A stretch of DNA of 49,019 nt from Arthrobacter sp. RIT-PI-e (GTDB lineage Bacteria > Actinomycetota > Actinomycetes > Actinomycetales > Micrococcaceae): NCBI RefSeq assembly GCF_001187915.1, contig NZ_LGIU01000054.1, positions 1 through 49,019 of the forward strand, written 5' to 3'. The position numbers were made by a program, and so were the translations under genes. How positions within the stretch are numbered: the stretch's first letter is position 1; every line of letters begins with the position of its first letter. Shown piece after piece: positions 1 to 49,019 of this stretch. The notes beneath the pieces are model-generated. The model was not told the DNA's origin and made no database searches. It was given only the letters and a program-made list of their open reading frames with translations.

Positions 1-21
1 CGCGCCCCGCCGCGGGGCGCG
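1..21. repeat. Perfect GC palindrome at the window edge
   Basis: Bases 1-10 are the exact reverse complement of bases 12-21, giving a 10-bp stem around a single central base. A second GC-only inverted segment follows up to about base 50. It could be the terminator of a gene lying to the left, or an edge artefact; no T-run follows on either strand. Confidence 0.35.
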
Positions 22-54
22 CGGGGGCCCGGCCGCGCGCCGGGGCCCGACCGG

Positions 55-375
55 GTGGAGCCCCATTTCGTGATCCGGCTCATCACCGGGTTCAGGTTCT
101 TCGGTTCCTATGGCATCACGGACCGGGTGGGAAGCGACGACGGTCTGGCCTGTGCGCTCCCGAACACCGTGGAGGCGGGGGAGAGGCTCGGGCGCGTGAG
201 CTTCGGCGACCTCCCGGTCCTGGTCCCGAAGACCCCCGCCGACACCGGACCCGCGACGGGGGCCCTCGGCCCACCCGGCGAGGCGGGGGAGTACCACGCC
301 ACCACGGACTTCGACGTCGTCGGACAGGTCATCCGGTCCCTCCGGTTCGAGGAGGGCGCACGGGAACCCGGGTGA
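55..375 (+). CDS. Hypothetical protein, possibly a C-terminal fragment
   Basis: An open frame that continues to the left window edge. The first usable start is a GTG at 55, with another GTG at 73, and neither has a ribosome binding site, so this may be the 3' end of a longer gene whose beginning lies outside the window. The 106 residues contain a plausible globular stretch (VIRLITGFRFFGSYGITDR) and a His-containing tail (GEYHATTDFDVVGQVIRSLR). That tail faintly recalls the end of an alpha/beta hydrolase with its catalytic His, but I do not recognise the family. It ends in TGA directly against the convergent short-chain dehydrogenase, whose stop lies in the next three bases. The long open frame on the opposite strand here is a shadow. 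Confidence 0.4.
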   Translation: MEPHFVIRLITGFRFFGSYGITDRVGSDDGLACALPNTVEAGERLGRVSFGDLPVLVPKTPADTGPATGALGPPGEAGEYHATTDFDVVGQVIRSLRFEEGAREPG

Positions 376-1299
376 TCACCCGTCCGTGGGCCGGAGCGAG
401 GAGAAGTCGACGCCCGTGAGCTCCACGCTGCGGTTCCAGAGCCGGACGGCGACGTCGCGGTCGAGCACGCGGGGGACGGGGGCCACGAGTGCGGGTGCGC
501 CACGGGTCTCCCCGGGACCGGAGGGCCCGTAGTAGTCCCCGCCCCGGACGCCGTCCGCCGTCGCCGCGTACAAGGTGGGCAGTGCTCCTTCGGCGTCCGA
601 CTGGCTGACCATCCTGACGACCACCGAGACGACGTCGAGCACCGCCGGGATCTTCATGCCGGCCGTCAGGTTGGTGTTGGCGACCCCGGGGTGCGCCGCG
701 ACCGAGACGAGGTCCCGACCCGCGGCCCGTGCGCGGCGGTCGAGCTCCGTCATGAAGTACAGGTTGGCGATCTTGCTCTGGCCGTAGGCCGCCCATCGGC
801 TGTACCGCCGCTCCGACTGCAGGTCGTCGAACGCAATCCGCCCGCGCTTGTGGGCGAGACTGGACAGCGTGACCACGCGGGCCGGCCCTGCAGCCTGCAA
901 CTGGTCCAGGAGCAGCCCCGTGAGGGCGAAGTGGCCGAGGTGGTTCGTGCCGAACTGGAGCTCGAACCCGTCCGCCGTCGTGCCCCGGGGGGTCGCCATC
1001 ACGCCGGCGTTGTTGATCAGGAGGTGGACCGGGCCGGTGAGGTCCGCCGCGAACCTCCGGACGGATCCCAGGTCGGAGAGATCGAGCTGCCGCATCTCCA
1101 CGGAGGAGCTGCCCGTCTCCGCGCGCACCCTCCGCTCCGCCTCCCTGCCGCGTCCGGCGTCCCGGCAGGCGAGGACCACGTCGGCGCCCTTCCGTGCCAG
1201 GCCGATCGCGGTCTGCAGACCCAGGCCGCTGTTGGCCCCGGTGATGACCGCACGTCTGCCCGTGAGATCGCCGATCGCCTCCGCTGTGAAGTTGCTCAT
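376..1299 (-). CDS. Short-chain dehydrogenase/reductase (retinol dehydrogenase-like)
   Basis: A 307-residue classical SDR oxidoreductase using NAD(P)(H). The cofactor glycine motif TGANSGLG is near residue 20, the structural NNAG motif near residue 97, and the catalytic Tyr-Lys pair (YGQSK) near residue 172, with an upstream Ser in VTLSSLAH. The C-terminal region beyond the Rossmann core is longer than in 250-residue fatty-acid reductases and matches the retinol/protochlorophyllide-reductase-like group common in actinobacteria; the substrate cannot be told from sequence. The start is set by a strong GGGAGGG ribosome binding site 6 bases before the ATG. It lies 139 bases downstream of the MarR gene on the same strand and could be read through from it. 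Confidence 0.9.
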   Translation of the reverse strand: MSNFTAEAIGDLTGRRAVITGANSGLGLQTAIGLARKGADVVLACRDAGRGREAERRVRAETGSSSVEMRQLDLSDLGSVRRFAADLTGPVHLLINNAGVMATPRGTTADGFELQFGTNHLGHFALTGLLLDQLQAAGPARVVTLSSLAHKRGRIAFDDLQSERRYSRWAAYGQSKIANLYFMTELDRRARAAGRDLVSVAAHPGVANTNLTAGMKIPAVLDVVSVVVRMVSQSDAEGALPTLYAATADGVRGGDYYGPSGPGETRGAPALVAPVPRVLDRDVAVRLWNRSVELTGVDFSSLRPTDG

Positions 1300-1438
1300 G
1301 ATGTGCCCTCCCTGGGTCCTGGTATCCTCGAGCGGTGTCCACCGCCGGCGTCAGGATGATCCTCCTCTCAGCTTAGGGTCGCGAGCGGTCCGGTGGGTGC
1401 CGGGGGTTCGCAGGGGGTCGGAGCGCCCCCGGAGGGCT

Positions 1439-1999
1439 TCAGCCGGCGTGGTCCAGACGCGTGTTGATGCGATCCGTGAGCATCTTCAGCTGCTCCATCT
1501 CCCCGGAGGTCAGCGCCGGTGCCAGCACGTCCTGGATCCGCTGCACGTGGGCGGCGCCGATGTGCCGCTGGACGGCCCGGCCCTCCTCCGTGAGGGCGAT
1601 CTCCACACCCCGCTGGTCGTTGTGCGCGGGACGTTTCTCGACGAGCTGCTTGGACTCGAGTCGATCCACCATGCGGCTGAGGCTGGGCTGACTGATGAGC
1701 AGGTGCTGGTTCAGTTCGTTCAAGCGGGTCCAGCCGGTCGCGCAGCGGCTCAGGTTGAACAGGACGTCGTACTCGCTGATCGGCAGTTCCCGGAAGGCGG
1801 GATCCTGACGGAGCCGACGCATCACTCCCACCTGGGCCCGGAAGAGCGACTCCCAGGTCTCGGACGCCTGGCGCGCGGAGGGCTGTGCCGACGGTGCGCC
1901 GGCGGAACTCCCCGCCGGTCGTCCGGCCGTCCGGGTGCCGCACTCCTCCGCCGGTACAGGACTCCCGTCCTGCGCCGTGGTCGACGTCTGCTCGGTCAT
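1439..1999 (-). CDS. MarR-family transcriptional regulator
   Basis: A winged-helix repressor-type regulator of 186 residues from the chosen start. The central region shows the MarR fold: YDVLFNLSR, then the recognition helix segment ISQPSLSRMVDRLESKQLVEKR, then the wing (NDQRGVEIALTEEGRAV). I chose the ATG at 1999 because GGGAGGA sits a few bases upstream. An in-frame ATG at 2050, three bases after the pump stop codon, would add 17 residues but has no ribosome binding site. The first 40 or so residues are Ala/Pro/Ser-rich and probably disordered. It lies directly downstream of the RND pump on the same strand, so it probably controls the pump, itself or the following SDR gene. The ligand is unknown. 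Confidence 0.88.
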   Translation of the reverse strand: MTEQTSTTAQDGSPVPAEECGTRTAGRPAGSSAGAPSAQPSARQASETWESLFRAQVGVMRRLRQDPAFRELPISEYDVLFNLSRCATGWTRLNELNQHLLISQPSLSRMVDRLESKQLVEKRPAHNDQRGVEIALTEEGRAVQRHIGAAHVQRIQDVLAPALTSGEMEQLKMLTDRINTRLDHAG

Positions 2000-2051
2000 G
2001 CCGTCCTCCCGGGACGCCTGGGTGCGCCCGCCCGATGGATTCGAATGCATC

Positions 2052-2057
2052 TACTAT
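2052..2057 (-). promoter_or_regulatory. Possible -10 box (TATAGT) at the pump/MarR junction
   Basis: On the minus strand TATAGT overlaps the last codon and stop codon of the RND pump and lies about 50 bases before the MarR ATG. No convincing -35 hexamer lies 16-18 bases upstream. It may give MarR its own promoter in addition to read-through from the pump gene. Confidence 0.3.
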
Positions 2058-5000
2058 ACGTGGGAACCCCGGACGGCATCATCCGTGCCCCTCGCTGCCC
2101 TGCGCAGGGCCCGCTCCTCGCGTCCTCCCTCCACCAACCGGTAGAGCACGGGGACGAGCACGAGCGTCAGGACCGTCGAGGAGACGAGCCCGCCGATCAC
2201 GACGACCGCGAGGGGCTGGGAGATGAAGCCACCGCCACCGGTCAACCCCGAAGCCATCGGGATGAGGGCGAAGATGGTCGCGGAGGCCGTCATCAGGATC
2301 GGGCGCAGGCGCTGCCGCGCCCCCTCGCGGATCGCCTGGGGCACCGGCATCCCGGGCACGCCGTCGCGGGGGAGACGGTACTGGTTGATCAGGTCGATCA
2401 GCACGATCGCATTGGTGACCACGATGCCCACGAGCATCAGCATCCCGATGAGGGACGGCAGACCGAGGGGGATCCCGGTGAGGAGCAGCAGTGCGATCGC
2501 CCCGGTCCCGGCGAACGGGATGGAGACCAGCAGGATCAGGGGTTGGACGAGGCTCTTGAAGGTCGCCACCATGATCACGTAGACGATCGCCACCGCGGCC
2601 CAGAGCGCGAGGAACAGCTGGCCGAACGAATCGGCCTGCTCCGCCGTCGCGCCGCCCACCGTGGCGGTCGCACCGGCCGGGAGGTCGATCGTGGACAGCC
2701 GCGTGTCGACAGCCGAGGAGAGGGTGCCGAGATCGTCGCCCGACGGGGCGATCGACACCCGCGCCGTCCGCTGCCCGTTGGAGCTGGTGATGGAGAGCGG
2801 GACCTGCACCTCCTCCACCGACGCCACGTCCGAGAGCGGTACGGGGCCGCCGGCCGTGGGGATCTGGAGCCCACGCAACTGGTCCAGACTCGTGATCGGC
2901 GTCCCCTCACCGATCAGTACCGGGTAGTCGTCGGTGTCGAAACGGACGGAACCGGCCGGCAGGGCGCTGACCGTGCCACCCAGCAGTCCCGCGATCTGCC
3001 CCTCGCTGAGCCCGGCCGCGGCCGCGGCCGCGCGGTCCACGTCCACCTGCACCTGCGGCTGGTCCGAGGACAGGTTGCTGCTGACCTCCCCGGCGCCGTC
3101 GATGCCCTGCATGCCGTCGAGCACCGCGGCGCTCGCGGCCTCGAGGTCCTCGCTCGACGGAGCGGTGATGTCGATGTCGATGGTGTTGGACGTGCCGAGA
3201 CCGCCGCCCTGGCTGGTCAGGGAGAACGTCCCGGCGTCGTCGAGCTCCTCGAGTTCGCGGCGCACCGCGTCCTGCAGCGCTTCCTGGTCCGCTTCCGCGT
3301 CCGTGATCACGGTGAACGTGGCGACCGACGCACCACCGGAGAACTGGGCGGCGAACCCTCCCTGGGCATTGCCCACCGTCAACTGGACGTCCTGGATGTC
3401 CGGATCGTCGGCGAGGATCTCCTCGGTGCGGCTTGCGGCCGCGGTGGTGGTCGCGAGACTGCTCCCGGGAGCCAGGGTTTGGGTGAGGGAGAAGCTGTTC
3501 TGGCCCGTCCCGCCCAGCAGGTTGGTGGGCAGGAACGGGATCATGGAGGCGGTGGCCCCGAGCACCAGCACCCCGCACAGCAGGGTGATGACGGGGTGGC
3601 GCTGGGTCTTCTCCAGCACCGGGAGGTAACCGCGCTGCAGGAACGAGCGGCGCTCCACGGCGGCGGTGTCCTGCGGATCTCCCGCGGACGACGCGGCGGC
3701 GTGCCGGGCCCGGCGCTTCCACGGCGGTGCGGCCGAGGTCCGGGGCAGGAACCAGTAGGCGAGGACCGGGACGATCGTGAGGGAGACGGCCAGGGAGGCC
3801 AGCAGGGCGATCCCGCTGGTCACCGCGAAGGGCCGGAACAGCTCCCCGGCCAGACCGCCCACCAGGGCGATCGGCGCGAAGACGGCGACCGTGGTCAGGG
3901 TGGAGGCGGTGATGGCTCCGGCGACCTCCCGGACGGCGGTGAGGATCGCCTCCCGCTTCTCCTCGCCGTAGCCCAGGTGCCGCTTGATGTTCTCGATCAC
4001 CACGATGGAATCGTCCACCACGCGGCCGATGGCGATGGTCAGGGCTCCGAGGGTCAGCAGGTTGAGGGAGTACCCGGCGGTGTAGAGCCCGATGAAGGTG
4101 ACCAGGAGGGAGAGGGGGATGGAGATGGCCGTGACGAGCGTGGAACGCACCGAGAGCAGGAAGACGAGGATCACGAGGACGGCGAAGCCGAGCCCCAGGA
4201 TGCCCTCGGTGGTGAGGTCCTCGATGGACTGCTCGATGAACGGGGCCTGATCGAAGATGACGGTGATGTCCGCGGCGTTGCCGAGCTCGGTCTCGAGATC
4301 CGGGACGAGGTCGATGATCTGGTGGGAGATGTCCACGGTGTCGCCGTCCGGCACCTTGGTCACCGTGAGCGCGAGGGTCTCCACCCCGTTGGTGCGCGTG
4401 ACGGAGGTCGGGTCGTCGTCGACGAGGTCCACGTCCGCGACCTCGCCGATCGTCACCACGGCCGCCGGGGCCGCGGGCGTCCCGGAGCCGCCGGCGTCCG
4501 GGAGCTCCGTGGGCACCCCTGTGCCGCCCTCCGCTGCGCCCGGTCCACCGGGAGGCGCGGTTCCCGCGGTGGCACCTCCCGGTGGCGTGCCGTCAGCCTG
4601 GGAGGCGCCGCCGGATGCGTCCGTGCCGGCACCGCTGTTCCCGGATCCATCGGGGAGCACCGGCAGCGTGCGGATGTCGTCGAGCGACCCGATGCGGCTC
4701 CCGGCCTCGATGGTCAGGGACTGCGGGTCCGCCTCGAGCGTCCCCACGGGGAACAGCGCGCCGTTGTCCTCCAGGGTGGAGGAGAGATCGGCGACGCTCA
4801 GCCCGGCGTCCGCCAGGGCCTCCTCCCGGGGGAGGACAGCGACGTGCTGGGTCGTTCCTCCTGAGATGTCCGCCGTGCGGACGCCCTCGATCTCCTGCAG
4901 GCGCGGCACCGTCAGCCGGGCGAGATCCAGATTGAGCTCGCTCAGGGACCGGTCCGAGGAGACCGCCATGAAGACGATCGGAAGATCGTTCACGCTCCCC

Positions 5001-5389
5001 GCGAGGGACTGCGGCTCCACGTCGCTCGGCAGGGCAGGACGCACCGCGGAGATCGCGCGGTCCACCTGTGCCCGGGCACGGTCGAGGTCGGTGCCGTAGA
5101 CGAACACCAGGCTCACCGTGGACAGGCCGGTGCGGGAGGTCGCCGAGGACGACTCGAGTCCCTCCACCCCGGTGAGCGCCGCCTCGAGCGGTGCGCTCAC
5201 CTGCTGGTCCAGGTATGCCGCGGAGGCGCCCGGCACGGTGGAGAGGACCGTGATCTGCGGGAACTCGAGGGACGGGACCAGTTCCTGCCGCAGGGAACCC
5301 AGCGTGATGACGCCGAATACCGAGGCGAGTACGGTGATGAGCGCGATGAGCGCTCGGTTGGCCAACGACAGCTGAGCCAGACGGAACAA
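2054..5389 (-). CDS. AcrB/HAE1-type RND efflux transporter permease
   Basis: An 1111-residue inner-membrane resistance-nodulation-division transporter, expected to export drugs or lipids by proton antiport. The N-terminus (SLANRALIALITVLASVFG) is the first membrane helix. The first periplasmic-type porter domain follows, then helices 2-6 near residues 400-550 with the conserved VVDDSIVVIENI proton-relay segment. A second porter domain and a final helix group (VGIVVTNAIVLIDLINQ) complete the duplicated architecture. The start is TTG at 5389, chosen because it gives the canonical N-terminus and follows AGGCAGG. Residues about 247-312 are a Gly/Ala/Pro/Thr-rich low-complexity insertion inside the first porter domain. 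There is no adapter (membrane fusion) gene beside it, as is usual for a Gram-positive. The MarR gene follows immediately. Confidence 0.92.
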   Translation of the reverse strand: MFRLAQLSLANRALIALITVLASVFGVITLGSLRQELVPSLEFPQITVLSTVPGASAAYLDQQVSAPLEAALTGVEGLESSSATSRTGLSTVSLVFVYGTDLDRARAQVDRAISAVRPALPSDVEPQSLAGSVNDLPIVFMAVSSDRSLSELNLDLARLTVPRLQEIEGVRTADISGGTTQHVAVLPREEALADAGLSVADLSSTLEDNGALFPVGTLEADPQSLTIEAGSRIGSLDDIRTLPVLPDGSGNSGAGTDASGGASQADGTPPGGATAGTAPPGGPGAAEGGTGVPTELPDAGGSGTPAAPAAVVTIGEVADVDLVDDDPTSVTRTNGVETLALTVTKVPDGDTVDISHQIIDLVPDLETELGNAADITVIFDQAPFIEQSIEDLTTEGILGLGFAVLVILVFLLSVRSTLVTAISIPLSLLVTFIGLYTAGYSLNLLTLGALTIAIGRVVDDSIVVIENIKRHLGYGEEKREAILTAVREVAGAITASTLTTVAVFAPIALVGGLAGELFRPFAVTSGIALLASLAVSLTIVPVLAYWFLPRTSAAPPWKRRARHAAASSAGDPQDTAAVERRSFLQRGYLPVLEKTQRHPVITLLCGVLVLGATASMIPFLPTNLLGGTGQNSFSLTQTLAPGSSLATTTAAASRTEEILADDPDIQDVQLTVGNAQGGFAAQFSGGASVATFTVITDAEADQEALQDAVRRELEELDDAGTFSLTSQGGGLGTSNTIDIDITAPSSEDLEAASAAVLDGMQGIDGAGEVSSNLSSDQPQVQVDVDRAAAAAAGLSEGQIAGLLGGTVSALPAGSVRFDTDDYPVLIGEGTPITSLDQLRGLQIPTAGGPVPLSDVASVEEVQVPLSITSSNGQRTARVSIAPSGDDLGTLSSAVDTRLSTIDLPAGATATVGGATAEQADSFGQLFLALWAAVAIVYVIMVATFKSLVQPLILLVSIPFAGTGAIALLLLTGIPLGLPSLIGMLMLVGIVVTNAIVLIDLINQYRLPRDGVPGMPVPQAIREGARQRLRPILMTASATIFALIPMASGLTGGGGFISQPLAVVVIGGLVSSTVLTLVLVPVLYRLVEGGREERALRRAARGTDDAVRGSHV

Positions 5390-5445
5390 TGAACCTGCCT
5401 CTTGTCACGAGCGGAAGTGCAGCGGACCGGCGTGGCCGGCGGTGG

Positions 5446-6942
5446 CTAGGTGAGCTGGAGTACGCGGTCGGTGTGCGCCTGGACCTCGCCGGCCAGCGCG
5501 GCGTCCTTGTTCAGCTTCACGCCGTAGCCGGGAAGCATGTCCTTGAGCTTGGGCTCCCACTCGGACACCTTGCCGGGGAAGCAGCGCTTGAGCAGTTCCA
5601 CCATGATCGGCGCAGCGGTGGAGGCTCCCGGGGAGGCGCCGAGCAGTGCTCCGACGGACCCGTCGGAGGAGGTGATGACCTCGGTCCCGAACTGCAGCAC
5701 CCCGCCCTTCTTCGGTGCCTTCTTGATGACCTGCACGCGCTGTCCGGCGGAGATCAGTTCCCAGCTGCTCCCCTCCGCGAGCGGCATGAAGTCCGTGAGG
5801 GCCTCGTTCTTGGCCTCGCGGTTCTTCAGTACCTCCGTCACGAGGTACTTGGTCAGCGCCATGTTGTCCTTGGCGACGGCCAGCATGGGCACCAGGTTGG
5901 AACTGCGGATGGAGGTGGGCAGGTCCAGGTAGGATCCGCGCTTCAGGAACTTGGTGGAGAAACCGGCGTAGGGGCCGAAGAGCAGCGACCGCTCACCCTT
6001 GACGAAGCGGGTGTCGAGGTGCGGCACGGACATCGGCGGAGCGCCGACCGAGGCCTGGCCATACACCTTGGCCCGGTGCTGGTCCACGATCTCCGGGTCC
6101 GTGCAGCGCAGGAACTGCCCGGAGACCGGGAAGCCGGCGAAGCCACGGCCCTCGGGGATACCGGTGCGCTGCAGCAGGTGGAGTGCACCGCCGCCCGCCC
6201 CGATGAACACGAACTTGGTGGTGACGGTGCTGGTCTCGCCGGTCGCCTTGTTCTTGACCTTCACGTCCCAGCGTCCGTCGGAGGCGCGGGCCACGTCGAG
6301 GACGTCGAAGCCGTAGTGCAGGTCCACGCCCGTGCCGTCGAGGTAGGTGGTCAGCTGACGTGTGAGTGCACCGAAGTCGACGTCGGTGCCTCCTGCCACG
6401 CGTGATGCCGCCACCGGCTGGGACGGGTTGCGGCCGGCCATGATGAGCGGTGCCCACTCGGCGATCTTCGCGTGGTCCTCGCTGTACTCCATGGAGGAGA
6501 AGAGCGGTTGCGGGCTCAGGGCCTCGTGACGCCGGCGCAGGTACCGGGCGTTCGCCTGGCCCCAGACGAAACTCATGTGCGGGACCGCGTTGACGAAGGT
6601 CCGGGGGGAGCTGATGTGCCCCTCGGACACCAGGTGCGACCAGAACTGGCGCGAGACCTGGAACTGCTCGTTGATGGCCACGGCCTTCGTCGGATCGACC
6701 GAGCCGTCCTTGGAGGCGGGGGAGTAGTTCAACTCGCAGAGGGCCGAGTGTCCGGTCCCGGCGTTGTTCCAGGGATCGGAACTCTCGAGCCCGGCGACGT
6801 CGAGCCGTTCGAACAGGGAGATGTCCCAGTCGGGCTGGAGCTGTCGGAGGAAGGTGCCGGGCGTGGCGCTCATGATCCCACCGCCGATCAGGACGACGTC
6901 GGTGGTCTTGGCGGGCGAACCCTGGCTGTTCATGGTCAACAT
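5446..6942 (-). CDS. mqo: Malate:quinone oxidoreductase
   Basis: A membrane-associated FAD enzyme of the TCA cycle that oxidises malate to oxaloacetate and passes electrons to quinone. The 498 residues match the family's usual length. The N-terminal FAD-binding motif [12 protein letters not shown] is near residue 15, and the family signature [18 protein letters not shown] is near residues 58-75. Further conserved blocks are MSFVWG and the C-terminal [14 protein letters not shown]. The ATG at 6942 follows GGAG at good spacing; an ATG three codons later is possible. Residue 28 is Pro in SATPGTF where Leu is usual, a single T-to-C-type change. The RND pump starts 56 bases downstream on the same strand, so read-through is possible. 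Confidence 0.95.
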
Positions 6943-7051
6943 CGTCTCCAGTCGCGAGGTCCTAGCAGGGAAAGCGTGGCCTCTGCCGGTGACCTTACTT
7001 AAATCCGGAGGACTGCCCCGCGGCGGCCTGGTGCCGGGTGTCCGAGGGCGG

Positions 7052-8770
7052 TCACTCGGGGCGGGCGGGAACGGAGGTGTCGAGGTCGATCCGGTTGAAG
7101 ACCTCGTTCATCACCGGGCTGGTGGGGTAGGAGATGACGCGGGGACCCATGGCCAGCGCGGAGATCGGGAACGCGAGGGGAACGGCGGGGATCCGGCGCG
7201 AGAGCTGGGCACTGATGTCCGCGTAGGCGGCACGCCGGTCATCCCCCTCGGACAACCCCCGTGCCCGATTGATCTTGCTGACGAGCTGGGGGTCCGAGTA
7301 CCCGAACTCCGCGCTCGTGCTCCCGAACAGCGCACCCACGAAGTTGTCCGGGTCCTGGTAGCTGCCGCTCCACCCGAGGAGGTGGAACGCCCGGTCACCC
7401 TCACGCTGCACCGTGTCGAGGTAGTCGTCGCTCCACTGCACGGGCACCGGCTGGATGGTGAATCCCGCCTCCGTGAGCTGCCTGCTCAGCTCCGCGTACA
7501 CCTTCTCCGGCGACGGGAGGTACGGCCGCGAGACGTTGCGCGGGTAGTAGAAGGGGAGGGGACGGCCGTCGTACCCCGATTGCTCCAGCAGTTCCCCCGC
7601 CAGCTCGGGGTCGTACCCGTAGTCCTCGACGTCCTCGGTGCCGACGCCGAGCTTCTGCGGGATGAACTGCGAGGTCGAACGGGTCCCGTTGAGGAAGCGT
7701 CCGTCGATCAGCGCGTTCTTGTCGATGGCGTGCGCCACGGCCTGACGGAAGAGCAGGTCGTCCACGCCCGGGAAGTCCTGGTTCAGCCCCAGGTACAGCA
7801 CCGAGTAGGGATCGCGCTGCAGGAACTGGAGGCCGTTGCGGGCGAGGTCCCCGGCGCTCTCCACCGAGACGAAGTCGTAGCCGTCGATCCTCCCGGAGGT
7901 CAGGGCCCGCGCCCGCGAGTCGGGGTTGGAGATGGTGGTGAACACGACCTCGTCGATGTCACCGCGCTCCCCCCAGTACGCGTCGAAGAAGCGCAGGTCC
8001 ACCCGGCCGGCCTGCCAGTCCTCCAGGACGAACGGCCCGGTGCCCACGGGGGCGAGGCCGTAGCGGGACACCGCACCGCTGTCGCGCGTCTCCGAGAGGA
8101 CGTCGGCGGTCTCCGCCTCGAGCGCCGCGGGGGAGGCGATGGCGAAGGCGGGGGACGCGAGCGCGGACAGCAGACCCGTGACCGGGCTCGCGAGCCTGAT
8201 CTCCGCCGTGTACTCGGACGTCGCGCTGCAGCCCTGGTAGAGGCTGAGTTCGGGCTGGTCGGAGTAGGCACGGAAGACGTTCTCGAACGGCAACCGCGCG
8301 GTGCCGCGTGCCTCGCTCGGGAGCTCGTACCAGCGGTCGAAGTTGGTGCACACCGCCCGGGCCGTGAAGGGCGTGCCGTCGTGGAAGACGACGTCCTCCC
8401 GGAGGTCGAACTCGTAGCTGCGCCCGCCGTCCCCCTGTTCCCAGGACTCGGCGAGCAGGGGGACGGGTTCGGAGGTGAGGGGGTCCACCCCGGTGAGACC
8501 CTCCATGATCTGCTGCGTCACGCGGTAGGACTCGGTGTCGTTGGCCAGGGCCGGATCGAGGGTGCGTGGATCCGCGGCCGTGCCGAAGGTGAAGGTGGAG
8601 AGCTCTGCGGCGCCCCCGCCCTCGGTCGCTGCCGTGGTGGGCTGCTGCGGTGCGGGGACCTCGGCGGGTGTGCAGGCGACGAGCGAGAGCACGGCGGGGA
8701 CCGCGACCACCGGGGGGCGGCGGACGACGGGGCCGCCGGGGCGGACGCGGCTCGCAGCTGGGGGCTTCAC
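7052..8770 (-). CDS. ABC transporter family-5 solute-binding lipoprotein (peptide/opine type)
   Basis: A 572-residue extracytoplasmic binding protein of the SBP_bac_5 family, which captures oligopeptides, nickel or related solutes for an ABC importer. A short signal peptide ends in the lipobox LVAC with the lipidated Cys near residue 33, followed by a Pro/Thr/Gly-rich linker. Family features include [12 protein letters not shown], the block [30 protein letters not shown], and [10 protein letters not shown]. The start is GTG at 8770 with GGAGAG upstream. No permease or ATPase genes lie beside it, so it must share a transporter encoded elsewhere. It lies 109 bases upstream of mqo on the same strand. 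Confidence 0.9.
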
Positions 8771-8896
8771 GGGGTGGTGCTCTCCGGGCAGGGGCGGTCC
8801 CGGTCAGCGGGGCCGGGCGGGGTCGACTGCCCAGTCTAGGCGATGGTCCTGGTGGCATCCGCCGGGGAGGTGGACGGGCAGGGGCGGGAACGAGCA

Positions 8897-8927
8897 GGAC
8901 CCCCTCGCCGCGTGGCCGAGGGGGCCC
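8897..8927 (-). terminator. Likely terminator of the fasciclin-protein gene
   Basis: An inverted repeat with arms CCCCCTCG and CGAGGGGG, plus outer G-C pairs, lies 50 bases after the fasciclin gene stop on the minus strand. There is no T-run, as is common in high-GC actinobacteria. Confidence 0.5.
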
Positions 8928-8976
8928 CGCTCAGGATGCTGCACGGAGGCGGGTGCGCCCGGGTGGCGTGCCGGCT

Positions 8977-9711
8977 CTACTCGGCCGGAGGGGTGAGCAC
9001 GCCGTCGATCAGGTAGACCACGGCGTTGGAGGTCTGCACGCCACCGCAGATGACGTTGGCGTCGTTGACCATGAGCTCGTCGCCGGAGCCGGTGATCTCC
9101 ACCTCGCCGCCCTGGACGGTCTCCTGCATGGTGCCCTCGAGCTCGGTCGGCTGGATCTTGCCGGCGACCACGTGATAGGTCAGGATGCTGCTGAGCGTGT
9201 CGGCGTCGGTCTGCAGGGTCTCGAGCGTCGCCGCGTCGAGTGCCTCGAAGGCCGAGTCGACCGGAGCGAAGACGGTGAACTCGCCGCTGTTGAGGGTGTC
9301 GACCAGGTTGACGTCGGGGTTCAGCTGGCCGCTGACCGCCGCAGTGAGCTGCGTCAGGAGCGGATTGGCGCCTGCGGCCTCGGTGACGGGGAGGAGGGAC
9401 ATGCCCTCGACCGAGCCGTCCCCGTCCGGCACCTGTGCCGCGTAGTCGCCGCAGCCGGCACCCACGAGGTTGGCCATGACGTCCATGTCCTCGCCGGCCA
9501 TCGGGGTCTCCGAGGCCTCCATGCTCGATTCCATGCTGGCCTCGGGCGATGCGGACTCGCTCTCCATGGGTGCCTCGGAGGCATCCTGGCTCGGGCCGCC
9601 CTGGGTCGCCATCTCCGGCTCGTCGTCGCCGCCGCCGCAGGCCGCGAGGCCGAGCATCGAGACTGCTGCGATGCCGAGGATGGAGAGGTTCCTGCGCTTG
9701 GTGATTCCCAT
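8977..9711 (-). CDS. Fasciclin (FAS1) domain lipoprotein
   Basis: A 244-residue secreted lipoprotein. The N-terminus ([25 protein letters not shown] split by the lipobox LAAC) is a classical lipoprotein signal with the lipid-bearing Cys near residue 25. An acidic, Met/Ser/Glu-rich low-complexity linker spans residues about 30-75. A single FAS1 domain follows, with the H1 box [14 protein letters not shown] near residue 165 and the segment [12 protein letters not shown]1 domains mediate adhesion or matrix contact. The ATG at 9711 is chosen because GGAGGAAG lies just upstream; an in-frame ATG 21 codons earlier would spoil the signal peptide. The gene is probably monocistronic. Confidence 0.92.
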
Positions 9712-9772
9712 GAGATCTTCCTCCGTGAACGTGACCCGGGGTGTGCCCGGGATCTGTGGCTGATGGTGAAAC

Positions 9773-9787
9773 ACATCGTGTCGATGT
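9773..9787. promoter_or_regulatory. Perfect 6-bp inverted repeat upstream of the fasciclin gene
   Basis: ACATCG-TGT-CGATGT lies about 62-76 bases before the fasciclin ATG, in the region where its promoter should be. Symmetry and location fit a binding site for a dimeric regulator, but no regulator is linked to it. Confidence 0.35.
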
Positions 9788-9910
9788 CTCAGGGGTACTT
9801 CGCCCCGCCCCTCCGGGTGGATGGGTCGGTCCTGGAAAATTTCTTCGCCGTGGTCCGCGCCCGGTGCGGGAACCGCCGGGACTCCGGTCCGTGCCCGCCC
9901 GGCGACAGCG

Positions 9911-9943
9911 AAGGCCCCGACCGATCGATCCGGTCGGGGCCTT
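9911..9943 (-). terminator. Rho-independent-like terminator after tRNA-Leu
   Basis: A perfect 12-bp stem (AAGGCCCCGACC and its complement) with a 9-base loop lies 18 bases beyond the 3' end of the tRNA on the minus strand. The arm ends in TT followed by a mixed tail. Confidence 0.75.
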
Positions 9944-9960
9944 CGTCATCTGCGAGATCG

Positions 9961-10042
<82 letters not shown>

Positions 10043-10103
10043 CCGCCGAGCACCCCGCAGGGGCTCGCGGTGCACCACTCTATCGAACCCGCGCTCGCGG
10101 CCG

Positions 10104-10577
10104 CTATGCGTCGATGCCGAGGTCGCGGCGGAGCTTGGCCACGTGTCCGGTCGCCTTCACGTTGTACTGCGCGAGGCCCACCGTGCCCGCAGGGTCGACG
10201 ACGACGGTGGAGCGGATGAGCCCCTCGTAGGTCCTCCCGTAGTTCTTCTTCTCACCCCACGCACCGTAGGCCTCGGCCACGGCGTGGTCCTCGTCGGACA
10301 GCAGTGGGAACGTGAGGGACTGCTGCTCGGCGAAGGCGGCGAGCTTGTCCACCGGATCGGGCGAGATCCCGAGCACGCGGTACCCGGCCGCTGCGAGGGA
10401 GGCCAGGTTGTCGCGGAAGTCGCACGCCTGGGTGGTGCATCCCGGGGTGGATGCAGCCGGGTAGAAGTAGACCACGACGTTGTCGCCGCGGAAGGAGGAC
10501 AGCGTCACCTCCGCGCCGTCGGCGGCGGTCAGCGTGAAATCGGGGGCGTCGTCCCCGACGCCGAGTCGGTTCGTCAT
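10104..10577 (-). CDS. bcp: Bcp-type thiol peroxidase (peroxiredoxin)
   Basis: A cytoplasmic thioredoxin-dependent peroxidase of 157 residues, the normal length for the family, reducing hydrogen peroxide and organic hydroperoxides. The active-site block is YFYPAASTPGCTTQACDFRD near residues 37-56. The peroxidatic Cys follows the Thr-Pro-Gly, and the second Cys five residues later matches the atypical 2-Cys arrangement. GVGDDAPDFTL opens the fold. It is transcribed divergently from a MarR-family gene 97 bases away, a layout that often means the regulator controls the peroxidase; control by oxidants is inference. The tRNA-Leu gene follows on the same strand. Confidence 0.95.
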   Translation of the reverse strand: MTNRLGVGDDAPDFTLTAADGAEVTLSSFRGDNVVVYFYPAASTPGCTTQACDFRDNLASLAAAGYRVLGISPDPVDKLAAFAEQQSLTFPLLSDEDHAVAEAYGAWGEKKNYGRTYEGLIRSTVVVDPAGTVGLAQYNVKATGHVAKLRRDLGIDA

Positions 10578-10662
10578 GGTTCTCCCGGTGGCTCGAAGGG
10601 CGGGTCGCTGCCGCGGCGGACGTCATGTCGGGGCAACGGAGGGCATTCCTAGCCAGTCTAGC

Positions 10663-10668
10663 TATCAT
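10663..10668 (+). promoter_or_regulatory. -10 box (TATCAT) for a possibly leaderless MarR transcript
   Basis: TATCAT is separated by exactly 6 bases from the ATG at 10675, placing transcription initiation on or next to the start codon. No clear -35 hexamer is visible. Confidence 0.4.
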
Positions 10669-10674
10669 GGTGGG

Positions 10675-11238
10675 ATGCCCGGCGACGACCGACGTCGCCG
10701 TGCAGTCGATCGAGAGGAAGTGCACATCACCATGCCCGATCTGGAGCAATGGCCCACGGGCCGACTGCTGACGACGGCAGCGCGTCTTGTCGAGCACGCC
10801 TGGAACGAGCGCCTCGTGGACATCGGGGTCACCCATGCCGGGGTGATCGCCCTCGGCGTCCTCGGCGACCAGGGTGCCATGACGCAGGCGAGCCTCGCGC
10901 AGATCGTGCGGGTGCAGGCGCAGACCATGGGCAAGACGCTCGCGCGGCTCGAGGGCCGGGGGCACGTGCAGCGGGTGCGCAACGATCTCGACCGGCGCTC
11001 GCACCTGGTGTCCATCTCGCCGGCGGGGCGGGAGGTCCTCGTGGCCGCCGCCGACATCGAGCGCACGCTGATCGCCGGCGGCGGTCTCGTGTCCGAGGAG
11101 CTGAGGAAGCATCTCCAGGGCGTGATCCGCCAACTCGGTGCGCCGCGCTGGAACCCCGTGAGCGGCGGTCAGGAATTCTCCACTGCCGCGGGCGAGCAGT
11201 CGGACGTCCCCGGGGACGTGACCCCGGTACTCCGCTAG
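10675..11238 (+). CDS. MarR-family transcriptional regulator
   Basis: A winged-helix regulator with the MarR core LLTTAARLVEHAWNERL, the helix-turn-helix MTQASLAQIVRVQAQTMGKTLARLEGRGHVQR, and a wing around NDLDRRSHLVSIS. Two starts are possible. The ATG at 10675 lies 6 bases after TATCAT and would be leaderless, giving 187 residues. The ATG at 10732 gives 168 residues and has AGAGGAA upstream, but at a long 12-base spacing. I favour the first because several genes in this window share the same -10/start geometry. The C-terminal 30 residues are Gly/Ser/Pro-rich. It is divergent from bcp and may regulate it. The sigma factor gene follows after 164 bases on the same strand. Confidence 0.82.
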   Translation: MPGDDRRRRAVDREEVHITMPDLEQWPTGRLLTTAARLVEHAWNERLVDIGVTHAGVIALGVLGDQGAMTQASLAQIVRVQAQTMGKTLARLEGRGHVQRVRNDLDRRSHLVSISPAGREVLVAAADIERTLIAGGGLVSEELRKHLQGVIRQLGAPRWNPVSGGQEFSTAAGEQSDVPGDVTPVLR

Positions 11239-11402
11239 GAGCGAGCCTGCTCCGGAGGAGCTCGACGTCCTGCGGCACGCAGAACGCCCGAGCGGGCCCG
11301 GTGACGACTCGTCCCCACCCTCGTGACGACCCGGCGCCTACTGCGCTCTTTACACTGCTTCTCCCGGGAAGGGAACCGTAGGCCGGGTAGCACCGCTGCA
11401 GC

Positions 11403-12266
11403 ATGATCCACTTGCGCGACCAGCAGGCTGATGATCTGTTGGGGATCGTGAGCCTCGATGATGCAGGAACCAGTACGCGCAGGCGTCCGCCCGCAGGCAC
11501 GCCGGCAGCGACGGCGTGCACCACGACGGACGGCGCCCCCGCAGGGCCTTCCCTCAAAGCAGCCCTCCGGGACGACATCGCCCTGCGTCATCTGGAGATC
11601 GCCGAATCGGTGGCGCGCTCCTTCGCCGTCGCCGGTCCCGAGGCCCCGGACATCCGGCAGGTCGCCTACCTCGGCCTCATCAAGGCGGTGCAGCGCTTCG
11701 ACCCCTCCCGCGGGGTGCCCTTCGCCTCCTTCGCGCTGCCCACCATCACCGGGGAGATCAAGCGCTACCTGCGCGACTCCTGCTGGGTCATCCGCCCGCC
11801 GCGGGACGTCCAGGACCTCAGAACGGAGATCACGCGGACGGCCCCCGCCCTGGCACAGCGGCTGGGCCGGGAGGCCACCGCACGTGAGCTCGCGGTGGAG
11901 CTGGGGTGTCCGGAGAGCAAGGTCCTCGAAGCGCAGATCTCCCACACCAGCCTCCGCCCCGACTCCCTCGACGTCCCGTTCGAGGGCCGCAGCTGGGGCG
12001 ACACCCTCGCCGCGGACCTCCATGGGACGGAGCGCAGCGACGACATGATCTCGCTGCGCGGGGCCGTCAACGAGCTGGACGGGGCGGAGAAGGAGCTCCT
12101 GTACCGCCGGTACTTCATGGAGCAGACGCAGCAGGCCATCGCCGACGACCTCGGGATGTCGCAGATGCAGGTCTCCCGGATGCTCGCGCGGATCCTGGTA
12201 ACGCTGCAGAAGCGGCTGCTGGAGGCACCCGCCCCGCAGGGCGTGCACTCGTCGCGGACCGGCTGA
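11403..12266 (+). CDS. SigB/SigF-like alternative sigma factor
   Basis: A 287-residue group 3 sigma-70 factor of the stress/sporulation class. Region 2 covers the block DIRQVAYLGLIKAVQRFDPSRGVPF with FASFALPTITGEIKRYLRD. Region 3 carries RPPRDVQDLRTEITR and the LGREATARELAVELG helix-turn-helix. Region 4 ends with the promoter-recognition helix QQAIADDLGMSQMQVSRML. The first 45 residues are variable and Thr/Ala-rich; the start at 11403 lacks a good ribosome binding site and an internal GTG is possible. No anti-sigma or anti-anti-sigma gene is adjacent, which is unusual for this class. The 11348-11371 region (CTTT, 14 bases, GGGAAG) weakly resembles its own kind of promoter. Promoter-like elements of this class also precede nearby glycan genes. 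Confidence 0.92.
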   Translation: MIHLRDQQADDLLGIVSLDDAGTSTRRRPPAGTPAATACTTTDGAPAGPSLKAALRDDIALRHLEIAESVARSFAVAGPEAPDIRQVAYLGLIKAVQRFDPSRGVPFASFALPTITGEIKRYLRDSCWVIRPPRDVQDLRTEITRTAPALAQRLGREATARELAVELGCPESKVLEAQISHTSLRPDSLDVPFEGRSWGDTLAADLHGTERSDDMISLRGAVNELDGAEKELLYRRYFMEQTQQAIADDLGMSQMQVSRMLARILVTLQKRLLEAPAPQGVHSSRTG

Positions 12267-12314
12267 CACCCGGGCCGGCTCCCTCGGGGGAGGATCCGGT
12301 GCCAGGTCCCGGGA

Positions 12315-13334
12315 TCAGGAGATCCCGTGGTCGGCCGCGGCGGCGAGGACCTGCTCCACGGTGACGGCCAGCAGTGCGGGATCGGGCAGGGGGGAGAACG
12401 TCTCGCCCACCCGCACCGACTCGTCCGTGAGCACCGTGTGGGGTCCGGGCGGCGGCCCCCAGGCCGATGGCGGCGCCGGCCCGAACAGCACCACGGACGG
12501 GCGTGCGTAGGCGGAGGCCAGGTGCGCGGCGCCGGTGTCGGCGGAGATCACCAGGGCCGCGCCGGAGATCAGCCCGGCGAACCGATCGAGAGTCAGCCTG
12601 CCCGCCGCGACGGAGTCCTCGGGCAGTCCGGCCGCGTCCGCGACGGCGAGCGCGCGGGGGCGTTCCTTCTCGCTGCCGGTGAAGAGCACCCGGTGGCCGG
12701 AATCCGCCAGCACGCGGGCCACCGCGGCGAACCGCTCCACCGGCCAGAGCCTGCTGCCGTAGGCGGCACCCACGTGGATGACGACGGCGCCGGGCGCCGG
12801 GCTCCCGCCCTCGGGTACGAGCAGCCCGCAGTCCAGGGGATCGGCGGGTACCCCGTGCCAGCTGACCAGCGAGGCCCAGCGTTCCCGCTCGAGGGCGCCG
12901 TCGTGCCACCGAGGGCCGTCCCACCCGGGCGCGCGGTACCCCATGCGCCGTTGCGCACCGATCGCCTCCAGCCGGCCCCTGCTCTCGGCGCCGTTGCCGT
13001 GGAGGTTCACGGCGATCTCGATCCGCCCGTGCTCGACGGGCAGCGGGTCGTCGAGGCCGTGGGTGGGCAGGAGATCGTCGACCGCCCCGGTGAGGGCGAT
13101 GACGGGGCGGAGCCACTCCTGGGCGGCGTAGAGGATCCGGTGCTCCGGGAAGGCCCGCCGGAGTCCCTTGAGCGCCGGGACCGCCACCAGGAGGTCGCCG
13201 AGTTTCAGCGCGCGCAGGGCGAGGATCTCGGGGCGTCCGTCGGGTGCGGGTGTGGACGCCGGGACGGTGGCGGTCTGTTCCGGCGCAGGCCGGGCGCTCG
13301 TGGTGGAGGTGCCCTCGGGAGTCATGGGCCTCAT
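12315..13334 (-). CDS. Glycosyltransferase family 9 protein (heptosyltransferase-like)
   Basis: A 339-residue GT-B enzyme of the ADP-heptose:LPS heptosyltransferase family. After a Thr/Pro/Ala-rich N-terminal 35 residues, the fold opens with LALRALKLGDLLVAVPALKGL (family pattern R-x3-GD-x3-P). The donor-site block ISADTGAAHLASAYARPSVVLFGP near residues 262-285 is the GT9 hallmark. In LPS producers the family adds heptose to lipid A-core; here the acceptor must be another surface polymer. M1 and M4 are both plausible starts, and neither has a strong ribosome binding site. It is divergent from the HAD gene, with a shared 121-base control region, and convergent with the sigma factor gene. It is one of three GT9 proteins in this locus. 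Confidence 0.9.
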   Translation of the reverse strand: MRPMTPEGTSTTSARPAPEQTATVPASTPAPDGRPEILALRALKLGDLLVAVPALKGLRRAFPEHRILYAAQEWLRPVIALTGAVDDLLPTHGLDDPLPVEHGRIEIAVNLHGNGAESRGRLEAIGAQRRMGYRAPGWDGPRWHDGALERERWASLVSWHGVPADPLDCGLLVPEGGSPAPGAVVIHVGAAYGSRLWPVERFAAVARVLADSGHRVLFTGSEKERPRALAVADAAGLPEDSVAAGRLTLDRFAGLISGAALVISADTGAAHLASAYARPSVVLFGPAPPSAWGPPPGPHTVLTDESVRVGETFSPLPDPALLAVTVEQVLAAAADHGIS

Positions 13335-13420
13335 CCTGCCAGAGGTTGGCGGGAGCGCCCCGTTCCGGGTGCGGCGGGGAGGCGGAGGGCAGGCGGGGGA
13401 GAAGAAGTTCGGTGCAAAGT

Positions 13421-13446
13421 GTTTAGTAGTGCTCCTTCCCGGGAAC
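13421..13446 (+). promoter_or_regulatory. SigB/SigF-type promoter candidate for the glycan operon
   Basis: GTTT (13421-13424), a 16-base spacer and GGGAAC (13441-13446) lie 9 bases before the ATG of the first operon gene. Actinobacterial SigF/SigB promoters follow GTTT-N15-17-GGGTA or a GGGAA variant. Initiation would fall within a few bases of the start codon, and no ribosome binding site is present, so the transcript may be leaderless. Confidence 0.5.
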
Positions 13447-13455
13447 TAAGCCTGT

Positions 13456-14004
13456 ATGCATACTTCGCCCGAGCCGGCGCCCCCGGCGCCGCAGGCGGTC
13501 CTCCTGGACCGGGACGGCACCATCGTGGTGGACGTCCCCTACAACGGTGACCCCGACCTCGTCCAGCCCATGCCGGGTGCGCGCGAGGTGCTCGACGGGC
13601 TCCGCGGCCGCGGTGTCCGGCTCGGTGTGGTGACCAACCAGTCCGGCATAGCCCGCGGCTACGTCACCCGCGACCAGGTCGATGCCGTCAATGCCCGCGT
13701 GGAGGAGCTGCTCGGCCCGTTCGAGGTGTGGGAGGTCTGCCCGCACGGCCCGGAGGACGGGTGCGGATGCCGGAAACCCGGTCCGGGCATGGTGCTCTCC
13801 GCCTGCGCACGCCTGGGGCTGGAGCCGTCCGAGGTGGCCCTGATCGGGGACATCGGCGCGGACATGGGCGCCGCCGTCGCGGCCGGCGCCAGGAGCGTGC
13901 TGGTGCCCACCGACATCACGCTCGAGGAGGAGGTCCTCGCGGCCCCGGCGGTGGCCCGGGACCTCGCCGGAGCCGTCCGCCTCCTCGGGGTGGGGGCCTC
14001 GTGA
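13456..14004 (+). CDS. HAD-IIIA phosphatase, GmhB-like (heptose bisphosphate phosphatase)
   Basis: A 182-residue HAD-superfamily phosphatase resembling D-glycero-D-manno-heptose 1,7-bisphosphate 7-phosphatase and the histidinol-phosphatase domain. Motif I is LLDRDGTIV, with the nucleophile Asp and the acid/base Asp two residues later. Motif II is VVTNQSGIARG. The zinc-binding loop CPHGPEDGCGC is followed by RKPGPGM, and motif III/IV is LIGDIGADMGAAVAAG, where the more usual spelling is GDxxxD. The CRKPxPGM segment and zinc loop are typical of GmhB. It starts a tight forward operon and its TGA overlaps the GTG of the next gene. With the SIS and HldE genes downstream it completes a heptose-activation set. 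Confidence 0.88.
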   Translation: MHTSPEPAPPAPQAVLLDRDGTIVVDVPYNGDPDLVQPMPGAREVLDGLRGRGVRLGVVTNQSGIARGYVTRDQVDAVNARVEELLGPFEVWEVCPHGPEDGCGCRKPGPGMVLSACARLGLEPSEVALIGDIGADMGAAVAAGARSVLVPTDITLEEEVLAAPAVARDLAGAVRLLGVGAS

Positions 14005-15104
14005 GGCGACGCGTGCTGGTGGCGCGCCTGGACAGCGCCGGGGACGTGCTCCTCGCCGGCCCCGCCGTCCGGGCCGTGGCCGCCGGTGACCACGGGGACG
14101 CACCGAACGACGTCGTCATGCTGTGCGGGCCGCAGGGTGCCGCCGCGGCGCGGATCCTGCCCGGCGTCGTCGACGTCATCACCTGGGCGGCCCCCTGGAC
14201 CGTGGACCCCGCACCCGCGCCCACCGCGGAGCACATGGCGGAACTGCACGACGCCGTGGTGGCCCTGGACGTGGACGAGGCCGTGATCCTGACCTCGTTC
14301 CACCAGTCCCCCCTGCCCCTCGCGCTCCAGCTGAGGCTGGCCGGTGTGCGGCGGATCGCCGGCGCGTCCGTGGACTACGCCGGGTCCCTCCTCGACGTCC
14401 GGCTGAAGCCCGGCGAGGACTTCCCGGAGGACCAGCCCGAGGCCGAACGCGCGCTCGGCATCGCCGAGGCCGCCGGGTACGCCCTGCCGTCCGGGGACGA
14501 CGGCCGGCTGCAGGTCACCCGGCTGGAGGACGCCTCGGACCTCGTGGGCGCGGGCCCCTACGGGGCGGTGCACCCCGGGGCGGCCGTCCCGGCACGCGCC
14601 TGGCCGCCGTTGCCCCACGCCGCGGCCGTGGAGCTGCTCACCGCGGCGGGTTTCCGCGTGGTGGTGACCGGTGGCCCCGGTGAGACGGAGCTGACCTCCA
14701 CCGTCGCCGGTCCGGAGGCGCTGGACCTGGGCGGGCGGACGGCGCTGCCGCTGCTGGGGTCCGTCCTCGCGGGGGCGTCCGGGGTGATCACCGGCAACAC
14801 CGGCCCGGCGCACCTCGCCGCCGCCGTGGGAACACCGGTGGTGTGCCTCTTCCCCCCGGTGGTGCCGGCCGTCCGCGGGGCGCCCTACCGGGTGCCGGTG
14901 GAGCTGCTCGGCGACCAGGACGCCGCCTGCGCCCTCAGCCGGGCGCGCATCTGCCCGGTGCAGGGCCATCCCTGCCTGTCCGACGTCTCGCCCGAGAACG
15001 TGGTGGACGCCGTCCTCCGGCTCAGCTCCGGGGTGTCGTCCCTGGGGTCACGCCGCACCATCGGCCGTACGGACGGCCGCAGAACCGTGAGGGGAGATCG
15101 ATGA
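14001..15104 (+). CDS. Glycosyltransferase family 9 protein (second copy)
   Basis: A 367-residue heptosyltransferase-like GT-B enzyme. The start is GTG at 14001, whose GTGA overlaps the stop of the HAD gene. It opens with RVLVARLDSAGDVLLAGPAVRAV, the GT9 N-terminal pattern. The donor-site segment is ITGNTGPAHLAAAVGTPVVCLFPP near residues 255-278, and HPGAAVPARAWPP is the central acceptor/donor hinge. The C-terminal tail contains two Cys (ICPVQGHPC), a motif seen in many GT9 proteins. The last bases overlap the ATG of the next glycosyltransferase (ATGA). Donor and acceptor are inferred from the neighbours, not read from sequence. Confidence 0.88.
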   Translation: MRRRVLVARLDSAGDVLLAGPAVRAVAAGDHGDAPNDVVMLCGPQGAAAARILPGVVDVITWAAPWTVDPAPAPTAEHMAELHDAVVALDVDEAVILTSFHQSPLPLALQLRLAGVRRIAGASVDYAGSLLDVRLKPGEDFPEDQPEAERALGIAEAAGYALPSGDDGRLQVTRLEDASDLVGAGPYGAVHPGAAVPARAWPPLPHAAAVELLTAAGFRVVVTGGPGETELTSTVAGPEALDLGGRTALPLLGSVLAGASGVITGNTGPAHLAAAVGTPVVCLFPPVVPAVRGAPYRVPVELLGDQDAACALSRARICPVQGHPCLSDVSPENVVDAVLRLSSGVSSLGSRRTIGRTDGRRTVRGDR

Positions 15105-16102
15105 GGATCCTGCTGTGGCACGTGCACGGGGGCTGGACCGACGCCTTCGTGCGGGGGACGCACACCTACCTGCTGCCCACCACGCCCGACGGCGGTGCGT
15201 GGGGTCTCGGTCGCGCGGGCAGGGACTGGCCCGGCTCCGTGGTCGAGATCCACCCCGCCGATCTCGCGGACGCCGACGTCGACGTCGTCGTGCTGCAGCG
15301 GGTCGAGGAGATCGCCGAGTGCGAGCGGCTCCTCGGGCGGACCCCGGGCCGGGATCTGCCGGCGGTGTTCCTCGAGCACAACACCCCGCGCCGCGACATC
15401 GTGGGCACGGTGCACCCGCTGGCGGACCAGACGGAGATCCCCGTGCTGCACGTCACGCACTTCAACGAGCTGTTCTGGGACAACGGGAGCGCGCGCACCC
15501 GCGTGATCGAGCACGGCATCGTCGATCCCGGGTACCTCTACACCGGTGACCTGGAGCAGTTCGCCGCGGTGATCAACGAACCCGTGCGGCGGGGCCGGAT
15601 CACCGGGACGGACCTGCTGCCGCGCTTCGCCGGGGTGGCCCCGCTGGAGGTCTTCGGCATGGGGACGGACGGTCTCGCGGACGCCCTGGACCTCGGCCCG
15701 GGTGAACTGCTGATCGGCGGGGACCTGCCCATGGCACAACTGCACGCGCGGCTGGGCCGTTCCCGGGCGTACGTCCACCCTCTGCGGTGGACCTCGCTCG
15801 GGCTCTCGCTCCTGGAGGCCATGCACGTGGGGTTGCCGGTGCTGGCACTGGCCACCACGGAGGCCGCCCGCGCCGTGCCGCCCGAGGCGGGGGCGATCTC
15901 CACCAGGATCGACGACCTCGTGCGGGCCGCGGCACGCATGATCGAGGATCCGGGGGCAGCCCGGGCCCGGGGGCTGGTGGCACGGGAGGCGGCACTCGCC
16001 CGGTACGGACTGGCCCGCTTCCTCGCCGACTGGGACGAGGTCCTCGCGGAGGAACCGGGACGGGGACCGGTGCTGGCGGTAACGGAAAGGGGAGCACGAT
16101 GA
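15101..16102 (+). CDS. Glycosyltransferase (GT4-like)
   Basis: A 333-residue predicted GT-B glycosyltransferase. The ATG at 15101 has GGGGAG upstream and overlaps the previous stop as ATGA. The N-terminal half begins [24 protein letters not shown], and VFLEHNTPR is the usual end of a Rossmann strand. The C-terminal half contains the family-typical [21 protein letters not shown] near residues 230-250, matching the E-x7-E nucleotide-sugar region in relaxed form. It is shorter than most GT4 enzymes and has only moderate similarity to characterised ones, so the sugar is unknown. It sits between a GT9 and a larger GT4 in one operon. Confidence 0.82.
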
Positions 16103-17391
16103 AGATCTCGATGGTGTCGGAGCACGCGAGCCCGCTCGCGGCGTTGGGAGGCGTGGACGCGGGTGGGCAGAACGTCCATGTCGCGGAGCTCTCGCTCGCC
16201 CTGGCCCGCCGCGGCCACGAGGTGACCGTATATACGCGCCGGGACGACGCCGCGCTGCCGGACCGGGTGCGGACCGACCCGCTGCTCGAGGTGGTGCACG
16301 TCACCGCCGGGCCCGCGCACAACGTGCCGAAGGACCAGCTGCTGCCCTACATGGCCGAGTTCGCGACGGGGATCGTGGCCGACTGGGGCGAGGATCCGCC
16401 GGACATCGTGCACGGGCACTTCTGGATGTCCGGCCTCGCCGCCCTCGATGCCGCCCGGCAGGCCAGGACCGCCGGCCGGCAGGTCCAGGTGATCCAGACC
16501 TTCCACGCCCTCGGCTCCGTCAAGCGGCGCCACCAGGGCGCGGAGGACACCAGCCCCTCCGAGCGGTTGATGCTCGAGACGATGGTGGGACGCAGCGCCG
16601 ACCGGGTGATCGCGACCTGCTCGGACGAGGTCTTCGAGCTGAAGGCGCTCGGCGTACCGGTCGGCCAGATCTCGATCGCACCGTGCGGTGTGGATCTGGA
16701 CCTCTTCATGCCCCGGGGGCCCGTGGAGTCGCGCGGGCGGGCGCACCGGATCGTCAGCGTGGGCCGGCTGGTGCCGCGGAAGGGCATGGACCTCGTGATC
16801 CGGGCCCTGCGCGAGCTGGCGGACCTCGGCCGCACCGACGTCGAGCTCGTGATCGTGGGTGGTGCCGGCAACGCGGTGCGCCTGGAGGAGGATCCCGAGG
16901 CGCGGCGGCTCCTCGCCCTGGCCGCGGACCTCGGGGTGTCCGACCGCGTGGTCCTGCGGGGTCAGGTCTCCCGCGCCGAGATGCCGGCGGTGCTGCGCAG
17001 CGCCGACGCCGTGGTGTGCGCGCCCTGGTACGAGCCCTTCGGCATCGTGCCGCTCGAGGCGATGGCCTGCGGTGTGCCCGTGGTGGCGGCCGCCGTCGGC
17101 GGGCTGGTGGACACCGTGGTGGACGGCACGACCGGTCTGCACGTGCCTCCCGAGGATCCCGCCGCGCTGGCCGCGGCGATCGAGCGGGTGGTGGCCGATC
17201 CGGACTGGGGCCGCCGGCTGGGCGACGACGGTTACCGCCGGGTCCGGGCCCGGTACTCGTGGAGCCGCATCGCGGCGGACACGGAGAAGGCGTACCAGAG
17301 CGCCCTCGGTGCGGCAGCGCCCGCCGAAAGGGCCACCGCGCGGCGGAGCGCCGCGCGTCGACTCGAGAGCACGGGGGGCAGGGCACTGTGA
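16099..17391 (+). CDS. Glycosyltransferase family 4 protein
   Basis: A 430-residue retaining GT-B glycosyltransferase. The N-terminal [26 protein letters not shown] loop is the donor/acceptor glycine-rich segment seen in MshA- and sucrose-synthase-like enzymes. [19 protein letters not shown] opens the donor domain near residue 220. The E-x7-E motif is [24 protein letters not shown] near residues 313-336. The ATG at 16099 overlaps the previous stop as ATGA and has AAAGGGGAG upstream. The overlap with the next gene (GTGA) again suggests translational coupling. The C-terminal 25 residues are Ala/Arg-rich and probably disordered. The role is inferred as addition of a sugar to the glycan built by this locus. 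Confidence 0.92.
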
Positions 17392-18086
17392 CAACGCATC
17401 TTCCAGAGGTCCGGACGGCGGGATCGGCGATCCCGGTGACACCGGAAGGCCGTACGGCCGAGCCGGTGCAACCGGTACAGGACGCCGGGGCGGCCCGCTT
17501 CGATCCGCGCCGGCTCGTGCTGGAGCACCTCGACGCGGTCACGCCCGCGCTCGAGTCCCTCGCATCCAACGCCGACACGCTCGCTACCTGGGGGGTGGAG
17601 CTGGCCGAACGGCTGCTGGCCGGTCAGCGCCTGCTGGCGGCCGGGAACGGCGGGGCCGCCGCCCCGGCCCCGCACCCCCCCGCCGCGCTCGTGGGTCGGT
17701 TCGACGGCGAGCGCGACCCGTTCTCCGCGATCTCGCTGCACGCCGAGAGCTCCGCCGTCACGGCGATCGCCAACGACTACGGGTTCGACCCCCTCTTCGC
17801 GCGTCAGGTGAAGGCCCACGGCCGCGCCGGTGACGTCCTGGTGCTGCTCAGCACGAGCGGCAGGAGCGCGAACCTCCTCCACGCCGTGGATGCGGCACGC
17901 GCGATCGGCATCACCACCTGGGCGCTGACCGGTGCGGGCCCCAACCCGCTGACCGATCGCGTGGACGAGCACGTGGCGATCGACGCCCGCTCGGCGAACG
18001 CGCAGGAGGGCCATCTGATCGCCCTCCACGCGATGTGCCGTGCCTTCGACGCCGCCGTCGCCCACCGGCGGGAGGCGCAGCGATGA
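17388..18086 (+). CDS. SIS-domain protein, GmhA-like (phosphoheptose isomerase) with altered active-site loop
   Basis: A 232-residue sugar-phosphate isomerase fold resembling GmhA, which converts sedoheptulose 7-phosphate to D-glycero-D-manno-heptose 7-phosphate. The start is GTG at 17388, overlapping the previous stop as GTGA; the first 40 residues are a non-conserved tail. The phosphate-binding segments GNGG (residues 86-89) and [15 protein letters not shown] are present, and the C-terminal [11 protein letters not shown] supplies the expected His. The loop after GNGG reads [16 protein letters not shown], whereas the family has roughly SxxDAQHFAEELxGRF. The catalytic Glu before the VGRF segment is Ala, and the Asp/Gln are Pro. 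The DNA there (17,655-17,690) is almost pure C and G. This is either sequencing error or an inactive paralogue. Confidence 0.82.
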
Positions 18087-19450
18087 GGATCGTCGTCGTC
18101 GGGGACGTGCTGCTGGACACCGACCTGTCCGGGGGCGCCGGGCGGCTCTCACCGGACGCGCCCGTGCCCGTGGTGGACGTCGACCGCGTGCAGCGCCGTG
18201 CCGGGGGTGCCGGGCTCGTGGCACGGATGCTCGCCGCGGACGGTCATGACACCGTGCTGGTCACGGTGCTCGGGGAGGACGACGCCGCGACCCTGCTCCG
18301 CACGGAGCTCGACGGCGTGACGGTGGTGTCCGGTCCGTCCGGCGCGCCGACCCCCGTGAAAACCCGCGTGCGGGCTTCCGGGCAGCCGGTGGTGCGCTTC
18401 GACGAGGGATGCGCGACACCACCGGTCCCCGCCGTCCCCGCAGCACTGCTCGCAGCACTCGACGGGGCGGCCGCCGTCGTCGCCGCCGACTACGGTCGCG
18501 GTCTGCTCGCCAACGACGAGCTCCGGGCACGCCTGGAGACACTCGCGGCGTCCGTCCCCGTGGTCTGGGACCCCCACCCCGCCGGCGCGCAGCCGGGCCC
18601 CGGCGCCGCGGCCGTCCCCCCGAACATCGGCGAGGCGCTGCGCTTCTCCGGCGTCGAGGGTTCCGGTACCTCCGCGGCCGCCGCGGCGGCGGAGGTGCTG
18701 CTCGACCGCTGGCGCAGCCGCGCCGTGCTCGTCACCATGGGGGAGCAGGGGGCCCTGGTCTCCGCCGCCGGACTCCTGCCCCAGGTGGTCCCCGCGCCGA
18801 AGGTGACGGCGGCGGACCCGTGCGGGGCCGGGGACCGCTTCGCCTCCGCGCTCGCCGTCGCCCTCGCCGGCGGTGCCGCCGTCGACGCCGCCACGCAGCA
18901 GGCCGCGGAGGCCGCCGCCCTGTTCCTCGGCTCGGGGGGCGTGGGTGCCATGGGCCGCAGGCGCGACAAGGCGCCGGAGCAGCTGCCGGTGGACGGACTG
19001 GACGCGCTGAACGTGGTCCGCCGGACCCGGGAGGCCGGCGGCACAGTGGTGGCCACCGGAGGGTGCTTCGACCTCCTCCACGCCGGGCACGCCCGGACGG
19101 TCGCGGCGGCGCGGGGCCTCGGGGACGGCCTGATCGTCTGCCTGAACTCCGACGAGTCCGTGCGCGGGCTCAAGGGGGAGAGCAGGCCGATCATCAAGCA
19201 GGAGGACCGCGCCGAGCTCCTCGCTGCCCTGGAGTGCGTGGACGCCGTCCTGGTCTTCGGCGAGTCGACACCGGAGAACGCGATCTCCCGCCTCCAGCCC
19301 GACATTTGGGTCAAGGGCGGCGACTACGCCGCGGAGGACCTCCCGGAGGCCACCCTCATGAGCAGCTGGGGTGGGCGGACGGTCACCGTGCCCTACATCC
19401 CCGCCCGCTCCACCACGAAACTCGCAGCCGCCCTCGCCCGCGTGGGCTGA
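18083..19450 (+). CDS. Bifunctional heptose kinase/nucleotidyltransferase, HldE-like (first copy)
   Basis: A 455-residue two-domain protein. Residues 1-300 are a ribokinase-family (PfkB) domain with the HldE-type segment RLSPDAPVPVVDVDRV, the GGAG substrate loop, and the phosphoryl-transfer motif DPCGAGDRF near residue 250. Residues about 315-455 are a cytidylyltransferase-like domain with GGCFDLLHAGHARTV, a HxGH motif. In LPS producers HldE phosphorylates heptose 7-phosphate at C1 and then attaches AMP. The ATG at 18083 overlaps the SIS gene stop (ATGA). Compared with the second copy at 23,056, the kinase motif and linker differ and the Ala content is higher, so the two may act on different sugars. 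Confidence 0.9.
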   Translation: MRIVVVGDVLLDTDLSGGAGRLSPDAPVPVVDVDRVQRRAGGAGLVARMLAADGHDTVLVTVLGEDDAATLLRTELDGVTVVSGPSGAPTPVKTRVRASGQPVVRFDEGCATPPVPAVPAALLAALDGAAAVVAADYGRGLLANDELRARLETLAASVPVVWDPHPAGAQPGPGAAAVPPNIGEALRFSGVEGSGTSAAAAAAEVLLDRWRSRAVLVTMGEQGALVSAAGLLPQVVPAPKVTAADPCGAGDRFASALAVALAGGAAVDAATQQAAEAAALFLGSGGVGAMGRRRDKAPEQLPVDGLDALNVVRRTREAGGTVVATGGCFDLLHAGHARTVAAARGLGDGLIVCLNSDESVRGLKGESRPIIKQEDRAELLAALECVDAVLVFGESTPENAISRLQPDIWVKGGDYAAEDLPEATLMSSWGGRTVTVPYIPARSTTKLAAALARVG

Positions 19451-19505
19451 GCGGCTGCAGACCTGCGCCCGGTGTCATCGGGCGGACGCAACGAAAGGAA
19501 CGAAC

Positions 19506-20219
19506 ATGACGGAGAACGCATCGGCCAGTGGCTTCAACCCGGGACGCGTCCTGGTGACCGGAGGGGGCTCCGGTCTCGGAGCGGCGATCGTCCAGGGCGT
19601 GCTCGCCGCGGGCGGCACCCCGGTGGTCCTGGACCGCGACATCAGCCGCGTCAGCGGGGTCAAGGCCTACGAGGTGGACGTCGCCGACCGCGAGGCCGTG
19701 GAGAAGGCGGTCAAGGAGGCCGCGGAGACCCTGGACGGACTCGACGCCGTGGTCACCGCCGCCGGGATCGACCGCTGCGGGGCGCTGGACACGGTGCCGG
19801 CGGACCAGTGGGAGAAGGTGATCGGCGTGAACCTCATGGGCACGGCGTCCACCGCCCGCGCGGCGCTGCCCTACCTCAAGCAGACCCACGGCCGCGTGGT
19901 CACCATCGCCTCCACGCTCGGCATCAAGGCCGTGGGCGACGCCACCGCGTACTGCGCGTCCAAGTTCGGCGTCATGGGCTTCTCGCAGGCCCTCGCCGCC
20001 GAGACCACCGGTCAGATCGGCGTCACCACGATCATCCCCGGCGGCATGAAGACCCGCTTCTTCGACGACCGCGACGAGCAGTACAAGCCGCAGGACGACT
20101 CCCGCCTGAACGACCCCGAGCGCGTGGCCGAGGCGATTCTCTTCGCGCTCTCACAGCCCAGGAGCTGCGAGATCCGCGAGATGGTCATCGCCCACGCAGA
20201 AGAAGGCTCGTGGCCCTGA
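19506..20219 (+). CDS. Classical short-chain dehydrogenase/reductase in the glycan operon
   Basis: A 237-residue NAD(P)-dependent SDR. The cofactor motif TGGGSGLG is near residue 17, AAGID stands at the NNAG position, and the catalytic Tyr/Lys are in AYCASKFG near residue 148. The ATG at 19506 has GAAAGGAAC upstream, 55 bases after the first HldE gene. It is a classical SDR, not an extended one, so it is not an HldD heptose epimerase. It could reduce or oxidise a sugar intermediate or be unrelated to sugars. Its last 35 bases overlap the convergent GT9 gene. Confidence 0.9.
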   Translation: MTENASASGFNPGRVLVTGGGSGLGAAIVQGVLAAGGTPVVLDRDISRVSGVKAYEVDVADREAVEKAVKEAAETLDGLDAVVTAAGIDRCGALDTVPADQWEKVIGVNLMGTASTARAALPYLKQTHGRVVTIASTLGIKAVGDATAYCASKFGVMGFSQALAAETTGQIGVTTIIPGGMKTRFFDDRDEQYKPQDDSRLNDPERVAEAILFALSQPRSCEIREMVIAHAEEGSWP

Positions 20220-21336
20220 GTTCGGCGACGTCCGCGTAGACGGCGTCGGGCCGGACGGCGGAGACCAGTGAGTCGTCGTGCTCGCAGCGTTCCGCCGTCC
20301 AGCCCACCTGGGTGACGTCCACCCCGCAGACGGGACACGCGATCACCCAGGCGAGGTGGACGCGGTGGAAGGTACGGCCGATCGCCCCGGCGTTGATCAT
20401 GTTGCCCACCCAGTACACGCCCACCGTCGGCGTGCCCACCGCCTGGGCCAGGTGGCGCGGTCCGCTGTCGTTGCCCACCATCACCGCACTGCGGTCCAGC
20501 ACCCCCGTGAGCTCACCCAGGCCCAGCGTCCCGGCGAGGGAGCGGACGTCCGCGCCCGGGGACACCTCGAGGGCCAGCCGAACGATCTCCTCGGCCATCG
20601 GCACGTCCGTGGCGTCCCCCACCACCACCACCTCGCACCCCTCCGCGGCGGCCCGGACGGCGACCTCCGCGAAGGACGACGCCGGCCAGCGGCGCCGGGG
20701 GTCGGTGGCGCCGGGGTGCAGGGTGACCACGGTGCCGTCCCCGGTCAGCGCGGCGGCCGCATCCACCTCCTCGGGGCGGACCTCCACGCGCGGTTCGAGG
20801 TCCACGGCCACGGCGCCGGCCAGACCCACCACCTCCAGGGCGCGGAACACCTCGTGCTGGTAGTAGACGTACGGGACGGTGCGCTCCAGCTCCGCCGCAT
20901 CGGGCGTCCGCGTACCGATCGTGTGCCGGGCGCCCAGCCGCAGCAGGAACGGGTTCGAGTTGCGGCCGCCCCCGTGCAGCTGCGCGGCGAGGTCGAACCG
21001 GCCGCGCACGTCCTCGAAGAACGCCTCGACCGCCGCCGGATCGGGTTCACCGGGCCGCACGCCGGGGGAGACGGGTAGCTCCACGACGGCGGACACCGGA
21101 CCGGGCCGGCCGCTCAGGAGCGCCGCGTGCGCGGGCATCCCCAGGAGGGTGATCTCCGCCTCCGGGTAGCGGTCCTTCAGCGCCGCGATGGCCGGTAGGG
21201 CGAACATGAGGTCCCCGAGGCCGCCCCCGCGCAGCACGGCGATGTGCCGTACGTCCTCGAAGGGGGCGAACACGGGGCCCACGGAACGGGCCGTGCCGTG
21301 GCGCCCGCCGAGGTCCGCCGTCGTCTCCTGGCGCAT
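20185..21336 (-). CDS. Glycosyltransferase family 9 protein (third copy)
   Basis: A 383-residue heptosyltransferase-like enzyme. It opens with HIAVLRGGGLGDLMFALPAIAALKDRYP, and the donor site is VGNDSGPRHLAQAVGTPTVGVYW near residues 285-307. The tail has paired Cys (ACPVCGVDVTQVGWTAERC) that could bind a metal or form a disulfide. The ATG at 21336 is fixed by GGGAAGGA; upstream in-frame starts would add a Gly/Asn-rich stretch with no ribosome binding site. The gene runs opposite to the rest of the cluster, is convergent with the SDR by a 35-base overlap, and is divergent from the aldehyde dehydrogenase gene across about 310 bases. Confidence 0.9.
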   Translation of the reverse strand: MRQETTADLGGRHGTARSVGPVFAPFEDVRHIAVLRGGGLGDLMFALPAIAALKDRYPEAEITLLGMPAHAALLSGRPGPVSAVVELPVSPGVRPGEPDPAAVEAFFEDVRGRFDLAAQLHGGGRNSNPFLLRLGARHTIGTRTPDAAELERTVPYVYYQHEVFRALEVVGLAGAVAVDLEPRVEVRPEEVDAAAALTGDGTVVTLHPGATDPRRRWPASSFAEVAVRAAAEGCEVVVVGDATDVPMAEEIVRLALEVSPGADVRSLAGTLGLGELTGVLDRSAVMVGNDSGPRHLAQAVGTPTVGVYWVGNMINAGAIGRTFHRVHLAWVIACPVCGVDVTQVGWTAERCEHDDSLVSAVRPDAVYADVAELRATSLLLRGR

Positions 21337-21550
21337 GATGTCCTTCCCGTTCCTGTCCTGGCCCGTGTTCCGGGGTCCGTTCCCGGCCGCTGCCGATCCC
21401 GTGCCGTGTCCCGCACCCGGCACCGCGGTGCCGGGTGTCGTGCCGGCGGAGCCGCGGATCCGCCCGGCTCCCCGGCCACACTATGCCAGGCGCGCCGAGG
21501 AGGAGTCCCGACCATGTCCCGCCCTCGGCCCGGGTATTTGCCCCCGGACT

Positions 21551-21576
21551 GTGTGAAGGATCGGCGGCCTGGGTAT
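21551..21576 (+). promoter_or_regulatory. SigB/SigF-type promoter candidate before the aldehyde dehydrogenase
   Basis: GTGT (21551-21554), 16 bases, then GGGTAT (21571-21576). This is the same 16-base spacing as the element before the HAD gene, with the textbook GGGTAT -10 sequence of stress sigma factors. Initiation would be about 65 bases before the aldehyde dehydrogenase ATG. Apart from this element, the divergent 21,337-21,646 region shows only a weak TAGTGT-type box toward the GT9 gene. Confidence 0.55.
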
Positions 21577-21646
21577 GGGAAGAGTAGCCGTGCACCCGGT
21601 TGCGGCGGGTGGCACGGCCACAGGCAGGACGACGACGAGGAGCACC

Positions 21647-23056
21647 ATGTCCGGCATGACCCAGGAGAGCCCCCTGCTGCAGGTGGAGGGCGAGCGGTCC
21701 ATCACCATCCAGGACCCCCGGGACGGCAGCGACGTGGGCACGCTCGCCTGCGCCGACCGTGAGCAGGTGGCGCTCGCCGTCCCCCTCGCCCGCACCGTGC
21801 ACCCCGAATGGGCGGCCACCAGCCCCGCCGAGCGCGGAGCGGCGCTCCGGCGTGCAGCGGCGGCGCTCCGGGCCGGTGCGCAGGACCTCGCCGAACTCAA
21901 CACCCGGGAGACCGGCAAACCGCTCGAGGACGCACTGGGCGGTATCGAGGCGGGGATCTCCACCCTCGAGCAGTACGCGGAACTGGGCCCCGTGCATCGC
22001 GGGCTGAGCCTGCGCGGGGCGGTCCTCGCCACCGACTACACCGTGGCGGAACCACGCGGCGTCGCCGTGCTGCTGACACCGTGGAACGATCCGGTGGCCG
22101 TGGCGGCAGGGCTGATCGGGGCCGCGCTGGTGACCGGCAACACTGTGATCCACAAGCCGAGCGAACGCTGCCCCCACGTGGGTGCGCTGCTCGGACGCCT
22201 GCTGCAGCCGGCCTTCCCTCCCGGGGTGTTCACGACGCTGACCGGCGATGCGGGGACGGGACACCTGCTGACCACGGAATCCGGCGTGGACGTCTTCGCG
22301 CACGTGGGTTCCAGTGCCACCGGTGCGCGGATCGCGCGGGCCGCGGCCCTGACCGGCGCCCACGTGATCAGGGAGAACGGCGGCAACGACCCCCTGCTCG
22401 TCGACGCCGACGTGGATCCGGTGTGGGCGGCGGGTCAGGCCGCCCTGGGTGCCTTCGCGAACAGCGGCCAGATCTGCACGTCCGTGGAGCGCATCTACGT
22501 GCACCGCGACATCGCCGAGCCATTCCTCGCGGCGCTCACCGAGGAGGCCCGGAGCAGGAACGCCGGGAGCTTCGCCCCCCTGGTGGACCGGCGCATGCGC
22601 CGTGTCGTGGACGAGCAGGTGGGTGAGGCACTCACCCTCGGAGCGACGTGCCTGGAGGGCGGTGCCGTCCCGGACGGACCGGGCGCCCACTACCCGGCCA
22701 CCGTGCTCACCGACTGCACCGAGGCGATGACCCTCATGACCGAGGAGACCTTCGGCCCGGTGGCCCCGGTGACGGTGGTGGACAGCTTCGAGGACGGGCT
22801 CCGGCTCGCCGCCGCGGGCCCGTACGGGCTGGCGGCCTCCGTCCTCACCGGGAGCATCGCGCACGCGCAGCAGGCGATCGCCGGCCTGAGCGTGGGGACG
22901 GTCAAGGTCAATGCCGTCTTCGGCGGGGCACCCGGAGGCGCCGCGCAGCCGCGCGGCATCAGCGGTGCGGGCTTCGGGTACGGTCCGGAGCTGCTGGACG
23001 AGTTCGCCCTCGTGAAGGTGGTCCACATCAGCACACCGCCGGCGAGGGCGCACTGA
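21647..23056 (+). CDS. Aldehyde dehydrogenase family protein
   Basis: A 469-residue NAD(P)-dependent aldehyde dehydrogenase. NAD-site blocks include VAVLLTPWNDPVAVAAGLIGAAL and NTVIHKPSERCP. The catalytic Glu is in the ENGGND segment, where family members usually have ELGGND, and the catalytic Cys is in FANSGQICTSVERIYV near residue 278. The C-terminal TEETFGPVAPV block is intact. The ATG at 21647 is chosen because GAGGAGC lies just upstream; an in-frame ATG at 21575 sits on the promoter-like element. The stop and the ATG of the second HldE gene overlap (TGATG), so the two are co-translated. The substrate is unknown; a sugar-derived aldehyde is a guess from context. Confidence 0.92.
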   Translation: MSGMTQESPLLQVEGERSITIQDPRDGSDVGTLACADREQVALAVPLARTVHPEWAATSPAERGAALRRAAAALRAGAQDLAELNTRETGKPLEDALGGIEAGISTLEQYAELGPVHRGLSLRGAVLATDYTVAEPRGVAVLLTPWNDPVAVAAGLIGAALVTGNTVIHKPSERCPHVGALLGRLLQPAFPPGVFTTLTGDAGTGHLLTTESGVDVFAHVGSSATGARIARAAALTGAHVIRENGGNDPLLVDADVDPVWAAGQAALGAFANSGQICTSVERIYVHRDIAEPFLAALTEEARSRNAGSFAPLVDRRMRRVVDEQVGEALTLGATCLEGGAVPDGPGAHYPATVLTDCTEAMTLMTEETFGPVAPVTVVDSFEDGLRLAAAGPYGLAASVLTGSIAHAQQAIAGLSVGTVKVNAVFGGAPGGAAQPRGISGAGFGYGPELLDEFALVKVVHISTPPARAH

Positions 23057-24582
23057 TGGAGGAGGCGGTCGACGGCGCGCACGGTGAGCTGTCCGAGGTC
23101 CGCGGACCCGCGGCCTGGCTGCCGGCCGCCATCGCCGACCGCGCACCCCGCGTCACCGTGGTGGGCGACGCCATGCTGGACGGCTGGTGGAGCGGCACCA
23201 TCGAGCGTTTCTGCCGGGAGGCACCGGCCCCGGTGGTGGACATCACCCGCCGGGACTACGCCGCCGGTGGGGCGGCCAACACGGCCATGAACCTCGCGGC
23301 GCTGGGCGCACGCGTGCGCATGTGCGGGTTGATCGGGGACGACGACGCCGGTACACGGCTGCGGGCCCTCCTCGACTCCGCCGGTGTGGACACCACCGAC
23401 CTGCTGCAGGATCCGCGGGTGTCCACCACCACCAAGTACCGGATCCTGGGCGGTGACCAGGTGATGCTGCGGCTGGACGACACCCAGGACCGGGTGCCGG
23501 TGGCGGCGGTCGAGGCCCTGGCCGCCCGGGTACCGCACGCCGTCGCCGGTGCGGACGCGGTGATGGTCTGCGACTACGGCTCCGGCGCGCTCGGCGGACC
23601 GGTGCGGGAGGTCCTCGGGCGGGCCGGGATGATCGCTCCCGCCACCCTCGTGGTGGTGGACGCCCACGACACCGCGGCGTGGTGCTCCCTGAACCCGGAC
23701 ATCGTCACCCCGAACGCACAGGAGGCCGAGCAGGTCCTCGCCCTGCGCCTGGATCCGCGCACGGACCGCTCCGCCGTGGTGGGGCAGCACCGGGAGCGGC
23801 TGCTCGCCGCGACCAACGCGGCGGCCGTGGTGGTGACCCTGGACCGTGACGGCACGGTCCTGCTCGCCCGCGACGGCGAGGTGCACCGCACCTGGGCGCG
23901 TCCGGCCACCGAGAAGCAGGCCTCCGGGGCGGGCGACACCTTCGTGGCGAGCCTCACGGCGGCCAGGGCTGTGGGGCTGCCGCTCACCACGAGCCTGGAC
24001 CTGGCCCAGGCCGCGGCCGACGTCGTGGTCCACCGCCCCGGCACCTCGGTGTGCACCACCGCCGATCTCACCTCCCACCTGCAGCAGGTCGCCGACACGG
24101 CGTTATCCACCCCCGAGCTCCTGCGCGAGGTCGCGGCCCACCGGGCGGCGGGGCGGCGGATCGTGCTCACCAACGGGTGCTTCGACGTGCTGCACCGCGG
24201 CCACACCCGGTACCTGAACCAGGCCAAGCAGCTGGGCGACATCCTGGTGGTGGCCCTCAACGACGACGCCGGTGTGCGCAGGCTCAAGGGCCCGGACCGC
24301 CCGATCAACCCGATCGCGGACCGCGCGGGGGTCATTGCCTCCCTGAGCTGCGTGGACTACGTCACCGTGTTCGACACCGACACCCTGGTACCCCTGATCG
24401 AGCAGCTGAGGCCGGACGTGTACGCCAAGGGCGGCGACTACACGGCCCAGATGCTCGAGGAGACCCCCGCCGTGGAGGCGTGCGGCGGCAGGGTGAGCAT
24501 CCTCGACTACGTGCCCGAGCGGTCGACGGCGGCCGTGGTGCGGCGGATCCGGGCCACACCGCTCGCCGAGGACGCCCCGTGA
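23056..24582 (+). CDS. Bifunctional heptose kinase/nucleotidyltransferase, HldE-like (second copy)
   Basis: A 508-residue two-domain protein. The kinase domain (residues about 30-330) starts VTVVGDAMLDGWWSGTIERFCREAPAPVVDI, has the GGAANTAMNLAALGA substrate loop and the phosphoryl-transfer motif ASGAGDTF. The transferase domain (about 370-508) has LTNGCFDVLHRGHTRYLNQAKQLGD, VALNDDAGVRRLKGPDRPINP and RPDVYAKGGDYT, which is very close to canonical HldE. It is the more typical of the two HldE proteins in the window and probably makes ADP-D-glycero-D-manno-heptose. The ATG at 23056 overlaps the aldehyde dehydrogenase stop. A short hairpin follows at 24,613. Confidence 0.93.
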   Translation: MEEAVDGAHGELSEVRGPAAWLPAAIADRAPRVTVVGDAMLDGWWSGTIERFCREAPAPVVDITRRDYAAGGAANTAMNLAALGARVRMCGLIGDDDAGTRLRALLDSAGVDTTDLLQDPRVSTTTKYRILGGDQVMLRLDDTQDRVPVAAVEALAARVPHAVAGADAVMVCDYGSGALGGPVREVLGRAGMIAPATLVVVDAHDTAAWCSLNPDIVTPNAQEAEQVLALRLDPRTDRSAVVGQHRERLLAATNAAAVVVTLDRDGTVLLARDGEVHRTWARPATEKQASGAGDTFVASLTAARAVGLPLTTSLDLAQAAADVVVHRPGTSVCTTADLTSHLQQVADTALSTPELLREVAAHRAAGRRIVLTNGCFDVLHRGHTRYLNQAKQLGDILVVALNDDAGVRRLKGPDRPINPIADRAGVIASLSCVDYVTVFDTDTLVPLIEQLRPDVYAKGGDYTAQMLEETPAVEACGGRVSILDYVPERSTAAVVRRIRATPLAEDAP

Positions 24583-24612
24583 GCTGACATCGCTCGGGGA
24601 CAGGGGCCCCGA

Positions 24613-24628
24613 CGCCTCCGGTGAGGCG
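24613..24628 (+). terminator. Small hairpin after the second HldE gene
   Basis: CGCCTC, loop CGGT, GAGGCG, extended by flanking G and C bases, lies 30 bases after the stop codon. There is no T-run. It is a weak terminator candidate for the aldehyde dehydrogenase-HldE unit. Confidence 0.4.
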
Positions 24629-24787
24629 CCAGGCATGGATCTCCCCTCGGGTGCGCTGCACCCGGACGGGATGCTCATCACGGTGCCGGACCGTGACACA
24701 GACACTGCCCGGGTGGTCCCCGGGCCAGTGACGGCCCTCCCGTCCGGGAGTGCCGTGCGGAACCGAAGCGACACGAAGGAGCACACC

Positions 24788-24976
24788 ATGGCAGATCCGA
24801 GTCCCATCGACATCCAGAAGGCCCTGGGCGGCATGGAGTACCCGGCGTCCAAGGCGGACATCGTCTCCCACGCGAAGGACAAGGGCGCCGACGACGCCGT
24901 CCTCGACGCCCTCAACGGTCTCCCGGACCGGGAGTACGATTCGCCCACGGACGTGAACAAGGAAGCCTCCAACTAG
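24788..24976 (+). CDS. Small DUF2795-like protein
   Basis: A 62-residue protein. PSPIDIQKALGGMEYPASKADIVSHAKDKGADDAVLDALNGLPDREYDSPTDVNKEA matches the compact helical DUF2795 pattern: an L-x-G-M-x-YPASK core followed by a run ending in LxxLPDREY. The function of the family is unknown; members are often annotated in actinobacteria as small acidic proteins. The ATG is fixed by GAAGGAG upstream; the longer open frame before it has no coding character. A strong terminator follows immediately, so it is its own unit. Confidence 0.88.
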   Translation: MADPSPIDIQKALGGMEYPASKADIVSHAKDKGADDAVLDALNGLPDREYDSPTDVNKEASN

Positions 24977-24990
24977 GAGGACCCCGGGTG

Positions 24991-25017
24991 CGGCGCCCCT
25001 CCCCGGGAGGGGCGCCG
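24991..25017 (+). terminator. Strong hairpin terminator after the DUF2795-like gene
   Basis: A perfect 12-bp stem (CGGCGCCCCTCC and its complement) with a 3-base loop lies 14 bases after the stop, followed by TTC. It separates this gene from the cation diffusion facilitator gene. Confidence 0.75.
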
Positions 25018-25052
25018 TTCCCGGACCGGCACGAGGCGCGGAGAGGTATGCC

Positions 25053-26090
25053 ATGAAGAGGCCGGTCCCCTCCCCGGGGCGTGGGAGCGCCCCGGTCCGT
25101 TCCGGTTCGACGGGCCGGAAGAGGGGCGGGGAGGGGCCGGTGACGGTCATCATCGCGTTCACCGCCAATCTCCTCGTGGCGGGGGCCAAGTCGTTCGCCG
25201 CCCTCGTCACGGGGGCGGCGGCCCTGACCCCCCAGGCCGCGCCCTCCCGGGCGGCCACCGGCAACCAGATCTTCCTCCTGGTCGCCGAACGCAAGTCGAG
25301 GCGGCACCGGGACCGTTCGCCCCCCATGGGCTACGGACGCGAGGCCTACGTCTGGTCCATGTTCGCCGCGTTCGGCCTGTTCACGGCGGGCGCCGTGGTC
25401 TCCATCACGCACGGCATCCAGCAACTCCTCGAGCCGGAGTCGGCGGGTGACTACGGCATCGCCTACGCCGTCCTCGCTTTCGCGTTCGTGCTGGAGGGCA
25501 TCTCCTTCCTCCAGGCCTACCGGCAGGCGAGGAAGGCCGGGAGGGAACGCGGTACCAGCACGCTCCGGACCGTGTCCGACTCCTCCGACCCCACGTTGCG
25601 CGCCGTCTTCGCCGAGGACTCCGCGGCACTGGTGGGGCTCGTGCTCGCGTTCACCGGGATCCTCCTGCACCAGGTGACCGGTTCACCCGTGCCGGACGCC
25701 ATCGGGTCCATCCTCGTCGGGGTGCTGCTCGGGGTGGTCGCCGTGATCCTGATCGACCGGAACCGGCGCTTCCTGGTCGGGCAGGCGGTGTCGCCGGACC
25801 TGCTGGACCTGGTGGCGGGACGGCTCGGCGCCCATCCGAGCATCGAGCGGATCACCTACCTCCATCTCGAGTACGTGGGGCCGGGACGGCTCTACCTCGT
25901 CGCGGCGGTGGGCCTCGTGGGCGACCACGTGGGGCACGACGTCGCCGTGACGCTCCGGGCGGGGGGGCGGGCCGTCGAGGAGCACGAGCACATCGAGGAG
26001 GCCGTCCTCACGCCCTCCACCCCGGACGAGCCGACGCCCGGGCGCGGCCCCGCCGCACCCGCTCCCGTGCACGGCGGTGGGCGCGACTAG
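25053..26090 (+). CDS. Cation diffusion facilitator family protein with altered metal site
   Basis: A 345-residue inner-membrane metal exporter homologue (zinc, manganese or iron type). Membrane segments begin VTVIIAFTANLLVAGAKSF. The conserved MGYGREAYVWSMFAAFGLFTAGAVVSI and AVFAEDSAALVGLVLAFTGILL are present, then a cytoplasmic C-terminal domain (RRFLVGQAVSPDLLDLV). The second-helix metal site, normally AEAAHSWADTGN, reads PQAAPSRAATGN here: the metal His and Asp are Pro (64) and Ala (68). The SHPMGYG motif reads SPPMGYG. These changes are mostly A-to-C or T-to-C, so base-call error is possible. The ATG at 25053 follows GGAGAGG. The last four bases overlap the convergent VOC gene. Confidence 0.85.
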   Translation: MKRPVPSPGRGSAPVRSGSTGRKRGGEGPVTVIIAFTANLLVAGAKSFAALVTGAAALTPQAAPSRAATGNQIFLLVAERKSRRHRDRSPPMGYGREAYVWSMFAAFGLFTAGAVVSITHGIQQLLEPESAGDYGIAYAVLAFAFVLEGISFLQAYRQARKAGRERGTSTLRTVSDSSDPTLRAVFAEDSAALVGLVLAFTGILLHQVTGSPVPDAIGSILVGVLLGVVAVILIDRNRRFLVGQAVSPDLLDLVAGRLGAHPSIERITYLHLEYVGPGRLYLVAAVGLVGDHVGHDVAVTLRAGGRAVEEHEHIEEAVLTPSTPDEPTPGRGPAAPAPVHGGGRD

Positions 26091-26575
26091 ACGCCCGTCG
26101 CATCCCCCGGGGTGTCCACCGGTGGCGCCGGCGGGGCTGCGGGGGCGGGGGGGCCGCCGTCGTCGGGTGAACCGGGGATGTTGACCATCCAGTCGACGCC
26201 GAGGCGGTCCCTGCACATGCCGAAGCTGTCCCCCCACGGTGCGGGGGAGAGCGGCATGATCTCGGTCCCGCCCGCGGCCAGGGCCTCCCAGTACCCCCGG
26301 AGCTCCTGCTCGTCGTCGCCGCTGACGGACAGCGCGTGACCGGCCGGCGCGGTGTACTCCATGCTGTTCGGGGTGTCCGCCGCCATGATCACCTGGCCCG
26401 AGGGTGTGGTGAGGATCGAGTGCATGACCTTGTCCTGCTCCGCCGGGTCCTCGCTCACCCGGTAGTCCGCGAAGGTGGCCACCTGCAGTTCACCGCCGAA
26501 CACCGACCGGTAGAAGTCCATGGCATCCCTGGCCGTGTCCCTGAAGTTCAGGTAGGTGGTGATCGTCGCTGCCAT
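26087..26575 (-). CDS. VOC/PhnB-like (glyoxalase-fold) protein
   Basis: A 162-residue vicinal-oxygen-chelate-fold protein of the PhnB/3-demethylubiquinone methyltransferase-like group. The pattern YLNFRDTARDAMDFYRSVFGGEL at the start, then HSILTTPSGQVIMAADTPN, and PAPWGDSFGMCRDRLGVDWMVNI at the end are typical. The last 25 residues are Pro/Ala-rich and not part of the fold. The actual function is unknown in most organisms. The ATG has an excellent CAGGAGG ribosome binding site. A GATAAT-like box lies about 55 bases upstream. Confidence 0.9.
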   Translation of the reverse strand: MAATITTYLNFRDTARDAMDFYRSVFGGELQVATFADYRVSEDPAEQDKVMHSILTTPSGQVIMAADTPNSMEYTAPAGHALSVSGDDEQELRGYWEALAAGGTEIMPLSPAPWGDSFGMCRDRLGVDWMVNIPGSPDDGGPPAPAAPPAPPVDTPGDATGV

Positions 26576-26887
26576 GGGTGACCTCCTGCCGGGTGGCTCG
26601 CGCCACGTCCTGTCCGCTGATAGGAGGGATTATCTCCGACCCGGACCTCGGGTGGAAGAGCTGTACTGCAGCCTCACGACGATGTGGATCCGGACCGCGG
26701 GCCCGAGGGCACCGGCCACCTTCTCCCCGAGGGAGGCGACGGTGGCAGCGGGCAGACGATCAGACCGTCGAGCTCCCTGCGTGCCCTGCGGTGGGCGGAG
26801 AGCTCCCCGGGCGAGAACGACGACGGCTCCCGGGGGCGGAGGGGATCGCTTCCCGCTCCGACGCCTCCCGGTGGAGGGCGGACAGAA
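26576..26887. other. Intergenic stretch with no supported gene
   Basis: About 310 bases lie between the VOC start and the tRNA-Lys terminator. Open frames exist on both strands, but their translations are Arg/Gly/Pro-rich shadows without ribosome binding sites. The VOC promoter presumably occupies the first 100 bases. I see no RNA gene or repeat. Confidence 0.5.
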
Positions 26888-26933
26888 CGAAACCCCGCAC
26901 TCCGGGCGGCGAGACCTGGAGTACGGGGTTTCG
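26888..26933 (-). terminator. Terminator of tRNA-Lys
   Basis: A 16-base stem with a single internal mismatch (CGAAACCCCG...GGGGTTTCG type) and a 14-base loop begins three bases beyond the tRNA 3' end on the minus strand. It ends in TTTCGTTCT. Confidence 0.8.
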
Positions 26934-26936
26934 AGG

Positions 26937-27009
26937 TGCACCCCCCGGGACTTGAACCCGGAACCCATTGATTAAGAGTCAATTGCTCTGCCAATTGAGC
27001 TAGAGGTGC
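26937..27009 (-). tRNA. tRNA-Lys (anticodon CUU)
   Basis: On the minus strand the 73 bases form a class I cloverleaf. The acceptor GCACCTC pairs with GGGGTGC (one U-G pair), discriminator A. The anticodon stem TTGA/TCAA surrounds CTCTTAA, giving anticodon CUU for AAG codons. The T-arm GGGTTCAAGTCCC is present, and CCA is not encoded. Confidence 0.96.
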
Positions 27010-27155
27010 GAGGCGTTTTCCTTCCCGGTGAGTACCGGTGGGGTCATCCGCAACAGCATTGAACTCTACCAGCAGTCCTGCGGAAACCCGAAATCGTGGA
27101 GATTCCACCGATCAGGGGGCCCGGCGGGGCGGGCAACCCCAGGACGCGGAACAAC

Positions 27156-27161
27156 TAGGCT
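27156..27161 (+). promoter_or_regulatory. -10 box (TAGGCT) for a leaderless transcript
   Basis: TAGGCT is separated by exactly 6 bases from the ATG at 27168, which lacks a ribosome binding site. This is the same geometry as before ilvD, leuB and metG. Confidence 0.5.
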
Positions 27162-27167
27162 GGCGGG

Positions 27168-28132
27168 ATGACGAACGCCGCAGTTCCCTCCGTCCGAACG
27201 CTCAGCGTGCCCTCCCGTGAACTGCTGGAGGCCCTGACGGACGTGTCGTCCGAGGTCGACGTCGTGCTGTGGGACTTCCGGGACGCCCCCGAGGGCTGCG
27301 ACCCGGCGGACCTGGACGCCGTCGTCCTGCCGTACACGGGCCGGGACCGCGTCGGTGAGGCCCTCCGGGACCTGCCCCGGCTCGCACTGGTCCAGACGCA
27401 GTCCACGGGCTACGACGGCGTCGCGGACCTCGTCGGCCCCGACGTCGCGATCGCCACGGCGTCGGGTGTCCACGCCGCCGCGACCGCCGCGCTCGCCGTC
27501 GGACTCGCGCTGGCCTCGCTGCGGGGCATCGACGACGCCGTCCGCCGGCAGGCCGCGGGCGTGTGGCGCAGCGACCGGTACCCGGGGCTCGCGGACCGCC
27601 GGGGGCTGCTCGTGGGGGTCGGCGGGATCGGGGGGGGGATCCGCCGGCGCCTGGGGGCGTTCGAGGCCGAGGTGGCGCGGGGGGGCAGCGCGGCGCGCGG
27701 CGACGAGCACGGCCACGTGCACGGCAGCGACGAACTGGGGGCGCTGGCGCCGCACCACGCGTCGTCATCCTGATCACCCCGCTCACCGACTCCACGCGGG
27801 GGCTCGTCGACGCCGAGGTCCTCGCGGCGCTGCCCGACGGCGCGCTCGTGGTCAACGTGGCCCGGGGGGCCGTGGTGGACACGGACGCCCTGACGCGCGA
27901 GGTGGGTGCCGGCCGGCTGAAGGCGGCGCTCGACGTCGTGGACCCGGAGCCGCTCCCGGAGGGGCACCCGCTCTGGCACGCCCCGGGCGTGATCATCACC
28001 CCGCACGTGGGCGGGAACACCGATGCCTTCGCCCCCCGCATCCTGGCCCTGCTGCGCCGGCAGGTCGAGGCCCTGGGCGCAGGGCGGGAGCCCGGGAACC
28101 TCGTCCGGCGGGGGCCGTGGGCCCAGGGCTGA
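27168..28132 (+). pseudogene. D-2-hydroxyacid dehydrogenase, frame-broken
   Basis: An NAD-dependent 2-hydroxyacid dehydrogenase family protein of about 321 residues, split between two frames. The first frame runs from 27168 through the N-terminal catalytic half and into the Rossmann domain (LLVGVGGIGGGIRRRLGAFEAEV) and stops at 27773. The second frame resumes with VVILITPLTDSTRGLVDAEVLAALPDGALVVNVARGAVVD and ends with ITPHVGG (catalytic His) and the C-terminus at 28132. Restoring one base near 27,757-27,762, where the motif predicts GACGTCGTC but the sequence has GCGTCGTC, rejoins the frames exactly. A run of ten Gs and other G runs lie in the preceding 130 bases. It is either a recent pseudogene or a sequencing deletion; the latter looks more likely because both halves are well conserved. 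Confidence 0.85.
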
Positions 28133-28170
28133 CGCCCCCGCCTCCCCGCGGGGTCCGCGACGGCAGGGCG

Positions 28171-28665
28171 TCAGGCCCGCGCGATGAACTCCTCCATGAA
28201 GGCGGAGAAGTCGATCAGGTCCAGTTCCTGGCCAAGGCTCAGCGGCCTGCCCGGACCGACGTCGAGCACGTGCTCCGCCCGCACGTCGAAGCGGAAGATC
28301 CGGCCCGTGCTGGTGCCCACCTCGTAGCTGCCGTCCTCGTCCCACTGCAGGGCGTGGGCCAGGTTGGTCATGTTCACCTCGGCGGGCACGCCGGCGGCGG
28401 TGATCGCCCCGAGGTGCACCGGTGCGATCATCAGCTCGGTGGGCCGCCACCGGTAGCCCACCACGAAGGCGGTCAGCGCGTCCGGAGCGCCGGTGGAGGA
28501 TCCGGTGCCGGGCGCCGGGCCGTCGTGCGGCAGACGATCGGCGAACACCAGGTTGTAGGCACCGAAGTTCGGGATCTGCCCGTCGAAGACGTGGTGCAGG
28601 GCATCCTTCAGGTCCTGACCGCCGTCGAGCGGCTGGGCGGGCTGGTGCGGTTCGTCGTGGGTCAT
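28171..28665 (-). CDS. Conserved hypothetical protein
   Basis: A 164-residue protein I cannot assign to a named family. The N-terminal 20 residues are polar (Gln/Asp/Pro-rich). The rest looks globular: FDGQIPNFGAYNLVFADRL, then FVVGYRWRPTELMIAPVHL, then GRIFRFDVRAEHVLDV, ending in FSAFMEEFIARA. No signal peptide or membrane segment is visible. The ATG at 28665 is the most reasonable start although the ribosome binding site is weak. It is divergent from ilvD, sharing a 231-base upstream region, and follows the broken dehydrogenase in convergent orientation with a 38-base gap. Confidence 0.75.
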   Translation of the reverse strand: MTHDEPHQPAQPLDGGQDLKDALHHVFDGQIPNFGAYNLVFADRLPHDGPAPGTGSSTGAPDALTAFVVGYRWRPTELMIAPVHLGAITAAGVPAEVNMTNLAHALQWDEDGSYEVGTSTGRIFRFDVRAEHVLDVGPGRPLSLGQELDLIDFSAFMEEFIARA

Positions 28666-28884
28666 CTCGGGGCCATCGCGGTAGGTGTCGTCGGACCCCC
28701 GCGGGGAGATCGCCGCCGCTGACCGTGCGGCGCGCCGCCGTCCCCGCCGCGGAGATCCACACTGTACCGGAGGGGACGGAGGCCGCACGAGAGGGGATCC
28801 GCTCCGGCCCGCGCCCGGCCGCACGGCCCGCGACCTGCATGTAACAGGCAGGTCATCCGGGAAAACATGATCGTTGCACGGGCC

Positions 28885-28890
28885 TAGACT
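28885..28890 (+). promoter_or_regulatory. -10 box (TAGACT) of ilvD
   Basis: TAGACT lies exactly 6 bases before the ilvD ATG, and no ribosome binding site is present, so the message is probably leaderless. The -35 region (around GAAAAC) is poor. Confidence 0.5.
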
Positions 28891-28896
28891 CGACCC

Positions 28897-30600
28897 ATGA
28901 GCGTGGAGACAACCCCAGACATCAAACCCCGGAGCCGCGTCGTCACGGACGGCATCCATGCGGCCCCCTCTCGCGGTATGCTCCGCGCCGTAGGGATGGG
29001 CGATGACGACTTCGCCAAGCCCCAGGTCGGCGTCGCGAGTTCCTGGAACGAGATCACCCCCTGCAACCTGTCCCTCAACCGGCTGGCCCAGGGTGCCAAG
29101 GAGGGCGTCCGCGAGGCCGGCGGGTTCCCCATGCAGTTCGGCACCATCTCCGTCTCCGACGGCATCTCGATGGGTCACGAGGGCATGCACTTCTCGCTGG
29201 TCTCCCGCGAGGTCATCGCCGACTCGGTCGAGACCGTCATGCAGGCCGAGCGCATCGACGGCTCCGTCCTCCTGGCCGGCTGCGACAAGTCCCTGCCGGG
29301 CATGCTGATGGCGGCGGCCCGCCTGGATCTCGCCTCGGTGTTCCTCTACGCGGGCACGATCATGCCGGGCTTCGCCAAGCTCGAGAACGGCACCGAGAAG
29401 GAGGTCACCCTGATCGACGCCTTCGAGGCCGTGGGCGCCTGTGCGGCAGGCACCATGAGCCTCAAGGACCTCGACAGCATCGAACGCGCCGTCTGCCCGG
29501 GCGAGGGCGCCTGCGGCGGGATGTACACGGCGAACACCATGGCCTGCATCGGCGAGGCTCTCGGCATGTCCCTGCCCGGGTCGGCCGCTCCTCCCTCCGT
29601 CGATCGACGACGCGACACCTTCGCGCAGAAGTCCGGCGAGGCCGTCGTGAACCTGCTGCGTCTCGGCATCACGGCGCGCGACATCATGACCAAGAAGGCC
29701 TTCGAGAACGCCATCGCGGTGACCATGGCCTTCGGTGGCTCCACCAACGCCGTGCTGCACCTCCTCGCGATCGCGCGCGAGGCCGAGGTGGACCTCACGC
29801 TCGAGGACTTCAGCCGCATCGGCGATCGGATCCCGCACCTGGGTGACCTCAAGCCGTTCGGGCGCTACGTGATGTACGACGTCGACAAGGTGGGCGGGGT
29901 GCCGGTGATCATGAAGGCGCTGCTCGACGCCGGCCTGCTGCACGGCGACTGCCTCACCGTGACCGGGAAGACGCTCGCGGAGAACCTCGCGGACATCGAT
30001 CCGCCGGACCTCGACGGCAAGATCCTGCGCGCCCTCGACAACCCGATGCACAGCACCGGGGGCATCACCATCCTCCACGGGTCACTCGCACCCGAGGGTG
30101 CCGTCGTGAAGAGCGCCGGGTTCGACGCCGACGTCTTCGAGGGCACCGCACGCGTGTTCGAGCGCGAGCAGGGGGCACTCGACGCCCTCGACGAGGGGCG
30201 GATCCACGCGGGCGACGTCGTCGTGATCCGCTACGAGGGCCCGAAGGGCGGGCCGGGGATGCGCGAGATGCTCGCCATCACCGGCGCCATCAAGGGCGCC
30301 GGTCTCGGCAAGGACGTGCTGCTGCTGACCGACGGCCGCTTCTCCGGGGGCACCACGGGCCTGTGCATCGGTCACGTGGCACCCGAGGCCGTGGACGGCG
30401 GGCCCATCGCCTTCGTGCGCGACGGCGACCGCATCCGGGTGGACATCGCCGCCAAGAGCTTCGATCTCCTGGTGGACCCCGTGGAGCTGGAGGAGCGCAA
30501 GGTGGGCTGGGAGCCGCTCCCCGCGCGCTACACCAAGGGCGTGCTCGCCAAGTACGCCAAGCTCGTCCACTCGGCCTCCCAGGGTGCCTTCTGCGGCTGA
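28897..30600 (+). CDS. ilvD: Dihydroxy-acid dehydratase
   Basis: The third enzyme of valine and isoleucine synthesis, dehydrating dihydroxy-isovalerate and dihydroxy-methylvalerate; it carries an iron-sulfur cluster. The 567 residues are full length. Conserved segments are [18 protein letters not shown] with its cluster Cys, [19 protein letters not shown], the second Cys in [15 protein letters not shown], and the third in [38 protein letters not shown] lies near the end. The start has no ribosome binding site but a -10 box at leaderless spacing. It is separated from ilvB by a terminator and attenuator, so it is a distinct transcription unit from ilvBNC. Confidence 0.97.
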
Positions 30601-30610
30601 GCGGGCGGAA

Positions 30611-30641
30611 CCCGGGGCGGGGACGTGAGTCCCGCCCCGGG
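30611..30641 (+). terminator. Hairpin after ilvD
   Basis: A 13-bp GC stem with one bulged G (CCCGGGGCGGG... and its complement) and a GTGA loop begins 10 bases after the ilvD stop. There is no T-run. Confidence 0.65.
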
Positions 30642-30709
30642 TACGACCCGGACGGGATGGTCCACCCAGCGGACACCCTGTCCACCATGTGAGACGCGTG
30701 CTGCGCCGG

Positions 30710-30739
30710 TTGACACCCTTTCGCGAGGGCGAGGAAACT
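30710..30739 (+). promoter_or_regulatory. Promoter of the ilvB leader
   Basis: A perfect -35 box TTGACA (30710-30715) is followed after 18 bases by GAAACT (30734-30739). Six more bases lead to the ATG of the leader peptide, so transcription would start at or beside that ATG. Confidence 0.55.
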
Positions 30740-30745
30740 ACAGGT

Positions 30746-30793
30746 ATGCAGCTCGAACCCGTAGTCGTCATCGTTATCCAGCGCGTGGCCTGA
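30746..30793 (+). CDS. ilvBNC leader peptide
   Basis: A 15-codon open frame, MQLEPVVVIVIQRVA, containing five Val and two Ile codons, six of them consecutive. It sits between a TTGACA promoter and an intrinsic terminator, the standard arrangement for translational attenuation of branched-chain amino acid genes. Scarcity of charged tRNA-Val or tRNA-Ile would stall the ribosome on the run and change folding downstream. The frame has no good ribosome binding site at normal spacing; a leaderless start is likely given the -10 position. It is too short for normal gene finders. Confidence 0.82.
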   Translation: MQLEPVVVIVIQRVA

Positions 30794-30864
30794 AGCCCGA
30801 CCGGTAGACGACTTCAGTCACGCGCAACCCCTCACGGAGCCTCACCGGGCCGAGGGGTTTTTTT
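30763..30864 (+). promoter_or_regulatory. ilvB attenuator: alternative hairpins and terminator
   Basis: Three pairings are visible. The Val codon segment AGTCGTC (30763-30769) complements GACGACT (30807-30813). GCGCGTG (30781-30787), at the end of the leader frame, complements CACGCGC (30819-30825), reinforced by TGAAG/CTTCA. The terminator is AACCCCTC (30826-30833) with GAGGGGTT (30852-30859), followed by seven Ts to 30864. The first two helices share bases 30812-30813 and so exclude each other, which gives the switch expected of an attenuator. Which form permits read-through is inferred, not shown. Confidence 0.75.
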
Positions 30865-30956
30865 GTTGACACGACCTGTCGACGATCGGGTGCGTGACAC
30901 CCAGTCAGCAGCACCAGCTGTAACACTCCAGCGAGATGTTCCGAAGGAAGTCGAAG

Positions 30957-32837
30957 ATGTCCAAGGGATCGCCCATCAGTCCAGCCCTGCTGGCCGCACG
31001 GCCAGCACCGTCCGCACCCCAGGTCAGGGACGTGGTCCCCGCGGTCCAGGCCGGTGCTGTCCGCGGGCCCAACAACGTGGTGGCTCCCACGCAGATGCTC
31101 GGCTCCGCGGCGATCGTCCGGTCCCTCGAGGAACTCGGCGTGGACGACGTCTTCGGCCTCCCCGGCGGCGCGATCCTCCCCACCTACGACCCGCTCATGG
31201 CCTCCACGAAGCTGCGCCACGTCCTCGTGCGGCACGAGCAGGGAGCGGGGCACGCCGCGCAGGGCTACGCGATGGTCACCGGAAGGCCCGGGGTGTGCAT
31301 CGCCACCTCCGGCCCCGGTGCCACGAACCTCGTGACCGCGATCGCCGACGCCAACATGGACTCGGTGCCCCTGGTGGCCATCACCGGGCAGGTCTCCAGC
31401 GGCGTGATCGGCTCCGACGCCTTCCAGGAGGCGGACATCGTGGGCATCACCATGCCGATCACCAAGCACTCCTACCTGGTCACGGACCCGGAGGACATCC
31501 CCCGCGTGCTCGCCGAGGCGTTCCACATCGCCACCACCGGCCGGCCGGGCCCCGTGCTGGTGGACGTGGCCAAGGACGCCCAGCAGTCCACCATGACGTT
31601 CTCCTGGCCGCCCCGCGTGGAGATCCCCGGGTACCGGCCGGTGCTCCGCGGCCACGCCAAGCAGGCGCGGGAAGCGGCGCGGCTCATCGGTGAGTCCCGG
31701 CGTCCCGTCTTCTACGTGGGCGGCGGCGTGATCAAGGCGAACGCGGCCGAGGAGCTGATGGAGCTCGCGGAACTCGTGGGCGCACCCGTGGTCACCACCC
31801 TCATGGCCCGCGGCGTGTTCCCCGACTCGCACGACCAGCACGTGGGCATGCCCGGTATGCACGGATCCGTCTCCGCCGTGACGGCGCTGCAGCAGGCGGA
31901 CCTCCTGATCACCCTCGGAGCCCGCTTCGACGACCGCGTGACGGGCGTGCTCTCCAGCTTCGCCCCGCAGGCGAAGGTCATCCACGCGGACATCGACCCG
32001 GCCGAGATCTCCAAGAACCGCACGGCGGACGTGCCGATCGTGGGCTCCGTCAAGGAGATCATGCCCGAGCTGACCGCGGCCGTCACCGACGCGTTCGCGG
32101 CCAACGGCCGGCCCGACATCTCCGCCTGGTGGAAGACCATCGACCACCTGCGGAAGACCTATCCGGTGGGCTTCACCCAGCCGGAGGACGGCCTGTCCGC
32201 GCCCCAGCAGGTGATCAAGCGGATCGGGGAGCTCACCGGACCCGAGGGGGTGTTCGTCTCGGGCGTGGGGCAGCACCAGATGTGGGCCGCGCAGTTCATC
32301 AAGTACGAGCGTTCCCGTTCCTGGTTGAACTCCGGCGGCCTAGGCACCATGGGGTACTCGGTGCCCGCGGCCATGGGCGCCAAGGTGGGGGACCCGGACC
32401 GCGTGGTGTGGGCGATCGACGGCGACGGCTGCTTCCAGATGACCAACCAGGAACTCGCCACCTGCGTGATCAACAACATCCCCATCAAGGTGGCGGTGAT
32501 CAACAACTCCTCGCTCGGCATGGTGCGCCAGTGGCAGACGCTCTTCTACGAGGGCCGCTACTCCAACACCGACCTCAACACCGGGCACGACACCGTCCGC
32601 GTGCCCGACTTCGTGAAGCTCGCCGACGCCTACGGCTGCGTGGGCCTGCGCTGCGAGCGGGACGAGGACATCGACGCCACCATCGAGCAGGCGCTCGCCA
32701 TCAACGACCGCCCCGTGGTGATCGACTTCGTGGTCAGCCGTGACTCCATGGTGTGGCCGATGGTGCCCGCCGGGGTCAGCAACGACCTCATCCAGATCGC
32801 CCGCAACATGACCCCGACCTGGGAGCAGGAGGACTGA
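30957..32837 (+). CDS. ilvB: Acetolactate synthase large subunit
   Basis: A thiamine-diphosphate enzyme that makes acetolactate and acetohydroxybutyrate, the first common step of branched-chain synthesis. It has 626 residues from the chosen ATG at 30957, which follows GAAGGAAG; an ATG seven codons earlier has no ribosome binding site. The N-terminal 45 residues are Ala/Pro-rich. Family motifs are [16 protein letters not shown], the catalytic Glu in [29 protein letters not shown], and the cofactor motif beginning [15 protein letters not shown] and closing at [13 protein letters not shown]. It lies about 90 bases after the attenuator and two bases before ilvN, with which it forms the holoenzyme. 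Confidence 0.97.
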
Positions 32838-32839
32838 CC

Positions 32840-33352
32840 ATGGCACGGCACACCCTTTCCGTCCTCGTGGAGGACGTCCCCGGCGTCCTCACCCGCGTGG
32901 CGAGCCTGTTCGCCCGGCGCGCCTTCAACATCAACTCCCTCGCGGTGGGCCCCACCGAGGTGGCCGGCATGTCCCGGATCACCGTGGTGGTGGAGGCCGA
33001 GGGTGACCTGCTCGAGCAGGTCACCAAGCAGCTCAACAAGCTCATCAACGTCATCAAGATCGTGGAGCTCACCAGCGAGCAGTCGGTGCAGCGCGACCAC
33101 GTGCTGATCAAGGTGCGGGCCGACGCCGCCACGCGCCTGCAGGTCACCCAGGCCGCCGATCTCTTCCGTGCCTCCGTGGTGGACGTCGCGATCGACGCCC
33201 TGATCATCGAGGCCACGGGGACCCCGGAGAAGCTCGCCGCGCTGCTCTCCGTGCTCGAGCCCTTCGGCATCCGTGAGATCGTGCAGTCGGGCACCCTCGC
33301 GATCGGTCGCGGCGCGAAGTCGATGAGCGACCGCGCGCTGCGCAGCGCCTGA
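32840..33352 (+). CDS. ilvN: Acetolactate synthase small (regulatory) subunit
   Basis: The 170-residue ACT-domain subunit that activates IlvB and confers valine feedback inhibition. The N-terminal ACT domain reads LSVLVEDVPGVLTRVASLFARRAFNINSLAVG. The C-terminal domain closes with EPFGIREIVQSGTLAIGRG. The ATG at 32840 comes two bases after the ilvB stop and has AGGAGG within the end of ilvB, so translation is coupled. Its length and motifs are normal. Confidence 0.97.
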   Translation: MARHTLSVLVEDVPGVLTRVASLFARRAFNINSLAVGPTEVAGMSRITVVVEAEGDLLEQVTKQLNKLINVIKIVELTSEQSVQRDHVLIKVRADAATRLQVTQAADLFRASVVDVAIDALIIEATGTPEKLAALLSVLEPFGIREIVQSGTLAIGRGAKSMSDRALRSA

Positions 33353-34441
<1,089 letters not shown>

Positions 34442-34452
34442 CGCACCCCCTC

Positions 34453-34501
34453 CCGGCAGGGCACCTGCTCGACGCTCACCGACGAGCAGGTGTCCTGCCG
34501 G
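34453..34501 (+). terminator. Large hairpin ending the ilvBNC operon
   Basis: Nineteen-base arms (CCGGCAGGGCACCTGCTCG with its complement) form a near-perfect stem with one G-T pair and an 11-base loop, beginning 12 bases after ilvC. There is no T-run, but the stem is exceptionally long. Confidence 0.7.
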
Positions 34502-34572
34502 ATCCGTGTCCGGCCGGTCCGCCCTGCCGCACATCACCCGCCCCGTCCGCGCCAGCACAGAAGGAAATCCCC

Positions 34573-36165
34573 GTGACCCCCAAGCCCGTCGTCCTCCTCG
34601 CCGAGGAACTCTCACCCGCGACCGTCGAAGCACTGGGCCCGGACTTCGAGATCCGCACCACCGACGGCGCCGACCGTTCCCAGCTCCTGGGCGCACTGGC
34701 CGACGTCGACGCCGTGCTGGTGCGCTCGGCCACGCAGCTGGACGCCGAGGCCATCGCGGCCGCCCCGAGGCTCAAGGTGATCGCGCGCGCCGGGGTGGGC
34801 CTCGACAACGTGGACATCAAGGCCGCCACCCAGGCCGGTGTCATGGTGGTCAACGCGCCGACGTCGAACGTCATCTCCGCCGCGGAACTGACCGTGGGTC
34901 ACATCCTCGCCCTCGCCCGCAACATCCCCCAGGCCAGTGCCGCCCTGAAGGCGGGGGAGTGGAAGCGCTCGAAGTACGCCGGCACGGAGCTCTACGAGAA
35001 GAACGTCGGCATCATCGGACTCGGGCGCATCGGCGCGCTCGTCGCCGCGCGGCTGCAGGGCTTCGGCACGCAGATCCTCGCCTACGACCCCTACGTGACC
35101 TCGGCGCGCGCCGCCCAGCTCGGCGTCCGGCTGGTGAGCCTGGAGGAGCTGCTCCGCGAGTCCGACTTCGTGACCATCCACATGCCGAAGACCCCGGAGA
35201 CCGTGGGCATGCTCGGCGCCGAGGCCTTCGAGCTCATGAAGGACACCGCGTACGTGGTCAACGTCGCCCGGGGCGGGCTCGTGGACGAGGCCGCCCTGCA
35301 CACCGCCCTGGAGCAGGGGACGATCGCCGGGGCCGGCGTGGACGTCTTCGTCACCGAGCCGAGCACCGATCTCCCGTTCTTCGCGCACGACAGTGTGGTG
35401 GTGACCCCGCACCTCGGTGCCTCCACCGCCGAGGCGCAGGAGAAGGCCGGGATCTCCGTGGCGAAGTCCGTGCGCCTGGCCCTGGCCGGGGAACTGGTGC
35501 CCGACGCCGTGAACGTGGCCGGCGGCGTGATCGACCCCGCGGTGCGCCCCGGCATCCCGCTGATGGAGAAGCTGGGACGCATCTTCACCGCACTGACCCA
35601 CGACTCCCTCACGCAGATCGACATCGAGGTGGCGGGGGAGATCGCGGCCCTCGACGTCAAGGCGCTGGAGCTCGCCGCACTGAAGGGCGTGTTCACCGAC
35701 GTCGTCTCGGAGCAGGTCTCCTACGTCAACGCCCCCGTGCTCGCCGAGCAGCGCGGTGTGACCTCCCGCCTGGTGACCACCCCGGAGTCGGAGGAGTACC
35801 GGAACGTCCTGCGCCTGCGCGGTGCGCTCTCCGACGGCAGCCAGATCTCCGTGGCCGGTACCCTCACCGGCCCCAAGCAGGTGGAGAAGCTCGTGGGCGT
35901 CAACGGCTACGAGCTGGAGATCCCGATCAGCGACCACCTCCTGGTGCTGCTCTACGCCGACCGCCCCGGGGTGATCGGCGCGCTCGGGCGCCTCCTGGGG
36001 GAGCGCGGCATCAACATCGCCGGGATGCAGGTGGCCCGGAACAAGGAGGGCGGCCAGGCGCTGTCCCTGCTCACCGTGGACAGCTCGGTGCCGCAGGACG
36101 TGCTGGACGCCATCCGCGAGGAGATCGGTGCCACCGTGGCGCGGGAAGTGGATCTGCAGGACTGA
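34573..36165 (+). CDS. serA: D-3-phosphoglycerate dehydrogenase
   Basis: The first enzyme of serine synthesis, oxidising 3-phosphoglycerate with NAD. The 530 residues match the long actinobacterial type: catalytic and NAD domains, an intervening domain and a C-terminal ACT domain. Visible features are the NAD motif VGIIGLGRIGALVAARLQGFG near residue 145, NVARGGLVDEAAL, and the catalytic His in TPHLGAST. The ACT segment is RPGVIGALGRLLGERGINIAGMQVARN near residues 458-484, which normally binds serine for feedback. The start is GTG at 34573 with AAGGAAA upstream. It lies downstream of the ilvC hairpin and 24 bases before the amidase gene. Confidence 0.97.
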   Translation: MTPKPVVLLAEELSPATVEALGPDFEIRTTDGADRSQLLGALADVDAVLVRSATQLDAEAIAAAPRLKVIARAGVGLDNVDIKAATQAGVMVVNAPTSNVISAAELTVGHILALARNIPQASAALKAGEWKRSKYAGTELYEKNVGIIGLGRIGALVAARLQGFGTQILAYDPYVTSARAAQLGVRLVSLEELLRESDFVTIHMPKTPETVGMLGAEAFELMKDTAYVVNVARGGLVDEAALHTALEQGTIAGAGVDVFVTEPSTDLPFFAHDSVVVTPHLGASTAEAQEKAGISVAKSVRLALAGELVPDAVNVAGGVIDPAVRPGIPLMEKLGRIFTALTHDSLTQIDIEVAGEIAALDVKALELAALKGVFTDVVSEQVSYVNAPVLAEQRGVTSRLVTTPESEEYRNVLRLRGALSDGSQISVAGTLTGPKQVEKLVGVNGYELEIPISDHLLVLLYADRPGVIGALGRLLGERGINIAGMQVARNKEGGQALSLLTVDSSVPQDVLDAIREEIGATVAREVDLQD

Positions 36166-36189
36166 CCCGCACCGCGAAGGAGGAACCGT

Positions 36190-37119
36190 ATGACCACGCA
36201 CCAGCTGCCCATCGCACCCGGGACCGCCGTCCAGGTGCTCTCCCGGGACACCCCCGCCGTGCTCACCGTGGAGCCGGGCGACACCGTGGTGGTCGGATCG
36301 CTGGACGCCTGGGGGCACCTCGAGCGGCAGGCCGCACCCGGAGCGGTGACGCCCTACCGCTTCGAGGACCGGCGCGGGCACGCCCTGACCGGCCCCGTCG
36401 AGGTGGCGGGCGCCGTTCCCGGGGACGTCCTCGCGGTCCGCTTCGACGCCCTGGAACCCGCCGACTGGGGCTGGACCGCCGCCGGCCGCAGGGACGACGC
36501 GTTCACCCGCAGCCTCGGGCTCGAGGGCACCGGCCCGGCCTGGCTGCTGTGGGACCTGGACCGCGACGCCCGCACCGGCACCAACCAGTACGGGCACACC
36601 GTGGACCTCGCACCGTTCCTCGGTGTGGTGGGACTCCCGCCCGCCGAGGCGGGGGAGTTCTCCACCACGCCTCCGCGGGCCGGGGGCGGCGGCAACATCG
36701 ACTGCAGGGAACTGGTCGCGGGCTCCACCCTCTTCCTGCCCGTCACCGTCCCGGGAGCCCTGCTGCACCTCGGGGACGGCCACGCGGCCCAGGGCGACGG
36801 CGAGGTGGGCGGTACGGCGATCGAGTGCTCGATGACCTCCACGGTCACCCTCGACCTCGTCCGGGACGCCCCGCTGGGCAGCATCCACGCCGTCACCCCG
36901 ACCTCGCGCATCACCTTCGGCTTCTCCGCCGACCTCAACGTGGCCACCGCCGAGGCCCTCGGGGCCATGCTGACCTGGCTCCAGGAGCTGTACTCGCTGG
37001 AGCGGAAGGCCGCGCTGGGGCTCGCCAGCGCCGTCGTCGACCTCCGGGTCACCCAGATCGCCAACCAGACCTGGGGAGTCCACGCCGTCCTCGGTCTCGA
37101 CGCCGTCCGGAGCGGATGA
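36190..37119 (+). CDS. Acetamidase/formamidase family protein
   Basis: A 309-residue homologue of FmdA/AmdA amide hydrolases, which release ammonia from formamide or acetamide. Typical segments are the N-terminal VEPGDTVVVGSLDAWG, GPVEVAGAVPGDVLAVRFDALEP, and the metal-linked GGGGNIDCRELVAGSTLFLPV with LLHLGDGHAAQGDGEVGGTAIE. Its length is close to the bacterial norm. The ATG has GGAGGAAC upstream and follows serA by 24 bases, so it is probably co-transcribed. No amide transporter or regulator is adjacent, and the physiological substrate is uncertain. Confidence 0.93.
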   Translation: MTTHQLPIAPGTAVQVLSRDTPAVLTVEPGDTVVVGSLDAWGHLERQAAPGAVTPYRFEDRRGHALTGPVEVAGAVPGDVLAVRFDALEPADWGWTAAGRRDDAFTRSLGLEGTGPAWLLWDLDRDARTGTNQYGHTVDLAPFLGVVGLPPAEAGEFSTTPPRAGGGGNIDCRELVAGSTLFLPVTVPGALLHLGDGHAAQGDGEVGGTAIECSMTSTVTLDLVRDAPLGSIHAVTPTSRITFGFSADLNVATAEALGAMLTWLQELYSLERKAALGLASAVVDLRVTQIANQTWGVHAVLGLDAVRSG

Positions 37120-37128
37120 CGCCCCTGC

Positions 37129-37159
37129 TTGGGCAAATCACCGGGCACCGGGGTAATTT
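37129..37159 (+). promoter_or_regulatory. Promoter of metG
   Basis: TTGGGC (37129-37134), a 19-base spacer and TAATTT (37154-37159), followed by exactly 6 bases and the GTG start of metG. There is no ribosome binding site, so a leaderless message is likely. Confidence 0.45.
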
Positions 37160-37165
37160 CGTAGG

Positions 37166-38740
37166 GTGACCCCTCCAGCCGACGTGCGCCCCCCGTTCTA
37201 CCTCACCACCGCCATCTCCTACCCGAACGGTGTCCCGCACATCGGCCACGCGTACGAGACGATCGCCGCCGACGCCCTGGCGCGTTTCAAGCGCCTCGAC
37301 GGTTTCGACGTGATGTACCTGACCGGGACGGACGAGCACGGACTGAAGATGCAGCAGGCGGCGGACCGCGAGGGCATCCCCGTGCGCGAGCTCGCCACGC
37401 GCAACGCGCTCGCCTTCCGCGACATGAACGACGTCGTCGGCACCTCCTACGACCGCTTCATCCGCACCACGGACGAGGACCACTACGCGGCCGCGACCGA
37501 GATCTGGAGGCGGATGGAGGCCAACGGGGACATCTACCTGGACACGTACGCCGGGTGGTACTCGGTGCGTGACGAGGCCTTCTGGGCGGAGGACGAGACC
37601 GAGGTGCGCGAGGACGGCGTGCGCTACGCCAGGGAGACCGACACCGAGGTGACCTGGACGGAGGAGGAGAGCTACTTCTTCCGGCTCTCCGCCTACCAGC
37701 AGCGGCTCCTGGACCTCTACGAGCAGCAGCCCGGGTTCGGCGCCCCGCAGTCGCGCTTCAACGAGGTCATCTCGTTCGTGCGCCGCGGCCTCGAGGACCT
37801 GTCCATCAGCCGCACCACCTTCGACTGGGGCGTCCCGGTGCCGGGCGACGAGCGTCACGTCATGTACGTGTGGGTGGACGCCCTTACCAACTACCTCACC
37901 GGTGTGGGGTTCCCGGACACGGACTCCGAGGCCTTCCGGACGTTCTGGCCCGCCGACGTGCACATCATCGGCAAGGACATCTCACGCTTCCACGCCATCT
38001 ACTGGCCGGCGTTCCTCATGTCCGCCGGCCTCGAGGTGCCGCGGCGCGTGATGATCCACGGCTTCCTGCACAACCGCGGCGTCAAGATGTCCAAGTCCCT
38101 GGGCAACACGGTGGCACCCGCGGACTGGGTGGAGCAGTACGGGCTCGACCAGGTGCGCTACTTCCTCCTCCGCGAGGTGCCGTTCGGCGCCGACGGCTCC
38201 TACAGCCACGAGGCGCTGGTGGGCCGCATGAACGCGGATCTCGCCAACAACTTCGGGAACCTCGCCCAGCGCTCGCTGTCCATGGTGGCCAAGAACTGCG
38301 GTGGCGCGGTCCCGGAACCCGCGGAGCTGCTGCCCGTGGACCGGGAGCTGCTGGGGCGGGCGGACGCGCTGCCGGACACCGCGCGGTCGGCGTTCGACCG
38401 CCAGGAGTTCTCCCGGGCGCTGGAAGCAGTGTGGGGCGTGCTCGGCGACACCAACGCGTACTTCGCCGACCAGCAGCCGTGGGTGCTGCGGAAGACCGAT
38501 CCCGAGCGCATGGCCACGGTGCTGTACGTGACGCTGGAGGTGCTCCGCGTGGTGGCGATCCTCGCGCAACCGGTGCTGCCGGGCAGCGCGGGGAGGATCC
38601 TCACCGCACTCGGGCAGGGCGCCGGCGACGACGACGTCCGGCGTCGCTTCGCCGCGCTGGACACGCGGATCGAGCCGGGCACACCCCTGCCTGGGCCGAC
38701 GCCGGTGTTCCCCAAGTACGAGGAGCCCGCTGAGAACTGA
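37166..38740 (+). CDS. metG: Methionyl-tRNA synthetase
   Basis: Class I synthetase charging tRNA-Met. The 524 residues match the short actinobacterial form without the C-terminal dimerisation domain. The HIGH-type motif is [13 protein letters not shown] near residue 20, the KMSKS loop [10 protein letters not shown] near residue 310, and [10 protein letters not shown] and [11 protein letters not shown] are further active-site segments. No zinc-knuckle cysteines are visible in the connective peptide, as in the zinc-less type. The start is GTG at 37166, without a ribosome binding site but with a -10 box at leaderless distance. It ends convergently with the gene at 38,765. Confidence 0.97.
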
Positions 38741-38764
38741 GACCCACCGGCTCGATGCTGCAGG

Positions 38765-39304
38765 TCAGGCCCGGAGGAAGCGGCCGGAGGCGGTCTCCGT
38801 CATCACCCGGGCCACGGTCTGCTGCTGTTCCCGGGAGGACGCGAGGAGCTGTTCGATGACCGAGTGGTTCAGGACCGGTTCCCCGGCCACCGCCGTGCTG
38901 TGCAGGGAGAGGGCGTGCAGGGTGGCCCACATGCCCTCCTTGACCTTGAGGAGGGACTGCAGGGCCTCGAGCTCGAGCTGGGCGCCGGCGGTGGCCTGAC
39001 GCCGCCCCGGGTTGAGCGGGTTCCACTCCGAGACCATCGTCAGCAGCCGGGCCACCGTCATCTTCACGACGTTGGGTCGGTGCCCCAGGGCGCGGATCAT
39101 GCGCTTGAGGTACTCGCGTTCCTCGTGGATGTCCTGCCGCAGCCGTTCGAACACCGGCTCGAACGGCGTCCCGGCCCAGGATCTCGCGGCGGCGTCGAAC
39201 AGGCGGACACCGTTGGTGGCACCCATGAGGTGCAGGTCCAGGTAGGGCAGAACGGTGTCCAGGTCGAGCTGACTCAGCGCGATGCCGTTCTCGGCGTGCT
39301 GCAT
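38765..39304 (-). CDS. Conserved hypothetical all-helical protein
   Basis: A 179-residue protein predicted to be mostly alpha-helical. YLDLHLMGATNGVRLFDAAARSW and FEPVFERLRQDIHEEREYLKRMIRAL carry the Glu/Asp/His pattern (DIHEERE) of ferritin-like four-helix bundles, but I cannot confirm a metal site. The remaining part (QLELEALQSLLKVKEGMWATLHAL) is also amphipathic. There is no signal peptide. The ATG has AAGGAA upstream and lies 31 bases after the stop of the sensor kinase gene on the same strand, so the two are probably one operon. A stress or signalling partner role is inference. Confidence 0.8.
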   Translation of the reverse strand: MQHAENGIALSQLDLDTVLPYLDLHLMGATNGVRLFDAAARSWAGTPFEPVFERLRQDIHEEREYLKRMIRALGHRPNVVKMTVARLLTMVSEWNPLNPGRRQATAGAQLELEALQSLLKVKEGMWATLHALSLHSTAVAGEPVLNHSVIEQLLASSREQQQTVARVMTETASGRFLRA

Positions 39305-39335
39305 GGAGGGTTCCTTCCAGGAGGTGACGGGCTTG

Positions 39336-41018
39336 TCAGCCTACGTGAGCGTGATCGAGCAACGGTAGCGCGATGGCCACGGACGTCCCGGTACCCAGGG
39401 TGGAATCGATGGTGATGCTGCCGTGGTGCGCCTCGATCGTCCGCTTCGCGACGGACAGGCCCACGCCGGCGCCGGGCAGCGCACGATCGGCGTTCGACGC
39501 CCGGTGGAAGGAGTCGAACAGGTGGGGGAGGTCCTCGGCGGGGATGCCGATCCCCGTGTCCCGCACCTCCACGACGGCGCGCCCGTCCCCCGGTCCCAGG
39601 TGCAGCCCCACGAAGACCCGGCCGCGCTCCTGCGTGAACTTGATGGCGTTGGACAGCACCACCCCCAGGGCCGTGGCGAGCTGGGCCCGGTGGCCGGAGA
39701 CGGTGACGGCGTGGTCGGGCAGCTCGCGGTCGAGGCCGATCCCGCCGGCGGAGGCCTCCAGCACGGCCCGGCCCGTGACCTCCGAGATCAGGTGCACGAG
39801 ATCCACCGGGCCGTGGTCGGAGGGATCGGGCTCCTCGGAGGACAGCGCGGAGATGTTCTCGATCAGCTCGCTCAGCCTGGCCGTGTTGCGTTCCACGGCC
39901 TGTAGCATGGTGCTCGCGGCGGGTGGCAGCTCACCACCGAGTCCGTCGTTGATCATCTCGATGTAGCCGGTGATCGATGCCAGCGGCGTGCGCAGCTGGT
40001 GGTTGACCGTGCCCACGAAGTCGCTCTTCGCCACGTTGAGGGCGCGCAGTCTCCGCACCGCCTCGTGCTGCCGGGAGATCAGCTGCGCCTGGATCAGGCC
40101 GTGGGCGAGGTTGCCGAGCACGTGCTGGGTCAGGCCGTTCATGGCACCGGACCACCCGAGGTCCCCGGCATCGCCGACGATCCACAGGAGGCCGAACGGC
40201 GTGTCCCCCTCCCCGAGCGCGGCCACCACCCCGCCGACGCCCCAGTCCTCCCCGGCGCCGGTCCTCAGCCCTTCCGGCACCGGTGTCCGAGCCGTCGCGG
40301 TCCCGGGGCTGTCCCCACCGAAATCCGCGGTGGAGGACTGCTTCCACAGGGTGAGGGCGAGCGCGAGGGCGGCGTCCTGGTCCAGCGGGGCGCCGGGCGT
40401 CGCACCACGCGATGCCGCCTCCTTCGTCCAGCTGCTGCTGCGGGCGGCCACGCGGTCGTCCTCGAAGACCTGGAGTGCGAGGTGGTCCGCCCCGAGCGCG
40501 GCCCCGAGGTCCGGAAGGAACTGGTCGACCATGACGTCCGGATCGTTGGTGGACCGTACGCGGGCCGAGATGCGCCGCATGTGCTCCCGGAGACGGGCGG
40601 TGGACTCGCGGTGCTCCTGGCGTTCCCGACGGCGGGAGATCAGGGTGCGGGTCCGCTGCAGGAGCTCGGTGGGCCGCACCGGGCGGAAGAGGATGTCCGA
40701 GACGTACGGCTCCAGCCGGGCCGGGACCGTGCCGTCCGCCGGGAGTAGGAGGATCACGGGTAGGGCCCGGAGCCAGGGGTGCTCGGAGACGATCCCCGTG
40801 AGGGAGCCCGCGTACTCCAGTGCCATGTCCAGGTCCACGAGGAGCACGTGCGGTCTCACACGGAGGATCCGCTCGAGGAGCAGCTCCACGGAGGTGACGG
40901 CGTCCGCGGCGAGTCCACCGGAGGTGAGGACGGCGGCAAGCGCCCTGCAGTCCCCGTCCGACGGCGAGGCGACCACCGCCACGTCCCCACCGCTTCCCGG
41001 CGCTGCTTCCTGCTGCAC
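39336..41018 (-). CDS. Hybrid histidine kinase with N-terminal receiver-like domain
   Basis: A 560-residue cytoplasmic sensor kinase. Residues about 10-130 resemble a response-regulator receiver: VAVVASPSDGD, the phosphoacceptor-like VLLVDLD, and FRPVRP where KP is usual. A coiled-coil linker (RTLISRRRERQEHRESTARLREHMRR) follows, then a GAF-like region around residues 180-330. The HisKA dimerisation domain has the H-box in VNHQLRTPLASITGYIEMI. The ATPase domain contains LSNAIKFT, VRDTGIGIPAEDLPHLFDSF and GAGVGLSVAKR. No membrane segments are seen. The GTG at 41018 is chosen because a TATATT box lies upstream inside the longer open frame and GGGAGG precedes it. The replacement of the receiver Lys by Arg suggests altered phosphorylation. 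Confidence 0.87.
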   Translation of the reverse strand: MQQEAAPGSGGDVAVVASPSDGDCRALAAVLTSGGLAADAVTSVELLLERILRVRPHVLLVDLDMALEYAGSLTGIVSEHPWLRALPVILLLPADGTVPARLEPYVSDILFRPVRPTELLQRTRTLISRRRERQEHRESTARLREHMRRISARVRSTNDPDVMVDQFLPDLGAALGADHLALQVFEDDRVAARSSSWTKEAASRGATPGAPLDQDAALALALTLWKQSSTADFGGDSPGTATARTPVPEGLRTGAGEDWGVGGVVAALGEGDTPFGLLWIVGDAGDLGWSGAMNGLTQHVLGNLAHGLIQAQLISRQHEAVRRLRALNVAKSDFVGTVNHQLRTPLASITGYIEMINDGLGGELPPAASTMLQAVERNTARLSELIENISALSSEEPDPSDHGPVDLVHLISEVTGRAVLEASAGGIGLDRELPDHAVTVSGHRAQLATALGVVLSNAIKFTQERGRVFVGLHLGPGDGRAVVEVRDTGIGIPAEDLPHLFDSFHRASNADRALPGAGVGLSVAKRTIEAHHGSITIDSTLGTGTSVAIALPLLDHAHVG

Positions 41019-41055
41019 CACGGCGCCCTCCCGATCTCCCGCTGCACTGCTCCCC

Positions 41056-41061
41056 AATATA
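41056..41061 (-). promoter_or_regulatory. -10 box (TATATT) of the hybrid kinase operon
   Basis: TATATT on the minus strand lies about 38 bases before the GTG start. It is one of the very few A/T-rich hexamers in this area. No clear -35 box is visible. Confidence 0.45.
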
Positions 41062-41105
41062 GGCGGTCGACGCCGGTGCGGGACCGACGGCACGACCCGC
41101 CGTCG

Positions 41106-43681
41106 TCAGTCCGTGGCCAGCCCCGCCCCGGGGGGGGGCCGCGCCGCGCGCCCGGCAGGCAGCACCGAGGCGAGCAGTCCCGCCACCACGGCCACCGCGA
41201 GCACCAACCCGAGCTGACCGAACGGCACCGCCGGTACCACGGCCGTGACCCCGCCCAGCGCCGATCGCGCCCCCGCCCCCCCGTAGACGGCACCCAGCAG
41301 GGAGCCGAGCAGGGCTGCCACACCGGCGATCAGCACGGCCTCGACCGCGAGCATGCCGCGCAGCTGGCCCCGGGTCAGCCCCAGGGCCCGCAGCAGCGAG
41401 TTCTCGCGCCGCCGTTCCAGGACGGAGAGGGAGAGCGTGTTCGCCACCCCGATCAGGGCGATCAGCACGGCCACGGCCAGCAGTGCGGTGACGATCAGCA
41501 GCATCACGTCGATGATCTGGTTGTAGGCCGCGCGTTCGGTGGCGGCACCCTGCACCTGGTACTGCTCGAGTCCGGTGGCGGCCACGATCCGGGACTGCAC
41601 GCCGGTGACGGCGTCGGCGTCCAGCCCGTCGTCGAGCCTGAGCCACACCGTGGTCCCCAGGTACGCGTCGAGGGTGGTGGCCGCCACGCCCTCCAGCGCT
41701 CCGGCGGCCACGGACTCCTCCCCGCCGTACGCCTCCAGGGCATCCGGGGCGGCACCGAGCCGCTCCGCCGTGGCGGTGGAGACCAGGGGCACGAAGAAGA
41801 CGGAATCGGTAGCCGTGACCGGCAGGGTCACCGGCCCGTCCCGCGTGTCGAGGGTGACCTCCCGCTGCTCCCAGGACTGCGGGGCGAGCACCATGTCGTC
41901 GGTCAGGGCGGCGTCCTCGGCCCGGAGGACACCGGCGAGCTCCTGCGGATCCACGGAGTAGACCGGCTGCGCCCCGCCGTCCTCGTCCGTGAGGAGGGCG
42001 GGCGTCAGCTCGACGGCGCTCTCGACGCCGTCCACCCGGAGCAGGGCGGACACGCCCGCGACGTCGTCGGGCCCGGTTCCTGCCGATCCGGGGACCTCGG
42101 CGCCCAGCGCTGCGACCTGCAGGTCCACGGCGTAGTTCTCGTCCAGCTCGGCGTCGAAGGTGGTGCGGGCGGTCGCCGCACCCACCATCATCATGGTCAC
42201 GAGGGTGACACCCACCATGAGGGCGGCCGAGGACGACGTCGTGCGGGCCGGGTTGCGCACGGCGTTGACCGAGGCGAGGACGCCGGGCACCCCGAGCGGG
42301 CGGGCGATCCGGCCCACCAGGGCCACGCTCGCCGGGACGAAGAACGGGGCCAGGAGCACGACGCCGAGGAAGGACAGGACGCCGCCGGCCACCCCCGGGA
42401 GGAGGGAGGCGCCGAGCGCCCCGGACCGCAGCAGGCCGGTACCCGCCAGCAGCGCGATGAGCCCGGGGACCAGCCGGAGGAGCCCGCTCCTGCCCCGTCC
42501 CGGCACCGGATCGCTCGGCCGCAGGGCGGCGAGCGGCGCCACCCGGGTGGCGGCACGCGCCGGGACGAGGGCCGCCAGCACGGTCATCAGGACGCCCACC
42601 AGCACCCCGACGAGGATCGCGGACGGGGGTACCGAGAGCACGGCGAACGAACCGAGCTCGGTCCGCTGGGCGATCATCACGAGCACCGCCATCACCCCGG
42701 GGGCGAGGAGGACGCCGAGGACGGCGGACACGAGTCCGACGATCGCCGCCTCCACGAGCACCGACGCCCGGATCTGCCGACGTTCGGCACCGATGCAGCG
42801 CAGCAGGGCGAGCTCACGTGTGCGCTGGGCCACGAGCACGGAGAACGTGTCCGAGAGGACGAGGCCGGCCACCAGCGCCGCCCCCACCGCGAAGGCCAGC
42901 AGGATCCCGGTGAGCACGTCGGTGCCCGAGGAGAGGGCGGCGACGTCCACGACCGTCTGCTCGGCGGGGGTGCGCACGGTCACCTCCCCTCCGGTGGGGG
43001 ACTCGACGGTGGACACGATCTCCCCGATGGCCGCGCGCACCGCATCCGCATCGGCACCCGGTGCGAGGTGCACCTGGACGTTGGCGGGGTAGGCCTCACC
43101 GCCGGTCGTCTCGCGCAGCACCGCGGGCGAGGCGAGGACCTGCACGGTCCCGGCGACCGTGGGGTCGGAGCTCGGTGCGAGGAGACCGGTCACGGTGAGC
43201 GCTTCGCCCAGCGGGGGGGACCCGCCGGCGCTGTCGACCGCCACGGTGTCCCCGACGGAGACGTCGAGGCGGTCCGCGGAGGCGACGTCGAGTGCCACCT
43301 CGTCCGGCATCGACGGGTAGGAACCCTCGATCACGTCGGCGGTCTCCAGGGAGGCGGGAGCCGTCGCGGGCAGCACCGCGCTGGCGGGCCCCGCGCCGGT
43401 GACCACCGCGTGTACCCCCGTTCGAACCCGTGGACGGACCCCCCCCCTTCCCCCCCCCCGAGGTCGCCCCCCACCCCCGGGGGCACCCAGCCGTACTGGT
43501 TCGTCACCACGAGATCGGCGGCGGCGGAGGAGGCCCCGACACTGCGGGTGAGGCTCGCGGTGGTGGTCGAGCCGGCCATGAGGGGCGCCGAGAGGAAGGA
43601 CACGCCGAGGATCACGGCGAGTCCCACGGCGACGAACCGGCGGGCGTTGGTGCGCACCTGGGCGAGAGCCACCTGCAGCAC
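41106..43681 (-). pseudogene. FtsX-type ABC transporter permease, frame-broken
   Basis: A large MacB/FtsX-type permease of about 858 residues with two FtsX modules. The N-terminal part (GTG at 43681, VALAQVRTNARRFVAVGLAVILGVSFLSAPLMAG) is in one frame. The remainder from about 43,430, starting at AVVTGAGPASAVLPA, is in another. The break falls in a segment with a 9-base and a 10-base C run (43,439-43,459). The total length of 2576 bases is one short of a multiple of three. Downstream features are normal: FSVLVAQRTRELALLRCIGAERRQIR and LSLSVLERRRENSLLRALGLTRGQLRGM, each followed by membrane helices. The C-terminus also looks eroded (RAARPPPGAGLATD over a 9-base G run). Sequencing error is the simplest explanation. 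Confidence 0.87.
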
Positions 43682-43682
43682 G

Positions 43683-44468
43683 TCACGCCCCCAGCTTCGC
43701 GAGGGCACCGAGGATCTCCTCCGGCGTGGACCGCTCGAGCTCGCCCACGAGGGAACCGTCCTCCATGAGGAGCACCCGGTCCGCGTAGGAGGCCGCCACG
43801 GGGTCGTGGGTGACCATGATGATGCTCTGCCCCATCTCCCGGCTGCTTCTGCGCAGCAGGGAGAGCACCTCCGCCCCGGTGGCGGAGTCGAGGTTGCCGG
43901 TGGGCTCGTCACCGAAGATCACGTCCGGTCGGGTCAGCAGCGCCCGCGCGACGGCGACCCGCTGCTGCTGCCCGCCGGAGAGTTCGTGGGGGCGGTGCGA
44001 GAGCCGGTCGGTCAACCCCAGCGAGGCGGTGACCTGCTGCAGCCATGTCCGGTCCACCGTGCCGCCGGCGAGCGCCACGGGCAGCGTGATGTTCTGCTCG
44101 GCGGTGAGGGTGGGCACGAGGTTGAAGGCCTGGAAGACGAACCCCACCCGCTCGCGCCGCAACCGGGTCAGCTCGGCGTCGGGCAGGGAGGTGATCTCGG
44201 TGCCGCCCAGCCAGAGCCGCCCGGAGTCGATGCCGTCCAGGCCGGCGAGGCAGTGCATCAGGGTGGACTTCCCAGAGCCGGAGGGCCCCATGATGGCGGT
44301 GAAGCGCTCGCGGTCCACCTCGACGCTCACGTTCCGGAGGGCCTGCACGGTGGTCTCGCCCCGTCCGTAGCTCTTGGAGACGGCGTGCGCGGCGACGGCT
44401 CCCGAGGGGGCCGGAGGCGATGGCGGGGACCCGGCGGAGGGGCCCGGGAGATTCGTGGAGGTGGTCAT
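43683..44468 (-). CDS. ABC transporter ATPase (LolD/MacB type)
   Basis: A 261-residue ATP-binding subunit. Walker A is GPSGSGKST near residue 62, the signature is [16 protein letters not shown], Walker B is [13 protein letters not shown], and the switch His is in IIMVTHDP. The Walker B/D-loop spelling DEPTGNLDS is typical of LolD/FtsE/MacB-family exporters, which fits the FtsX-type partner permease one base downstream. The N-terminal 30 residues are Pro/Ser-rich. The ATG at 44468 gives the best start, though its ribosome binding site is poor. It lies about 100 bases after the response regulator gene on the same strand, suggesting the two-component system controls the exporter, as in Bce/VraDE-like antibiotic-sensing modules. 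Confidence 0.93.
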
Positions 44469-44568
44469 GGGCCCACGGGAGGGATCGGGGCGGGGCCACC
44501 GGGTCGGAGGGGGGGCCCGTCCTGCCCGGGGATCTCTCATACCCCGGGATGAGCCGGGCCCTGCGTCG

Positions 44569-45314
44569 TCAGGGGCGGACCACGCCCGTGGCATAGGCGA
44601 GCACCACGGCCTGGACGCGGTCGCGGGCCTCCAGCTTCGCGAGGATGTGGCCCACGTGGGTCTTCACCGTGGCCTCCGAGAGGAACAACCGTCCCGCGAT
44701 CTCCGGGTTGGACAGGCCCTGGGCGATCAGCTCGAAGACCTCCCGCTCACGGGCGGTCAGGCGGGCGACGGCGGCAGCCGCCGCATCCTGCGCGGCCGAG
44801 GGGCTGCGCAGGAGCGGCGCCACGTGGTCGAGGAGCCGGCGCGTGGTGGACGGGGCGATCACCGCGTCGCCGCGGTGCACGGTGCGGATGGCCTCGAGCA
44901 GCTCCTCCGGCGGCGCGTCCTTGAGCAGGAACCCGCTGGCACCGGCGTTGATCGCGGACAGCGCGTACTCGTCGAGGTCGAAGGTGGTCAGCACCACGAT
45001 CCTCGGCGCGGGCCCGCCGCTCCCCGCGGCGCCGTGGTGCGCCAGGATCCGGCGCGTGGCCTCGATGCCGTCCATGCGGGGCATTCGCACGTCCATCATG
45101 ACGACGTCGGCGGACGTCCTCGCGAGCGCCCGCACCGCCTCGTCGCCGCGGACGCCTCGGCGACCACCGCGAGGTCCGGTTGCCTGCTGACGAGCATCGC
45201 GAAACCGCTGCGCACCAGGGGCTGGTCGTCGACGATGACCACCCGGCCGGGCCGCACTGGTTCGTGCGGGTCCGCCGTGGCCCGTCCCGTCCTCGCTGCG
45301 GGGTCGATGTCCAT
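44569..45314 (-). pseudogene. NarL/LuxR-family response regulator, frame-broken
   Basis: A two-domain response regulator of about 248 residues split by a one-base shift. The first frame (ATG at 45314, GAGGAGAAGAGG upstream) gives [31 protein letters not shown], with the acidic pair DD. The second frame resumes with [34 protein letters not shown] (phosphoacceptor Asp in MMDVRMP), IVVLTTFDLDEYAL and FLLKDAPPEELL. It ends with the LuxR helix-turn-helix LTAREREVFELIAQGLSNPEIAGRLFLSEATVKTHVGHIL. The shift lies near 45,145-45,155 and adding one base restores the reading frame. The gene lies between its cognate kinase and the ABC exporter genes. All functional residues are intact, so artefact is likely. 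Confidence 0.87.
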
Positions 45315-45380
45315 GGATCCTCTTCTCCTCGGTGGTGTGCTGTGGGACCCGGTCGCGGATACGAGCAGGACCGGGTGGTG

Positions 45381-46586
45381 CTAGGCCTCCGTGTAGGGGA
45401 TGAACGCCTCCCCCCGGTACCCGCCCCCGGCCCGCGGCGCCGCCCGGACCGTGCCGTCGTAGAGTCGCACGCGCTCCGTCATCCCCGCGACACCCTGCCC
45501 CGCCCCCCTGGTGCCGGGGTCGGGGGAGGCGCCGCGGCCGTCGTCGTCGACCGTGATGGTCAGTCCGCGCGCGCCGTGGTCCAGGGTGACCTCGGTGGTG
45601 CTGTACGCCCCGGCGTGCTTGAGCACGTTGGTCAGCGACTCCTGGATCACGCGGTACGCGGTCAGCTCCGCACCGAGCGGCAGCCGGCGCCTGGGTGCAC
45701 CGATGCGCCGACAGGCGATCCGGACACCGGAGCGCCGGACGGACTGGATGAGCGCGTCGACGTCGTCGAGCGTGGGAAGCGGGCGCGTGGAGACGGTCTC
45801 GTCGCCGCGCAGCACCCCGAGCAGGCGCCTCATCTCCCGCAGCGAACCGCGGCCCGTGTCGGCGATCGTGCCCAGCGTCCGGACCGCGAGCTCGGGGGAC
45901 CGGGCGCTCGCGTACCGCGCGCCGTCGGCCTGGGTGATGATCACCGAGAGGGAGTGCGCCACGATGTCGTGCATCTCGCGCGCGATGTGGCTGCGTTCGT
46001 CCGCCGCCGCGAGGTCGCGTTCCTGCTGCCGCTCGATCTCGAGGCGCCGGGCGCGATCCTCGAGCGCCTGCAGGGTCCTCCGCCGTGATCGGGCCAGGTC
46101 CCCGAGCGTCCAGGCGAGGAGAACCACCGACTCGACGAGGAACAGCAGGACGAGGAACAGGGGGACCCGCTCCAGCACGGACCCACCGGTGGTCACGCCC
46201 ACGGGGTCCCCGAAACGGGCCAGCCCGGCAGCCAGGCCGACGGCGGCCAGCGCCAGACCCGTCACGCTCGCCCACCGGGGTCCGTAGGCAGCCAGGGTGT
46301 AGACGGTGATCAGGACGACGAACTGGGTGGGTACCGGCGCCACCCCCAGCACCAGCTGTCCCATGCACATCGTCGCGACGGCGGCCGCGGAGAGCACCAC
46401 GTGGGACCGGCGCCAGATCAGCGGGACGACGAGGACGGCGGACCGGAGCGCGATCCGGAGGCCGTCCGGATCGCGGTCGACGGCGGAGACCAGCACCAGG
46501 GGCAGCAGGATCACCAGCACCAGCGCCGTGTCGATCGCCCGCGGGTGCGTACGCACCCAGCGCGCGATCCGATGATGGAGGTCCAT
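45381..46586 (-). CDS. NarL-type membrane sensor histidine kinase
   Basis: A 401-residue kinase with five or six N-terminal membrane helices (residues about 15-165, short loops, no large extracellular domain). The HisKA_3 domain follows with the phosphorylated His in ERSHIAREMHDIVAHSLSVI near residue 210. The ATPase domain has LTAYRVIQESLTNVLKHAGA (N-box) and ITVDDDGRGA (G1). It is the cognate partner of the response regulator 66 bases downstream and belongs to the intramembrane-sensing type that often responds to cell envelope stress. The ATG at 46586 is 8 bases after a TAGAGT box. It is divergent from leuB over about 110 bases. Confidence 0.93.
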   Translation of the reverse strand: MDLHHRIARWVRTHPRAIDTALVLVILLPLVLVSAVDRDPDGLRIALRSAVLVVPLIWRRSHVVLSAAAVATMCMGQLVLGVAPVPTQFVVLITVYTLAAYGPRWASVTGLALAAVGLAAGLARFGDPVGVTTGGSVLERVPLFLVLLFLVESVVLLAWTLGDLARSRRRTLQALEDRARRLEIERQQERDLAAADERSHIAREMHDIVAHSLSVIITQADGARYASARSPELAVRTLGTIADTGRGSLREMRRLLGVLRGDETVSTRPLPTLDDVDALIQSVRRSGVRIACRRIGAPRRRLPLGAELTAYRVIQESLTNVLKHAGAYSTTEVTLDHGARGLTITVDDDGRGASPDPGTRGAGQGVAGMTERVRLYDGTVRAAPRAGGGYRGEAFIPYTEA

Positions 46587-46594
46587 GAGCCCCC

Positions 46595-46600
46595 ACTCTA
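46595..46600 (-). promoter_or_regulatory. -10 box (TAGAGT) of the kinase-exporter operon
   Basis: TAGAGT on the minus strand lies 8 bases before the ATG of the sensor kinase, so the leader is at most a couple of bases. No ribosome binding site is present. Confidence 0.45.
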
Positions 46601-46661
46601 GGACTCGGAGCGCGGCGGCGGCGTCCTACCAGGGGCTGACCCGTCTCACCCTGCGGACCGA

Positions 46662-46691
46662 TTGTGAGCGCTCCCGGCACTTTCTTACGCT
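46662..46691 (+). promoter_or_regulatory. Promoter of leuB
   Basis: TTGTGA (46662-46667), an 18-base spacer and TACGCT (46686-46691). Six bases separate the -10 box from the ATG. A GGAG also lies inside those six bases, so both leaderless and short-leader initiation are possible. Confidence 0.5.
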
Positions 46692-46697
46692 GGAGCC

Positions 46698-47753
46698 ATG
46701 ACTGCTGCCCCGCACCGCATCGATCTCGCCGTCATCCCCGGGGACGGGATCGGCCCCGAGGTCACCGCCGAGGCGGTCAAGGTGCTGCACGCCGTGGTGG
46801 GCGACGACGTCGAGCTCGCCCTCACGGAGTACCGGCTCGGGGCCGAGCACTGGCTCGCCACGGGGGAGACGCTGCCGGATGCAACCCTCGCCGAGCTGCG
46901 GCGCCACGACGCCATCCTCTTCGGGGCGGTCGGCGCGGCGCCCGGGGACACCCGGATCCCCTCGGGCCTGATCGAGCGCGAGTTCCTGCTCAAGCTGCGC
47001 TTCTCCCTCGACCACTTCGTGAACCTGCGCCCCTCCAAGCTGTACCCGGGGGTACCGAGCCCCCTCGGGGCCCCGGGTGAGATCGACTTCGTGGTGGTCC
47101 GCGAGGGGACCGAGGGGCCCTACACGGGCAACGGCGGCACGCTGCGGGGCGGCACGCCTCAGGAGGTGGCCACGGAGGTGTCCCTCAACACCGCCTACGG
47201 GGTGGAGCGCGTGGTCCGCGACGCCTTTGCCCGTGCCGCCGCCCGCAGCCGGAAGAAGCTGACCCTGGTCCACAAGCACAACGTGCTCGTCCATGCGGGG
47301 CACCTGTGGAAGCGCACGGTCGAGACCGTCGCCGCGGAGTTCCCCGAGGTCACCCACGACTACCTGCACGTCGACGCCGCGATGATCTTCCTCGTCACCG
47401 ACCCCTCACGCTTCGACGTGATCGTGACGGACAACCTCTTCGGGGACATCGTCACCGATCTCGCCGCGGCCGTGTCCGGCGGGATCGGCCTGGCGGCCTC
47501 CGCCAATCTCAACATGGAGCGGACGGCGCCCTCGATGTTCGAGCCCGTGCACGGCTCAGCACCGGACATCGCCGGGCAGCAGATCGCCGATCCCACGGCC
47601 GCGATCCTCTCCGCGGCGCTCCTCCTACGCCACCTGGGTCATGACCGGCACGCACAGCGGATCGAGCAGGCGGTGGAGGCGGACATCGCCGCGCGCACCG
47701 GGGCCCGGTCCACCGCCGCCGTCGGCGATGCCATCGCCGCCGCCGTGTCCTAA
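46698..47753 (+). CDS. leuB: 3-isopropylmalate dehydrogenase
   Basis: The third enzyme of leucine synthesis, an NAD-dependent oxidative decarboxylase. The 351 residues are full length. Family signatures are [19 protein letters not shown] at the start, the substrate-binding [19 protein letters not shown], the block starting [15 protein letters not shown], and the metal/NAD segment [20 protein letters not shown] with [15 protein letters not shown]. It follows its own promoter and precedes ilvE by 91 bases on the same strand. No leuC/leuD genes are in the window. Confidence 0.97.
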
Positions 47754-47844
47754 GGTGGTTACACATCGCTAACCCAGTGCCGGCGCACTGACCACCGACG
47801 GGCCGCGGCGGCTCTGCTGCAGTCCGTTCCAGCACGGAGGAACC

Positions 47845-48951
47845 ATGACACCCACCGACCCGAGTTTCACGCAGCAGCTGACCACGCGGCCGACGCCGGT
47901 CGCGGAGCGCCAGGCCATGCTGGCGAACCCGGGGTTCGGTAATTTCTTCACCGACCACACCGCGATCGTGGACTTCCGTGCTGACGAGTCCGGCGAGGGT
48001 GGTTGGTATGGCGCGCGGCTGGAACCGTACGGTCCGATCGCCTTGGACCCGGCGGCCGCCGTCCTGCACTACGGTCAGGAGATCTTCGAGGGCATGAAGG
48101 CGTACCGCCATGCCGACGGATCGGTGTGGACGTTCCGCGCCGACGCCAACGCGGCCCGGCTCAACCGGTCCGCGGTCCGCCTCGCGCTGCCGCAGCTCCC
48201 GGAGGAGCTGTTCCTGGAGTCCCTGCGCCAGCTGGTCGGCGTCGACGTCGACTGGATCCCCTCCGGTGACGGCGAGAGCCTGTACCTGCGCCCCTTCATG
48301 ATCGCCACCGAGGCCTTCCTCGGCGTCCGCCCCGCGCGCGAGGTCTCCTACCGGGTGATCGCCTCGCCCGCCGGGAACTACTTCGGCGGTGAGGTGCGCC
48401 CGGTGGACATCTGGGTGTCCCGGAACTACGCGCGCGCAGGTCGCGGCGGTACCGGTGCGGCGAAGGCCGGGGGGAACTACGCCTCCTCGCTGGCGGCCCA
48501 GCTCGAGGCGGAGGCCCACGGGTGCAAGCAGGTCCTGTTCCTGGACCAGGCCAATGACAACGCGGTGGAGGAACTCGGCGGGATGAACGTGTTCTTCGTG
48601 TTCCGCGACGGCTCCCTGGTCACCCCGGCGCTCTCCGGGACGATCCTCGAGGGTGTCACGCGCTCCTCGATCATCCAGTTGGGCCGGGATCGCGGGCTCA
48701 CCGTGACCGAGCGGACGATCACGCTCGAGGAGTGGCGCGGGGGTGTGGCCTCCGGGGAGATCACCGAGGTGTTCGCGTGCGGCACGGCCGCGGTGATCAC
48801 CCCGATCGGCCGGCTGCGCGACGGCGACGAGTTCATCGGTGCCCCGGACTCCGCCGCGGGGGAGGTCACGATGTCCATCCGCACCGAGCTGCTGGGGATC
48901 CAGACCGGCGTCGTGGAGGACACCCACGGCTGGCTCACCCGCCTGGTCTGA
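47845..48951 (+). CDS. ilvE: Branched-chain amino acid aminotransferase
   Basis: A PLP enzyme that performs the last step in valine, leucine and isoleucine synthesis. The 368 residues match the actinobacterial fold-type IV aminotransferase. The cofactor Lys is in GTGAAKAGGNYASSL near residue 210, and the helper segments QEIFEGMKAYRHADGS and DNAVEELGGMNVFFV are conserved. CGTAAVITPIG near the C-terminus is the phosphate-binding region. The ATG at 47845 has CGGAGGAAC upstream. It follows leuB and is probably co-transcribed. Confidence 0.97.
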   Translation: MTPTDPSFTQQLTTRPTPVAERQAMLANPGFGNFFTDHTAIVDFRADESGEGGWYGARLEPYGPIALDPAAAVLHYGQEIFEGMKAYRHADGSVWTFRADANAARLNRSAVRLALPQLPEELFLESLRQLVGVDVDWIPSGDGESLYLRPFMIATEAFLGVRPAREVSYRVIASPAGNYFGGEVRPVDIWVSRNYARAGRGGTGAAKAGGNYASSLAAQLEAEAHGCKQVLFLDQANDNAVEELGGMNVFFVFRDGSLVTPALSGTILEGVTRSSIIQLGRDRGLTVTERTITLEEWRGGVASGEITEVFACGTAAVITPIGRLRDGDEFIGAPDSAAGEVTMSIRTELLGIQTGVVEDTHGWLTRLV

Positions 48952-49019
48952 CCCCGAGCGATCCCCCGACCGCAGTCCCTCGGGCGGGGCGCCAGGGCGT
49001 ACGGGCCCGAGCGCCCCGG

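Follow-up and report, generated by a model that had tools for sequence, protein, structure and literature searches.

A putative enlarged cwg-type gene cluster with a predicted NDP-heptose route in a relative of Arthrobacter agilis

The closest described system is the "putative cell wall glycan" operon of Streptomyces coelicolor. In the papers, it comprises the 12 genes cwgA-L (SCO6179-6190), is induced by vancomycin and has a promoter that is partly sigma-E dependent; the product names given there are "putative heptosyl transferase" for SCO6183 (cwgE), "phosphoheptose isomerase" for SCO6186 (cwgH) and "bifunctional synthase/transferase" for SCO6187 (cwgI), and the glycan is still called predicted. 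cwgA is raised by salt. One paper on Frankia names just an "ADP-heptose:LPS heptosyltransferase", with higher levels in salt. SCO6185 (cwgG) is reportedly among the most stably transcribed S. coelicolor genes. Our literature search on the cwg genes together with heptose found just the ArgR paper. NDP-heptoses are ligands of the immune sensor ALPK1, and a 2024 commentary describes the physiological roles of CDP- and UDP-heptose as elusive. NDP-heptose synthesis in actinobacteria has already been published. Tang et al. reportedly described actinobacterial tridomain NDP-heptose synthetases in 2022. Literature searches pairing heptose with Arthrobacter, with Micrococcus or with actinobacteria brought up no paper recognisable as a description of the present locus.

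In the window, by which we mean the whole 49,019-nucleotide stretch analysed, eleven ORFs were confirmed at 12315-24582, encoding GmhB, GmhA, two HldE, three GT9, two GT4, an SDR and an ALDH (Table 1). The gene identities proposed by the initial annotation were borne out by ORFs at these coordinates and by Pfam and NCBIfam matches (the Pfam scan took in ten of the eleven proteins, all except HldE2, and the NCBIfam scan all except ALDH), and the host, a soil bacterium, proved to be a relative of Arthrobacter agilis, in keeping with the Micrococcaceae assignment. Genes overlap by 4 bases at five junctions and by 1 base at ALDH/HldE2; 55 bases separate HldE1 from the SDR gene, which is convergent with GT9c and overlaps it by 35 bases. 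The minus-strand placement of GT9a and GT9c rules out a single operon for all eleven genes. From its position between divergent genes, the intergenic region next to GmhB is a likely candidate promoter site for both GT9a and the GmhB operon. Alternative in-frame starts of ALDH lie at 21575 and 21656.

Table 1. Features of the locus, with positions in the window (PF01075 cut-off, 22 bits)
Feature	Coordinates	Strand	Basis
GT9a, heptosyltransferase-family, cwgJ-like by position	12315..13334	-	PF01075 82 bits
121-base divergent intergenic region	13335..13455		Between GT9a and GmhB genes
GmhB-like HAD phosphatase, cwgD-like by position	13456..14004	+	HAD families in Pfam; heptose-bisphosphate phosphatase model
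GT9b, cwgE-like by position	14001..15104	+	PF01075 63.5 bits; order conserved
GT4a, divergent GT4, cwgF-like by position	15101..16102	+	PF00534 35 bits
GT4b, sucrose-phosphate-synthase/MshA type, cwgG-like by position	16099..17391	+	GT4 domain; solved-chain matches
GmhA-like SIS sedoheptulose-7-phosphate isomerase, cwgH-like by position	17388..18086	+	SIS_2 68 bits
HldE1, bifunctional heptose kinase/nucleotidyltransferase, cwgI-like	18083..19450	+	PfkB + CTP_transf_like; full-length HldE model
Classical short-chain dehydrogenase/reductase (SDR)	19506..20219	+	PF00106 (adh_short) 135.5 bits
GT9c, part of HldE2 module	20185..21336	-	PF01075 90 bits; co-occurs with HldE2
Aldehyde dehydrogenase (ALDH)	21647..23056	+	PF00171 (Aldedh) 343 bits
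HldE2, second bifunctional heptose kinase/nucleotidyltransferase, separate lineage	23056..24582	+	Full-length HldE model
GT2-less junction	24583..24728		Relatives have GT2 gene there

Of 110 related loci from across Actinomycetota, 81 carry a full core of eight genes (GmhB, GT9b, GT4a, GT4b, GmhA, HldE1, SDR and GT9a) when the SDR must share at least 45% identity, as it does in most core loci; admitting weak SDR matches raises the count to 85, and the seven families without the SDR occur together in 87. The loci include 80 named loci and 30 phylum stretches, the latter from 29 of 43 genomes with a match; one locus (L189) gave no match, the core and order counts list 109, and several loci are truncated by contig ends. 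L100, a likely contaminated assembly, is counted in the core-family and gene-order tallies and left out of the HldE motif, near-invariant, tree, co-occurrence and GT4b residue counts. When the gene order was searched across relatives, the six inner genes from GmhB to HldE1 stood in the same order on one strand in 81 of the 93 loci holding all six, which excludes a chance grouping. GT9a was the best-assigned match in 97 of the 109 loci giving any match, and homologues of GT4a, among the 120 best listed, occur in Arthrobacter, Aeromicrobium, Corynebacterium and Propionibacterium. Conserved neighbours recognised by eye are GT2, carbamoyltransferase, epimerase and sugar-nucleotide dehydrogenase genes, the L175 copies having been checked with Pfam. 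Because of the high GC content, the clustering of frames left unassigned gave noisy results, its large components being merged or antisense shadows, and no counts from it are used.

The Streptomyces-type locus L175 carries a co-directional array of 12 genes: epimerase, carbamoyltransferase, GT2, HAD, GT9, GT4, GT4, SIS, HldE, GT9, GT2 and GT2. It holds seven of the eight core genes, the SDR having no match in L175 or in the other Streptomyces-type loci L170 and L182, and by gene order and the product names in papers it fits SCO6179-6190. The window shares with L175 and cwg the order HAD-GT9-GT4-GT4-SIS-HldE; it differs in that GT9a, whose counterpart adjoins HldE in L175, is found at the far end of the array and on the other strand, in the addition of SDR, ALDH, HldE2 and GT9c, and in the absence of epimerase/dehydratase, carbamoyltransferase and GT2 genes (none among the part of the window gene list read by eye, and no carbamoyltransferase in the whole genome). 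The comparison is one of order, published names and a Streptomyces-type genome in place of the S. coelicolor sequence itself, and the gene lists of the window and L175 come from home-made gene callers. Taking the conserved core together with the match of L175 to the cwg operon, the window locus appears, by its gene content, to be a cwg-type cluster enlarged by an HldE2 of separate lineage, which co-occurs with GT9c and GT2, and clusters of this predicted type are found in many actinobacteria; the initial annotation had not noted this membership. The stable transcription of SCO6185 is hard to square with an operon strongly induced by stress and counts against the cwg reading.

The two HldE proteins have different histories. 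In our tree, HldE1 groups with 25 of the 26 HldE rows that the phylum loci contributed in one clade (100/100), inside which the Streptomyces-type rows L170, L175 and L182 fall, so that HldE1 is of the same lineage as the Streptomyces-type HldE; HldE2 lies outside it in a clade of its own (100/99). Among the 95 loci that measure 16.9 kb or more and have a match to HldE1, GT9c is present in 54 of 58 with HldE2 versus 1 of 37 without, a statistic that ignores kinship. Both paralogues retain the catalytic HldE motifs and match the full-length HldE model across both domains (HldE1 283 bits, HldE2 362 bits; equivalog cut-off 521), and the nucleotidyltransferase domain of HldE2 exceeds its own cut-off (185.8 versus 181.5).

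These scores belong to a wider pattern: GmhA reaches 146 and 128 bits against the NCBIfam phosphoheptose isomerase models and GmhB 119 bits against the heptose-bisphosphate phosphatase model, all under the equivalog cut-offs, and GT9a reaches 85 bits against the LPS heptosyltransferase I model (cut-off 185). That the NCBIfam scores fall mostly below equivalog level counts against the pathway assignment, and so does the departure of this assembly's GmhA from its orthologues at the equivalent of E. coli Glu65, described below. GmhB does exceed the cut-offs for the broader HAD-IIIA and histidinol-phosphatase-domain models, so these models do not pin down its substrate. Matches to every enzyme among HMMs and PDB chains support, by homology, a predicted complete route from sedoheptulose 7-phosphate to NDP-heptose, in line with the activated heptose proposed by the initial annotation.

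What was observed are the identities of the genes, how they are ordered and conserved, their lineages and their residues; from these we infer a scheme whose reactions, linkage order, carrier, export route and envelope location are all predictions. After isomerisation by GmhA, the kinase domain of HldE1 (and that of HldE2) would form the 1,7-bisphosphate, GmhB would remove the 7-phosphate and the nucleotidyltransferase half would yield NDP-heptose. No HldD was found over the cut-off in the genome (best match 87 bits versus 274.6), which upholds the earlier claim that this epimerase is absent; because of this, the D-glycero form is probably retained, barring action of the SDR on the sugar. Other extended-SDR genes occur elsewhere in the genome. 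GT9a and GT9b with GT4a and GT4b would then build a short heptose-containing oligosaccharide, to which HldE2 with GT9c (plus GT2 in relatives) may add a further branch or cap, and the SDR and ALDH may carry out an oxidation or reduction at one of the sugar's carbons; among solved chains, ALDH comes closest to aldehyde dehydrogenase A and to betaine aldehyde dehydrogenases. The product would most likely be an envelope glycan that contains heptose, with NDP-D-glycero-D-manno-heptose as its precursor; a cell-envelope glycan is likewise predicted for Streptomyces cwg. The non-LPS surface-glycan role suggested at the outset is supported, and the match to the vancomycin-induced cwg operon strengthens it. 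As a whole, we consider it probable that the locus is an enlarged cwg-type cluster with an NDP-heptose route for a cell-envelope glycan containing heptose.

The pathway may instead be decaying in this strain, GmhA being inactive, GT2 deleted and no complete product made. The equivalents of E. coli H61, E65, Q172 and H180 are kept in all 44 GmhA orthologues (a count that includes L100), but the Glu65 equivalent is Ala in this assembly's GmhA, where five of 65 near-invariant positions deviate, all inside 11 residues; the genome yielded no second GmhA. At the GT2-less junction, positions 24633-24728 align with the final 90-96 bases of the relatives' GT2 gene, whose reading-frame ends are consistent with this placement, and the flanking matches are 51 bases apart here versus 765 in L037. 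The relatives' GT2 protein has no match anywhere in the genome, and since its 3' end is left behind at the junction, the gene looks deleted. Against decay, however, the GmhA reading frame is intact despite the aberrant active-site stretch, and the other ten proteins deviate at just four of 867 near-invariant positions. Because the GmhA changes are tightly clustered and each amino-acid-changing codon gains G or C versus each of the three relatives checked, they look like, and perhaps are, a sequencing or assembly error. We regard decay as unlikely.

The product could also be a soluble small heptoside, intracellular or secreted (a compatible solute, a thiol-like compound or a natural-product glycoside), in place of an envelope glycan; GT4b would act on a phosphorylated small acceptor and a phosphatase would then remove the phosphate. 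The best solved chains for GT4b are Tll1590 (235 bits) and 3c4q/3c48 (170 bits), which we take to be a sucrose-phosphate synthase and Corynebacterium MshA, respectively. At the equivalents of MshA K78 and R154, which presumably bind the phosphate of the acceptor, 75 of 75 GT4b orthologues have K and R, but the equivalents of Y110 and T134 are altered in all 75. Inspection by eye of the cluster and of conserved neighbours (in 33 of the 80 named loci and in the phylum loci) revealed no exporter, flippase, polymerase or ligase, which would suit a small heptoside, whereas the three GT9 proteins and the vancomycin-induced cwg operon point to the envelope, and we find the small-molecule product rather unlikely. 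GT4b as the mycothiol enzyme MshA itself is rejected: the genome's MshA lies on another contig (C94) and scores 487 bits (cut-off 462.5), and GT4b just 246.

It is very improbable that the enzymes act on another sugar phosphate, such as an octose or another heptose stereoisomer of the kind handled in certain antibiotic routes, with D-glycero-D-manno-heptose a mere family label: the sub-equivalog scores, the broader HAD and histidinol-phosphatase-domain matches of GmhB and the distinct lineage of HldE1, with 34.5% identity to E. coli HldE, would allow it, but all four steps are co-located and the motifs of GmhB, the GmhA orthologues and HldE match the E. coli enzymes, the equivalents of E. coli D11, D13, C92, H94, C107, C109, R110, K111 and D136 in GmhB being unchanged both in this protein and in all of its 75 orthologues (L100 included).

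Within the preferred reading, a heptose-containing envelope glycan, the nucleotide deserves comment. An Arg in the heptose nucleotidyltransferase motif has been linked to CDP/UDP use, and the STTR5 motif, (F/L)XXGRSTT, is not strictly required for nucleotide promiscuity. The Arg preceding ST is found in 76 of 79 HldE1 orthologues, and in a motif comparison of 13 of the 80 named loci some HldE1 orthologues (for example in L052) carry the full motif; in the HldE2 family, His is commoner at this position. The window proteins (HldE1, YIPARSTT; HldE2, YVPERSTA) both carry the Arg and differ from the STTR5 motif elsewhere. The heptose activation originally proposed is supported by homology; since the HldE1 family bears the CDP/UDP-linked Arg, the nucleotide need not be ADP only. 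A bolder scheme, which we think is a long shot, would have HldE1 supply CDP- or UDP-heptose to the core glycosyltransferases and HldE2 supply ADP-heptose to GT9c, giving a mixed heptoglycan, one of whose heptoses would be converted to an acid through oxidation by the SDR and ALDH. If true, this would be the first physiological role for CDP/UDP-heptose, and the cwg glycan would be a heptoglycan spread through Actinomycetota.

Linking cwg to NDP-heptose enzymes and to a core found in many Actinomycetota suggests a concrete, testable product, adds probable heptose producers outside the LPS setting and proposes a role that CDP-/UDP-heptose may fill. The locus resembles the Gram-negative LPS ADP-heptose pathway in its GmhA, HldE and GmhB homologues, with catalytic motifs kept in the family, and differs from it in having two HldE, no HldD over the cut-off and an actinobacterial host. 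With the tridomain synthetases and the septacidin route it shares isomerase, kinase and nucleotidyltransferase activities, predicted here from genes, in actinobacteria, but places them on separate proteins among glycosyltransferases; the GmhA and HldE1 genes are adjacent with a 4-base overlap, and a fused GmhA-HldE is seen in L171.

Other origins and members were considered and rejected. For a plasmid origin, HldE1 was matched partly in seven plasmid records, none over more than 80% of its length (best 79%); for a phage island, three phage-collection records match about 28-29% of HldE1. Two of the plasmid matches were opened, an Embleya record without annotation there and Streptomyces pFRL3, where a 656-residue rfaE2 stands among radical SAM, P450, GT9 and carbamoyltransferase genes, which is another setting. 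A sigma-factor gene at 11403-12266 was rejected as a member of the system because its convergent orientation to GT9a argues against co-transcription; such a gene lies at most 253 bases from the core in 39 of 109 loci.

The locus is real and conserved, and we consider it reasonably probable that it is an enlarged heptose-glycan cluster of the cwg type, after the putative cell-wall-glycan operon of Streptomyces coelicolor (SCO6179-6190, cwgA-L). The initial annotation had placed eleven genes of heptose-activation, glycosyl-transfer and accompanying families at 12315-24582, and both the reading frames and the family models bear out these families and positions. Five gene junctions carry 4-base overlaps, and ALDH and HldE2 overlap by 1 base.

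Features of the cluster and its surroundings, in positions of the window
Feature	Coordinates	Strand
Sigma-factor gene	11403-12266	
GT9a		minus
GmhB		plus
GT9b		plus
GT4a		plus
GT4b		plus
GmhA		plus
GC-raising patch of gmhA	17600-17720	
HldE1		plus
SDR		plus
GT9c		minus
ALDH		plus
HldE2		plus
Small conserved ORF	24635-24976	

The enzyme families are well supported by sequence comparison. Against the full-length HldE model, HldE1 and HldE2 score 283 and 362 bits with both domains covered, neither reaching the cut-off of 521, and the next kinase families are far weaker, HldE1 scoring 61 against ribokinase and HldE2 73 against hexose kinase. GmhA matches phosphoheptose isomerases both by family model and in the PDB; GmhB scores highest as a heptose-bisphosphate phosphatase and passes cut-offs only for the broader HAD and histidinol-phosphatase-domain models. 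We take the aspartates and Cys/His set of E. coli GmhB, and H61, E65, D169, Q172 and H180 of GmhA, to be active-site positions: the residues aligned with the former are kept in 75/75 GmhB orthologues, and in the alignment of 44 GmhA orthologues the equivalents of H61, E65, Q172 and H180 are kept, and that of D169 is changed, in all 44. The absence of HldD, noted from the outset, is also upheld, as the best match in the genome scores 87 bits versus a cut-off of 274.6. At E <= 0.001, the only GT9 matches in the genome are the window's three genes. Because the best named match of HldE1 is 88% identical, we place the host near Arthrobacter agilis, of which it is, by this comparison, a relative.

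HldE1 is matched at E <= 1e-40 in 43/396 genomes of the phylum, the window's own included. We compared 110 loci, namely the best 80 of 362 named relatives and 30 stretches from 29 of these 43 genomes, assigning genes by best window query at coverage of at least 40%, a rule that may give GT9 and GT4 paralogues the wrong label. All eight core families (GmhB, GT9b, GT4a, GT4b, GmhA, HldE1, SDR and GT9a) occur in 81/110 loci when the SDR is required to be at least 45% identical (67/80 named loci and 14/29 phylum loci with any match), and the seven without the SDR in 87/110. The order GmhB-GT9b-GT4a-GT4b-GmhA-HldE1 stands on one strand in 81 of the 93 loci where the set of six inner genes is complete; in the remaining 12, one or both GT4 genes are relocated. 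The whole arrangement of the window also occurs in Arthrobacter, Curtobacterium, Amnibacterium, Aeromicrobium, Goodfellowiella and Kutzneria. Within the window's family the trait is patchy: TIGR02199 is matched at E <= 1e-36 in 56/197 genomes, where single matches may not mark the cluster, and a second match lies nearby in many of these (about 5 kb away in genomes G018 and G038, farther in some). One locus, WNZI01000075.1 (9.5 kb), is labelled Vibrio cholerae strain 35D and carries an Arthrobacter-type cluster with an HldE1 82% identical; it is most likely a contaminated assembly. In 39/109 loci the core has a sigma-factor gene no more than 253 bases away, which in the window runs convergently with GT9a.

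For comparison with cwg we used L175, a Streptomyces-type locus of genome G529, whose HldE is at most 96% identical to named Streptomyces proteins. L175 is a co-directional 12-gene array (epimerase, carbamoyltransferase, GT2, HAD, GT9, GT4, GT4, SIS, HldE, GT9, GT2, GT2), its HAD frame, called at 357 residues, being longer than the window's; compared by gene order and published names, it fits the S. coelicolor operon where genes are named. Hong et al. 2002 is cited in connection with this operon. Published work describes SCO6179-6190 as an operon of 12 genes, predicted to serve cell wall glycan synthesis, with one, partly sigma-E-dependent promoter, and induced by vancomycin (PMC6767563); a table gives cwgB, cwgC, cwgE, cwgG and cwgJ as transferases, cwgD as a dehydratase, cwgH as a phosphoheptose isomerase and cwgI as a bifunctional synthase/transferase (PMC5839063); cwgE is called a putative heptosyl transferase (PMC5882110); and salt raises cwgA (PMC13011467). 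SCO6185 (cwgG) appears among the most stable transcripts (PMC4630627), which counts against strong regulation. By analogy with the Streptomyces regulation, we infer an envelope role for the predicted glycan. The stable SCO6185 transcript and the stricter core count slightly weaken our main reading. In a literature search lying mostly outside subscription papers, and thus weak evidence of absence, we found neither a tie between cwg and NDP-heptose beyond gene names nor a description of the Micrococcales version of the cluster.

In a tree of 65 HldE rows, HldE1 and 25/26 phylum-locus rows share one 100/100 clade, and HldE2 forms its own clade (100/99) on the side of E. coli, a placement made unsure by the long branches of E. 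coli and locus L187. Among the 95 HldE1-bearing loci that span 16.9 kb or more, counted with relatedness ignored, GT9c occurs in 54/58 loci with HldE2 versus 1/37 without, GT2 in 43/58 versus 0/37, and ALDH in 42/58 versus 15/37. Given this co-occurrence and the separate clade, HldE2 appears to form an added module together with GT9c and GT2. GT2 itself looks to have been deleted from the window, since relatives carry it after HldE2, the flanks of the junction are 51 bases apart versus 765 in the related locus L037, some 90-96 remaining bases align with the 3' end of the GT2 gene, and the relatives' GT2 protein is unmatched in the genome. The small conserved ORF, seen in relatives too, separates the cluster from a cation-transporter-like gene, and its called start overlaps the apparent GT2 leftover.

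The window's GmhA deviates at 5/65 near-invariant positions, all inside a stretch of 11 residues that takes in the E65 equivalent; the other ten cluster proteins deviate at 4/867. No second GmhA was found in the genome. Since every amino-acid-changing codon in this dense patch gains G or C versus each of three relatives compared, and the reading frame is intact, we favour an error of sequencing or assembly at this place, with real damage or loss of gmhA as the less likely possibility.

Earlier studies of NDP-heptose enzymes reportedly include those of Tang et al. (2022, 2024). Such enzymes are published across kingdoms, actinobacterial tridomain enzymes and septacidin included (PMC11461863, PMC11573728 and PMC10948575). 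The motif (F/L)XXGRSTT marks nucleotidyltransferases also using CTP and UTP (PMC11573728), and such use does not strictly need it (PMC11461863). The window reads YIPARSTT in HldE1 and YVPERSTA in HldE2; the motif Arg is present in 76/79 HldE1 orthologues, and its place in HldE2 orthologues holds His in 30/58 and Arg in 19/58. Its retention in HldE1 suggests that this enzyme may make donors beyond ADP alone.

The solved chains matched by GT4b are presumably a sucrose-phosphate synthase (Tll1590, 235 bits) and MshA (170 bits). The equivalents of MshA K78 and R154, which we take to be acceptor-phosphate binding positions, are kept in 75/75 GT4b orthologues, and those of Y110 and T134 are changed in 75/75; a phosphorylated acceptor for GT4b is possible. 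At several loci outside Micrococcales the core sits next to a carbamoyltransferase gene and sugar-nucleotide genes (judged by eye; in L175 by Pfam), so the glycan probably carries different decorations in other lineages; a search of the window's own genome returned no carbamoyltransferase. On the Streptomyces plasmid pFRL3 (L190, 914-12060), a 656-residue rfaE2 accompanies genes of the radical SAM, P450, SHMT, GT9 and carbamoyltransferase families, and this region has the look of a distinct cluster for a heptose natural product.
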